48,277 nucleotides of DNA. Origin: Lentisphaeria bacterium (GTDB taxonomy: Bacteria; Verrucomicrobiota; Lentisphaeria; Victivallales; Victivallaceae). A model generated the notes under the pieces. That model was not told the DNA's origin. It ran no database searches and was given only the letters and a program-made list of their open reading frames with translations. Shown here one piece after another: positions 1-48,277 of this stretch (the first letter of the stretch is position 1; each line of letters begins with the position of its first letter). The stretch lies in contig JAFVRD010000003.1 of assembly GCA_017504435.1 (NCBI GenBank), forward strand, positions 1-48,277. Direction: 5' to 3'. Position numbers and translations under genes: made by a program.

Positions 1-1
1 G

Positions 2-1000
2 ATTTCGCTTGGCGAGAGCAATTTGACGGTTTCCGGCGGTACTTTCGATCAGTATGTGGTCGGCGGCAGCCGGGTAACTGCGGCAGATGCCACCACCACC
101 CACACGGTCGGAAAGGTCAATTTGACATTGACCGGCGGCGATTTCGCCTTTGCCGGAACCACCACCGACCCCGGAGCCAGCATTTTCGGAGCCGGTTATG
201 TTCAGGGCAATAACACTGCCGCTGTAAACGCCCAGTATCAAGTTGCCGAAAGCTATGTTACTGTTGCCACAGATATTACCGGCGCGGTTTACGGCGGTGC
301 GTTTGTCAGTAAATCCGGCTTGGCTCAAGTAGATGAAGCAAACATTACGGTTTCAAGCGGTTCAGTCGATCGCGTATTCGGCGGTGGCTGGGCGCAGACC
401 AACGGCATCAGCAATGTCGGCGATGTGAATATCCTGATTGAAAACAGTGCGATAGTGGATACCATCTATGTCGGCGGCGGCAACGATATCTCCGGCGCAA
501 CCAACGTCACCGGAACGGTCACGGTTACGGTAACTGACTTGGCAGCAGTTGACTCCATTTTTATGGGCGGACGGTACAACAACAGCCTGGTGTCCGGCAA
601 TGTCACCGTTACCATCAGCGGCGGAGAAAAAACTTTTGACCGCATCAGCGGCGACGGCAGCTTCCTGGAAAATACCGGAACGAGTTCACTGGTCATTGAT
701 ACGACTGCCACGGTTGAGATGCTCGACGGCATTGATAAACTCACCATTACCGACGGCAGCACGCTGAATCTGACCAATGCGGATTTCACCGGACTGACCG
801 AAATCTGTTTCGATCTGGAAGATGCCGTGTTGGATAACGCCGATTGGACCGTGATGACCGGGGTAAGTCTGAATGAGTTTGAAAACGCCAAATTCATGAT
901 CGGAGAGACCGAAATGACATTTGCCGACAACGTTTACACCGGAGGCGGCTTCAAAGTCTTTGAAGATAAAGATGGTATCAAATTTGCAACCCTCGCATAA
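2..1000 (+). CDS. Giant beta-solenoid surface protein, C-terminal part (5' end outside window)
   Basis: The reading frame is open at the left edge of the window, so this is the last 332 residues of a longer protein; the TTG at 23 is not a real start. The visible part is low-complexity beta-strand repeat: Thr/Val/Gly-rich strands alternating with glycine turns (VYGGAF, VFGGGW, IYVGGG, IFMGGR) every 40-50 residues, as in AIDA/Pmp-like passenger domains. The last 100 residues form a less repetitive domain (TDGSTLNLTNADF, LTEICFDLED) ending in KFATLA. The whole visible part aligns with the C-terminal third of the protein at 45130-48277 (about two thirds identical by eye; shared words GGWAQTNG, NSLVSG, KTFDRISGDGS, NTGTSSL). 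No outer-membrane barrel follows. A surface or secreted role is inferred; how it leaves the cell is unknown. A 37-residue peptide gene follows 15 bp downstream. Confidence 0.75.
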   Translation: MSLGESNLTVSGGTFDQYVVGGSRVTAADATTTHTVGKVNLTLTGGDFAFAGTTTDPGASIFGAGYVQGNNTAAVNAQYQVAESYVTVATDITGAVYGGAFVSKSGLAQVDEANITVSSGSVDRVFGGGWAQTNGISNVGDVNILIENSAIVDTIYVGGGNDISGATNVTGTVTVTVTDLAAVDSIFMGGRYNNSLVSGNVTVTISGGEKTFDRISGDGSFLENTGTSSLVIDTTATVEMLDGIDKLTITDGSTLNLTNADFTGLTEICFDLEDAVLDNADWTVMTGVSLNEFENAKFMIGETEMTFADNVYTGGGFKVFEDKDGIKFATLA

Positions 1001-1015
1001 CAGAAAGAATAAAAA

Positions 1016-1129
1016 ATGAAAGCACAGAAATTCACTTACGAATCCCCGGCTTTGGAAGAGGCGAAATTCGGTCAATTCATCTCCGGAGATACTTTCGGCG
1101 AAACCATGCCGGATGATGATGACGAATAA
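1016..1129 (+). CDS. 37-residue peptide with leader-like motif and acidic tail
   Basis: A small gene 15 bp after the giant surface protein, starting ATG after AGAAAGAATAAAAA. The product begins MKAQKFTYESPALEEAKFGQ and ends in Asp-Asp-Asp-Asp-Glu. A homologue (45000-45113) follows the second giant protein, with the pattern K-F-x-(Y/F)-E-(S/T)-P-x-L-E-E-A-(K/R)-F-G-Q-F-(I/V)-(S/A)-G in both and an acidic C-terminus. The intergenic sequence is also nearly identical, which supports translation. No signal peptide or membrane segment is seen. The Y-x-x-P-x-L spacing recalls leader peptides of some RiPPs (for example lasso peptides), but no maturation enzyme is present in the window and the G-x-F element is shifted by two residues. 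It could equally be a secretion chaperone, a small surface-associated partner or a regulator. Function unknown. Confidence 0.7.
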   Translation: MKAQKFTYESPALEEAKFGQFISGDTFGETMPDDDDE

Positions 1130-1169
1130 GCAGTGTAACAGACCATTTATTTCTCTGTAGACAGTAGTT

Positions 1170-1982
1170 ATGAACGGGTGTAGAGAGAAGTATCCGTCTT
1201 TGCATTGGGGGATTTCCACGCTGGGGTGTCCGGATGCCGATTTGGCACAGGCGGCTGCATTGGCGGACCGTAACGGGATCGAATATTTGGAGATCCGCAC
1301 GGTTTCCGGTGAAAACGATGTTGCAAAAACGTTGCGTTTGCCGGAAAACAGACCAACAGCTGTCCGTCTGACCGAATCAGGACGGGTACGGGTGCTGGAC
1401 AGTTCGTTCCGTATCGCTTCGACAGATCTGGCAGCTCATGATGCACTGTTGGATGTGGCGCGGACAGCAGATGAATTCAATATTCCGTACATCCGGCTTT
1501 TCGGCGGTTTTTCCGGAGAACTTACCGGTGATATCCTCCGGCAGTGCATGGATAATATCATGTGGTTCAAAAGTTTCGGTTTCCGTACCCGTCTGGCTTT
1601 GGAGACCCATGATGGTTTTTCCTGGAGTGACCGGGTGGTGAAGCTTATGGAGTTGTGCGGTGAAGAGCTTCCGGTCATCTGGGATGCGCACCATACTTTT
1701 CAGGTCGGGAAAGAACCTTTTGCAGAGTCTTTGCGTTTGTTGAAACCGTTTTTGGTCACAATTCACTTTAAGGACAGTCATTGGGATATTGCCGCCGAAG
1801 GCGGTCCTCAATTTATTCATGATCTGCCTGGTGCCGGAGAAGTGCCGCTGACGGAACTTTTTGAACTGTTGGAGCAGGAGAAAATCACCGTGCCGGTGGT
1901 TTTGGAATATGAAAAGTTGTGGCGGCAATATCTGCCGGAACTGTCCGAAGCTCTGACTGCGTGGCAGAATTTATGCCGGTAA
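1170..1982 (+). CDS. Sugar phosphate isomerase/epimerase-like TIM barrel protein
   Basis: A 270-residue protein of the xylose isomerase-like TIM barrel superfamily (AP endonuclease family 2 fold). The expected metal-ligand positions are visible in order: Glu in LALETHDGF, Asp/His in IWDAHH, His in TIHFKDSH and Glu in VLEYEK. Members of this family isomerise or epimerise keto-sugars or cyclitols in the cytoplasm; no signal peptide is seen. The substrate cannot be read from sequence. It is followed 21 bp later by a secreted heparinase II/III-like lyase, and a Gfo/Idh/MocA dehydrogenase lies nearby, a combination typical of carbohydrate or uronate catabolic loci. The start ATG at 1170 has no strong ribosome binding site, and the next strongly family-like sequence begins around residue 11, so a slightly later start is possible. 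Confidence 0.8.
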   Translation: MNGCREKYPSLHWGISTLGCPDADLAQAAALADRNGIEYLEIRTVSGENDVAKTLRLPENRPTAVRLTESGRVRVLDSSFRIASTDLAAHDALLDVARTADEFNIPYIRLFGGFSGELTGDILRQCMDNIMWFKSFGFRTRLALETHDGFSWSDRVVKLMELCGEELPVIWDAHHTFQVGKEPFAESLRLLKPFLVTIHFKDSHWDIAAEGGPQFIHDLPGAGEVPLTELFELLEQEKITVPVVLEYEKLWRQYLPELSEALTAWQNLCR

Positions 1983-2003
1983 AATATCTATGTGGAGCAG
2001 GAA

Positions 2004-3848
2004 ATGTGCAGAAAAATTTTTTATTTATTGGTGTTGATGATTTCAGCAGTTTTGCCCATGAATAATATTTATGCCGGAGATTCTCTGAAAAAATTTATTT
2101 TTCCAGTCGCCGCCAACCGTGAACAATGGCAGACGATCAGTAATTCACCCCGCGGAAAAGATGTGGCAGATTTTTTTATTGAAAATGCCGAAATTTTGCT
2201 GGCTGAACCGGTTCCGCAAACTTCTGCCGAACTTTTTATGCGCTTCAAACGGCATGGCAACCGTATCGATTATGAAAAAATCCATTTTGAAAAAAGACAA
2301 AATCTTATCACGCTGGTACTTGCCGAATGTTTTGAATACAAAGGACGTTTTATTGATAAAATAATTGATTACCTGTGGGATATCACTTCTGAACACACCT
2401 GGTGTCTGCCGGCTCATATCAAGGACGGCAGCGAGGATCCGCTGCCGTTTTTGCAGCATGAGCAGATCGATTTGTTCGCATCAGCTACCGGTTTGAATCT
2501 GGCATTCATTCTGGAATTGCTTGAACCGGAACTTGCCGCAGTTTCACCTAACATTGTGAAATTGACCCGGCGTGAGTTGATGACCCGGATAATCGAACCG
2601 CTGGAGATCCGTCCGTTTCCGTTCAACTTCATCAAAAAAGTCAATAATTGGCGTCCGTGGTGCAGCCGCAACTGTCTGGCGGTGGTTTTGACCGTGCTCA
2701 AAGATCAGCCGGAACGTCAGAAAAAACTGATTGATTTTTTCAAGGCAGCGATGACCGATTTCATAAGAATATATTCATCTGACGGCTGCAGTAATGAGGG
2801 ACCGAATTACTGGTCAGTCAGTGTCGGTACTCTGACCGGTTTTTATGAATTGCTTCAGGAGATGCCGGATGATACCCGAAAATATGCAATGATGGGCGAT
2901 TACATCACTCATACCCTGATGTCCAAACGGTATTTCGCCAGTTTCAGTGATTGTATTGCGACCACTGATACTTTGCCGGGCGGAATTTGTTACCGCCTCG
3001 GTGAGCGTACTGCCAATCCACGGTTGATGGCGATGGGGTATGAATATGGAAATATGGAATCGGCGCTTAAACAGCGCAGTTCTGATATTTTTACATTGAT
3101 TTCCAATATCTTCTGGCTTCCGGCAGAAAAACAGCCGGAATTGCCGCCGGTTTCCAAAGCGTTAAAATATTATGACCGGCTTCAGATACTTTATCTCAAA
3201 GATGGCAAGATGAATATTGCCGCCAAACGGGGATTTTTCAGCAATCATTACCACATGGATATCGGTCAATTCATGATTTTCTGCGAAAGTCAACCGGTGG
3301 TCATCGACCTCGGCGGTACGGTATATACATTGCAGACTTTCAGTGCCGACCGTTATAAGAATTGGATCCTTAATTCCAGCGGGCACAATGTTCCTGAATT
3401 CAACGGTATCGGTCAGCTTACTGCACCGCCGCAGGATGAAAAAGCGGCAATGGTCAGCAATGATGAACACAAATGTGTTTTCAAAATGGATCTTACTTCC
3501 GCTTATCCTCCGGAAGCCAAACTGAAACAGGCTCTCCGCACAATCACATACAATTATGAGGATAATTCGGTGGAAGTTTTTGACCAGTGGGAGCTTATGC
3601 AGGACGGAAATACGGTGCGAATCCCATTGTATACCCCGGATACCGTAACGAAACGCGGCAACGGCTGGCAGATCGCCAATATGCTGTTGACCGCAGACGG
3701 AGATACTCAGGTGAAAATAACCAAACTGGATATTTCAGATGCCAAGGTCAATAAAGCATGGGGCAACAATATCCACAAAGTTGAATTGATCACTGAAAGC
3801 GGACGTCAGGGCAGCTGCAAAATGCGTTTTACCCGCTTGACCAAGTGA
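2004..3848 (+). CDS. Secreted heparinase II/III-like polysaccharide lyase
   Basis: A 614-residue protein with an N-terminal signal peptide (MCRKIFYLLVLMIS, then cleavage near NIYAG). I chose ATG 2004 over the upstream GTG 1992 because GGAG at 1994-1997 sits six bases before it. The first half is alpha-helical, as in the alpha/alpha toroid of heparinase II/III and alginate lyases. The second half has the family signature: NHYHMDIGQF (about residue 414), VIDLGGTVY, then SSGHN (about residue 457), where His and Tyr residues normally serve in beta-elimination of uronic-acid polysaccharides. A beta-sandwich tail follows. Substrate (heparin-like, alginate-like or other glycosaminoglycan) is not determinable. 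It follows the isomerase-like gene by 21 bp and is probably cotranscribed with it. Periplasmic or extracellular location is inferred from the signal peptide. Confidence 0.78.
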   Translation: MCRKIFYLLVLMISAVLPMNNIYAGDSLKKFIFPVAANREQWQTISNSPRGKDVADFFIENAEILLAEPVPQTSAELFMRFKRHGNRIDYEKIHFEKRQNLITLVLAECFEYKGRFIDKIIDYLWDITSEHTWCLPAHIKDGSEDPLPFLQHEQIDLFASATGLNLAFILELLEPELAAVSPNIVKLTRRELMTRIIEPLEIRPFPFNFIKKVNNWRPWCSRNCLAVVLTVLKDQPERQKKLIDFFKAAMTDFIRIYSSDGCSNEGPNYWSVSVGTLTGFYELLQEMPDDTRKYAMMGDYITHTLMSKRYFASFSDCIATTDTLPGGICYRLGERTANPRLMAMGYEYGNMESALKQRSSDIFTLISNIFWLPAEKQPELPPVSKALKYYDRLQILYLKDGKMNIAAKRGFFSNHYHMDIGQFMIFCESQPVVIDLGGTVYTLQTFSADRYKNWILNSSGHNVPEFNGIGQLTAPPQDEKAAMVSNDEHKCVFKMDLTSAYPPEAKLKQALRTITYNYEDNSVEVFDQWELMQDGNTVRIPLYTPDTVTKRGNGWQIANMLLTADGDTQVKITKLDISDAKVNKAWGNNIHKVELITESGRQGSCKMRFTRLTK

Positions 3849-3893
3849 CACATATAAATGTTGCGTGATTTACACTGAAACTGCCGGAAACTC

Positions 3894-4940
3894 TCAGAGA
3901 TAATTCGTAACCGGTTCCCATTTGCCGCTGAGCCCGGCGGCGTATACCGCATGGACAAGTGCTGCTGAGTTTGCCGCATCGGCAAGGGGCACTTCCGGCG
4001 CACGTTTTTCGGTGATCGCTGCAATGAAATCTGCCAGCTGGGCGGTGTGTCCGGTGCCGTAATAGTTTTTACCGATGATTTTCCCGTCATGATCAACTGC
4101 TTCCAGACGGTTGCGGATATCGGCGGTATTTTCCGGATCTTTGCCGTCAAGGAATGAGAGTTTTTCGTTGATGAATTCGATCTGGACTTCCGTTCCAGTG
4201 ATCGTCAACGCACTCCGCCATCTGGCAAATGCTGAATTGGTCGCATTGGCAGTGACAAACAGCCCGTTGGCAAATTCGGCGGTGAAAGCTGCTGTGTCCT
4301 CGGTTTCGATCACTCCCTGATGGGTGAGATTGGCACATCGGGCAGAAACATTTTTGACGTCGCCGAAAAGAAAACGCAATTGATCCAGAAAGTGGATCGC
4401 CTGATTGATAAGCACCCCGCCGCCTTCACCGGCAACTGTGCCGCGCCATGCATCTTTCTGATAATATTCATCGGTACGCAGACAGCAGAAGTTGAGGTTG
4501 ACGGTCAGTAATTTACCGAATCTGTGTTCGCGTATGAGGTCGCGCAATACAATGTTGCCCGGAGCAAAGCGGTGTTGAAAAATGCCGGAAGCAACCAATT
4601 CCGGATGAGCTTTGGCAGTGGCGACCATCCGGGCAAGATCTTCCGGAGTTCTGCCGGGGACTTTTTCACAGATAACGTGTTTTCCCGCATTGAGCGCATC
4701 ACAGACGATATCTGCATGACTGGCATGATCGGTACAGACGCTGATCGCAGAAATTTCCGGGTCATTGAGAATTGTTTTGTAATCCGTTGTTACCGCCGGG
4801 ATGTTGTACTCCTGAGCAACCGCTTGGGCACGCTCCGGGATCAGGTCACAACATACTGCAAGTTCTGCTCCGGGGATTTGTTGGAATCCCGCCGCATGAG
4901 TTCTGGAAATAACTCCGCAACCGACAATCGCGCACTTCAT
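3894..4940 (-). CDS. Gfo/Idh/MocA family NAD(P)-dependent oxidoreductase
   Basis: A 348-residue cytoplasmic dehydrogenase. The N-terminus MKCAIVGCGVISRTHA is a Rossmann nucleotide-binding loop (GxGxxxxxH), followed by the CEKVPG segment at the family's EKP position (Pro replaced by Val) and the GGGVLINQAIHFLDQL helix with the usual catalytic-region His. The start is ATG 4940, with AAGGG seven bases upstream; a longer frame to 5015 exists but adds residues with no family resemblance. Family members oxidise or epimerise sugars and cyclitols such as myo-inositol or glucose. It is divergent from the CBM9-like gene at 5092 and convergent with the lyase gene. Its promoter (4980-5008) faces that of the neighbour in a 150-bp shared region, so the two may be co-regulated. 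Exact substrate unknown. Confidence 0.88.
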   Translation of the reverse strand: MKCAIVGCGVISRTHAAGFQQIPGAELAVCCDLIPERAQAVAQEYNIPAVTTDYKTILNDPEISAISVCTDHASHADIVCDALNAGKHVICEKVPGRTPEDLARMVATAKAHPELVASGIFQHRFAPGNIVLRDLIREHRFGKLLTVNLNFCCLRTDEYYQKDAWRGTVAGEGGGVLINQAIHFLDQLRFLFGDVKNVSARCANLTHQGVIETEDTAAFTAEFANGLFVTANATNSAFARWRSALTITGTEVQIEFINEKLSFLDGKDPENTADIRNRLEAVDHDGKIIGKNYYGTGHTAQLADFIAAITEKRAPEVPLADAANSAALVHAVYAAGLSGKWEPVTNYL

Positions 4941-4979
4941 AATCATACCCTTGAATTTTGTCTGCTTGAACGTTTGTTT

Positions 4980-5008
4980 AATATACTTCTGATTACAACT
5001 GAATACAA
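4980..5008 (-). promoter_or_regulatory. Promoter of the Gfo/Idh/MocA gene
   Basis: On the minus strand TTGTAT (5003-5008) and TATATT (4980-4985) are separated by 17 bp, a close sigma-70-type match, 40 bp upstream of the start codon. A CAAACGTTCAA word lies just downstream of the -10, and a related word CAAACGCTTGA on the opposite strand overlaps the -35 of the divergent promoter; these could be a paired operator, but this is a guess. Confidence 0.55.
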
Positions 5009-5019
5009 TGTTCAAACGC

Positions 5020-5048
5020 TTGATTTTTCAGAAAAAAAGGAGTATCTT
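5020..5048 (+). promoter_or_regulatory. Promoter of the CBM9-like gene
   Basis: TTGATT (5020-5025) and TATCTT (5043-5048) with a 17-bp spacer. The -35 is part of TTGATTTTTCAGA, which recurs exactly at the htpG promoter (36617) and partly at the DUF349 and pal promoters. Confidence 0.55.
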
Positions 5049-5091
5049 AATGCTTGGTACAATATCAATGTCAACCGGGGTGTGATATCAA

Positions 5092-7215
5092 ATGAATAAA
5101 TTTTTATGTTGGTGTGCAGTTTGTTTTTTTATGACCGGGATTTCTGCCGGAGAATTGGTCATTGATCCTGCCGGAAAAAGCAGTTACAGCGGCAGATTTA
5201 CCGGTGTTGACGGCTGCATTCAAAACGGGCCGCCGTCAGCGGTGGAAATCGAGCGTACCGGACAGGCTTTGAAAATAACTCTGACTTCCCGCCGGGAAGC
5301 CGGGTGGAAACCGGTGATCGCGGGTGAAAAAGATGATGATACCGATATGTTCAACGGGGAGACCGCCGAGGTGTTTCTGATGCCGGAAAATTCGCCGGAT
5401 TATTTTCAGTTTGCGGTCAATCCGAATGGATGTATGTATAGTGCGCGCAACCGGGATTTCAGTTGGGAACCGTCACTTCCGGTACAGCGCAAAGTCCATA
5501 TCGGACCGGATCGGTGGGTGGCGCAGTTTGTGATCCCGTTTGCGGCGATATCAGCGCAAGTTCCCGGCAAGGGAACGGTGTGGCGGGCTAATTTTGCATT
5601 ATCGACATTTCGCGGCAGTTTGCGTAAACAGACCTCCTGGAGTGGAGCGGTCTCATTTCATGAGCCGCGTGAATTTGGAAAACTGATATTCGGCGGAGAA
5701 GAAAAAATCCGGATCAAAAGTTGGAACGTCCGCAACAATGCCCTGCATGCTGATATTTTTATTCCGGAAAAATTGCGTAAAAAAGTGGCAATCGTCTGTG
5801 GGGTTGACGGCAGACGTTTTGCAGTCGCCAAACCGCAATTTACCATTCCGTTATCGGGTCAGGAAATTAATCCCAAAGGAATGTCAGCAGTCGAGTTCCT
5901 GGTCGATTTGCGGGTTGAAGCAAGTAAAAAATGTCTGTTTCAACAGCGTCAGACCGCTGCTTATCCTGTCGCCGGAAATTTTACTCTCAACCGTTTTTAT
6001 TCCACTCCGTTGACCCGGGATGTTCAGTATCAATGCGATTTGGAAGCCCCGGTGGAAATGCGGCTTTTCCGGCATGGCAAAGTCATCAAAACCATTTCCA
6101 ACATTCCGGCAAATGGCTCTGTCCCGCTGGATGGCATAACTCCGGGACGGTTGACAGTTGAGGTCAAATCGTTGAAAAGTCAGATCTTCGCCCGGAGATT
6201 ATTGATTATTTGCGGCAAAGAATTGACACCGGAACCTTTGACTCCGGGCGGCCCGTCGATCGACGGCAGCAGATTGCGTATCGGCGGCAAACCGGTCTTT
6301 TTTATCAGCGGCGGATCTGCGGCGATACGGGCGCATCACGCCAGAGAGGTCTTTAACTTTGATACTGCCAATTACGGGATCATGAAAAATGCAGCGGTAC
6401 TGCGCCGTTTCCCATATGTCAGTTTGATAAGAAAACCGACCGTCGGCTATGTATATCACAATAACTGGCGTGAAATGATCGACAAAGCGGTCGCGGCAGC
6501 TCCGAAAGAACAGATGTTCCGCATCAGTTATGAGGCACAGCTTGATATTTATTTCAAAAAAGACGGCAAATTGGAACGTCATGATTCAGCTCCGTTTATA
6601 AAGGGAGTTTATGATTATGTAAAAAATAAATATCCGGAACGCATATTAACTTTACAGTGTGACCGCAGCAGTGTTTTGGCGAATTACAAAGATTCCTGTG
6701 ATATTCTGGAAGGCGCATTCTGGAGCTCATCTTATGCAGAAAGTGTTTTCCCGAATATGCAAAGTGATATGAAAACTCTCCGGGAACTTGCCGGCGGTAA
6801 ACCGGCAATATACTGGCTGGGAGTTTCCATTCCCAAAGCGGAAGTCCGGATCGCCGAAGAGGTGCGTGCCGGAGTTTATGCCGCTGTATTTAATGATATG
6901 GCGGGAGTGGTTTTTCACATGGGACATGCCGGGGTTCCGCGGGAGAGAGGACGGTTGTGGTCAGTGGTATCCGGTATCAATGCCGAAATATCCCAGTGGT
7001 ATCCCGGCTATGCACTGGGTAAAAAACTGGATAATTTCATTACCGGAGTTGAGGGGCCGTTTGTAACCAGAGCCTGGATCACCCCGGAAGGGAAAATGTA
7101 TGTCGGTGCAGTTAATCTGTCAACCGGCAGACAGCAGTTGTATCTCAAATGCAAAAAAGGCATTATCAAAGATGAATTTATTGCCGGTGATGCCAAAATA
7201 TATCAATTGCGCTGA
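5092..7215 (+). CDS. Secreted protein with N-terminal CBM9-like domain
   Basis: A 707-residue exported protein. Residues 1-20 form a signal peptide ending ISAGE. Residues 22-205 resemble the carbohydrate-binding CBM9/DOMON-like fold (WKPVIAGEKDDDTD, FNGETAEVFLMPEN, YFQFAVNPNG, WVAQFVIPF). A beta-rich linker follows to about residue 380. Residues 390-707 look like a TIM-barrel glycoside-hydrolase-type region (FDTANYGIMKN, DILEGAFWSS, IYWLGVSIP, GVYAAVFNDMAGVVFHMG), ending in a small beta domain. I cannot assign a GH family or name catalytic residues. The gene starts 5092 with a promoter at 5020; the next gene follows 51 bp later on the same strand with a strong ribosome binding site and is probably in the same transcript. 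The likely role is binding or hydrolysis of an extracellular glycan, in line with the lyase and dehydrogenase next to it. Confidence 0.65.
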   Translation: MNKFLCWCAVCFFMTGISAGELVIDPAGKSSYSGRFTGVDGCIQNGPPSAVEIERTGQALKITLTSRREAGWKPVIAGEKDDDTDMFNGETAEVFLMPENSPDYFQFAVNPNGCMYSARNRDFSWEPSLPVQRKVHIGPDRWVAQFVIPFAAISAQVPGKGTVWRANFALSTFRGSLRKQTSWSGAVSFHEPREFGKLIFGGEEKIRIKSWNVRNNALHADIFIPEKLRKKVAIVCGVDGRRFAVAKPQFTIPLSGQEINPKGMSAVEFLVDLRVEASKKCLFQQRQTAAYPVAGNFTLNRFYSTPLTRDVQYQCDLEAPVEMRLFRHGKVIKTISNIPANGSVPLDGITPGRLTVEVKSLKSQIFARRLLIICGKELTPEPLTPGGPSIDGSRLRIGGKPVFFISGGSAAIRAHHAREVFNFDTANYGIMKNAAVLRRFPYVSLIRKPTVGYVYHNNWREMIDKAVAAAPKEQMFRISYEAQLDIYFKKDGKLERHDSAPFIKGVYDYVKNKYPERILTLQCDRSSVLANYKDSCDILEGAFWSSSYAESVFPNMQSDMKTLRELAGGKPAIYWLGVSIPKAEVRIAEEVRAGVYAAVFNDMAGVVFHMGHAGVPRERGRLWSVVSGINAEISQWYPGYALGKKLDNFITGVEGPFVTRAWITPEGKMYVGAVNLSTGRQQLYLKCKKGIIKDEFIAGDAKIYQLR

Positions 7216-7266
7216 AAGAAAAATCAAAGTTTGGTCGAATGAAATATTTATACAGGAGGTAATTCA

Positions 7267-8532
7267 GTGAAAATGTTTTTTTCAAGACATGCGGTAATAT
7301 TTTTGGGTGTTTTGGGATTATTGGCATGGAGTGGTAGTGTGTCTGCGGATGATTTACGTTTGGCAGACGGACAAATCTTGCGTAATGCAGTGGTTTTACA
7401 TGTGAGCCATCAGGGAATGTCGGTTGAACATGCCGAAGGAATCCGTAATGTCCGTCCGGATGAGCTTCATCCTGTCGAGTTAAAACGGTTTGCCAGAGAA
7501 TTGTCAAGTATTCGCAAACTGGAGTTCAAAAAACGCCATAAATTACGGATCAAACAACTGCGCAGTAAGGCTGCGGCATGGCAGAATTTGCTTCCGGAAG
7601 CTCTGGCTGAGTCTGAAAAAGCTCCGGATGAGTTTTTACAGAAAAATGCATTGAAACCATCTTTTTTTGAAAAAAAAGCTGATGAAACTTGCTTAATTAA
7701 AGAAATGAATGATGTGGCATGTTCATTTACTGCTATTGATAAGTTACGTAAGGCATTGCATGCTTATCCTGAATCGGAAAATGCCGCAGAAGCCGGAATA
7801 TTGTTGGCAGAAGCAGTGAGTCTTTGTAATCAAACAGTTTCACATGTAGTAAAAAAGACAAATGAAACTGTTAAGAATTCTGAACCTGAAGTTTTGGAAT
7901 TGATGCATCGCTATCTGGTATTGACCATGAAAAATTTTTCGGCAGCTGAAAATTTTGAAGAACTGAAAAGTGCTGAAAAACTTTTAGCGGAAGGACTTGA
8001 AAACCGCAAATTACGGAATGTCATGGCTCAAATACGGGATTTCGCAGATATCCCGCAGTTAGTTAAGGCGATGTCAGATTATCCGCGTGCCGCATGCCGC
8101 GCTGAGGCAGAGAAAATGTTGATCAGACTCCGTAAGGAACGTGCTGAAAGTGCCAAAGACCCTCTGTCCGGCAAAGTCGAATTAAGCGGCTTCAAAAATA
8201 TTTGCAAGCGGCAGTGGCGTGCCGGTGATGCGCCGGAATTAGCGGATGAATTGATTGCTTTTATCCAGCAATTGCAATTTTCTGTTGAAGAAGATAAGCA
8301 TATCAGTATTAATTGGGAAAAAGTTTCTGAAAGACAAAAAGATTTTTTGCAGAGCGTGGAACAAAGTGTGCTGCTGCTGCAGGATTATCTCCACAAGAAG
8401 CGTTTGCGGTTGAGAAGTTTCAGACAAATTCAGGTGCAGGAACTTGAACAGGAACATGCGCTGCTCAAAAGCGCATTTGATTCTTACAACCGGGCAGTAT
8501 TGCTTTTCTGGAGTATTGACACCATCCGGTAA
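7267..8532 (+). CDS. Exported coiled-coil protein with PVC-type N-terminal domain
   Basis: A 421-residue protein of unknown function. The GTG at 7267 is the best start: AGGAGGT lies six bases before it, whereas ATG 7273 would be too far. The signal peptide (FFSRHAVIFLGVLGLLAW, cleavage near VSA-DD) is clear. Residues 30-75 form a small beta domain (LADGQILRNAVVLHVS, GMSVEHAEGIRNVRPDEL) of a type common at the N-terminus of exported proteins in Verrucomicrobia, Planctomycetes and Lentisphaerae. The rest is Lys/Glu/Ala/Leu-rich helix, probably coiled coil or TPR-like, without catalytic motifs. It follows the CBM9-like gene and converges, 15 bp apart, with the GH3 gene. A periplasmic structural or scaffolding role is possible; nothing more can be said. 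Confidence 0.6.
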   Translation: MKMFFSRHAVIFLGVLGLLAWSGSVSADDLRLADGQILRNAVVLHVSHQGMSVEHAEGIRNVRPDELHPVELKRFARELSSIRKLEFKKRHKLRIKQLRSKAAAWQNLLPEALAESEKAPDEFLQKNALKPSFFEKKADETCLIKEMNDVACSFTAIDKLRKALHAYPESENAAEAGILLAEAVSLCNQTVSHVVKKTNETVKNSEPEVLELMHRYLVLTMKNFSAAENFEELKSAEKLLAEGLENRKLRNVMAQIRDFADIPQLVKAMSDYPRAACRAEAEKMLIRLRKERAESAKDPLSGKVELSGFKNICKRQWRAGDAPELADELIAFIQQLQFSVEEDKHISINWEKVSERQKDFLQSVEQSVLLLQDYLHKKRLRLRSFRQIQVQELEQEHALLKSAFDSYNRAVLLFWSIDTIR

Positions 8533-8547
8533 TATGATCGCGGGAAG

Positions 8548-11067
8548 TTATATATTTGCTTCAACGACATTTATTGTCGCCGAGGCGAGTATATCAGCGG
8601 CGTTGCGGGCCGCAAAAATCCGGTAATTTCCTGCCGGGACACACCAGTGATGCAGTTCCGGATGCCAACAGGCAAAATCCCGCCACTGCATGGAGAATTC
8701 CTCACACCGGCATTCTCCTGGCTGCAGATGTATTTTCCGGAATGCTTTGAGTTCTTTTTCCGGACGCGGAAATTCCGGAGATACCGCACCGGTATATATC
8801 TGGATAAGTTCGCTTCCGGCGCGGCCGGAAATATTTTTTACCGCTACGGTAATTTTGACTGTGATGTTGAATGTGGTGTTGTCCAAAACTTCAACACTTT
8901 CCAAAGTCGTGGAAAATTCCGAATAACTCAGTCCGAATCCGAATGGGAAGCGCGGGAGGATACCGTTGCGGTCAAAATGCCGATAGCCCATGAATAATCC
9001 TTCATCATACCGGACGCGGGGATCGCCGGTGACGGTACCGGGATAATTGCCATTGCCGTGACAGGCATAATCATCCAGTTTTTTTGCCCAGGTGAAGGGA
9101 AGATGACCGGCAGGATTGTGTTCTCCGAAAAGCATCTCCACGGCAACCATATTTCCTGCTTCGCCGGGATACCAGAGATCCATAACTGCCGGGACTTGTT
9201 CAATGAATTCTTCCAGGTCCATAACGGAACCTCCGGTCAGCAGTACCACCGTTGACGGGTTGAGTTCTGTCAGATGCCTGATGATATCTGATTGTCCCGC
9301 CGGCAGTTTTAAGTCGGGAATATCCACTGTCGGGTCATAACCTCTGCCGAGACCTTCGCGGTCATAAAGGTGGTGAGTCCCGCCGGCAAAAATAACGGCA
9401 TCAGCATTCTTTGCCGCGGTGAAAAGTTTATCCCACTGATTTTCTCCGGTGTACCGCCATGCCATATGCAATCCGGCATGACTGGTGGAATGGGGAGAAT
9501 ATTCCAATTCTATTTTTGCATTTACGGCAGTTCCGGCAGCAAAACTGTGGCAGTAACTCTGCCTGCCGCCGTATTGTTCAAAGACCGTGATACCATTGAT
9601 TTTGATTCTGGCAAAACCGTTACTGATGATAAAAGTCAATTCCGCGGCATCCGGAGCATCCGGAGTCAGTATCGTATGCAGTTTTATGCTGAAAATATCT
9701 TTAGGCAATCCTTCGATCCCGCCGCCTGCGGCTTGATTTCCCGCTCCGGTAAAATCCCAACGGCCTTCAAAATTGGGCAGTGAGAAGAGCCGGTTGCGTC
9801 CGGCTTCCATATCTTCCCGGCTGTGATAATAATCGCATTGAATCCCGCTGCTGCCGAAAAAGCCTTTGGGACAATCCCGGTCATGGTCAAATTTGACACT
9901 CGGGATATATTCAAATTCCAATGCGTTGCCGGCGGCATATTTGCTGAATGCCTCTTTGAGGGTAAGCTCCCGGTCAGAGAATACTGCTCCGGAACCGCCC
10001 AGCATTTGCATAGTGCCGCGGTGATTGCGGAAATCGGCATTAGGACCGGTCAGCAAGATTTTCCGGATTTTTTTACGGTCAAACGGCAGAATTGCCGAAG
10101 CGTTTTTCAGCAGAACAATACTTTCTTTGGCAGTTTCCCGTGCAGTTTGCTGTTGAAATTCTCCGCCGGGTCTGCCGGAAGGCGTGACCGGTTTGCCAAT
10201 GGCTCCGAGCCGATAGAGCAGACGCAGGATGCGGCGGACTTTCTCATCAATAACCTGTTGCGGTATCATGCCGCTTTCTATAAGCAGCCGGACTTGTTCC
10301 GGCGGAAATCCATAACCGGCGGCGGGCATTTCCAAATCCAATCCGCCTAACAGGCATCCAACCGGGTCGTGAGTACTTCCCCAATCCGAAATCATTACTC
10401 CGTCAAATCCCCATTCCCGCTTGGGGATCTGATCCTGAATCAATGCACATTCCGAGGCGTAAGTACCGTTTATACGGTTGTAGCTGGACATCATCAGCCA
10501 TGGCTGACTCTCTTTGACGGTAATTTCAAATCCGGTCAGGTAAAGTTCCCTCAGCGAACGTTCATCAATATCAGAACTGCCGATAGTGCGGCAGATCTCC
10601 TGATTATTCAACGCGATATGTTTGGGGGTGGCGGCGATATTTTCCGATTGACATCCTCTGGTATAACCGGCGGCAATTTTTCCGGCAAGGTGCGGATCTT
10701 CGCCATAGTATTCAAAATTTCTGCCGCATAAAGGCGTCCGCATCAAATTCAACCCCGGTCCCAAACTGACCGAGAAACCCAATGCTTTGGCATCCAGCGC
10801 AATGGCACGTCCATATTTTGCAGCCAATTCCGGATCGAATGCGGCACTTAATGCAATCCCGCAGGGCAGCGCGACCGCCTGGGTGCCGTCCTCCTGTCTG
10901 GGAACACGAACCCCTTGCGGCCCGTCAACCATTTTTACGGAATGGATGCCAAGCCGTGTGACCGGAAATGTTGCTGCTCCGCCAATGCCTGCACAGAGAC
11001 GGATTTTTTCATCCAGAGTCAGACGGTTTAGCAAATCTGTCAACTCTGATTCCGTGAAATCGCTCAT
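8548..11067 (-). CDS. GH3 beta-glycosidase with PA14-like insert
   Basis: An 839-residue glycoside hydrolase family 3 enzyme, probably beta-glucosidase or beta-xylosidase type. The N-terminal barrel has LTLDEKIRLCAG, VDGPQGVR, TPKHIALNNQE and MISDWGSTHDPVG; Asp228 in the SDWG segment is at the position of the GH3 nucleophile. The alpha/beta sandwich domain begins near ESIVLLKN and is interrupted by about 140 residues resembling a PA14 carbohydrate-binding insert (GFFGSSGIQCDYYHS to FEQYGG). A fibronectin III-like domain closes the protein (PFGFGLSYSEF, GSELIQIY, LKAFRKIHLQPGE). No signal peptide, so it probably acts in the cytoplasm on imported oligosaccharides. AAGGA precedes ATG by seven bases. 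It starts 24 bp after the AMP-ligase fusion gene on the same strand, so the two are probably cotranscribed. Confidence 0.9.
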   Translation of the reverse strand: MSDFTESELTDLLNRLTLDEKIRLCAGIGGAATFPVTRLGIHSVKMVDGPQGVRVPRQEDGTQAVALPCGIALSAAFDPELAAKYGRAIALDAKALGFSVSLGPGLNLMRTPLCGRNFEYYGEDPHLAGKIAAGYTRGCQSENIAATPKHIALNNQEICRTIGSSDIDERSLRELYLTGFEITVKESQPWLMMSSYNRINGTYASECALIQDQIPKREWGFDGVMISDWGSTHDPVGCLLGGLDLEMPAAGYGFPPEQVRLLIESGMIPQQVIDEKVRRILRLLYRLGAIGKPVTPSGRPGGEFQQQTARETAKESIVLLKNASAILPFDRKKIRKILLTGPNADFRNHRGTMQMLGGSGAVFSDRELTLKEAFSKYAAGNALEFEYIPSVKFDHDRDCPKGFFGSSGIQCDYYHSREDMEAGRNRLFSLPNFEGRWDFTGAGNQAAGGGIEGLPKDIFSIKLHTILTPDAPDAAELTFIISNGFARIKINGITVFEQYGGRQSYCHSFAAGTAVNAKIELEYSPHSTSHAGLHMAWRYTGENQWDKLFTAAKNADAVIFAGGTHHLYDREGLGRGYDPTVDIPDLKLPAGQSDIIRHLTELNPSTVVLLTGGSVMDLEEFIEQVPAVMDLWYPGEAGNMVAVEMLFGEHNPAGHLPFTWAKKLDDYACHGNGNYPGTVTGDPRVRYDEGLFMGYRHFDRNGILPRFPFGFGLSYSEFSTTLESVEVLDNTTFNITVKITVAVKNISGRAGSELIQIYTGAVSPEFPRPEKELKAFRKIHLQPGECRCEEFSMQWRDFACWHPELHHWCVPAGNYRIFAARNAADILASATINVVEANI

Positions 11068-11091
11068 CTTCCCATCCTTCTCCAGGGATAT

Positions 11092-13371
11092 TTATTTTGC
11101 GGCTTCTGCGGCAAGTTTACGCAATTCATTGCGGCGGATTTTGCCGCTGGTAGTTTTGGGCAGAGCAGGGAGAAATTCGATCCGGCGCGGGTATTTATAG
11201 GGCGCGGTATGGCTTTTGACATATTCCTGGATCTCTTTTTTCATCTCCTCGGTACCGGTCGTGCCGCGGGTCAGTACGATATATGCCTCCACGACCTGAC
11301 CGCGGATCTCATCCGGCGCACCGACCACGGCGCATTCCAAAACGTATGGCATTTCCATGATGACACTTTCGATTTCAAACGGACCGATCCGGTATCCGGA
11401 AGATTTGATAACATCATCAGTACGTCCGACATACCAGAAGTAGCCGTCTTCATCGCGCCACGCCGTATCTCCGGTGTGATAAAGACCGTCGTACCACAAT
11501 TCCTGAGTTTTTTCTTCTGCCTGATAGTAGCCGCGGAAAAGTCCGGGCAGTTGATCCGGTTCAGCACGGACAACGATTTCTCCAACTTCTCCGTCTTTGA
11601 CCGGATTGCCGTCGCTGTCCACCAGTTCGATGGGAAATGCCGGAGTCGGTTTGCCCATCGAACCGGGTTTCGGGGTCATGCCGAAAAGATTGGCAAGCAT
11701 GACCGGACTTTCAGACTGTCCGAAACCTTCCATTACTTTCAGCCCGGTGGCTTTGTAGAATTGCTGGAACACTTCCGGGTTGAGAGCTTCACCGGCAATA
11801 CAGGCGTGTTCGATACTGGAAAGATCGTATTTGGAGAGATCTTCCCGGATAAAGAAACGGTACATCGTAGGCGGTGCGCAGAATGTAGTGATATTATGTT
11901 CTTTGAACAGCGGCATGATATCTGCCGCATCGAAGCGGTCAAAGTCATAAACAAACACCGCACTTTCATTGAGCCATTGACCGTAGATCTTGCCCCAGCT
12001 GGCCTTTGCCCATCCGGTATCGGAAATGGTGAAATGCAAACCGTCCGGGTTGGTGCATTGCCACCATCTGGCGGTCATGATATGTCCTAACGGATAGGAG
12101 AAACTGTGTTCAACGATTTTTGGATAACCGGTGGTGCCGCTGCTGAAAAACATCAGCATCGGATCCGTGGCAAGCAAATCAGTGGGGCGGGGAAACGTAT
12201 CACCGTGCTTGTAATATTCGGCATCAAAATCGTGCCATGAATCGCGTTGTCCGTTGACAATGATTTTCAGTTCCAGTCCGGGGCACTCTTTTGCTGCTTC
12301 ATCGGCAAATTTGGTCACATCGCCGTCAGATGTGGCGACAATGGCTTTGACTCCGGCAGATTTGAAACGATACGCGAAATCTTTGACCAGCAGCTGATTG
12401 CTGGCGGGGATCGCAATAGCCCCGATACGGTGCAGAGCATTGATAATGAACCAGTATTGATAATGCCGTTTAAGCACCAGCATGACCCGGTCGCCTTTGC
12501 GGATGCCCAAGCTGGTGAAATAATTGGCGGCACGGCATGATTCCAAAGCAATATCAAAGAAGGTAAAGTCTTTGCGGACATGGTCTTTGCCCACCCATGC
12601 CATCGCCAGTTTATTGGGGGATTTTACGGCAAGGGCATCAACGCAATCATAGGCAAAGTTGAAGTTTTCCGGATATTCAAAACGGCAGGAGACCAGATGT
12701 CCGTTATCATCGACGGTTTCGTGCATGAATTTCTGACAGAGTCGTTTTTCTCCGGGAATAACGATTTGATTCGGGCGTTTTACCGGCACAGGCGGTTCTG
12801 CTTTTTTGGATTCGCCCTGAATGGGGATCGCCAGAAATTCGCACTCTTCGCAATCGACTGCGACCATACCGTGAGGCTGATTGCTGTCATAATAGAGACT
12901 GTCACCGGGGTTGAGTATCTCCACTTTGTCGCCGATACGGACTTTGAGTTTCCCTTTGAGGACATAGTCAAATTCCTGTCCCGGGTGAGTCGACAAAGGA
13001 ATGGGCAAGCCGGGACGCTGCGGTTTGGCGACGACAAAAAGCGGTTCGGTCATACGGGATTTGAAATCGGCGGCGAGCTGATGATATTTGAATTCATGAC
13101 TGCGTTCAATGGCAACTCCGTTGCCGGCGCGGTTCAGCGCATAACTGGAGAGTTTGGGGCTTTGTCCGCGGACGATAGCATTCAAATCGACACCGAGGCG
13201 TTTGGCACAATCGTAAAGAAATGAAAAATGGCAGTCGGCATCACCATTTTCATGAGCCAGATATTGAGCTTCGCTCACTCCGGTTGCATTTGCCATTTCT
13301 GCCGGTGAAATTTCCAGAATGGTACGCAGTTCCCGTAACCGTTCTCCAATAGATTTGGTTTGCTGATCCAT
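11092..13371 (-). CDS. HTH-cupin-acyl-CoA synthetase fusion protein
   Basis: A 759-residue three-part protein. Residues 8-62 are an XRE-type helix-turn-helix (IGERLRELRTILEISPAEMA, VSEAQYLAHENG). Residues 100-185 are a cupin (HPGQEFDYVLKGKLKV, LNPGDSLYYDSNQPHG). From about residue 215 to the end is a full AMP-forming acyl-CoA synthetase resembling medium-chain/acetate-propionate types: SSGTTGYPK near residue 409, EGFGQSE, YHTGDTAWRDEDGYFWYVGR, and the C-terminal PKTTSGKIRR with the catalytic Lys. HTH plus cupin alone is a common regulator architecture; fused to the ligase it could bind DNA and sense the acid or acyl product, but that is inference. The acyl substrate is unknown. It has its own promoter (13425-13453) and a weak ribosome binding site, and precedes the GH3 gene. 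Confidence 0.88.
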   Translation of the reverse strand: MDQQTKSIGERLRELRTILEISPAEMANATGVSEAQYLAHENGDADCHFSFLYDCAKRLGVDLNAIVRGQSPKLSSYALNRAGNGVAIERSHEFKYHQLAADFKSRMTEPLFVVAKPQRPGLPIPLSTHPGQEFDYVLKGKLKVRIGDKVEILNPGDSLYYDSNQPHGMVAVDCEECEFLAIPIQGESKKAEPPVPVKRPNQIVIPGEKRLCQKFMHETVDDNGHLVSCRFEYPENFNFAYDCVDALAVKSPNKLAMAWVGKDHVRKDFTFFDIALESCRAANYFTSLGIRKGDRVMLVLKRHYQYWFIINALHRIGAIAIPASNQLLVKDFAYRFKSAGVKAIVATSDGDVTKFADEAAKECPGLELKIIVNGQRDSWHDFDAEYYKHGDTFPRPTDLLATDPMLMFFSSGTTGYPKIVEHSFSYPLGHIMTARWWQCTNPDGLHFTISDTGWAKASWGKIYGQWLNESAVFVYDFDRFDAADIMPLFKEHNITTFCAPPTMYRFFIREDLSKYDLSSIEHACIAGEALNPEVFQQFYKATGLKVMEGFGQSESPVMLANLFGMTPKPGSMGKPTPAFPIELVDSDGNPVKDGEVGEIVVRAEPDQLPGLFRGYYQAEEKTQELWYDGLYHTGDTAWRDEDGYFWYVGRTDDVIKSSGYRIGPFEIESVIMEMPYVLECAVVGAPDEIRGQVVEAYIVLTRGTTGTEEMKKEIQEYVKSHTAPYKYPRRIEFLPALPKTTSGKIRRNELRKLAAEAAK

Positions 13372-13424
13372 AAAAATAATAAACCTTTTGTCCAGAATAG
13401 AATTAATTTAAAATACAATCCTAT

Positions 13425-13453
13425 AATATATCACCGAAACCCTTTGAAAACAA
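13425..13453 (-). promoter_or_regulatory. Promoter of the HTH-cupin-ligase gene
   Basis: Minus-strand TTGTTT (13448-13453), 17-bp spacer, TATATT (13425-13430), about 54 bp upstream of the start codon. If the fused HTH domain autoregulates, its operator should lie in or near this region; I saw no convincing palindrome. Confidence 0.5.
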
Positions 13454-13465
13454 GTGTATTGACCA

Positions 13466-13918
13466 TTATTGATTGCGGCGGGCCCGGAAAAAGTTCCGGA
13501 TCAGACTCAATGCCTCTTGAGCCAATACTCCGGAAGTTACATCACAGTGCCACAGCAGACCGGAAACCGCGTTGAGATCAAATGCTCCGCCCAATGCTCC
13601 GGCGGCGGGATCTGAGATGCCGAAAACCACCCGTTTGACTCTGGAATTGATTATCATTCCGGCACACATCGGGCAGGGTTCTTTGGTGACATAAAACGTG
13701 AAGTCGCTCATGCGCCAATCACCATAAAGATTTTCCAATTGGTGCAACAGCAGGAATTCTGCATGGGCAGTGACCGAATGCAGTTCCTCGACCCGGTTAC
13801 GCGCACGGGCAACGACGACCCCGTCTTTGACGGCAACTGCTCCGATGGGGACTTCTCCGGCGGCGGCGGCGAGTTCTGCTTCGTGCAGAGCTTCCCGCAT
13901 AAATATCTCATCACTCAT
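13466..13918 (-). CDS. tadA: tRNA adenosine(34) deaminase TadA
   Basis: A 150-residue zinc deaminase of the cytidine/deoxycytidylate deaminase fold. It converts adenosine 34 of tRNA-Arg(ACG) to inosine. Motifs are complete: HAE in VTAHAEFLLLHQ (zinc His plus proton-shuttle Glu) and PCPMCAGMI (two zinc Cys), with the N-terminal MREALHEAELAAAAGEVPIG helix-strand typical of TadA and length normal for the family. The start codon overlaps the stop of the upstream lipoprotein gene (ATGA), so the two are translationally coupled. The C-terminus ends FFRARRN, basic as in other TadA proteins where this helix contacts tRNA. Confidence 0.93.
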   Translation of the reverse strand: MSDEIFMREALHEAELAAAAGEVPIGAVAVKDGVVVARARNRVEELHSVTAHAEFLLLHQLENLYGDWRMSDFTFYVTKEPCPMCAGMIINSRVKRVVFGISDPAAGALGGAFDLNAVSGLLWHCDVTSGVLAQEALSLIRNFFRARRNQ

Positions 13919-14301
13919 TTTTCGGTGATCTCGACCCGGGTCACAAACATTTGATAGGTGAAAAATCTGATCCGCAAAAGTTTATCGGCATATTGGTAAG
14001 TAAATGTGAAAATCGGATCGTTTGCTCCGGGGGAATCAATCGCCGCATCACGGTAATAAAAAAGTTGATTGACTGTGCCGGTTTCTCTGATAAAATGCAG
14101 ATCGACATATTTTATGAGTTCTTTTGCCGCCTGATATTTTTCTTTGGAATTGGGCAGAAATTCCGGAGAACGCAGAATTTTGATGATATCTGCATGTTTT
14201 TCCAGAACCTCAATATCTTCTGCCGGAAGTTTGTCAGCGACACAGCCGGAATTGAACACGGTCAGCAGGAAGGCAAAGGCAAACAAAAGAAACTTTTTCA
14301 T
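13915..14301 (-). CDS. Small predicted lipoprotein
   Basis: A 128-residue protein with a lipoprotein signal: Lys-Lys, hydrophobic core (FLLFAFAFLLTVF) and lipobox NSGC, so the mature part is anchored through Cys20. The mature domain of about 108 residues is mixed alpha/beta (ADIIKILRSPEFLP, VDLHFIRETG, IFTFTYQYADKLLRIRFFTY). I do not recognise a family. It sits between tRNA-Gly and tadA on the same strand; the tRNA promoter at 14457-14484 is the nearest good promoter and may also drive this gene. Its end overlaps the tadA start by four bases. Confidence 0.65.
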   Translation of the reverse strand: MKKFLLFAFAFLLTVFNSGCVADKLPAEDIEVLEKHADIIKILRSPEFLPNSKEKYQAAKELIKYVDLHFIRETGTVNQLFYYRDAAIDSPGANDPIFTFTYQYADKLLRIRFFTYQMFVTRVEITEK

Positions 14302-14363
14302 GATATTTCAATTCCCTGTTTACATTTTTTGGGGTGGAAAACGCAATGATCAGAAACAAAAAA

Positions 14364-14437
14364 TGGAGCGGGTGACCGGAGTCGAACCGGCGTCGCCAGC
14401 TTGGGAAGCTGGAGCATAACCGTTTTGCTACACCCGC
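14364..14437 (-). tRNA. tRNA-Gly (anticodon CCC)
   Basis: A complete cloverleaf on the minus strand: acceptor GCGGGTG pairs with CACCCGC, anticodon arm CCAGC-TTCCCAA-GCTGG gives anticodon CCC, T arm GCCGG-TTCGACT-CCGGT, discriminator T and an encoded CCA (14364-14366). It reads glycine codon GGG. Confidence 0.95.
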
Positions 14438-14456
14438 ATTGCCAATACTCCCAATT

Positions 14457-14484
14457 AATATAATCCATCCGGTCAGCTTGTCAA
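14457..14484 (-). promoter_or_regulatory. Promoter of tRNA-Gly
   Basis: Minus-strand consensus TTGACA (14479-14484), 16-bp spacer, TATATT (14457-14462), ending 19 bp before the tRNA 5' end. The -35 lies in the loop of the hairpin at 14463-14497. Confidence 0.65.
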
Positions 14485-14497
14485 GTGCCGGACGGAT
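14463..14497. terminator. Hairpin between htpX and tRNA-Gly
   Basis: ATCCATCCGG (14463-14472) pairs with CCGGACGGAT (14488-14497) with one mismatch. A T-run follows on the plus strand, only a weak one on the minus strand. It may stop htpX transcripts imperfectly, or be incidental to the overlapping tRNA promoter. Confidence 0.4.
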
Positions 14498-14509
14498 ATT
14501 TTTTTACAA

Positions 14510-15445
14510 TTAATACATGTTGCGCAGCCTGGCGACCCGTTTTTCGATCGCCGGATGAGTTGAAAAAAGCTCAGCTCCGGGGAAATGGATATACATGGCA
14601 GCAAGATTTCTGCCGCCGAGAGAATCTTCCTCCTCCCGGGAATATTCATCCTGTCTGCCGAGTTTTTCCAACGCTCTTGCCAATCCCTCATTGTAACTGC
14701 ACAATCTGACTGCATCGGCATCGGCGGCATATTCTCGTTCCCGTGATATCGCCATTTGCAGCAGTGTTCCCAGCAGTGCTGCCAGCGGACGGATCAGCAG
14801 CGCCAGAAGCACTACCACCAGAATTATCGCTCCGGCTCCTCCGGAATCGCGGTCACGCCGCCGGTCATTGAACATCTGCATCACGCTGATCCTTTCCAGA
14901 ATGAATGCCAGTATCAGCAATGCGCTTATCAGTGCGACGACCAGTTGATCGAGCATGATATCCCGGTGGATGATATGAGCAAATTCATGGGCGATAACTC
15001 CTTCAAGTTCCTGATCATCCATCATCTGCATCAAACCTTCTGTAACTCCGACAAAAGCATCTTTTTCACTCATGCCGGAGGCAAAAGCATTGGGAACTTG
15101 AGTAGGAATGATATAAAGATCAGGGGTGCGTTTCAAGCCTGCAGCAAGAGCCATGCCTTCGACGATGTGCAGCACCCGGCGTTCCTGCAAATTGTCCGGA
15201 TCGGCTTTTCTGCCGCTTGTCATGCCGAGGATCGCCCATTTGGCTGTAAGGATCTGGATGGGCAGTACGATCAGCACCACGATCGCACCGATGACCAATC
15301 CGGCAGGAACATCCTGCATAAGGTACCCGATGTACCATGAAACGGCGAACACCAATGCGGCGATTATTCCGATCAGCAGGATGCTGTTGCGGAAATTTTT
15401 TCTGACTTCTTCCGAAGCTATCAAAGGAGCGGATAATTCAGACAT
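14510..15445 (-). CDS. htpX: HtpX-like membrane zinc metalloprotease (M48)
   Basis: A 311-residue integral-membrane peptidase. Two transmembrane helices occur near residues 17-37 (NSILLIGIIAALVFAVSWYI) and 45-65. The zinc site HEFAHIIH starts near residue 152, and the third ligand Glu lies in EREYAADADAV. Two further hydrophobic segments (LVVALISALLILAFIL; AIILVVVLLALLI) lie between, as in HtpX. The family degrades damaged membrane proteins in envelope quality control. It starts eight bases after lemA on the same strand, an arrangement seen in many bacteria. The ribosome binding site is weak, so translation may be coupled to lemA. The central (RRRDRDSGGAG) stretch is a short Arg/Gly linker. 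Confidence 0.9.
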   Translation of the reverse strand: MSELSAPLIASEEVRKNFRNSILLIGIIAALVFAVSWYIGYLMQDVPAGLVIGAIVVLIVLPIQILTAKWAILGMTSGRKADPDNLQERRVLHIVEGMALAAGLKRTPDLYIIPTQVPNAFASGMSEKDAFVGVTEGLMQMMDDQELEGVIAHEFAHIIHRDIMLDQLVVALISALLILAFILERISVMQMFNDRRRDRDSGGAGAIILVVVLLALLIRPLAALLGTLLQMAISREREYAADADAVRLCSYNEGLARALEKLGRQDEYSREEEDSLGGRNLAAMYIHFPGAELFSTHPAIEKRVARLRNMY

Positions 15446-15452
15446 GATGATT

Positions 15453-16013
15453 TCACAGATTGCTTATACGCATGTTGTCCGCATCCTGCCGTGCGGTTTC
15501 ACTGATCTCAAAAACCTGTTCCGCTGTAAAATGTCCCATCGAAGCCACAATGCTGCCGGGGAACATCACGATTTCCATATTGTAACGGGCGACGCTCATG
15601 TTGTAGCGGTTGCGGGCATAAGCGATTTTATCTTCACAATCCCGGATATCCTCCATCAGCCGGAGGAACGAGGCATTGGTTCCCAACTGCGGATAGTTTT
15701 CCGCAGTGGCTCTGATTTGGGGAATCAATGCGGATATTTTGTCATTGGCGGCGATAGCTTCGGCACGGCTGCTGCTGGTAAGTCCGCTGCGTGCGGCGGT
15801 CAGATCGGCAAGCAGTTTGCTTTCAAAATCCATTTGCATTTTGAGGGTATCGACCAGATTGGGGATGATATTGGCTTTGCGTTTCAGCTGTACATCAATA
15901 CCGCTCCATGCTTCGGTAATGGTGATTTTAAGCCGGTTGAAAAGATTGTATTTGCCTATCCACCAAAAAACGATCAGAATTGCGGCAGCCGCCGGAATTA
16001 TCCAATACAACAT
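15453..16013 (-). CDS. lemA: LemA family membrane protein
   Basis: A 186-residue LemA protein: N-terminal transmembrane segment (IIPAAAAILIVFWWIG), then a helical-bundle domain with the family words FNRLKITITEAWSGIDVQLKR (split here for length: FNRLK, EAWSGIDVQLKRKANIIPNL, VDTLK) and the terminal ARYNMEI / FPGSIVA region. I placed the start at ATG 16013, where GGAGG lies seven bases upstream, rather than the longer frame to 16046. Function is not settled; LemA proteins are membrane-associated and often precede HtpX-type proteases, as here. It has its own promoter at 16068-16096. Confidence 0.92.
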   Translation of the reverse strand: MLYWIIPAAAAILIVFWWIGKYNLFNRLKITITEAWSGIDVQLKRKANIIPNLVDTLKMQMDFESKLLADLTAARSGLTSSSRAEAIAANDKISALIPQIRATAENYPQLGTNASFLRLMEDIRDCEDKIAYARNRYNMSVARYNMEIVMFPGSIVASMGHFTAEQVFEISETARQDADNMRISNL

Positions 16014-16067
16014 AATGAAACCTCCCTGTTTTGACATTGATTGCATTTGAAATTTTATCTGCAGGAT

Positions 16068-16096
16068 AATGTAAGTTCATAATTACGTTTTTTCAA
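16068..16096 (-). promoter_or_regulatory. Promoter of lemA-htpX
   Basis: Minus-strand TTGAAA (16091-16096), 17-bp spacer, TACATT (16068-16073), 55 bp before the lemA start. Confidence 0.5.
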
Positions 16097-16106
16097 GCGG
16101 GATATG

Positions 16107-16135
16107 TTGAAAAGACCGGATAAAGAGGTTATATT
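16107..16135 (+). promoter_or_regulatory. Promoter of the DUF362 gene
   Basis: TTGAAA (16107-16112), 17-bp spacer, TATATT (16130-16135). The start codon is only 21 bp downstream, so the leader is very short but still includes the AAGGAG ribosome binding site. Confidence 0.55.
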
Positions 16136-16156
16136 TTGAAAAAAGGAGTTTGGTAT

Positions 16157-17200
16157 ATGAAATCAGATGTTTTTTTTGTTCCGCTGCTGCCGCACTCAGA
16201 TGATAAAGCACGTTCTGCCGCCGGTAAGAAAGTTCTGGAAAAATTGCTTGAGGTATCCGGGAGTTCTGTTCCGGAAATGCCGCTGAAACTGCATTTCGGT
16301 GAGCGCGGCAACCGGACATTTCTCGCTCCGGAGGTTTACGACGGCATGATTGATACGTTGGAATCCCGGGGAATTTCCCCGTTTTTTACCGAGACCAGTG
16401 TGCTTTACGGGGGTGAGAGGTTTCGTGCCGCCAAACATATCGTACTGGCTCAAGCGCATGGTTTCAACCGGTTGCCGGTCGTCATCGCAGACGGGGAAAA
16501 CGGGGAGGCGGCGATTGATGTTCCGGTCCACAATGGCAGGATTTACCGCACCGCTGCCATAGCCAGAGTGCTTGCCGAGTCCGAACAGGTGCTGGTGGTA
16601 TCCCATTTCAAAGGTCACATGCTGGCAGGTTTCGGAGGTGCGTTGAAACAGTTGTCCATGGGATTTGCCTCCAAAGGGGGGAAAATGGCGATGCATCTGG
16701 GAGTGAAACCCCGTATCCGCAGTTGGAAGTGCCGCAGTTGCGGACTGTGTGCCAAAAGGTGCAATGCCGGAGCAATAATCAAAGAAAAAAAATATCGTAT
16801 CGACCGTCAAAAATGTATCGGCTGTGGCGCGTGTTTTTCCATTTGTCCCCACCATGCGGTATCGGTATTTTCCTGGGCGGGGATAAAAAATGCGTTGTTC
16901 GGCAAGCGCGAATTCCGGCATAAACTTATGGAATATGCCATGGCATCACATTACGGCAAGCGCAATATATACATAAATTTTGTTGCCAATGTCACACCGG
17001 GGTGTGATTGTGAACCGCGTGCGATGGGCAAATGTGTACCGGATATCGGAGTTTACGGTTCATTTGATCCGGTGGCATTGGATGCGGCATGTTATGATGC
17101 GGTCAAGGCGGAAGGCAAAAAATTCCGCGGATATGAGCAATTGGAATATGCTGAAAAGCTCGGTGTCGGCAGCCGGGAATACACTTTGGTCAATTTATGA
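16157..17200 (+). CDS. DUF362 protein with two 4Fe-4S clusters
   Basis: A 347-residue cytoplasmic iron-sulfur protein. ATG 16157 has AAGGAG eight bases upstream; the TTG at 16136 would overlap the -10 region and is rejected. The N-terminal and C-terminal parts match the DUF362 domain (VVSHFKGHMLAGFGGALKQL, FDPVALDAACYD), and in the middle sits a two-cluster ferredoxin: CRSCGLCAKRC from about residue 192 and CIGCGACFSICP from about residue 220. Redox function is inferred; substrate and partner are unknown, though the family occurs widely in anaerobes. The stop overlaps the start of the DUF2293 gene (ATGA), so the two are coupled. Confidence 0.9.
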   Translation: MKSDVFFVPLLPHSDDKARSAAGKKVLEKLLEVSGSSVPEMPLKLHFGERGNRTFLAPEVYDGMIDTLESRGISPFFTETSVLYGGERFRAAKHIVLAQAHGFNRLPVVIADGENGEAAIDVPVHNGRIYRTAAIARVLAESEQVLVVSHFKGHMLAGFGGALKQLSMGFASKGGKMAMHLGVKPRIRSWKCRSCGLCAKRCNAGAIIKEKKYRIDRQKCIGCGACFSICPHHAVSVFSWAGIKNALFGKREFRHKLMEYAMASHYGKRNIYINFVANVTPGCDCEPRAMGKCVPDIGVYGSFDPVALDAACYDAVKAEGKKFRGYEQLEYAEKLGVGSREYTLVNL

Positions 17201-17865
17201 GCAAAGAGGAATTTCAGGTTTGGCGAACCAACCGCGACCGGAGTTTTCTACATAACGGCAAAGCGGTGGAAGTTCCGGAAGCATGGATTTTTGTTCCCTC
17301 CGGTGATCCCGGATTGACCAGGAGATTGAAAGCGGTCACCGAGTGCTGGGTCGTGGTTCAGAAACGTAAAAACCGCATTGAGGCCCGGGGCGTATGGGCT
17401 GACAAAGATGTGGTGGCACAGGTCAAAGCTGATATAGAAGCAGAGCGTGCCAATCCGGCATATCTGCGCCGTTTGGAAGCCGCACGTCAGGCCAGAATTG
17501 CCAAACAGGATGCCTATGTGGTGGAATTCCGTCAGGCAGTGGTGGATTTTTTGAATTTCGCTCCCTGTTATGAAGAATTGGCGTGGGATCTGGCGGATGC
17601 CGTGACCGATCAGGCGATTCCTGTCGGCAGCGGTACTGTGGCGAGAACTGAGCGTATTCCGTTGGCAAAACGGGCGGAAGCGGCGGTTATTGCATGGATG
17701 CGCCATCAGACCACCGGTTACGACCGGATGTATATTGCCCGCCAAAAAGGTGAACGCCGTGCTGTCCGGCGGACATTGGCAGAGAGTTCCCGGATCGTTC
17801 TTGAACGTTACCGCAACGGTGATCCGGTTGAGGATGGGTGTCCGCTTGCTGCTGCTTTGAAGTGA
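17197..17865 (+). CDS. DUF2293-like conserved protein
   Basis: A 222-residue basic protein. The C-terminal half (AEAAVIAWMRHQTTGYDRM, GERRAVRRTLAESSR) matches my memory of DUF2293, a small Arg/His-rich domain of unknown function. The N-terminal half is beta-rich (WIFVPSGDPGLTRRLK, CWVVVQKRKNRIEARG), then a charged helix around residues 65-100. No signal or membrane segment. It overlaps the DUF362 gene by four bases and shares its promoter. The many basic residues suggest RNA or DNA binding, which is speculation. Confidence 0.7.
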   Translation: MSKEEFQVWRTNRDRSFLHNGKAVEVPEAWIFVPSGDPGLTRRLKAVTECWVVVQKRKNRIEARGVWADKDVVAQVKADIEAERANPAYLRRLEAARQARIAKQDAYVVEFRQAVVDFLNFAPCYEELAWDLADAVTDQAIPVGSGTVARTERIPLAKRAEAAVIAWMRHQTTGYDRMYIARQKGERRAVRRTLAESSRIVLERYRNGDPVEDGCPLAAALK

Positions 17866-17920
17866 ATTTTTAACCAGCGGTAGAGAATACTTTTTTTATG
17901 AGCAAATGCTGTAAAAAAAG

Positions 17921-17948
17921 TTGTAAAAAAGCAAACCAGTGTTATATT
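17921..17948 (+). promoter_or_regulatory. Promoter of the prepilin-like gene
   Basis: TTGTAA (17921-17926), 16-bp spacer, TATATT (17943-17948). The coding start is 155 bp downstream, giving an unusually long leader that contains two hairpins and a T-run (17965-18018). Confidence 0.5.
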
Positions 17949-17964
17949 ATATCCCGTAATCAGG

Positions 17965-18018
17965 CGGCATGAAGCTGCCGGAATCTTCAATACGGACAGA
18001 ATGTCCTGCGTTTTTTTT
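17965..18018 (+). promoter_or_regulatory. Leader hairpins and T-run before the prepilin-like gene
   Basis: Hairpin 1: CGGCA (17965-17969) with TGCCG (17976-17980). Hairpin 2: GGACA (17994-17998) with TGTCC (18002-18006), then TGCG and eight T residues (18011-18018). This resembles an intrinsic terminator inside the 5' leader, so it could be an attenuator or the end of a short RNA of about 65 nt. Stem 2 is only five pairs, so the call is weak. Confidence 0.3.
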
Positions 18019-18103
18019 ATTACCAGCAAAGCGTGTCATGAAGTCATGCCCGGTACTGCGGTGAAGTGCAGTTGCCGAAATTCCCATTTGGAGATATACG
18101 TGC

Positions 18104-18850
18104 ATGAATTGTCGCTTTTTTCTCAAAAAATTTACGCTCATAGAGTTACTTGTCGTAATTGCCATCATTGCTGTTCTTGCCTCAATGCTGCTGCCGGTAC
18201 TGCAATCTGCGCGGGCGCAAGCGCGCGGAACAAGTTGTTCCGGGAATATGAAGCAAATAGCAATGGTGTATATTTTTTATGCTGATGATAATCACTCATA
18301 TTTGCCATGCCGGGACAACCTGGCGGGTGGTTTTACCCCGAATGGCGAGGCTGTTTCTGCAAAGAACTGGTTGGACGGGGTGGTACAGTATTATTTGAAC
18401 CGGCAGGAGGCATCCAAACAGGCGGTGGAGGTGTTGCGGTGTCCGGATGAAGATGCCACTGATGATATTACCACCAATTACGGTTTGAATTATCTGATTG
18501 CGACCGAAACGGTCAATGGCAAAAATACCGGTATAAAAATATCCCGTTTCACTCATCCGGCAAAAACCGCGATGCTGGTGGAAAATTACGGGCATTTGTG
18601 TTACGGGGCGGATGCGGTCAACTCCGCAAAAACTCATGTGACCGGCAATATCGCTCCAAACCGGGCAGCGAATTTCCGCCATAAAAACCGGGCGGCAGCG
18701 GCATTCTTGGATGCTCATATTGAATCGCGGGCAAAAGAAAAAATCCCATGTAAAGAAAGTTTCCCGGATCAAGATACTGCAACTTTGCAAAACACATATT
18801 TCAATAAAGGCACGGTCGATACTGATATTGGCACACTTCAAGGGTTTTAA
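18104..18850 (+). CDS. Prepilin-type pseudopilin-like protein, Lentisphaerae style
   Basis: A 248-residue protein with a type IV prepilin N-terminus: short basic leader, then [20 protein letters not shown] with Glu at position +5 of the mature chain, cleaved by a prepilin peptidase. The globular part has the order typical of large Lentisphaerae/Planctomycetes families: [20 protein letters not shown] after the helix, VLRCPDED in the middle, and [20 protein letters not shown] near the end. Such genomes carry many copies; their role (type II-secretion-like pseudopilus or surface fibre) is not established. GGAG precedes the start. It has a long leader with possible attenuator structure. The next gene starts 2 bp after the stop. 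Confidence 0.85.
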
Positions 18851-18852
18851 TT

Positions 18853-20007
18853 ATGAAAAGATTGTTGATTTCAGCGATTACCGCAGGGGTGATTTTGATG
18901 CTGTCCGGCGGTGAAAACAACTGCAGGATGATTTTTTCCGGAGACCGTACCCGTCTTTTTCAAAATGAAAAAGAGGTGGATTTTGCCGGATGTCTGCGAA
19001 AACAGTTGGCTGATCATCCGGAAATGGAAATGTGCGATGTTTTGAAATTGATATATCAATCTGCATACGGCCCCCGGCATGCGCTGATTGACCGCAGTGC
19101 CGCATATCGTGTTTTTATGAAGGAATTTGATGAGATTTCCGGAGTATCCGGCAGCATATTTGAAATTGTTTCTCCGGATATATGCCGGGTCGATTTACGG
19201 GCGTGGAAAGGAGCCGGATTGCCGGGTGAATGGTTGTTTCAGATGTTTACAGCTACCGCAGAAAAATTTTCCGGAGGAGATGATCTTTTTCATTCCGGAG
19301 TTAAAGCCGCAGAAAAAGTTCTTTCCGGAGAAAAATTTGCCCGTTTGAAACAAATATTGCAGGAGTATAATGGTAAACCGGTACACCATTCGGCAAAATA
19401 CCGCAAACTTTATGCTCCGGCTTACCGGATCGTCAGTACCCGTTTTATTACCGTGCTGCCGGTATTGCTGGCAGCAGTTGAACTGCCGGAAAAACCGGTG
19501 CGGGTCATTGCTGTTGACGGCAGGGCGGCATCCGGGAAAAGCACTTTGGCGCGGATGCTGGCACGGATCATGGATGCAGGGGTCATCCACATGGATGATT
19601 TCTTTCTGCCGCCGGAATTGCGTACTGCTGAAAGATTCGCTCAAGCCGGAGGTAATGTGCATTATGAGAGATTTATTCAGGAAGTTTTACCGTTTTTGCG
19701 TGATAAAAAACAATTCAGTTACCGGATTTTTGACTGTAAACAAATGAAACTGACAGGGCGGCGGAGTGTTGCCGGTTCCTCATGGCGTATTGTTGAAGGA
19801 GCATACAGCATGCATCCGGAGTTTGGAAAGTATGCTGATTTGAATGTGTTTTTTGATATTGCTCCGGCAGAACAGCTGCGGCGCATACGTTTACGCAACG
19901 GTGAAGCTGCCGCAAAAGTTTTTGCGGAAAGATGGATCCCGTTTGAAGAAAATCACATTCGCAATAATCAGGTGGTCAAACGTGCGGACTTGATTTTGGG
20001 CAGGTGA
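18853..20007 (+). CDS. P-loop uridine kinase-like domain fused to an uncharacterised N-terminal domain
   Basis: A 384-residue fusion. Residues 210-384 are a uridine kinase/phosphoribulokinase-like ATPase: Walker A GRAASGKST at about residue 223, VIHMDDFFLPP (base/substrate region), YRIFDC, IVEGAYSMHP and the LID-like RRIRLRNGE. Residues 40-200 are a separate domain (LADHPEMEMCDVLKLIYQSA, YGPRHAL, HHSAKYRKLYAPAYRIV) that I have seen as a stand-alone conserved protein of unknown function. The N-terminus is odd: KRLLISAITAGVILMLSGG looks like a signal or membrane segment, unexpected for a cytosolic kinase. AAGGG eight bases before ATG 18853 supports this start; Met26 (18928) has no good site. 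It follows the prepilin-like gene by 2 bp. Substrate unknown. Confidence 0.72.
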   Translation: MKRLLISAITAGVILMLSGGENNCRMIFSGDRTRLFQNEKEVDFAGCLRKQLADHPEMEMCDVLKLIYQSAYGPRHALIDRSAAYRVFMKEFDEISGVSGSIFEIVSPDICRVDLRAWKGAGLPGEWLFQMFTATAEKFSGGDDLFHSGVKAAEKVLSGEKFARLKQILQEYNGKPVHHSAKYRKLYAPAYRIVSTRFITVLPVLLAAVELPEKPVRVIAVDGRAASGKSTLARMLARIMDAGVIHMDDFFLPPELRTAERFAQAGGNVHYERFIQEVLPFLRDKKQFSYRIFDCKQMKLTGRRSVAGSSWRIVEGAYSMHPEFGKYADLNVFFDIAPAEQLRRIRLRNGEAAAKVFAERWIPFEENHIRNNQVVKRADLILGR

Positions 20008-20044
20008 TGCCGCCGCCTGAAAATACGGCAATCATAAACACAAA

Positions 20045-20072
20045 AGAGGAACGGAATTTTTTCCGTTCCTCT
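20045..20072. terminator. Bidirectional terminator between the kinase and ahcY
   Basis: A perfect 12-bp stem, AGAGGAACGGAA (20045-20056) with TTCCGTTCCTCT (20061-20072), loop TTTT. On the minus strand it is followed by TTTTGTGTTTAT, so it ends the metK-pfkB-ahcY transcript; it may also stop the plus-strand kinase transcript. Confidence 0.8.
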
Positions 20073-20087
20073 GAGATGTTGTTTTGT

Positions 20088-21494
20088 TCAATACCGGTAA
20101 GTATCGTTCTTAAATGGACCTTCCACCGGAACGCCGATGTAATCAGCCTGTTCCTGAGTAAGCGTGGTAAGTTTTGCTCCGAGTTTGTCCAGATGCAGCC
20201 GGGCGACCTCTTCATCCAGTTTTTTATCAATGAGATAAACACCGACGGCACGGCCGGGATTGCGGGCGATGTCGATTTGTGCCAGCACCTGATTGGTGAA
20301 ACTGTTGGACATTACAAACGAGGGGTGTCCGGTGGCACAGCCGAGGTTGACCAGACGTCCTTCCGCCAGCAGATAGATGGTATGACCGTCGGGAAAAGTG
20401 TAGGCACTGACCGGACATGAACTGTCTTTGATGATTGTTTTTTGGATACCCGGATAGTTTTCCAATTCTGCAACTTCGATTTCATTGTCAAAGTGACCGA
20501 TATTGCACACGATCGCCTGATCTTTCATTTTTGCCATCTGACCAATGGTGATAATATGGCAATTGCCGGTGCAGGTGACATAAACATCCGCCTGGGGCAG
20601 GGCATCTTCAACGGTGCAAACCTGAAATCCTGCCATACACGCCTGCAAGGCGCAAATCGGGTCAACTTCACTAACCAGTACCCGGGCGCGTTCATTGCGC
20701 ATGGCTTCGGCGCAGCCTTTGCCGACATCGCCATAACCGCAAACCATGACTGTTTTTCCGGAAAGCATCACATCCAGGGCGCGTTTGATACCATCGGTCA
20801 GGCTGTGACGGCAGCCATAAATATTGTCGAATTTACTTTTGGTCACGGAATCATTGACATTGACGGCGGGGAAGAGCAGTTCGCCGCGTTTGGTCATCTG
20901 TTCCAGACGGTGGACTCCGGTAGTAGTTTCTTCCGAAACGCCTTTGACATTGGCGGCAATACGGGTCCATCTGCCGGGATGTTCTTTCAGCTCTTTTTTG
21001 AGCAGCGCGTTGATGATTTTAAGTTCTTCAACATCGGTCGGTTCATCCAGGATCGCGGGATTGGCTTCTGCCGCCACGCCACGGTGGATAAGCAAAGTGG
21101 CATCCCCGCCGTCATCGACGATCTGATCCGGGCCGGAACCGTCATCCCATGTCAATGCGGCAAGGGTGCATTCCCAATACTCCTGCAAAGTTTCACCTTT
21201 CCATGCGAATACGGGAACTCCGGCTTTGGCGATCGCGGCGGCTGCGTGATCCTGGGTCGAGAAAATATTGCAGCTTGCCCACCGGACATCGGCACCGAGG
21301 TCAACAAGGGTTTCGATCAGCACGGCGGTTTGGATAGTCATGTGCAGACTTCCGGAAATTTTGACACCGGCAAGCGGTTTAGCGGGGCCGTATTTTTTGC
21401 GGGTCGCCATCAGGCCCGGCATTTCATGTTCGGCAATGGCAATTTCTTTACGTCCGAAATCAGCCAGCGAAATATCTTTGACTTGGTAATTCAT
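20088..21494 (-). CDS. ahcY: Adenosylhomocysteinase (S-adenosylhomocysteine hydrolase)
   Basis: A 468-residue NAD-dependent enzyme that splits S-adenosylhomocysteine into homocysteine and adenosine. Family words are complete: [15 protein letters not shown] near the N-terminus, [49 protein letters not shown], the NAD loop [15 protein letters not shown], and the C-terminal KNDTYRY with Lys and Tyr for cofactor contact. The 40-residue insert before GVSEETT is the common bacterial/plant type. I chose ATG 21494, which overlaps the pfkB stop (ATGA) and has AGGA six bases upstream, over ATG 21500. It is the last gene of the metK-pfkB-ahcY operon and ends in a strong terminator. Confidence 0.96.
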
Positions 21495-22483
21495 TTGCAT
21501 TCCTGTTCCAATATATGTTTAAGTTTGTTCCACTGTTCTTTACTTAATTTTGTCCCGGTTTGCTGTACTATTTCCGCGGATACCAGCGAACCGGCGTAAC
21601 CGCATTTTGCCAGCGGCATATTCTGCAGCAACCCGTAAAAGAATCCGGCGGCATAATAATCTCCGGCGGCGGTGGTATCCACCACGCAGCGGTTGATCGG
21701 AGCAGGGGGAATATTGAGCATTTCCCCATTGTGTGCAACGGTCGAACCGTTTGCGCCGCATTTGACGACGGCAATATCCGTAACAGTAGAGAGTTTTGTG
21801 ACAATTTCCTGTAAATTCTCGCACTGGGTCAATGCCGCCGCCTCTTCAAAATTGGCAAAGAGCAAGTCAGCATATTGAGATAATAAATCAACAAAACGCA
21901 CTCTGAATTTTTCAGCCAATTCAAAACTGCAGATATCAACGGCAATTTTACATCCGGTATTCCGGGCGCGCTTGAGACATGTTTCAAAGCATGCCGTGTT
22001 GACAAAATAACCTTCCAGCAACACCCACTCGATGCCGGAAAAATCCACTTCGGCGGCGTCTGTTTCGGAGATGTCCAGTGATGCACCCAGATTTGAACGC
22101 ATAGTCCGTTCTGCATCCGGAGTGACCAATGTCAGACAATAACCGGTCGGTTTTTCCGGGGAAGTGAGCAGAAAATCGCCGGAAGCACCGGAATTTTGCA
22201 GCGCACATTTGAAAAATTCTCCGTCAGCATCGCTGCCGACTTTGCCGAATATACCACTGGCAATGCCCAACTCTGCTGCTGCCATGACCGTATTGGCTGC
22301 GGCTCCTCCCGGAAAACGCAGTATTTCACCGTCTGCATGAGAGAGGATCAACTGTTTTTCCGGATCGGAGATATTGAGAGTGCCGCCCTTGCATCCGGAG
22401 ACGTGGGCAGTCAGAAAAGTATCTGACACTGCTGCCGAGAGATCCACCAGAGGCGAACCTATTCCAAGCAACCGCACTCCCAT
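21491..22483 (-). CDS. PfkB-family kinase, probable adenosine kinase
   Basis: A 330-residue ribokinase-fold kinase. PfkB signature 1 is [17 protein letters not shown] and signature 2 is [17 protein letters not shown], where the usual DTxGAGD anion-hole motif reads DTTAAGD (Gly to Ala at the fourth position, catalytic Asp kept). The overall pattern ([20 protein letters not shown]) fits the adenosine/sugar kinase branch. The position between metK and ahcY, with a four-base overlap with ahcY, strongly suggests that it phosphorylates adenosine released by AhcY, pulling that reversible reaction forward. Substrate is inferred from context; a sugar or other nucleoside is possible. The ATG at 22483 has AAGG upstream at ten bases. 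Confidence 0.85.
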
Positions 22484-22502
22484 ATTGTTTCTGCCTTGTT
22501 TT

Positions 22503-23687
22503 TCAGTTAGCGGAAAATTCCGCGGCAGCAGCGATCAATTCCGCTGTTTTGTCGCATTTTTCCCACGGGAAAATATCTCTGCCGAAGTGACCGTAAGCTG
22601 CGGTATCCGCATAGCACCAGCCGTTGCCCGGATGTTTCAGATCCAATGCTTCAATGATTTTGGCGGGGCGGAGATCAAAAACTTTGCGGACAACTTTTTC
22701 CAAATCGGCATCATCTGCCAGTTTGCCGGTACCGTAAGTGTCAACATTGATACTCAGCGGCTGAGCAACTCCGATGGCATAAGCGACCTGGATTTCACAC
22801 TTGTCTGCAAGTTTTGCCGCTACCAGGTTTTTGGCGATGTAACGGCAGAAATATGCTGCCGACCGGTCGACTTTGGACGGGTCTTTCCCTGAAAAAGCAC
22901 CGCCGCCGTGAGAACCTACGCCGCCATAAGTATCCACAATGATTTTACGTCCGGTCAAACCGGTATCGCCATGGGGACCGCCGACCACAAAGTTCCCGGT
23001 CGGATTGACATAATAAACGATGTTATTATTGAGCAATTCCTGCGGAATAACTTTGGCAACGACTTTTTTGACCAGTTCTTCCAGCCATGCTTTAGGCATG
23101 TCCGGAGTGTGCTGATGGGAGACCACAATTGATTCCACTGCCATTGGTTTGCCGTTCTGATACCGGATGGAAACCTGACTTTTTGCATCCGGGCGCAGAT
23201 ATTTTGCCACTTGGGGATCTGTTTTTCGCATCCGGGCAAATTCAGCAACGATTTTGTGTGAATATATCAGCGTTGCGGGCATGAGTTCCGGGGTTTCATT
23301 GCTGGCATAGCCGAACATCATACCCTGATCTCCGGCACCCTGATCCGCTCTGCTGACTCCCATGCTGATATCCGGGGATTGCTTGTGGATCGAAATCAGG
23401 ATTTTGGCATTTTCAGCAGAAAATCCGATGTTCGGATCGACATATCCGATATCTTTGATCGCATCCAGTGCCACTTGCCGCCAATGCACTTGAGCATTGG
23501 TGGTGATTTCACCGGAAACCACCACCAGATCCGTAGTGGCAAGCGTTTCGCACGCGACCCGGCTGTCGGGATCCTGCATCAGACAGGCATCCAGAATGGC
23601 ATCACTGATCCGGTCACAGACTTTGTCCGGATGTCCTTCTGATACCGATTCAGAAGTAAACACATGATTGGTTTTGATTTTGCTCAT
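22503..23687 (-). CDS. metK: S-adenosylmethionine synthetase
   Basis: A 394-residue methionine adenosyltransferase, making S-adenosylmethionine from ATP and methionine. Signatures: [20 protein letters not shown] at the N-terminus, [12 protein letters not shown] (P-loop-like methionine/ATP region) and [18 protein letters not shown] (substrate/phosphate loop). Length is normal. The start is ATG 23687 ([10 protein letters not shown]) with AGGTC upstream; the longer frame to 23855 runs through a hairpin and has no family residues. It heads the metK-pfkB-ahcY operon. I looked for a SAM or SAH riboswitch in the 95-bp upstream region and saw only the hairpin at 23733-23758. Confidence 0.96.
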
Positions 23688-23732
23688 ATTTTGACCTGTA
23701 AAAGTAGTTGATAATATATAACCTAAGACAAT

Positions 23733-23758
23733 AGACCCGGAGATATTTCCCCGGGTCT
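23733..23758 (-). terminator. Hairpin after pal, before metK
   Basis: AGACCCGG (23733-23740) pairs with CCGGGTCT (23751-23758). On the minus strand it lies 24 bp after the pal stop and is followed by ATTGTCTT, a poor T-run. It is probably a terminator for pal; it also falls in the possible metK leader, so a regulatory role cannot be excluded. A -10-like TATATATT lies just downstream for metK without a clear -35. Confidence 0.45.
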
Positions 23759-23781
23759 GCAAAACAATTGAAATTTTATTT

Positions 23782-24390
23782 TCAGCGTGCGGGGATCTGC
23801 ATGGGAACCGGTACACCGCGACGGTTCTGACGCCAAATGCTTTCACCGGAACCATCGACAGCCGGTTTATCTTTGCCGAAACTGACCGTTTTCATTCTGG
23901 CATCGGCGACACCGCGTCCGGCCAGATATGCGCGGATGGCATTGGCACGGCGTTCACCGAGGGCACGGTTGTATTCATCGGTGCCGCGGCTGTCGCAGTG
24001 TCCTTCAATGACCAACCCCAGTGAGGTGTTTTTGCTCAAATAAGCCGCAATTTTGTCCAAATTGGCAGTTTCACTCGGAACCAGTACGTCGGAATCGTAG
24101 GCGAAATATATGACCGGCATGCCGAGACGGTTCTGCGGGTCGACCGGGATCCATCCGTCAGCATCCGCGGCAGTATTGAGTTGTTCCGGGGCGACCCATG
24201 CTCCCTGACCGGCAGCACTGCCCGCTCCGAATCCGTCTCCTGCACCGAATCCGGCACCATTGGCGGCAGGATCATCCAATGCCTGCTCCAATACCGGGGC
24301 TGAAGTGTCTTCGTTGACGCTGGTCGATGAACAACCGGCGGCGAATAAAAGCATAGCTGCAAAAGAGATGGTGAAGATTGATTTGTGCAT
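23782..24390 (-). CDS. pal: Pal-like OmpA-domain lipoprotein
   Basis: A 202-residue outer-membrane lipoprotein. Lipobox LFAAGC gives an acylated Cys20; a Gly/Ala-rich linker (residues 45-65) follows; from about residue 90 is an OmpA-like peptidoglycan-binding domain ([58 protein letters not shown]). Such proteins tie the outer membrane to peptidoglycan as part of the Tol-Pal system, supporting a didermic envelope. AAGGAG lies seven bases before the ATG. tol genes are not in the window. The C-terminus ends PVPMQIPAR, slightly longer than usual. Confidence 0.88.
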
Positions 24391-24455
24391 TTTTTTTACT
24401 CCTTATGTGTTATGTTTCAACAAGAAAAACATTTCCGTACCTTTGACTTCATTAC

Positions 24456-24484
24456 AATATAACATCCAAATATTGAAAAATCTA
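24456..24484 (-). promoter_or_regulatory. Promoter of pal
   Basis: Minus-strand TAGATT (24479-24484), 17-bp spacer, TATATT (24456-24461). The -35 region reads TAGATTTTTCA, a variant of the TTGATTTTTC word at other promoters here. Confidence 0.4.
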
Positions 24485-24550
24485 TCTTTTTTTCCAAAAA
24501 AGCGGCAGTTTTTTTATATTTTTCCCAAGTGAACAATCCGGGGGACGGAC

Positions 24551-24579
24551 TTGAATTAAAAGCGTGTTGGCTGTATATT
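24551..24579 (+). promoter_or_regulatory. Promoter of the ilvE-panC-hisD-gdpD operon
   Basis: TTGAAT (24551-24556), 17-bp spacer, TATATT (24574-24579), 72 bp before the ilvE start. No leader-peptide or T-box structure was apparent in the short leader. Confidence 0.6.
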
Positions 24580-24651
24580 TTATAGACAACGTAAAAAATA
24601 TGAAATTTCTATTGCAGAAAACCTGTAAACAATCTTTAAGGAGGATTTATC

Positions 24652-25662
24652 ATGCAGGACATCAAATGGGACTCTCTCAAGTTTGAATTCAGCCCGACCC
24701 GGAGCAATATCCGTTTCCACTATGCCAACGGACAGTGGGATGATGGCAGATTGACCGGAGATTACAATATCTCTCTGTCTGTCGCTGCCAATGCTCTGCA
24801 TTACGGACAGGCTATTTTTGAAGGTATGAAAGCATTTCGCGGTAAAGACGGCAAGGTTCGTCTGTTCCGTCCTTATGCCAATGCCAAACGTCTCAACTCT
24901 TCCGCCCGTCAGCTGGTGATGCCGGAGTTTCCCGAGGAACGTTTTGTCAAAGCTGTGCAGGATGTGGTGCGGGACAATATGGACTATGTCCCGCCCTATG
25001 GCACCGGCGGCTCTCTTTACATCCGTCCGGTGATGTTTGGTACTTCTGCTCAGGTTGGAGTCAGTCCGAGTGCTGAATACGAATTGGTCATCATGGTAAT
25101 GCCGGTCGGTCCCTATTACAAAGGCGGTATCAAGCCGGTCGATGCGATGGTATCCATGGATTTTGACCGTGCCGCACCGCATGGTACCGGTCATATCAAA
25201 GCTGCCGGCAACTATGCTGCCAGTATGCTTTCCACTCAGCGTGCCAAAGAACAGCATTATCCGATCGTGCTGTTCCTTGATCCGAAAACCCGTACCTATG
25301 TGGATGAATTTACCACCAGCAACTTCCTGGCGATCTCCAAAGACGGCAAATATGTCACTACTCTTTCGGAATCCATTCTGCCTTCGGTGACCAATGATTC
25401 TCTGATGACAGTCGCTCGGGATCTGGGCATGCCTGCGGAACGGCGCAAAGTTGCGGTTTCTGAACTGGCTGATTTTGCAGAAGTTGCAGCTTGCGGTACT
25501 GCGGTGGTCATCACTCCGGTCGGCAAGATCGTCTACGGCGATCAGGTCATTGATTACGGCTGGACTGAAATCGGTCCGATGCTGAAAAAACTCTACGATG
25601 AAATGACCGGTATCCAGTATGGCGAACGTCCGGATAAACACGGTTGGATGGTGGAGTGCTGA
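24652..25662 (+). CDS. ilvE: Branched-chain amino acid aminotransferase
   Basis: A 336-residue fold-type IV PLP enzyme, interconverting valine, leucine and isoleucine with their keto acids. Family words: ALHYGQAIFEGMKAFR, YIRPVMFGT, the PLP lysine in GHIKAAGNYA (about Lys183), DEFTTSNFLAI and the final YGERPDKHGWMV. A near-perfect AAGGAGG lies upstream of the ATG. It heads a four-gene plus-strand operon with panC eight bases after its stop; both enzymes use branched-chain/valine-pathway metabolites (ketoisovalerate leads to pantoate), which makes sense of the pairing. Confidence 0.95.
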   Translation: MQDIKWDSLKFEFSPTRSNIRFHYANGQWDDGRLTGDYNISLSVAANALHYGQAIFEGMKAFRGKDGKVRLFRPYANAKRLNSSARQLVMPEFPEERFVKAVQDVVRDNMDYVPPYGTGGSLYIRPVMFGTSAQVGVSPSAEYELVIMVMPVGPYYKGGIKPVDAMVSMDFDRAAPHGTGHIKAAGNYAASMLSTQRAKEQHYPIVLFLDPKTRTYVDEFTTSNFLAISKDGKYVTTLSESILPSVTNDSLMTVARDLGMPAERRKVAVSELADFAEVAACGTAVVITPVGKIVYGDQVIDYGWTEIGPMLKKLYDEMTGIQYGERPDKHGWMVEC

Positions 25663-25669
25663 CGTTGAA

Positions 25670-26512
25670 ATGAAGATCTTTAACCGAGGCAGTGAACTGC
25701 AGAAGTATGCGTTGGAACTCAAACGCAGCGGAAAAACTATCGGATTTGTTCCGACAATGGGATATTTGCATGACGGGCACATGTCTCTGATCGACATTGC
25801 CCGCCAAAAAGCGGATGTGGTCATTGTTTCGATTTTTGTCAATCCGACTCAGTTTGCGCCGAATGAAGATTTTGACCGTTATCCCCGGGATTTTGACGGA
25901 GATATCGCCAAATGTGCGGAACATGGAGCAGATGTGATCTATGCTCCGGAAGCCTCCGAAATGTATCGCAGTGATGCCTCCACCTGGGTGGAGGAGACCG
26001 TTTTGTCCAAACCGCTTTGCGGAGCGAGCCGTCCGGTTTTTTACCGCGGGGTTACGACGGTGGTCTCAAAACTGTTTTTGCTGGCCCAGCCTGATTTTGC
26101 GGTATTCGGTTTGAAAGATGCCCAGCAGTGTTTTGTCATTCAGCGGATGGTTCGGGATTTGAATTTCCCGGTGGAGATAATTCCTGCACCGCTGGTGCGT
26201 GATGCTGACGGACTGGCATTAAGTTCCCGCAACCGTTATCTTTCAGCTGATGAAAGAACCAGGGCGTTGTCGATCCACCGGTCGCTGGAAACGGCGAAAA
26301 AGCGGATCATTGCGGATCGCAGCTGTATGGATGCGGCGGTAAAAGACGCTGCCGATGCGATCACTGCCGCCGGGGGGCGGGTCGATTATGTGGATATATT
26401 GGATTGCGATACCATGAAATATCCCGGTTCCGGCAGTTGCAGGGTGATTTTGGCGGCAGCGGCATTTTTCGGGACGACCCGGTTGATCGATAACGAGATA
26501 TTTGATTTGTAA
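25670..26512 (+). CDS. panC: Pantothenate synthetase
   Basis: A 280-residue pantoate-beta-alanine ligase, the last step of pantothenate (vitamin B5, CoA precursor) synthesis. Motifs: PTMGYLHDGHMSL (HIGH-like ATP site), IFVNPTQFAPNEDFDRYPR (pantoate site), FGLKDAQQCFVIQRM, and LSSRNRYLS (KMSKS-like loop). The start is ATG 25670, giving MKIFNRG; the in-frame sequence from 25619 belongs to ilvE. The ribosome binding site is weak and distant, so translation is probably coupled to ilvE. panB and panD are not in the window. Confidence 0.95.
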   Translation: MKIFNRGSELQKYALELKRSGKTIGFVPTMGYLHDGHMSLIDIARQKADVVIVSIFVNPTQFAPNEDFDRYPRDFDGDIAKCAEHGADVIYAPEASEMYRSDASTWVEETVLSKPLCGASRPVFYRGVTTVVSKLFLLAQPDFAVFGLKDAQQCFVIQRMVRDLNFPVEIIPAPLVRDADGLALSSRNRYLSADERTRALSIHRSLETAKKRIIADRSCMDAAVKDAADAITAAGGRVDYVDILDCDTMKYPGSGSCRVILAAAAFFGTTRLIDNEIFDL

Positions 26513-26536
26513 GTCAAGGAAGATCGGATATAGAGT

Positions 26537-27823
26537 ATGTTCAAACTTGTTTACGGTACACCCGGATTTGAAAAAGGGATGCGTGCGCTTTACGACCGTC
26601 CGGCATTTCCGCCGGAAGCGGAACGGGCAGCGGCAGAGATCATTGCCGGAGTGCGCGAACGCGGTGATGCGGCATTGGTGGAATATGCTGAAAAATTTGA
26701 CCGGGCGAATTTGACCCCGGAAGAGTTTGTTCTGCCATTGAGTGAAGCCAAAAAAATTGCGGCAAAATTGCCTGCCGCCGATAAAAAAGCGATCCGTCAG
26801 GCGTTGGCGCAGGTTCAGACGTTTGCCAGATTGACCAAACCGCGTAATTGGATGGCTGGTATCCGTCCCGGGGTGAGAGCCGGAGAGAAATTTACTCCGA
26901 TGGAACGGGTCGGGGTGTATATTCCCGGCGGTACAGCTCCATTGGTTTCGACTGTGATCCACACTGCGGGGATAGCCAGAGCTGCCGGAGTTAAAGAGAT
27001 CGTGGCGATCACTCCTCCCGGGAATACCCATCCGGCAGTGATGTATGCGATGCTTCAGGCGGGAGTAACGGAGATCTGCCGTTTGGGAGGAGTATACGGA
27101 GTGGCGGCATTGGCACTGGGGACGCAAACTCTCCGCAAGGTTGAAAAAATCTGCGGTCCCGGCAATGCTTATGTCACTGCGGCGAAAAAACTGCTTTATG
27201 GTGAAGTCGGCATTGATCTGGTTGCCGGACCATCGGAAATTCTGATCGTGGCGGATCATACTGCCAATCCGGTTTTTGTTGCGGCTGATCTGCTCAGTCA
27301 GGCTGAACACGGCAGCGGTTTGGAACAGGCGGTTTTGGTCAGTACCGATGCTGCTTTGATTCCGGCTGTGGAAAAAGAGATCATGCGTCAGCGTGAAACG
27401 TTGAAACGTCAGGCAACGATCGACAAAGTTCTTGCCAATGGAGTATTTCTCATTGAGGTTCCTGACCGTCAGACGGCGGCAGATATCGCCGGAAATTATG
27501 CTCCGGAACATTTGGAAATTCACGCGGAGCATCCGGAGGAACTGGCGCGCAATATCAAAGCTGCCGGGGCGATTTTTCTCGGACAGTGGACACCGGAACC
27601 GATTGGAGATTTCTGTGCCGGGGCATCTCATGTGCTGCCGACTGCCGGGAGTGCCAAAAAATTCAACGGTTTGGAAACGGTCAGTTTCTTCCGCCGGACA
27701 AGTTTGGTGAAATATACCGAAGCGGCGTTGAAACGTGAAGCTGAAATAGCCGCACGTTTCGGAGCTATGGAAATGCTGGACGCTCACGGCAGAGCCGGAA
27801 CGATCCGTTTTGAGGAAATATAA
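26537..27823 (+). CDS. hisD: Histidinol dehydrogenase
   Basis: A 428-residue enzyme oxidising histidinol to histidine in two NAD-dependent steps. Signatures: VGVYIPGGTAPLVSTVIH, GPGNAYVTAAKK, DLVAGPSEILIVAD, QAEHGSG, NYAPEHLEIH (Glu-His catalytic pair) and GDFCAGASHVLPT. Length is usual. It is 24 bp after panC and its stop is one base before the glycerophosphodiesterase start. The rest of the histidine pathway is absent from the window, so hisD has been separated from a his operon here, or the genome has dispersed his genes. Confidence 0.95.
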   Translation: MFKLVYGTPGFEKGMRALYDRPAFPPEAERAAAEIIAGVRERGDAALVEYAEKFDRANLTPEEFVLPLSEAKKIAAKLPAADKKAIRQALAQVQTFARLTKPRNWMAGIRPGVRAGEKFTPMERVGVYIPGGTAPLVSTVIHTAGIARAAGVKEIVAITPPGNTHPAVMYAMLQAGVTEICRLGGVYGVAALALGTQTLRKVEKICGPGNAYVTAAKKLLYGEVGIDLVAGPSEILIVADHTANPVFVAADLLSQAEHGSGLEQAVLVSTDAALIPAVEKEIMRQRETLKRQATIDKVLANGVFLIEVPDRQTAADIAGNYAPEHLEIHAEHPEELARNIKAAGAIFLGQWTPEPIGDFCAGASHVLPTAGSAKKFNGLETVSFFRRTSLVKYTEAALKREAEIAARFGAMEMLDAHGRAGTIRFEEI

Positions 27824-27824
27824 A

Positions 27825-28568
27825 ATGGGATTTCTGAAAAATGGAGTTACCGGACATCGCGGAGATCCGCAGCATTGTCCGGAGAATACCATAGACAGCT
27901 TTGCCTCCGCGATCACATTGGGGTGTGATTGGGTCGAAACCGATCTGCGTTTGACCAAAGACGGCGTGATCGTGCTTTCCCATGATGATCACACCGGATG
28001 TCAGGCGGAAAAACGTTTACTGCTCAGAGAAACGGATTTTTCTGAATTGCGGAAACTGAATATGGCGGAGTTTTTCAACCGGGTACATTTTGACCGGGCT
28101 CCGGTGCAGGCGCAGATCGCCACATTGGCTGAGGCACTGGAGTTGTTCCGGACTCAGGATAAATGCCGGTTGTCTCTGCAGCCCAAAGAACCGGAAACAT
28201 TGCCGTTGGTACGCAAAATCGTCAGTGATATGGGGATCCCCGATGAATTGATCGGTTTCAATGACGGCGTGCCGGAGACTGTTATTACCGCCCGGGAGTT
28301 ATTTCCCGGATCGGTGGTGTTTTATGATATCCGTCCCGGGAATTTGGATGAAGAACTGGGACGTGCAGAAAAATACCGTTTTCAGGAGCTCGTTGTCTGG
28401 GAATACGGTATTACTCCGGAAGTCGTACAGCGTATAAAAGAGCGCGGCATGGTTCCGGGGGTGTGGACTCCGAATGCACCTGCGGAAATGGATCATTTCC
28501 TGAATATGGGGTGCGAAAGATTTTATACTGACTTCCCGGCAGTGCTGCTGGAGAAACTCCGGAAATAA
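27825..28568 (+). CDS. Glycerophosphodiester phosphodiesterase
   Basis: A 247-residue GDPD TIM-barrel enzyme, releasing glycerol 3-phosphate from deacylated phospholipids. Motifs: GHRGDPQHCPENT, then CDWVETDLRLTKDGVIVLSHDD (Glu/Asp metal ligands and second His), shown here in parts: GHRG, PENT, WVETDLRLT, VLSHDD. C-terminal strands GVWTPNA and GCERFYTDFP fit the barrel end. No signal peptide, so cytoplasmic. The ATG at 27825 lies one base after the hisD stop with GAGG nine bases upstream. It is the last gene before a strong terminator. Confidence 0.9.
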   Translation: MGFLKNGVTGHRGDPQHCPENTIDSFASAITLGCDWVETDLRLTKDGVIVLSHDDHTGCQAEKRLLLRETDFSELRKLNMAEFFNRVHFDRAPVQAQIATLAEALELFRTQDKCRLSLQPKEPETLPLVRKIVSDMGIPDELIGFNDGVPETVITARELFPGSVVFYDIRPGNLDEELGRAEKYRFQELVVWEYGITPEVVQRIKERGMVPGVWTPNAPAEMDHFLNMGCERFYTDFPAVLLEKLRK

Positions 28569-28571
28569 TAA

Positions 28572-28619
28572 AGAGTGTTGCAAAACCTCAAAAGAAGGCA
28601 AGCAACACTCTTTTTTTTT
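28572..28619 (+). terminator. Rho-independent terminator of the ilvE operon
   Basis: A perfect 10-bp stem, AGAGTGTTGC (28572-28581) with GCAACACTCT (28602-28611), then an uninterrupted T-run to 28619. It begins 3 bp after the gdpD stop. Confidence 0.92.
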
Positions 28620-28651
28620 GACAAATTTACTTATCCGTTAACCAAACTGTT

Positions 28652-31600
28652 TCAAAGGCAATTGGAAACAGTCAGATTTTTCAGTAATCCTTTGAAGCGG
28701 GGCAGGGGGAGCTTGATTTGATCCATACCGCCGAAAAAGATATCCGATTGTTTATACATCAACCCGCTGCATTTGACTTTTGCTGCAGTTTTACCGTTGC
28801 AGATAATGCTTAAGTCATGGAGATCATAACGTATTTCAATGTCGTTCCATTCTCCGGTTTTAACGACCGGTGCAGTGGAGAATTCAGCGATTTTGTTCTG
28901 CCGGTTGCGGAATCCGCCGTAAAGTCTGCCCTCTTTAAGGTGGCACCACAATGAACGGTCAAAGGTGTAACCTCCATCCAAAATGACCTGAGCCCGGTCA
29001 TTTTCCGGCATGATCGTGAATTTGATCCGCAATGTCTGTTCTGAGACCAGCAGTTTCGGGACGGTGATGACATTATTTTTGCCGTCAAAGCGCAGCACAT
29101 CAGCACCCTGATGCCGTATTTTTTCCGGCGCAGATGCAGATGCTGATTTGCGGAGCAGATGCAGTGCGTGGTTGCCGCCGCCGGAGAAAGCATGATAAAA
29201 ACGGTTTCCAGTCAGGAGCATATCTCCGGCAGCCGGAGTGAAATCATAATCAACGGTGCGGGTAAACTCTTCCGGCAACTGGACAGCCACCGGTTTAAGT
29301 TCTGAAAAACTCCAGACATTGGTTTGGACTTTTTTACCGGACAATCGCTGGGGATAAAATGGTGCGCTGTTGAAAATTTTGCCGTCTTCGGTGATCGCCC
29401 GGACAGAATAGACCGCTGCCGGATCCAGCCGGAGTGCGGACAGATTGAATTTTGCTTTGGCGGAGCCGATGGGATACGGTAAAGTGAAATTGCGTTTTTT
29501 AGGTTCAAGTTGAATGGTTTTGCTGTCCGGAAACACTTTCCGGAACACTCCGTTTTTGAGAATGTCTGCTATGGAAACTGTGAATTTCTGATCATCCAGA
29601 GAGATTTCCAGAACCGCATCTGCAGTAGTTTTGAAGTTAAACATATTCTGATGCGGGATAAAGTTCAGTTTTTTGGTGATAATGCCATGATTTTTCCGGA
29701 CTGCACTTCTGGTGAATTCAGCCATGTGAATGGATTTATCATCCATGCTGTCGCTTTGTCCTTTGATGTTTTTGATATTTAAAAGTGCTTCTCCTTCGGT
29801 TATGGAGTTCCAGATCAGGGAAATGGTTTGTCTGCCGTCTGCATCATTATATTCATTGTGAACGTCCAGGGCATCGACGGGGAAGGTGTTTTCCAGCAAC
29901 TCAATACTGTTGAAATTGCATTTGGTGCTCATTTCTCCGGAAACTTTTACTGTTGAATCATCCACGCTCCAGTTCAGATTGATATTATCCATCGGGATCA
30001 TGTCGCGCAACGGATGTTTGACATATTTTTTATTCATAGTCGGCGGCGTTTCCAGCAAAATGGCGGCGAGACCGTCAAATTTACCGCCTTTACCGGCGGC
30101 GGTCCAGGTCAGTTCCGGTACGATCAGGCGATGGGAAATGAATTTTTCAGCCGGGACATTGTAGCGTTTTTCGCAGAGCGCAGTTGAGTCCAAAGTGTCA
30201 TCTCCGAAATCCATGATCACATTGCCGTTGGCATCTTTGAATTTCAGCCGAACAGTTATAGTTCCGGCTTTGAAACGCCGGTCAGGGATATTCAGTATTT
30301 CCACGGTCAGAATTTCACCTCGGACGATTTCCCGGCGGTAACTGGCAATCAAATTGGGCAAAGCGGTATTATCCGGCATGGATTCGGTTTTGCCCCGGAA
30401 GTGATTGATAACTCTGCGGGAGGCATATGAATCGTAAACCGTCGGCTGGATGTGGGTGTTTTCATTGGCTTCGTTCCACTCCGGCATCAGAATGAAATCC
30501 GGTTCGATTGCCAATGCCGCAGTCATACTGCGGCGCAGAGTCAGAGTCCCTTCTTCGTTTTGACCGCTGGTGGCGTTTTTACGGGAAAAATAACCTTTTG
30601 CGGCACTGACTCCAAGCAATTTATTCCGATATGCCGGTTCGTTGCATACAGATACGAGAGTCGGCAGGAGGATATCTTCATAGAATTTATGTGCGAACCG
30701 GGTAGTGCTCATATCCTCGGTTTTGGCAGCGAGGTGGTTGCATCCGGCAAAGGAGACTCCGTCGGCGACATTGAGGTATGAACGGATAAAATCTTTCATC
30801 GCCTCATGGGTTTGTTCGGAAATGAACCCGCCATTACGGTTGTATTCGCCTGCGGCTTGGTAAAAAAGCGGTCTGATTTCTGCGACAAACAACACCTGAT
30901 TATTGGAGATCCGGCGCAATTCCTGTAATATGGGGATCCATTTCTCCGGAGCGATGGCATTGGCATTGTAGGAGGAGATCACGACTTTGCCGTTGTAGCG
31001 GAATGCCGACGGAGATTTCAGCGCATGTTTGAGGATATCTGCGATAAATCCGAATTCTCCGTCTCCGCTCATGTCGCTCAGATCGGTCAGAGCCGGAGAA
31101 ATTTCCAACAGCCAGTAATTTTTTAATCCGGCCTGATCGGCATACTCCATACCTCTCAAGGTGCGGTCAAGATAGCTTTGGCTGGTGGCAAGGATCCCCA
31201 TTGCGTCGGCATAACTCAACAATGCGGCGGCATCTTTTTGCAAACTGCGGGCATTGCCGCTTTTATCATAACTGCGGAGTTTTCCGGTGAGGTTGCGGTC
31301 AACTTCCAGCGGGCGATCGAGCCAGATATCTCTGGTCCCCGGTGCGTGATAATTGAGAAACAGACTGTACTTGATCTGGGTACGCGGAATGATCAGGGTT
31401 TTATCGAACTTGCGGTTGTGTTTGCAAAAGGGCAGTTTGGAAATGGTTTTGTATTTTTGCGGAACGTCAGTTAATTTTTTTTTTTCAAACTCGATATTGT
31501 CAAGTTGAAATTTGATCTCATTTTTGATTTGTTTATTCCGGTTGAAGTAAAGCCGGAGCAGATTATGTCCGCGGTGAGTCAATTTGGTGATATCAAACCG

Positions 31601-32371
31601 TAAGGTGATCTTATCTCCGTTGAATACCGGTTTGGCGGCACTGCGGCAGAAATCATATTTATTGCCGGGGGCGCGCAAGGAGAGGGAAAATGCTCCCGGT
31701 GTGAATGTTCCCGGAGCTGCCGTGACTGTGACTTTTACAATACCGTATCCTTCCGGTACTTTGCGAAGCGGGATCATCACGGCTCCGGAATCCAGTGGAG
31801 TAGTGATGATTTTGCCATTGGAGATATTCACCCCCGGTTTGATGTCTTTGCAGGAAATCAATGTGGCTTTACTGATATCGAGCAGTGGTTCAGCATCGCT
31901 CTGTTTCTGCGCATTGAAAAAATTTGCTTTTTTAACAGTGAAATCAAACGCGTTCTGTTTGACTGAATTCCGGTTGATAAAAAGCCGGATCGCGACCACA
32001 TTTTTACGGTAGACTTTGGAAATATTGAAAACAAGTTTCACATTTCCACTGGAGATCACCGGTTTTTGGGCGTAGGGGGCAAAATGATATTGACCATCGG
32101 CACGGAAAGCGAACGAAAACGAATTCGGTACGAATTTACCGGTGACTCCGGTCAATTCAAATTCGACCCGGTCAAACTGTTCCAGTGATGTTCCAGGCAT
32201 CTTCCAGAAAATACTGCCGGCTTGAAGCGGCACGACCTGAGTAATTTTTCCTGCAGCAGAATTTCCGGCAGCGCAGGAGATGAGCTGTGCATCAACAGGA
32301 TTCAATATCTGAGCATTCAAAATTGCCGTTAACGCGAATACGAACAGCGTCAGGAGAGATTTTATTTTCAT
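28652..32371 (-). CDS. Large secreted multidomain glycosidase-like protein
   Basis: A 1239-residue exported protein. ATG 32371 starts a clean signal peptide (MKIKSLLTLFVFALTAILNA) with AAAGGA upstream; the frame above it is not coding-like. Residues about 22-165 and 170-300 are a tandem pair of related beta-sandwich, carbohydrate-binding-like domains (both begin with LISC; FSFAFRADGQY versus FSLSLRAPGNKY; IRLFINRN versus LRLYFNRN). Residues 310-690 look like a TIM barrel of GH71/GH99-like type (YSLFLNYHAPGTRD, YWLLEISPAL, GKVVISSYNA, PDFILMPEWNEANEN). Beta-sandwich domains follow, and the last 190 residues resemble a LamG/concanavalin domain (LRFDGKNNVITVP, WNDIEIRYD). The GH family is my inference. 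It has a consensus promoter and follows the GH92 gene, suggesting alpha-linked glycan degradation. Confidence 0.68.
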   Translation of the reverse strand: MKIKSLLTLFVFALTAILNAQILNPVDAQLISCAAGNSAAGKITQVVPLQAGSIFWKMPGTSLEQFDRVEFELTGVTGKFVPNSFSFAFRADGQYHFAPYAQKPVISSGNVKLVFNISKVYRKNVVAIRLFINRNSVKQNAFDFTVKKANFFNAQKQSDAEPLLDISKATLISCKDIKPGVNISNGKIITTPLDSGAVMIPLRKVPEGYGIVKVTVTAAPGTFTPGAFSLSLRAPGNKYDFCRSAAKPVFNGDKITLRFDITKLTHRGHNLLRLYFNRNKQIKNEIKFQLDNIEFEKKKLTDVPQKYKTISKLPFCKHNRKFDKTLIIPRTQIKYSLFLNYHAPGTRDIWLDRPLEVDRNLTGKLRSYDKSGNARSLQKDAAALLSYADAMGILATSQSYLDRTLRGMEYADQAGLKNYWLLEISPALTDLSDMSGDGEFGFIADILKHALKSPSAFRYNGKVVISSYNANAIAPEKWIPILQELRRISNNQVLFVAEIRPLFYQAAGEYNRNGGFISEQTHEAMKDFIRSYLNVADGVSFAGCNHLAAKTEDMSTTRFAHKFYEDILLPTLVSVCNEPAYRNKLLGVSAAKGYFSRKNATSGQNEEGTLTLRRSMTAALAIEPDFILMPEWNEANENTHIQPTVYDSYASRRVINHFRGKTESMPDNTALPNLIASYRREIVRGEILTVEILNIPDRRFKAGTITVRLKFKDANGNVIMDFGDDTLDSTALCEKRYNVPAEKFISHRLIVPELTWTAAGKGGKFDGLAAILLETPPTMNKKYVKHPLRDMIPMDNINLNWSVDDSTVKVSGEMSTKCNFNSIELLENTFPVDALDVHNEYNDADGRQTISLIWNSITEGEALLNIKNIKGQSDSMDDKSIHMAEFTRSAVRKNHGIITKKLNFIPHQNMFNFKTTADAVLEISLDDQKFTVSIADILKNGVFRKVFPDSKTIQLEPKKRNFTLPYPIGSAKAKFNLSALRLDPAAVYSVRAITEDGKIFNSAPFYPQRLSGKKVQTNVWSFSELKPVAVQLPEEFTRTVDYDFTPAAGDMLLTGNRFYHAFSGGGNHALHLLRKSASASAPEKIRHQGADVLRFDGKNNVITVPKLLVSEQTLRIKFTIMPENDRAQVILDGGYTFDRSLWCHLKEGRLYGGFRNRQNKIAEFSTAPVVKTGEWNDIEIRYDLHDLSIICNGKTAAKVKCSGLMYKQSDIFFGGMDQIKLPLPRFKGLLKNLTVSNCL

Positions 32372-32455
32372 AATAAAAATTCCTTTGATTTTCTGGTGAT
32401 ATCTCAAACTTAAAAAACACGCGTTACAATACACAATTACCGCACGTTTCGGAGT

Positions 32456-32484
32456 AATATAGCACGGCGGCCGTAAATTGTCAA
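32456..32484 (-). promoter_or_regulatory. Promoter of the large secreted glycosidase-like gene
   Basis: A near-perfect promoter on the minus strand: TTGACA (32479-32484), 17-bp spacer, TATATT (32456-32461), 85 bp before the start codon. It means this gene can be expressed without the upstream GH92 gene. Confidence 0.7.
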
Positions 32485-32490
32485 CAAATT

Positions 32491-34515
32491 TTACAGCCAA
32501 TCCGGGATCGGTGATGCTGAAACAGGTTGTCCGGAGAGGTAAAATTTGAGCGTACCTCCTTTTTCCAATTCAGCTGCCGGCAGCCACGGTTCAGCAAATT
32601 TTCTGCCGTTGAATTCATATCCGGCAGGATAAATCGCATCCGGAGTATCTTTTGCAACTTCGATTTTCAAAGATGCATTGGCGAAGTTGATCTCCGCATT
32701 GGCAACCGAGGGAGAACCGAGCAGATAATATGGTGTTCCGGTCAGCGGGTATATTCCCAGGCAGCACCAGACGTACCATGAACTCAAACCGCCGGAATCA
32801 TTATTTCCCGGACAGCCGCCGGAACCGGTCGTGAAGCGGCAGCGGCGGATCAGATCGCACACCTCCGCCAGCCGGTCACTGCGTCCCGCCCACAAATAGC
32901 AATACGGGGTTTCCATGTCAGACTCGTTATTCATCCCCTCAAAGTGATCATCGTGCATGGGGCGGTCGCTGGCAAATTTTTTGCTGCAGTTCACACAGAA
33001 AAATTCATCCAGCAGGGCATTGAATTTTTCGGTTCCGCCGGCAATCTCAATGCGTTTTTTCATGCCGGTATGGGGACGGAAACTGTAGTTCCAGTGTGTT
33101 CCTTCATAGTAGATACCATCAGCGGTCATCAATCCGGTATGCGGATCATAGGCTTTTTGCCAGATGTGACTTTTTATGGTCATTTCAGATGCGAATGAAT
33201 CATCACCATTCATTTCGGCGACCAGTGCTGCCGCATGCAATGCCCCGGCAAGATCAAGCCGGTGGGTCGGAGATTTGCCGTTGATATCCGCATGTTTCAA
33301 TTCCAAAAGTACTGCGGATTTGAATTTCGGATAATCATCTGCAGTCAGCAAATTGCGGAAAAATCCGTCACACAGGGTGTAAAGCACCAAGCCGCTGGCC
33401 TGCATGTCATGCCGGTGGTAATCGCTGGACATCTGATAACCGTTGGGGAAAAATCCGAACCGGTGGATCGTATTCAGCATGGAGAGCAGCATATTGCGGG
33501 CATCAGCCGGAGCGATTGACAACATCAGCGGCAGCTGGGTACGGTAAATATCCCACATGGTATGGAAATCAATATATTCGCTGCCGGCATCGGCCGGTTT
33601 GACCAGCGAGTGATAGAGTGCGCTGTAAAAAATTTCATATTCGGCATCAGTGTTAAATTCAGCTTTTACCGCATTGAGCAGTTTTTCCCAGGCAGTTTTG
33701 GCATTGTTTACAGTTTTTTCAAAACCGCATTTTTCCGCATCAGCGGCGCGGACATCGGCATCCGCGGTGGATACCAGAGAAAACGCCAATACCGTTTCGG
33801 CAGCTGATCCGGCAATATCCAAGGTCAATTTGCCGTTGATCATCCGGTAATTTTGAATATTACCATGTATTTTCAGTGAAAAATAGAGTTTTACTCCGTT
33901 GGCTTCCACAAAACCGTGCCATAATTCCGGAGTCACCATGCGGAAATCCATGAATTCAATACGTTCCAGATAGCGTTTCGGAACCGGACACTTCAAACCG
34001 ATATTGGTTGCGTCGACGATGAGGCGTCCCCGGTCGGCGTGAAATTTCCAGCGGTGCAGTGCGGCAAATTTACCGCAGGTCAATTCCAAGTCGGCACCGT
34101 AATCCGGCAGTGATGCAGCATAATATCCGGGATAAGCAATTTCATTGGTCAAAATAGATTGCTCGCGGGTATCCACCCCCGGTATACTGGGGGTGATCAG
34201 CATATAATTGTAGAAAAATACCAGAAATCCTGTTCCGCTGGCGTGAAAGTGAGATACTCCCCATGCTGATTTGCGGTCTGATATTTGCGGAGGCGGACCG
34301 TCACTGGAGCAGCCGACATTGCCGTATCCGCTGGCATAGCCACCGGAATATGGCAACGCAGATACCCAGCCGAAAGGCATTTGGGCAGCAGGGTTGGTAT
34401 TTCCGGTCTGGGCTTTGTGCCAATTCCACGCTTTTGCCATACCGACAGATGGGGGATTATCGGTACCTCCGTTGCCCCAGAAGTTATCAACATATTCAAA
34501 CGGTGTTTTTTTCAT
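32491..34515 (-). CDS. GH92 alpha-mannosidase, apparently cytoplasmic
   Basis: A 674-residue glycoside hydrolase family 92 exo-alpha-mannosidase. Family words in order: MPFGWVSALPYSGGY, WGVSHFHASGTG, FYSALYHSLVKPA, DFHTMWDIYRTQLPL, EGTHWNYSF, FEGMNNESDMETPYCY and GNNDSGGLSSWYVWCCLGIYP, then YYLLGSPSV. The last motif usually reads GNDDxG; here the first Asp is Asn, effect unknown. These enzymes trim alpha-mannose from N-glycans or yeast mannan. Unlike most GH92 enzymes it has no signal peptide (MKKTPFEYVDNFWG directly enters the domain), so it probably works inside the cell. AGG lies eight bases before the ATG. It starts 35 bp after the DUF349 gene. Confidence 0.9.
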   Translation of the reverse strand: MKKTPFEYVDNFWGNGGTDNPPSVGMAKAWNWHKAQTGNTNPAAQMPFGWVSALPYSGGYASGYGNVGCSSDGPPPQISDRKSAWGVSHFHASGTGFLVFFYNYMLITPSIPGVDTREQSILTNEIAYPGYYAASLPDYGADLELTCGKFAALHRWKFHADRGRLIVDATNIGLKCPVPKRYLERIEFMDFRMVTPELWHGFVEANGVKLYFSLKIHGNIQNYRMINGKLTLDIAGSAAETVLAFSLVSTADADVRAADAEKCGFEKTVNNAKTAWEKLLNAVKAEFNTDAEYEIFYSALYHSLVKPADAGSEYIDFHTMWDIYRTQLPLMLSIAPADARNMLLSMLNTIHRFGFFPNGYQMSSDYHRHDMQASGLVLYTLCDGFFRNLLTADDYPKFKSAVLLELKHADINGKSPTHRLDLAGALHAAALVAEMNGDDSFASEMTIKSHIWQKAYDPHTGLMTADGIYYEGTHWNYSFRPHTGMKKRIEIAGGTEKFNALLDEFFCVNCSKKFASDRPMHDDHFEGMNNESDMETPYCYLWAGRSDRLAEVCDLIRRCRFTTGSGGCPGNNDSGGLSSWYVWCCLGIYPLTGTPYYLLGSPSVANAEINFANASLKIEVAKDTPDAIYPAGYEFNGRKFAEPWLPAAELEKGGTLKFYLSGQPVSASPIPDWL

Positions 34516-34550
34516 GATTGCAACCTGCTTGTTTTTGTTTTTGTTGGATA

Positions 34551-36509
34551 TTACGCTTTGAAAACGATCTCTTTTGCCGTGTTGAAACGTTTTTGGAATG
34601 CTGTCAATTCATCGGCAGGAACGATCCCTGCGTTGGCAAAATCAGCACAGAGCTGCTGCGGATCAACCGCTTTGCCGGAGGAAACATTATCATTTTTTCC
34701 GAAATTGCCGAGCATGGCGAACTGCAATTCCTGTGCCAGATCAAGCGGGGCATTTTCCTGTTTGCCGCAACCGGCAAGTTTTTCCAATTCAGCACAGATC
34801 CGTTCACGGTCATCTCTGGCGGCAGCTACAAGTTTGTCAAGTTTCTCTGCCGCTTTGCTGTCTCCGGATACGGCTGAATTCAGCGTATTGGCAAATGTTT
34901 GAAATTTGGTATATCCATTCAGCACTTCCGGTGCCGGCAAGGTTACAGAACCTCCATTTTTCCAGGCATCGAGAGCCTGAGCAAGTTCAAGTGCAACCGT
35001 TTCGGAATTCTGTTCCCGTTTGAGCTGTTCTGAACGGCGGAATTCATTTAAGGCGGCATCGAATTCAGCCAGCACCGCCTGTTCTTCTTTGCGGGTGTCT
35101 CGGCATCCGATCGACCGCAGTTGTTCGCGGATCTCCCGGATGCGGGGTAATGCGGCGGCAGGGGCGGATACGGCGTTTTTTACTTCCTCAAGGAGAGTTT
35201 TCACCTCCTGTATCTTGGAGGTATTGGCCTCTTTGCGGGCATTGAAAAAGTTGTCCATGGCAGTGTTGAATGCCAGATACAGTTCCTGATCCATTTTGCC
35301 GCAGAATCCGATGGTGCGGAATTCTTCCCGGAGCTGACGGGCGCGGCGGGCATCGGTGAGATTTTCCGCTTCGGCAACGAGGGCGCGTTTACGCTCTTCA
35401 AGCATTTTGAATTTCTGATCGCGGGCGTCCAACGCTGTTTTGCGGGCATTGAAAAAAGTGTCGGCGGCGGCATGGAAACGCTGGAAAAGTTCATTTTCAT
35501 GATTGCCGGCACGGGGCAGCTGTTTCCATTGAGCTTGCAGCTCCCGCATTTTGGCGGCGGTATTTTTCCAGTCCGTGGAGTTTTGCAATTCCTCCGCCTG
35601 TGCGCACAATTTCTCTTTTTCAGCGGCGGCAAGTTTCTGGGTCTGCCGTTTGCGGGCAAAAAACTCATCGACTTTGTGCTGCAGCTGCCGGGTCAATTCC
35701 AGATAACGGGGGTTGATCTCCTCACTTTTTTCTTTGGGGACTGAACCGAGATTTTTCCACTGTTCGCGGATTTCATTAAGTTTTTTGGAAGCATTGCTCA
35801 TTTCGCTTTCCGGGAGGGCAAGCAGGGCATCCAGTTCGGCGCAGAGATCCAATTTGCGGGTGTAGCTTTCCCAGCGGGCGAGGTCGAGAGTTTCATAATG
35901 CTGGGCGATTTTGACTGATGCTTTGCGATGGGCATCCTGATACCGCTGGGCGGCTTTACGGGGGATGTTTACCAATTGAGCGAATGCGGTTTCGATTTCC
36001 GGTTTGCGGTCATGGAGAGGGGCGAGATCTTCCAGCGCAGTAAGTTTTTCCAATTCATCGGTCAGTGCATTGACGGCATCTTCGGTGGCTTTCAAGGCGT
36101 TTTCTTCTGCGATGAGGCGTGATTTCAAAGGCGCAAGTTTTTCCAGCAGGGGGCTGTTTGGAATCAGTTCCAGAATGTTTTTTTCCAGTTTTTCCACTTC
36201 GCCGAGCGTGGCGAATTCATCTGCCGCGAGCAAGGTGTCAACATCAGAATCCAATGCTGCGATCCGTTGCTGACGGGCGATGAAGGCACTTTCTCCGGCG
36301 AGTGCGCTTTTTACAGCTTCATCGAAACGTTTATCCAGCAATTCCGCGAATTCCGGCGGCACTCCGGTTACAGCAGCGTATGCATCTGAGAGTCGTTTGA
36401 TCTCACTTTGATAATCACTTGCCGGGGCGGCGGCAAGATTTTCCAGTGCATTGCAGATTTCCTCTTTCTGACTTAATAATTTTTTCAATTCCGGGTTGAT
36501 TTCACTCAT
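34551..36509 (-). CDS. DUF349 repeat protein
   Basis: A 652-residue, highly charged, almost entirely alpha-helical protein. Several DUF349-type repeats are visible, each with a W-x-x-(L/I)-(G/P) start and an F-x-(A/R)-R-(K/R) end: IREQWKNLGSVPKEKSEEIN to EFFARKRQ, LQAQWKQLPRAGNHENELFQ to TFFNARKT, LREEFRTIGFCGKMDQELYL to NFFNARKE, and IREQLRSIGCRDTRKEEQAV. The final 100 residues differ. Function of DUF349 is unknown to me. The start is ATG 36509 (MSEINPELKK) rather than the longer frame to 36671. It is divergent from htpG and both promoters share the word TTGATTTTTC, which may point to shared regulation. GH92 follows 35 bp downstream, possibly in the same transcript. Confidence 0.8.
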   Translation of the reverse strand: MSEINPELKKLLSQKEEICNALENLAAAPASDYQSEIKRLSDAYAAVTGVPPEFAELLDKRFDEAVKSALAGESAFIARQQRIAALDSDVDTLLAADEFATLGEVEKLEKNILELIPNSPLLEKLAPLKSRLIAEENALKATEDAVNALTDELEKLTALEDLAPLHDRKPEIETAFAQLVNIPRKAAQRYQDAHRKASVKIAQHYETLDLARWESYTRKLDLCAELDALLALPESEMSNASKKLNEIREQWKNLGSVPKEKSEEINPRYLELTRQLQHKVDEFFARKRQTQKLAAAEKEKLCAQAEELQNSTDWKNTAAKMRELQAQWKQLPRAGNHENELFQRFHAAADTFFNARKTALDARDQKFKMLEERKRALVAEAENLTDARRARQLREEFRTIGFCGKMDQELYLAFNTAMDNFFNARKEANTSKIQEVKTLLEEVKNAVSAPAAALPRIREIREQLRSIGCRDTRKEEQAVLAEFDAALNEFRRSEQLKREQNSETVALELAQALDAWKNGGSVTLPAPEVLNGYTKFQTFANTLNSAVSGDSKAAEKLDKLVAAARDDRERICAELEKLAGCGKQENAPLDLAQELQFAMLGNFGKNDNVSSGKAVDPQQLCADFANAGIVPADELTAFQKRFNTAKEIVFKA

Positions 36510-36567
36510 GATGAATTCCCATTTCCTTAAAGTTATGGATTTTATAAACTTGATATGTTTTCCATTT

Positions 36568-36596
36568 AACATAATCTTGCCATTGAGAAAAATCAA
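36568..36596 (-). promoter_or_regulatory. Promoter of the DUF349 gene
   Basis: Minus-strand TTGATT (36591-36596), 17-bp spacer, TATGTT (36568-36573). The -35 extends as TTGATTTTTC, as at htpG and the CBM9-like gene. Confidence 0.5.
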
Positions 36597-36616
36597 CATA
36601 ATAATGGTTGTGCAAC

Positions 36617-36644
36617 TTGATTTTTCAGAGAAAAAAACTATATT
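36617..36644 (+). promoter_or_regulatory. Promoter of htpG
   Basis: TTGATT (36617-36622), 16-bp spacer, TATATT (36639-36644). The 13-base word TTGATTTTTCAGA is identical to that at 5020. No CIRCE-type inverted repeat is visible. Confidence 0.55.
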
Positions 36645-36698
36645 TAACACGAAAGCAATTTGCAAAATCAATAAAAATCAGAAAGGATATATTTTTTT

Positions 36699-38576
36699 AT
36701 GGGCAAAAAACGTGTTTTTAAGACCGAGGTGCAGCAGCTTTTGCAATTGATGATCCATTCACTTTATTCCAATCGGGACATTTTTTTGCGTGAATTGGTA
36801 GCCAACGCAGCTGATGCGTTGGACAAGGCCCGTTTTGAAAGTTTGACCGATCCGGCATCGGCGCGGGATTGGAAGATCCGCATTACTCCGGACAGTGAAA
36901 ATAAAACTCTTACGATCGCTGACAACGGTATCGGTATGACCGAAGAAGATGTGGTTGAGAACATCGGAACTATTGCCAAAAGCGGGACCAAAGCATTTTT
37001 GCAGATGCTGGAAGCCAGAGAAGATAAATCCGCAGATATGCCGGAGTTGATCGGACAATTCGGGGTCGGTTTTTATTCTGCGTTCATGGTGGCGGACAAA
37101 GTTGAATTGATCACCCGGCGCAATGGTGCTCCGGCGGTGAAGTGGAGCAGCAACGGTCAGGCGGATTATACTTTGGATGCGGCAGAAAAATCTGAACCCG
37201 GTACCGAGATCATTCTGCATCTCAAAGAAGATGCCGCGATTTATCTGGAAAGTTGGAAAATTTCGGAAATAGTCCGCCGTTATTCTGATTTTATTGCTTA
37301 TCCGATCGTCACTCCGGAAAAGAAAATCGATGAAGAAAAGAATGAAACCACCGGAGAGCGTGTGCTTAATTCCCAAAAAGCGATCTGGCTGCGTAAACCT
37401 TCGGAAATAACCGATGATGAGTATAAGAGTTTCTATACTCACTTATCCAACTTCGGCGGTACCGAATATTTGAAAGCTGTCCACATGACCGCCGAGGGAG
37501 CCAGTGAATTCAAAGCGTTATTGTTTCTGCCCAAGCAGGCTCCTTTCAATTTGCTGATGCCGGATATCCAGAAAAAAGGTTTGCAGCTTTACATCAAACG
37601 GATGTTTATTACCGATGAGTGCAAAGAATTGCTGCCGGATTATTTGCGTTTTGTCTGCGGAGTGGTCGATTCCAGTGATCTGCCGCTGAATGTTTCCCGT
37701 GAAATCCTGCAGCAGAATCCGCTGTTGGGGAAAATCCAGACCGCAGTTACCGGCAAAATCCTCTCCGAAATGAAAAAACTTTTGGAAAATGACCGGGAAA
37801 ATTATCAGAAATTCTTTGTTGAATTCGGCAAAATCATCAAAGAAGGTCTCCATACTGACCGGGCCAATGCCGAAAAACTCAAAGATATCGTAATGTATGA
37901 ATCCATGAATGGTGAAGTTGGCAAATATATTACCCTGAAAGAGTATGTCGATGCCATGCCGGAATCCCAGAAGGAAATCTATTACATCACCGGGGACAAA
38001 CGTGATGCGGTCGCTTCTTCTCCGGCATTGGAATATTTCCGCCGCAAAGGTATGGATGTGCTGTTTATGACCGATCCTATTGATGAATGGGTGATGCAGA
38101 GCATGTTCCAGTACATGAAAAAGAACTTCAAAAATATTCTCAAAGGCGATTTTGAGGATGCAGAAAACGCCGGCAAGATTGAAAAAGCGCAGAGTGAATT
38201 TGCCAAAACCGTGGAATTTCTGAAAAAAGAGCTGGCAGACAGTGTCAGTGAGGTCAAATTTTCCAGCCGTCTGGCAGACAGTCCCTGCTGTTTGATCGTG
38301 GATGGAGCGGCATTGAGTCCTCATTTGGAGCGGCTTTTCAAGGCGATGAATCAGGATGTTCCGGTGAGCAAACGCATTTTGGAATTGAATTGCGATCATC
38401 CGTTGATCCGGGCGTTTGAGAACCGCATTGCCGCCGGGGCGGATGAAGCGCAGTTGAGTAAATATGCCAAAGTGCTTTACGATCAGGCGTTGCTTTTGGA
38501 GGGCAGTCCTGTTGCCGATCCGGCTGAATTTGCCAGAAACGTGCAGGGGTTATTGAGTGCAGCGTTGGAAAAATGA
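36699..38576 (+). CDS. htpG: Molecular chaperone HtpG (Hsp90)
   Basis: A 625-residue bacterial Hsp90, an ATP-dependent cytoplasmic chaperone. The GHKL ATPase domain shows the N, G1 and G2 boxes: FLRELVANAADALDKARF, IADNGIGMTEEDV, and GTIAKSG with IGQFGVGFYSAFMVAD. The middle domain includes the conserved catalytic-loop region GVVDSSDLPLNVSRE with Arg, and the C-terminal dimerisation domain is present without a eukaryotic MEEVD tail. Length is normal. AAAGGA lies 11 bases before the ATG, slightly far. It is divergent from the DUF349 gene. Confidence 0.96.
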   Translation: MGKKRVFKTEVQQLLQLMIHSLYSNRDIFLRELVANAADALDKARFESLTDPASARDWKIRITPDSENKTLTIADNGIGMTEEDVVENIGTIAKSGTKAFLQMLEAREDKSADMPELIGQFGVGFYSAFMVADKVELITRRNGAPAVKWSSNGQADYTLDAAEKSEPGTEIILHLKEDAAIYLESWKISEIVRRYSDFIAYPIVTPEKKIDEEKNETTGERVLNSQKAIWLRKPSEITDDEYKSFYTHLSNFGGTEYLKAVHMTAEGASEFKALLFLPKQAPFNLLMPDIQKKGLQLYIKRMFITDECKELLPDYLRFVCGVVDSSDLPLNVSREILQQNPLLGKIQTAVTGKILSEMKKLLENDRENYQKFFVEFGKIIKEGLHTDRANAEKLKDIVMYESMNGEVGKYITLKEYVDAMPESQKEIYYITGDKRDAVASSPALEYFRRKGMDVLFMTDPIDEWVMQSMFQYMKKNFKNILKGDFEDAENAGKIEKAQSEFAKTVEFLKKELADSVSEVKFSSRLADSPCCLIVDGAALSPHLERLFKAMNQDVPVSKRILELNCDHPLIRAFENRIAAGADEAQLSKYAKVLYDQALLLEGSPVADPAEFARNVQGLLSAALEK

Positions 38577-38596
38577 ATGTTTTTTAATTAATGCAG

Positions 38597-38625
38597 TTGT
38601 AAAATCAACAAAACAGTGATATTTT
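38597..38625 (+). promoter_or_regulatory. Promoter of tRNA-Ser
   Basis: TTGTAA (38597-38602), 17-bp spacer, TATTTT (38620-38625), 20 bp before the tRNA. Confidence 0.5.
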
Positions 38626-38645
38626 ATAGCACATGTTTTGTATGC

Positions 38646-38733
38646 GGAAGAATGGTCGAGTGGTTTAAGGCAGCGGTCTTGAAAACCGCCGAGGGGCAAC
38701 TCTCCGAGGGTTCGAATCCCTCTTCTTCCGCCA
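38646..38733 (+). tRNA. tRNA-Ser (anticodon UGA)
   Basis: A class II tRNA: acceptor GGAAGAA with TTCTTCC, anticodon arm GCGGT-CTTGAAA-ACCGC giving TGA, a long variable arm, T arm GAGGG-TTCGAAT-CCCTC, discriminator G and encoded CCA (38731-38733). tRNA-Ser genes are frequent integration sites, and a broken integrase lies 1.1 kb downstream. Confidence 0.96.
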
Positions 38734-38993
38734 TTTTTTTTTGCCAAAAAAATGGCGAACGAAGACGTAAGTCTTCTCTTCACCGTGCGAAGCACAACTT
38801 CACTCAAAAGGCGCAGCCTTTTCTTCACATCTTCACCGAACTCCAGAGAAGACTTACTTGTGAAGACGTTTCATTCCGCTAACGCTCCATTTCACTTGTG
38901 AAGAGGTCAGCTTGCGCTGCCCGTGAAGTTGCCGCCTACGGCGGGAGGATGTGTTTCTTTTTACTGCGCTTCGCTTACACGGCGGCAAGCCGT
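38729..38993. repeat. Mosaic of small hairpins after tRNA-Ser
   Basis: At least seven compact hairpins in 265 bp: CGCCATTTTTTT/AAAAAAATGGCG (38729-38757, using the tRNA 3' end), GAAGAC-gtaa-GTCTTC (38761-38776), GTGC-gaa-GCAC (38785-38795), AAAAGGC-gca-GCCTTTT (38806-38822), CAGC-ttgc-GCTG (38908-38919), CCGCC-tac-GGCGG (38932-38944) and ACGGC-ggcaa-GCCGT (38979-38993). They are separated by the word CTTCAC in the left half and its complement GTGAAG in the right half. No protein-coding signal. It resembles nested insertion of short palindromic elements or a recombination-site region of an integrated element; I cannot name a family. Confidence 0.7.
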
Positions 38994-38994
38994 C

Positions 38995-39022
38995 TTGTAT
39001 TTTCTTTTTACAATGCTATATT
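38995..39022 (+). promoter_or_regulatory. Promoter of the small lipoprotein gene
   Basis: TTGTAT (38995-39000), 16-bp spacer, TATATT (39017-39022), 23 bp before the start codon, with AAAGGAG in between. Confidence 0.55.
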
Positions 39023-39045
39023 AACTCCACAAAGGAGATCATCTT

Positions 39046-39447
39046 ATGGCAGAATGCAAGTTGCGTACACTCATCATATCTGTTTTTTGTATTGCGTTTT
39101 TATCTGGTTGTAGTTCAGCATCAAATATTTCGCCTGAAATCGTTTGCGGTAAATGGCAAATGTATGCCGCCGATACGGGGCGCAATGGCAAAGAACAGAA
39201 ACAACCAATAACTTATACCTTTATGCCAGATGGAAAATATGTTTCCCGTCTTACAGAAAGTACACCCGAAGAAACAACAGGAAAATGGGAAATAAAAGAT
39301 GGGAAATTGTTATTAAGTGAAACAAAAAATAATATTGCAGCATATACATATAGCAAAGAACAGGGACAGACCTTTACCTATGTTGCTTATGAAAAAACAT
39401 TTTTCCCCAAGGGAGTAACTTTTATTTTACGAAAAATAGTACCCTGA
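39046..39447 (+). CDS. Small lipocalin-like lipoprotein, foreign-looking
   Basis: A 133-residue predicted lipoprotein: basic start, hydrophobic core (TLIISVFCIAFL), lipobox LSGC, so Cys22 is acylated. The mature part is all-beta with the pattern of lipocalin-like or META-like small domains: VCGKWQMYAADTG, ITYTFMPDGKYVSR, TTGKWEIKDGKLLLSE, FTYVAYEK. Ligand or function unknown. AAGGAG lies eight bases before the ATG. Codon use is clearly more AT-rich (many AAA, ATA, ACA, AAT codons) than the neighbours, and it sits between tRNA-Ser and a broken integrase, so it was probably brought in with a mobile element. Confidence 0.75.
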   Translation: MAECKLRTLIISVFCIAFLSGCSSASNISPEIVCGKWQMYAADTGRNGKEQKQPITYTFMPDGKYVSRLTESTPEETTGKWEIKDGKLLLSETKNNIAAYTYSKEQGQTFTYVAYEKTFFPKGVTFILRKIVP

Positions 39448-39833
39448 GTTTTTCTGAATAAAAGTGAAGTGATTTTCAGAAATTCATTTCACAGCGAAAT
39501 TCTGAGTTTTCAAGCTCAAAATGCGTTTCAGAATGGCGGGGGAAGATAAAAAAGCCAGCCGACATTTTTGTGCTTATTTTGCCTCAATCAGTACCATTTA
39601 GTACCGTTTGGGGTTTGCATCTTGCAAAAAACAGACCGTTTTCAGCTATATCCGGGAATAGACAGAGGTCATTGCAAAAGTCAATTAAAAAGTGATTGAA
39701 CTCTTATCGTTGATGAGATAAAATCGGTAGTTTGAGTTGGCTACTGAATAATTAACCAACGAAAACGCCCTGTTTTTAGATCACAACGGGAATATTCAAG
39801 GATTTTTAAGAATTTTTGGAAGGACATCAAGAT
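39448..39833. other. Intergenic region of mobile-element remnant
   Basis: AT-rich sequence without coding signal. It contains the tandem words AGTACCATTT and AGTACCGTTT (near 39590-39610) and short palindromes such as AATTCATTTCACAGCGAAATTC. No copy of the tRNA-Ser 3' end was found, so a right attachment site is not visible. Confidence 0.5.
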
Positions 39834-40148
39834 ATGGAAAACGATATGGCTCTCCAAAAAATCAAACTCAAGATCGGTACCGTTTATCAGAAAGAACCCA
39901 ACGGTATCTACTACTTCCGCTATCAGGTCAATGGAGCAAGAAAAGCGATCAGTTTGAAAACCCGCAACAAACAGCAGGCACTCAAAGAAGCAGAAAAGCA
40001 TGTGCCGCTGCTTCAGACTACCTCATCTGAAGTTATTGCAGCCCATGTTCAACATGCCCGCAATCTGGCAACCCCGGAAAAGAATTTGCTTCTTTATCAG
40101 GCTTGGGAAGAATATGAGAAAAGTCCCGACCGGGCAGACTCCCGATAA
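39834..40148 (+). pseudogene. Tyrosine recombinase/phage-type integrase, N-terminal fragment
   Basis: 104 residues matching only the N-terminus of a tyrosine integrase: a small beta DNA-arm-binding-like domain (GTVYQKEPNGIYYFRYQVNG, ARKAISLKTRNKQQALKEAE) and the beginning of the core-binding helix (YQAWEEYEKSPDRADS). Translation stops there; a complete enzyme would need another 200-300 residues including the R-H-R-Y catalytic domain, which is absent. The frame ends two bases before the stop of the convergent GH2 gene, so the rest was replaced or deleted at about 40145. ATG 39834 with AAGGA nine bases upstream is taken as the start. The fragment is the clearest sign of a decayed element integrated at tRNA-Ser. 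Confidence 0.75.
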
Positions 40149-40150
40149 AG

Positions 40151-42541
40151 TTACTTCAATTTGCTCAAATCGACCTGCGCTTCCTCCCAGAACAATGTAT
40201 CTTCCACGGGCTTGTTGTCGATTTCCCAGAAGTGGTTCATCACATCTTCAGGTTTGTTTCCTGCTTGGGTAACTTGTTGCAGAAACTCCCGCAATTCGGC
40301 AACGGAAATATGCTCTGTTGCCGTAAACTCTTCCGGATGATTCAGCAACGCCGCCAGCAAGTTTACGGTTACCGGAGTGTTGACAAAATCCGTCGGAATA
40401 AGCGTGCATACTGTAAGCGTGCCATTGCCGACTTTTACGGAAAAGAGGTGCGAAAAATTCCGCAGCGTGTCTTCGGCAATAAAATCTTTTTCACCGTAAA
40501 TCAACCCCCGCATCCGGTCGCGTACCGGCTTGTCGATGCCGCAGATGATTTCACGCACCGCAAAGGGAAACTTATCCAGATTGATTTTGCAATTATTTTC
40601 CAGAAGCTCCTGCATGTTGGTGGTGAAATATTTCTCCATCGCCAGTTTATCGCAGATAAATTTTGAAGTGATATAGCCGCCAAGATTACTGCCGCGATCC
40701 CAGATGCACGGTTTGAAACGCTCCCGCGATGCCGGCAGAATATATTGATTATCAGTGGAATCCAGATGATAAAGCAGCATGACATGTTTGCCGTTATCCA
40801 GTTTTTCCAGCACCGCATCGTTCAATGTGTCGGTCAGATAAAGATTGCTGTTTTCATCCGCCGGAACAGAGTTGATGAAATCGGTAAGTTTTTTGTCATG
40901 CAATGCTAATTCAGCTTTTTTAATAATATTTATCTGCGGATATAACCACAAATCCCAACTGTTGGTCAATACCACATCGCCGGAAATAAATTCAGCTGAA
41001 ACGGTGATTTTTTCTGCTTTATCTGACGGGGTAAAATTGCTCTGTAAAGTAACCAATTTATGCAATCCGCCAACAACAGAAACATATTCTCCACGCCAGA
41101 AAACTTCATTATTACAGCGGATCGTCAATGTTCCAACCATCCGCACCTGCGGCAGATAATTGGAAATGAAAAACTGCATATTCACGGTTTCGCCGTGATA
41201 AAACACCTCTTTGCCAAAGTCGGCAAGCAGTACAGCATCGCTGTTGAATTGGCGCATCCACGCGGCATCAATGTATTTGTCATTGTCAAAAAAGTCCACG
41301 ATGCCATTTTTATTTTCGTACTTTAAGCAATCGGCAAATTGGAGCATTTCAAAGCCGCAAAGATGGGAAAAACGCAACCGTTCCAAGTATATTTTCATCG
41401 CAGTTTGCTTGAAAATCTGTGAGCCGTGAATGTAATCCGGCATTTTGCTTTCCAGATTTTTCGCTTTTATCAGTGCGGGTAAATCGGTCATATAGCGGGG
41501 TTTGCGGATGTCGTGAGATTTCAGATATTCCTCCCCGGCGGCGGCACAGAATTCATCAAATTGACGGTTGAGTTTTTCATAATCGACCATCTCGATGTAG
41601 TGTAACGCTTCGTGGGCGAAAACCGGACGCTGATTGACCATTTCCCGGTGGATAGCGGCACTGCCGCAAGCGGTGTTGACGGTTTCGTCTACCGGGACAC
41701 GGTGCATGGAATCATCAAAACGCCAGCACTCATCGCTGGAAAACATTTCCGAATGATGTTTGTACGGCAGATAGTAGGCAAAGTGTTGGGAATAAACATC
41801 CGCCGTGTCCCGGTCAAATTCGCCCCAGCCGGAGTTGTCCATCAGCAATTTCCCCGGAGCAAGTTCTCTGCCTTCAGCGATCAATTTTTTGACAATATCT
41901 CTTTTGCCTGCATCGTGCATTTCGTTGCCGATGCAGAAAATCGCCAGCGACGGATGGTTTCGGTAACGCAGCAAAGTTTCCTGCCACAAATCGGCGTCAA
42001 CGTTCAAATGTTTTTTATTGCCCTGCTCGTCGTGGCGATAGGCAAATCCAAGTTCCAAGTGGATGAGAAAACCCAGTTCATCTGCCGCTTCTACAAAAGA
42101 TTCATCAGGGATCGTGCTGTGAAAACGCACGAGATTAAACCCGTACTTTTTTGCCTGCCGGATATATTTTTCATAGGCGGCTTTTTCCGTTAAACCGGTC
42201 ATATTCGGGTGATCGTGAGCGACGATGCCCCGGATAACGCCCCGCAGAAACAGAGGATTGCCGTTCAACCGGACAAAAGTGTTGTTTTCCGCATTCAAAT
42301 CGGTAAACCCGAAACGGCAGGAAGTGTCCGCAGAAGTGAATGTATACAAATACGGCTTATCCGGAGTCCACATCTGTAAATTTGAAGCATCAATAATGGT
42401 ATATTCGCCATTGTTGCCCAATATTTTTATCGCCACCTCACTGTCGGCGGCATCCGTAATGCGCCATGAAGATACTGCGGCAGAGTGTTTTACCAGTAAA
42501 CGTTTGGCAGTTGTATCACTGAAAATGTGTAATTCTGACAT
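40151..42541 (-). CDS. GH2 beta-glycosidase lacking the N-terminal sugar-binding domain
   Basis: A 796-residue glycoside hydrolase family 2 protein (beta-galactosidase, glucuronidase or mannosidase type). The barrel entry VRLNGNPLFLRGV and the acid/base segment FCIGNEMHD (Glu207) are clear; the nucleophile is probably Glu in FAHEALHY, which I infer from spacing. Normal GH2 enzymes have a jelly-roll of about 180 residues and then an Ig-like domain before the barrel; here only about 75 residues, part of the Ig-like domain, precede it. After the barrel lie beta and alpha/beta domains (YLTDTLNDAVLEKL, MLLYHLDSTDNQ, RGSNLGGY). No signal peptide. The start is ATG 42541 (MSELHIF). It follows the GH78 gene by 14 bp. 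Activity may be altered or lost; the shortened N-terminus is original or degraded. Confidence 0.82.
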   Translation of the reverse strand: MSELHIFSDTTAKRLLVKHSAAVSSWRITDAADSEVAIKILGNNGEYTIIDASNLQMWTPDKPYLYTFTSADTSCRFGFTDLNAENNTFVRLNGNPLFLRGVIRGIVAHDHPNMTGLTEKAAYEKYIRQAKKYGFNLVRFHSTIPDESFVEAADELGFLIHLELGFAYRHDEQGNKKHLNVDADLWQETLLRYRNHPSLAIFCIGNEMHDAGKRDIVKKLIAEGRELAPGKLLMDNSGWGEFDRDTADVYSQHFAYYLPYKHHSEMFSSDECWRFDDSMHRVPVDETVNTACGSAAIHREMVNQRPVFAHEALHYIEMVDYEKLNRQFDEFCAAAGEEYLKSHDIRKPRYMTDLPALIKAKNLESKMPDYIHGSQIFKQTAMKIYLERLRFSHLCGFEMLQFADCLKYENKNGIVDFFDNDKYIDAAWMRQFNSDAVLLADFGKEVFYHGETVNMQFFISNYLPQVRMVGTLTIRCNNEVFWRGEYVSVVGGLHKLVTLQSNFTPSDKAEKITVSAEFISGDVVLTNSWDLWLYPQINIIKKAELALHDKKLTDFINSVPADENSNLYLTDTLNDAVLEKLDNGKHVMLLYHLDSTDNQYILPASRERFKPCIWDRGSNLGGYITSKFICDKLAMEKYFTTNMQELLENNCKINLDKFPFAVREIICGIDKPVRDRMRGLIYGEKDFIAEDTLRNFSHLFSVKVGNGTLTVCTLIPTDFVNTPVTVNLLAALLNHPEEFTATEHISVAELREFLQQVTQAGNKPEDVMNHFWEIDNKPVEDTLFWEEAQVDLSKLK

Positions 42542-42555
42542 ATTTTTTATTCCTG

Positions 42556-44928
42556 TTAAATTTTTGAATCTTTCCACTCCAACGACCAGTTTCCGGCGGT
42601 AAATTCGCCTGCCGGAGTGCTGGCGGTACAGTTTTCCGGAACATAAAGTGCTGCCGTGAATTTGCCGTCAGCGCATTTCCATTTGCAGCGGATCGTGCCG
42701 TGGGGAGTGGGAACTCTGCCTTGAGCGAAACCGATTTCCGGAGTAAGCGGAGCAAACGCAAAATGGGTAAATCCCGGTTCAATTGGGCGTATTCCCAGAA
42801 CGGCAGTTTGCAAAAATGCCGCCGGAGCAGAACTGAATCCGTGACACAGACTTGCCGAACCGCCGAAACCGGCTTTGCCGATTTTATGAACGCCGTTTTC
42901 CCAGAGGGTCGGAGTCCCGGAGTCAAGCATTTTGCCCCAATGTTTACGGATAAGTTTCAGCGCATCGGCAGTTGAACCGCCATGTTCCATCGCATCGAGC
43001 AGAAAGATATTGTAGTAGAGTTCCGGCGTGAGCAAAGTTTCATCGTTCATCGCGGCACAGAGCTTTTTATCCACTCCGGCGAGGAGAGCCAGTGCGTGAA
43101 CCAGACGTGATGTGTCGGTGACATTGCACGCTTCATCCGGCGGGACACCGAGGATTTTCAGCCATGCTTCACTGGCATGGGGATCGCTGTCGGTGTTGAT
43201 GAAAACGCCTTTTTCACGGTTGTAAAACACTTTGATTGTCGCTTCACGGATTGCTGCTAATTCTGCTTCAGAGGTGAATTCTTTTTCATTTACGGCGGCA
43301 CAAAGAGCATTGGTCGCGCGGGCGGCAATGATGTAGAGGAAGTTCATCAACGCAGTACCTTTTCCGGAAAAATCCATGCCGTTCAATTCAAATGACCAGT
43401 CGATGAAGTTCCAGTATTTCGCGGGCGGGATCATTACGCGGCGTTCATCAAACCACGAGGAAAAAGTCTGCATCATATTGCGCAACGGCAGCAGATATTC
43501 TTTGACCGTGCTTAAATCGCCGATGTGCAGATAGTATTCGTACAGAGTAATCGCCAGCGTCAGGTCGCCGGAGAGGATGATGCGGAAATCAATGCTGCCG
43601 TCCTCCGGGCTTTCGGTCGCCATCGAGGGGATATTGCAAGGGAAAAGCGTATCGCGCCGGGTCTGACCGAACACCATTTGCAGCATCCGTTTGTGGATGC
43701 GCGGATCGCCGAAAATTTTCAGGGCAGTACGGTTTTCAATGAAAAAATCGTTGCAGTAAAAGAGCCGTTCCCGCCACGGACAATCGGTAAACACATCAGT
43801 TGTACACGCCGAAAGCGTTTCTGCCGAAGTTTCCCATAGGCGGTTGAGCTGATAGTCGGCGCAGAAAAAATCTCCCCGGCGGGTAAACGGATAGCGGCGG
43901 TCGATCGCCCGTACCGCATGAAGTGTTACCGGCGAAGTCAGGTTGCGGCAGGTGATCTGGATCATCCGGAAGCCGCGCTCCATCAGCAAGTTGCCGATTT
44001 TCTGTCTGCCTTCTTTCAATATGTAACGGTCGGTAAATTGATAACTCGGATTGGTGTGGGTATGATCGGCACGCAGCCGGTCGCCGTACAATTCCTCTTC
44101 GTAAGCGATATCGACTACCGTTCCCGCCACGGCGGTCAACTCGACTTCTGCCCAGCCGGAAACTTCTTTGTCAAAATCAATGACCATCGTCACGCCACCG
44201 TTATTTTCCGGCAGGGGAAGCGTAATATCGTGTTCGCCTCCGGTGGCAAGCGAAACCAGTTGTGTTTCACTGCCCGGTGGCAATGGAAAATGCGGCTCTG
44301 AAGTCGAGAGTTTAGCGATGGCAATATCATTCAGGTCACACGCCGGAACAAATGCCGCCACCGGAATATCTACCGGCAATACGATTGTTTCCAGCGGCAT
44401 CGGAATATCGCGTTTGAGCAGAGATTTCCGGTGCAGGGGAGAGTCCGCCGGGATCATCACTGTTTCAACCGCGATCGCTTCTTTTTGCAGATCCCGCCAC
44501 TCGGCATAGCCGGATTGGCGGGTAAAAAGCGGACCATCGGTGCGCCATTCGGTCAGGCAGAGAAAACTTTGCCATGAAGCATCACTTGTTATATCGCCGA
44601 CCGCGATCCGTACTGCCGGGGTGATCGGCAGACTTGCTTCGGCGGGATAGTTCATGCAGACGCAGAGTGCAGAAATCCGGTTTTCCCCAACGTGAAGCAA
44701 GGGGGCAATGTCGTACTCATCGTAAAAGAATACGGTACGTGAACCGCGTGCCGGACCGCGCCCGGCAAGCTGACCGTTGACCTCCAACAGATAGTTGCCG
44801 TCGCAGGCAATCTGCAGCAGACAACGCTCCGGCACGTGGTCAAAGGTGATATTTTTTGCCACTTTGTAGTGGCACGGAGTATATTTTTCTGCTCCTGCCG
44901 GAGCGATCCATTGGGCGTGTTCAATCAT
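42556..44928 (-). CDS. GH78-like alpha-L-rhamnosidase
   Basis: A 790-residue protein of the alpha-L-rhamnosidase (GH78) type. N-terminal jelly-roll domains are visible (ITFDHVPERCLLQIACDGNY, LEVNGQLAGRGPARG, YDIAPLLHVGENRISAL). The (alpha/alpha)6 barrel starts near residue 345 (FFCADYQLNRLWETSAETL) and carries TDVFTDCPWRERLFYCND, the family acidic loop, though the usual RLGWTGD reads RLFYCND. The C-terminal sandwich shows HGFSSAPAAFLQTAVLGIRP and EPGFTHFAFAP, typical of GH78. It releases terminal rhamnose from plant pectin or glycosides. No signal peptide, so intracellular. The ribosome binding site is weak. It is followed by GH2 14 bp downstream; together they could process an imported rhamnosyl-galactoside or rhamnogalacturonan fragment (inference). 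Confidence 0.82.
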   Translation of the reverse strand: MIEHAQWIAPAGAEKYTPCHYKVAKNITFDHVPERCLLQIACDGNYLLEVNGQLAGRGPARGSRTVFFYDEYDIAPLLHVGENRISALCVCMNYPAEASLPITPAVRIAVGDITSDASWQSFLCLTEWRTDGPLFTRQSGYAEWRDLQKEAIAVETVMIPADSPLHRKSLLKRDIPMPLETIVLPVDIPVAAFVPACDLNDIAIAKLSTSEPHFPLPPGSETQLVSLATGGEHDITLPLPENNGGVTMVIDFDKEVSGWAEVELTAVAGTVVDIAYEEELYGDRLRADHTHTNPSYQFTDRYILKEGRQKIGNLLMERGFRMIQITCRNLTSPVTLHAVRAIDRRYPFTRRGDFFCADYQLNRLWETSAETLSACTTDVFTDCPWRERLFYCNDFFIENRTALKIFGDPRIHKRMLQMVFGQTRRDTLFPCNIPSMATESPEDGSIDFRIILSGDLTLAITLYEYYLHIGDLSTVKEYLLPLRNMMQTFSSWFDERRVMIPPAKYWNFIDWSFELNGMDFSGKGTALMNFLYIIAARATNALCAAVNEKEFTSEAELAAIREATIKVFYNREKGVFINTDSDPHASEAWLKILGVPPDEACNVTDTSRLVHALALLAGVDKKLCAAMNDETLLTPELYYNIFLLDAMEHGGSTADALKLIRKHWGKMLDSGTPTLWENGVHKIGKAGFGGSASLCHGFSSAPAAFLQTAVLGIRPIEPGFTHFAFAPLTPEIGFAQGRVPTPHGTIRCKWKCADGKFTAALYVPENCTASTPAGEFTAGNWSLEWKDSKI

Positions 44929-44946
44929 AACTTTTTCAAAAAAACG

Positions 44947-44984
44947 GTTAAAAACGCCCGGAGCGTTTTGTAACGTTCCGGGCG
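44947..44984 (-). terminator. Rho-independent terminator after the second 37-residue peptide
   Basis: On the minus strand CGCCCGGAACG (44984-44974) pairs with CGCTCCGGGCG (44965-44955), one mismatch, then TTTTTAA. It starts 15 bp after the peptide stop, so the giant protein and peptide are probably one transcript, and it separates them from the GH78-GH2 genes. Confidence 0.85.
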
Positions 44985-44999
44985 AAATTTTTGACTCAA

Positions 45000-45113
45000 T
45001 TATTCAGCGTCTTCATCGCCGTAGTTGCCGCCTTCGCCGCTGGCTCCGGCAACGAACTGACCGAAACGAGCTTCTTCCAGCATCGGGGTTTCAAATTCAA
45101 ATTTTTCTTTCAT
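45000..45113 (-). CDS. 37-residue peptide with leader-like motif and acidic tail, second copy
   Basis: The paralogue of the gene at 1016-1129. The product begins MKEKFEFETPMLEEARFGQF and ends in Gly-Asp-Glu-Asp-Ala-Glu after a Gly/Ser-rich stretch. Between the two copies the first 24 residues are well conserved (F-E-x-P-x-L-E-E-A-basic-F-G-Q-F-hydrophobic-small-Gly), while the middle of the tail differs but stays acidic. This is the pattern of a conserved recognition segment plus variable cargo, or of a binding motif with a disordered tail. It starts 16 bp after the giant protein gene with AAAGGA upstream, and is followed by a strong terminator. No known family assigned. Confidence 0.75.
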   Translation of the reverse strand: MKEKFEFETPMLEEARFGQFVAGASGEGGNYGDEDAE

Positions 45114-45129
45114 TTTTTAATCCTTTCTG

Positions 45130-48100
45130 TTATGCAAGTTTCGCAAATTTGATACTGTTATCTTCTTCATACACTTTGAATCCGCTTCCAGAGTAAACTC
45201 CATCTGCCAGAATCATTTCTGTGTCATCGACCATGAATTTGACTCCGTTGAAGTTATCCAGACTGACACCGGTCATCGCAGTCCAGTCTGCGGCATCCAG
45301 CATACCATCACCAAGATCAAAGCAAATCTCGCTCAATCCGGCAAAATCCGCATCAGTCAGATTCAATTGGCTGCCATCGGTAATGGTGAGTTTATCAATG
45401 CCGTCCAGCAGTGCGACATCCACGACCGTATCGATGATCAGCGAACTTGTTCCGGTGTTTTCCAGATGAGAGCCATCGCCGCTGATGCGGTCAAATGTTT
45501 TTTCATCACCGGTAATGGTGACTGTAACATCACCGGAAACCAGACTCTTGTTGTATTTGCCGCCCATAAACAATTCAGTTACGGCAGCATTGCCTGAAAT
45601 CGTGATATCAACCATTCCGGTCACTTCGGTATTTCCATCCGCATTCGCGCCACCGGCATAAAGTTCGGTCACCGAACCGTTATTGATATTGACTTGTATA
45701 TTGCCGACTTTGCTCAAGCCATTGGTTTGTGCCCATCCGCCGCAAACGAGGGTATTTATGCTGCCGGATTCCACTGTGATATTCACTTCACCAACTTCGG
45801 CATAACCGCAATATGAAGTATACGCACCGCCGTACAGTACACCCGGAACAAGTACCGCACCGTCAACGGTCACATTGCAGGTATCAACATAATACTGCAT
45901 CGTATCGGAGGCACTCTTAGTGCCGACCACATATCCGGCTGAAAAAACACCGGTTCCCTGATCAGTGCTGGTTCCAACTCCGGCGAAATTGCCGCCGTTC
46001 AAGGTCAAATTCACATTGGTTACTTCGTGAGTCAATGCTGTAGTTCCGACATCGACCCGGCTGCCGCCAATGATGTTGCTGTTGAAAGTACCGGAATCAA
46101 TGGTCAAATTGCTGTTGGTAAGGGAAATTTTCTGCGTGGCTTTTGAAGCAAGGAAACCACCGTACACACTCATACCGACTTCGCCGCCGTTGATGGTCAG
46201 ATTGGTGGTGTCAGCGGAAACTTTACCGCCACCATAGAGGTTCTTTTTGATCGAACCGCCGGTAATGACGGTGGTAACAACACCATCAGAACCATTCTGG
46301 CTTCCGGCAAAGACCGTACCCTGTTTGAATCCGGAAGCGATAGTCTGGGTGATGTCACTGCCGTCATTTTCTGTGTCGTTGCCGCCGCCATAGACTGAAC
46401 CGGTGGAGTTCTCTTCCAGAACACCGTCTTTTTCAACTTTGACCTTCAGCACCAGATTCCCGTCAACGATATCAAGATAACCTTTTTCCACATTGGTAAC
46501 ACTGTCATCATCGCCGAGAGTACCGGTAACTCCGGTGGCAATGACTGCCCCGGCTTCAAGTCCGGTACCATCAACGGTGATGGTGATACCGCTCAAATCG
46601 GTATTAACGGTAAAGGCAAGAGCCGCACCGGCATTGAAGGTGATTTCGCTGAAACCCAGAGATCCGCCGGAAATAGTGTTGTTCCCGGAGAGATTCAGCA
46701 AGGTACCGCCAAATATTGCGTCAGTAACCGTAATCGCGGCATTGTCAAGGTTTACATTACCACTGCCGGACAGATCTGCACGCAGATCCATAGTTCCGGA
46801 AATATTCAGAGCATTCTGGTTGTAAATGGTATCTGTTGTGCTTAAAAATTCCGTATTGGTCAGAGTCAAAACTCCGGCATTGTAGATAGCACCACCGTTA
46901 CCGGTGGCTTTATTGCCGGAGAAAGTGACATTTTGCAATATCATTTCGCTGTTATTGTAAATAGCTCCGCCATTTTCAGCAGAGTTATTGGTAAATTCAC
47001 CACTGTTTTGCTCATAACTTGCGGTATAATCAGCATTAGTGGCATAGTTGAACACTGCACCGCCCAAACTTCCTGCCGCTTCAGCTTTGTTATTGCTGAA
47101 ATCGACGTTGGTCAATGTCGCGGTTCCTCCGGAAACAGATGCTCCGCGATTCTGCAACGCACCGCGGCTTTTGGCGGTGGTATTGGAAATCGTGGTATCA
47201 GCGATCGTCATTTGACTGTTCTGACCGGTAATGGCGATACCGCCGTATACATCGGCACTAGTAATGTTGTTGAAAACCGCGCCATTAATATCCAATACAC
47301 TATTAGTGACATTGACCGCTTGAGCAGAGCCGGTGAAAGATGCACCGGATTTGATTTCCAGTTTGTCTTGACTTGTGCCATTAACGGTGATGGACGGTAA
47401 TGCTGCATCCGAATAAATTTCTTTGATCTTGCCATCCAGAGAGGTTATTGCATAGATCGCATCAAATACTTGCAGACAGAGTGCATTGTCAGCATTGGTA
47501 TTCAGCAGCAGATAGTTGTCTCCGAATTTCTGTGGAGCGGCATCCACGGTTAAGGTGACACTGGTTTCGGGGAGAGCGATGTCATATACCGAAACCGAAG
47601 TAATCGCATTGCCGGTTCCAATAAGTTTGTAACTGCCGCTTGCCTGATTTGCTGCCATGCCGACACTGAAAGAGACGTTTTTACCCAATGTAACATGTGG
47701 AGTGTGAAAAATCACGCTGTCATCACTGGTCCTATCCGCAATCAGCAGGGAAATCTCCGTATTGTCCGCGATATTTATTTTCTTGGATACTCCACTGACA
47801 ACTCCAATCGCGACATTTCCTGCAAGAGAGATTTTTCCGCTCCAATTCATTGTACCTTTGTTATAAATCGTATCGGATTTAGACGCAAAAACCGTGTTGC
47901 TGATGTTGATTGTACCGGCATTGTTATAAATCGCCGCACCACCGTCAGAATTTTTGGAAGTATTTCCGGAAAACGTTGAATTGCTGATCGAAATAACGAC
48001 ATTGGCGTTATTGCTGAAAATTGCGCCACCGTTATTTGCTGCGGTTCCGGTACATTTATTATTGCTGATGGTGGAATCGTCAATAGTGATTTTAGCAGCG

Positions 48101-48277
48101 GCAGAGTCTGCATAGATTGCACTGCCGAGATTTGTAGCGGTATTATTGTCAATGAGAGCATCATTCAATGTCAATGTTCCGCCTTTAACATAAAACGCTC
48201 CACCGCGGTAGGCAGTGTTTTCAGAAATGACAGTTTCTGTTAATGTTGAAGTGCCGCCCTCCATATAAAGCGCAGCC
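45130..48277 (-). CDS. Giant Pmp/AIDA-like surface protein, 5' end outside window
   Basis: About 1048 residues are visible and the frame is still open at the right edge, so the ATG at 48264 is not the true start. The N-terminal part of the visible chain has chlamydial polymorphic-outer-membrane-protein repeats: NNGGAIFSN, FSGNTS, GGAIYNN, FSGNKATGNGGAIYNAG, each about 25-40 residues and predicted to wind a beta-helix. From about residue 630 it changes to GSVYGGGN / LYGGGK / SVYGGF / NIIGGSR repeats, then the region homologous to the protein at 2-1000, ending KFAKLA. No outer-membrane beta-barrel follows, unlike Pmp autotransporters. Adhesin-like surface display is inferred; the conserved C-terminal domain may be a sorting signal. 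A peptide gene follows 16 bp downstream. Confidence 0.8.
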   Translation of the reverse strand, partial: AALYMEGGTSTLTETVISENTAYRGGAFYVKGGTLTLNDALIDNNTATNLGSAIYADSAAAKITIDDSTISNNKCTGTAANNGGAIFSNNANVVISISNSTFSGNTSKNSDGGAAIYNNAGTINISNTVFASKSDTIYNKGTMNWSGKISLAGNVAIGVVSGVSKKINIADNTEISLLIADRTSDDSVIFHTPHVTLGKNVSFSVGMAANQASGSYKLIGTGNAITSVSVYDIALPETSVTLTVDAAPQKFGDNYLLLNTNADNALCLQVFDAIYAITSLDGKIKEIYSDAALPSITVNGTSQDKLEIKSGASFTGSAQAVNVTNSVLDINGAVFNNITSADVYGGIAITGQNSQMTIADTTISNTTAKSRGALQNRGASVSGGTATLTNVDFSNNKAEAAGSLGGAVFNYATNADYTASYEQNSGEFTNNSAENGGAIYNNSEMILQNVTFSGNKATGNGGAIYNAGVLTLTNTEFLSTTDTIYNQNALNISGTMDLRADLSGSGNVNLDNAAITVTDAIFGGTLLNLSGNNTISGGSLGFSEITFNAGAALAFTVNTDLSGITITVDGTGLEAGAVIATGVTGTLGDDDSVTNVEKGYLDIVDGNLVLKVKVEKDGVLEENSTGSVYGGGNDTENDGSDITQTIASGFKQGTVFAGSQNGSDGVVTTVITGGSIKKNLYGGGKVSADTTNLTINGGEVGMSVYGGFLASKATQKISLTNSNLTIDSGTFNSNIIGGSRVDVGTTALTHEVTNVNLTLNGGNFAGVGTSTDQGTGVFSAGYVVGTKSASDTMQYYVDTCNVTVDGAVLVPGVLYGGAYTSYCGYAEVGEVNITVESGSINTLVCGGWAQTNGLSKVGNIQVNINNGSVTELYAGGANADGNTEVTGMVDITISGNAAVTELFMGGKYNKSLVSGDVTVTITGDEKTFDRISGDGSHLENTGTSSLIIDTVVDVALLDGIDKLTITDGSQLNLTDADFAGLSEICFDLGDGMLDAADWTAMTGVSLDNFNGVKFMVDDTEMILADGVYSGSGFKVYEEDNSIKFAKLA

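Follow-up and report, generated by a model that had tools for sequence, protein, structure and literature searches.

The window analysed here, 48,277 nucleotides long, is an entire contig of a 2.26-Mb Lentisphaeria genome (G000). Genes for giant repeat proteins lie open at both of its ends, and each is followed by a gene for a 37-residue peptide (Table 1). The first-pass annotation had described a 37-codon gene directly after a giant gene and a paralogue of the same length behind a second one, and both were found exactly as placed: 15 nt separate the stop codon of the first giant frame from copy 1, and copy 2 starts 16 nt past the second giant. The two peptides are 53% identical, and their same length arises via small indels. 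Copy 1 is preceded by the sequence cagaaagaataaaaa, and its ribosome-binding stretch recurs ahead of the other peptide copies. Because of the terminator-like hairpin behind it (identified by a scan scored on the + strand), copy 2 looks like the last gene of its giant–peptide unit. Elsewhere in the window, a 110-aa frame about 1.1 kb from a tRNA-Ser gene resembles the N-terminus of a tyrosine recombinase; it has no Pfam match and is possibly an integration remnant.

Table 1. Features of the window (coordinates in nucleotides from its first position).
Feature	Position	Strand	Description
Giant repeat protein 1, C-terminal part	2..1000	+	Open at contig start; C-terminal family A2; ends ...GFKVFEDKDGIKFATLA, then stop
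Ribosome-binding stretch gaaagaataaaaa	1003..1015	+	Inside the 15-nt giant-to-peptide gap
Peptide gene copy 1	1016-1129	+	ATG start, 37 codons; reads MKAQKFTYESPALEEAKFGQFISGDTFGETMPDDDDE, then stop; leader with Y8-x-x-P11-x-L13 and FGxF, then invariant G24, then acidic tail
tRNA-Ser	38646-38733
Recombinase-like frame	39816-40148	+	110 aa
Terminator-like hairpin, 13 bp	44955..44984	-	Strong; directly 3' of copy 2; T-runs on both sides
Peptide gene copy 2	45000-45113	-	37 aa; reads MKEKFEFETPMLEEARFGQFVAGASGEGGNYGDEDAE, then stop; F-x-x-P-x-L leader, FGQF, G, acidic tail
Giant repeat protein 2	45130..48276	-	Open at contig end; Chlam_PMP-type repeats; ends ...FKVYEEDNSIKFAKLA, then stop

The genome carries seven copies of the peptide gene, on contigs C3, C8, C12 (two copies), C43, C53 and C56, and all seven lie directly behind a conserved giant C-terminus. 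Its congener G162 has 16 copies, all of a second type (MKFDYEHPELAEVDFGKFASGASKAPDYDDDTDDLGL and variants), most of them behind giants. Five near-identical copies in G000 and many of those in G162 are recent duplicates and not independent. Both window ends (1–1000 and 45130–48277) and most ends of the peptide-bearing contigs fall inside giant genes; as giant repeats break the assembly of these genomes, which look like metagenome assemblies, the copy numbers are lower bounds. The annotation had proposed to check whether the peptide always follows a giant repeat protein, and it almost always does; a solitary family member (MMKKLEYDYPALEDASFGTFICGDTPMTPGPSEDGETDDLGGGID) on contig C5 of G162 (L035, 2486–2623, +) has no recognisable giant directly upstream. 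The annotation knew of no described family with this pattern; in agreement, the peptide matched no Pfam or NCBIfam model, and no description of the giant–peptide pairing was found in the open-access literature.

A narrow peptide profile, searched against 388 genomes of the phylum, gave almost no matches beyond one congener. More divergent relatives were reached by searching with a profile of the giant C-terminus (A2) and then inspecting the sequence downstream. This search showed that the family is present in other genomes and genera, where small genes starting with YxxPx[LI], mostly with a Shine–Dalgarno-like stretch, lie behind giants with related C-termini (for example MEKEKLNYEAPEITELDSKILAKGTDMGGEASGMVPVDPEW in G300, MEKDKFEYETPALEPMTEKVTAVQGATGVDPDPEHPGID in G009, MDTKQKYEMPEIKELTATVVALGQSLLEGLPGLDDEEED in G138 and MKECQEVYEAPEIEEIATTLFAGAEPVGSPVVPDPGDSSLWD in G239). 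The relatives of G000 in the named collection are metagenome-assembled genomes of Lentisphaeria and Victivallaceae, among them some recovered from the faeces of horses and the caecum of roe deer. With the two dense genomes excluded, a YxxPx[LI] peptide was found behind 9 of the 13 A2-found giant ends inspected, compared with 13 of 902 ends of other ORFs of at least 250 codons. Six of these 13 background matches were judged to belong to the family: five lie in a kinase operon or follow giants cut off by a contig end, and the sixth is the solitary C5 copy of G162. This leaves about 7 of 896 as background; the enrichment is significant even at the uncorrected rate (P = 2e-14). The giant family was sampled through a single C-terminal profile, and giants without a peptide were also seen, in G055, G064 and G393 and once each in G162 and G259. 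G064 has PqqD, the kinase and a giant with no visible peptide, and on contig C44 of G259 (L074, 9291–17327, -) a giant of at least 2388 aa is directly followed by an HprK-like kinase gene, with no peptide between. We conclude that the peptide family is real, far beyond chance.

The front half of the peptide had been described as conserved and the tails as variable, and the substitution pattern bears this out. Among the five near-identical copies of G000, pN/pS was 0.34 in the leader (codons 1–24) and 1.00 in the tail (codons 25–37), and seven divergent leaders gave a pS of 0.76 and a pN of 0.30. Purifying selection acts on the leader half but not on the acidic tail. P11, L13 and G24 are invariant in a 15-sequence alignment (A3), and 16 residues separate the Tyr from the invariant Gly. 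The tails (for example DTFGETMPDDDDE and GASKAPDYDDDTDDLGL) are acidic, contain much Gly, Pro and Ser/Thr and in most cases no Cys, and vary strongly between species. All 12 FGxF peptides listed have a Ser or Thr as the second residue after the Gly (as in G-D-T, G-E-S and G-A-S). Some operon peptides in the wider family lack a Ser/Thr at this position, which is occupied by Arg in one G162 copy. The gene product thus has the form of a RiPP precursor, that is, a short gene-encoded peptide with a conserved leader and a variable core. A chance frame was rejected by the pN/pS values and the background counts. The small frame could also be a translated attenuator, or a leftover of duplicated giant cassettes, whose product has no function, as its copies were amplified together with the giants and their tails are of low complexity. 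This reading is already largely refuted and strikes us as very improbable, given the selection on the leader, the conservation of YxxPx[LI] across genera, the position of the frame downstream rather than upstream of the giant gene, and its tie to PqqD and HprK.

The annotation had likened the leader to motifs bound by RRE domains in RiPP pathways, and this likeness is well supported by the distribution of candidate partners. A PqqD-type RRE is encoded in 32 of the 78 genomes of the family (31 above the curated cut-off). The HprK-like kinase was found in 30 genomes, each of which belongs to the PqqD set. Both are present in every one of the 12 peptide-bearing genomes (Fisher P = 5e-6 for PqqD, phylogeny ignored), and the RRE is operon-linked to the peptide in several, as would be looked for in a RiPP system. 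The genomes had been chosen by giant and peptide searches before the family-wide PqqD search was made, with the exception of G239, whose peptide was recognised afterwards. The best solved matches to the PqqD profile were the lasso B1 proteins TbiB1 and TfuB1, and clients of the lasso B1 class carry YxxPxL leaders. The kinase, which had not been foreseen, is the linked candidate for a modifying enzyme: its profile matches HPr kinase, its predicted model (pLDDT 89) has the HprK/PEPCK fold, and its His, P-loop residues and Asp-Asp are invariant.

Gene order ties these proteins to the peptide. The order giant, peptide, HprK was found in G009, G011, G239, G138 and G398; PqqD follows HprK in four of these, and in G138 it lies some 5 kb on, on the other strand. 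An S24/S26-like peptidase, a nucleotidyltransferase (NTP_transf_5) and a second ABC exporter are found downstream in some of these operons. In G186 and G397 an HprK–PqqD–ABC–S24 set is joined to the genes for type I secretion. G022, G031, G064 and G386 have the arrangement T1SS, HlyD, PqqD, S24, radical SAM, HprK. In G000, the kinase and the RRE are unlinked to the peptide genes: a stand-alone PqqD lies on C53, where its neighbours are argF and an mntP-like gene (named by sequence resemblance only), and C37 carries a stand-alone HprK. The synteny of both places extends to G398 and, to judge from the frames, to G162; no congeners other than these two have FGxF peptides. Contig C41 of G000 (L069, 9338–10183, +) also encodes a fusion in which a PqqD-like domain at the N-terminus is combined with an S24/S26 signal-peptidase-like domain at the C-terminus; its apparent operon also encodes an S24-like protein, an MGH1-like glycosidase and a 2100-aa protein. 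A protease or ABC transporter had been proposed as a partner of the peptide. The first part stands in the form of the S24/S26-like peptidase linked or fused to PqqD, which is suggestive of leader removal; the second does not, the C39-like domain of the ABC transporter having lost its catalytic Cys. Double-glycine cleavage by the exporter was rejected on the same ground. A double-glycine-like spacing (L-12, F-7, F-4, small-2, G-1) fits by eye, and spacing alone is insufficient.

The closest parallels are the phosphorylated lasso peptide systems. In that of Bradymonas, an HprK-like kinase phosphorylates Ser3 of the core in a precursor with YxxPxL at positions -17 to -12, and the kinase reaction is strongly sped up by the PqqD-like B1 protein (RRE) (PMC10368454). 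The His, P-loop and Asp-Asp motif of the Bradymonas kinase BsfK was reported to be important, whereas the Y, P and L of YxxPxL in the precursor BsfA could be replaced with phosphorylation retained (PMC10368454); YxxPxL therefore need not be the sole contact and is no proof of function. The systems of Bradymonas (bsfA-B1-K-N), paeninodin and pseudomycoidin share with the present family a YxxPxL leader at near-equal distance to a conserved Gly, a stand-alone PqqD-type RRE, and an HprK-like kinase with His, P-loop and Asp-Asp, and their nucleotidyltransferase and ABC exporter are matched in some operons here (PMC10368454, PMC8498205). In contrast to them, the precursor described here is tied to a giant exported protein. 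The HprK-like protein is, by this analogy, probably a peptide-modifying enzyme. A lasso peptide was itself ruled out, since there is neither a B2 protease nor a clustered cyclase: PF13471, the family of the transglutaminase-like B2 leader peptidase, gave no match in 16 genomes, and no match to Asn_synthase (lasso cyclase C) coincides with the peptide operons inspected. Each genome has a single full-length Asn_synthase frame of about 640 aa (G135 has two), the remaining matches being short and partial.

A radical SAM enzyme had also been proposed as a partner, and this was not borne out. No SPASM radical SAM protein was found in G000 or in two other peptide-bearing genomes (G259 and G138), so that such a step is not needed, and a radical SAM/SPASM RiPP was rejected as the general route. 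SynChlorMet systems, with the radical SAM proteins ScmE and ScmF, resemble the present one in that ScmC (kinase-like) and ScmD (PqqD-like) are the best-scoring models for the HprK-like and the PqqD-like protein, and in that the clusters of G022, G031, G064 and G386 also hold a radical SAM gene (ScmE-like in the one scanned). They differ in that G000 lacks a SPASM protein and the peptide has no NCBIfam match. The best scores for ScmC, ScmD and ScmE (45, 64 and 173 bits against curated cut-offs of 125, 100 and 400) all fall well below those cut-offs, and membership of SynChlorMet was rejected. On contig C24 of G162 (L072, 5291–8803, -), a 45-aa Cys-containing peptide (MAYKKPQMVAKSSAKKSYVAGCPTRTPERHYCSNLNISCMCGKLD) is encoded upstream of two successive radical SAM/SPASM proteins, of which one has a PqqD domain, in what looks like a separate RiPP locus.

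The giants had been called beta-solenoids. They have repeat-like sequence with five Chlam_PMP repeats, and the predicted model of the C-terminus (pLDDT 87) is strand-rich; a solenoid is not established beyond these features, and the C-terminal model had no match below E 0.8 among solved structures. Complete giants have no strongly hydrophobic N-terminus (counted from the likely starts, hydropathy over 12 residues peaks at about 1.6 or less, compared with 2.8 in Sec-type controls). One of them, on contig C9 of G162 (L033, 11339–14194, +), carries a zinc-metallopeptidase-like motif (HEVGHIVFGETHAGEG) near its N-terminus and has weak matches to reprolysin-like models. A C39-family domain on a long frame was present in all 13 genomes tested, peptide-less ones included; the eight such frames that were aligned are ABC transporters of about 850 residues in which inspection by eye shows another residue in place of the catalytic Cys of the C39 motif. 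Contig C40 of G000 encodes an HlyB-like/HlyD pair (HlyB being the nearest NCBIfam model but below its cut-off, HlyD above). The HlyB-like transporter (L070, 7406–9964, -) has about 300 residues ahead of its membrane domain, apparently two tandem C39-like domains of which the second is without the catalytic Cys. Since a Sec-type N-terminus is absent and HlyB-like ABC and HlyD proteins are present, the giants are likely, on predicted features, to be exported by HlyB/HlyD-type type I secretion. They share with HlyB/HlyD-secreted adhesins of the LapA/BapA type the combination of giant repeat proteins lacking a Sec signal, an HlyB-like ABC transporter with an inactive C39-like domain, and HlyD, while differing in a C-terminal domain that matches nothing solved. 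Among known T1SS adhesins, none was found that has an RRE-bound peptide dedicated to it.

This setting raises the question of whether the peptide serves the giant as a secretion helper or adapter, binding either the giant itself or the type I transporter, with PqqD and the kinase handling a regulated chaperone rather than a RiPP precursor. Its strict position behind the giant, the hairpin behind copy 2, the lack of a Sec signal in the giants and the T1SS clusters with PqqD, S24 and HprK in six genomes (G186, G397, G022, G031, G064 and G386) would all suit such a role. However, the C39-domain frames (T1SS-type ABC transporters in those aligned) occur also in peptide-less genomes, the peptide-less giants of G055 and G393 imply that the peptide is not generally required for export, and a conserved leader with a free tail suits a precursor better. 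We consider a helper or adapter unlikely. A second alternative is a free diffusible RiPP, such as a signal or an antibacterial, whose gene sits behind the giant only for co-expression. The RRE, kinase, peptidase, nucleotidyltransferase and second ABC exporter of some canonical operons would fit this, as would the strong variation of the tails between species. Yet near-identical copies are numerous and each comes with a giant of its own, and the pairing persists across genera; both points speak for a function linked to the giant. Moreover, acidic, Gly/Pro-rich, mostly Cys-free tails are, in our judgement, unlike typical antibacterial cores. A free product seems to us quite improbable.

We favour, with moderate confidence, the reading that the peptide is an RRE-guided, kinase-modified, RiPP-like precursor dedicated to type-I-secreted giants. 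The N-terminal 23–24 residues (Y-x-x-P-x-L ... F-G-x-F-x-x-G) would be the leader, bound by the free-standing PqqD-type RRE. On the peptide held in this way, the HprK-like kinase would phosphorylate a Ser/Thr of the tail, most likely the one two residues after the Gly, and the RRE-linked S24/S26-like peptidase (in G000 the PqqD–S24 fusion) may then remove the leader. The short acidic and probably phosphorylated tail would act jointly with the giant encoded ahead of the peptide gene, itself exported most likely through an HlyB/HlyD-type type I secretion system. We infer RRE binding, the phosphorylation and its site, and leader cleavage by analogy with the Bradymonas lasso system; for export and joint action with the giant, it is the pairing of peptide and giant that suggests a surface or export role of the tail.

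RREs and HprK-like peptide kinases are already known from natural-product clusters, and their link to giant exported proteins is the new part. More tentatively, and with rather less than even confidence, we propose that a RiPP-type pathway, with an RRE and an HprK-like kinase and with neither lasso cyclase nor radical SAM enzyme, has been turned into a dedicated accessory of giant surface proteins exported by type I secretion. Each giant would have its own phosphorylated acidic peptide, which would be displayed with it, anchor it or license it, and one shared RRE/kinase pair would serve many cassettes. In gut Lentisphaeria of several genera, up to 16 peptide copies were detected per genome, with the enzymes shared and unlinked. 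If this proposal is true, RiPP-type chemistry would reach beyond small-molecule production to the cell surface.
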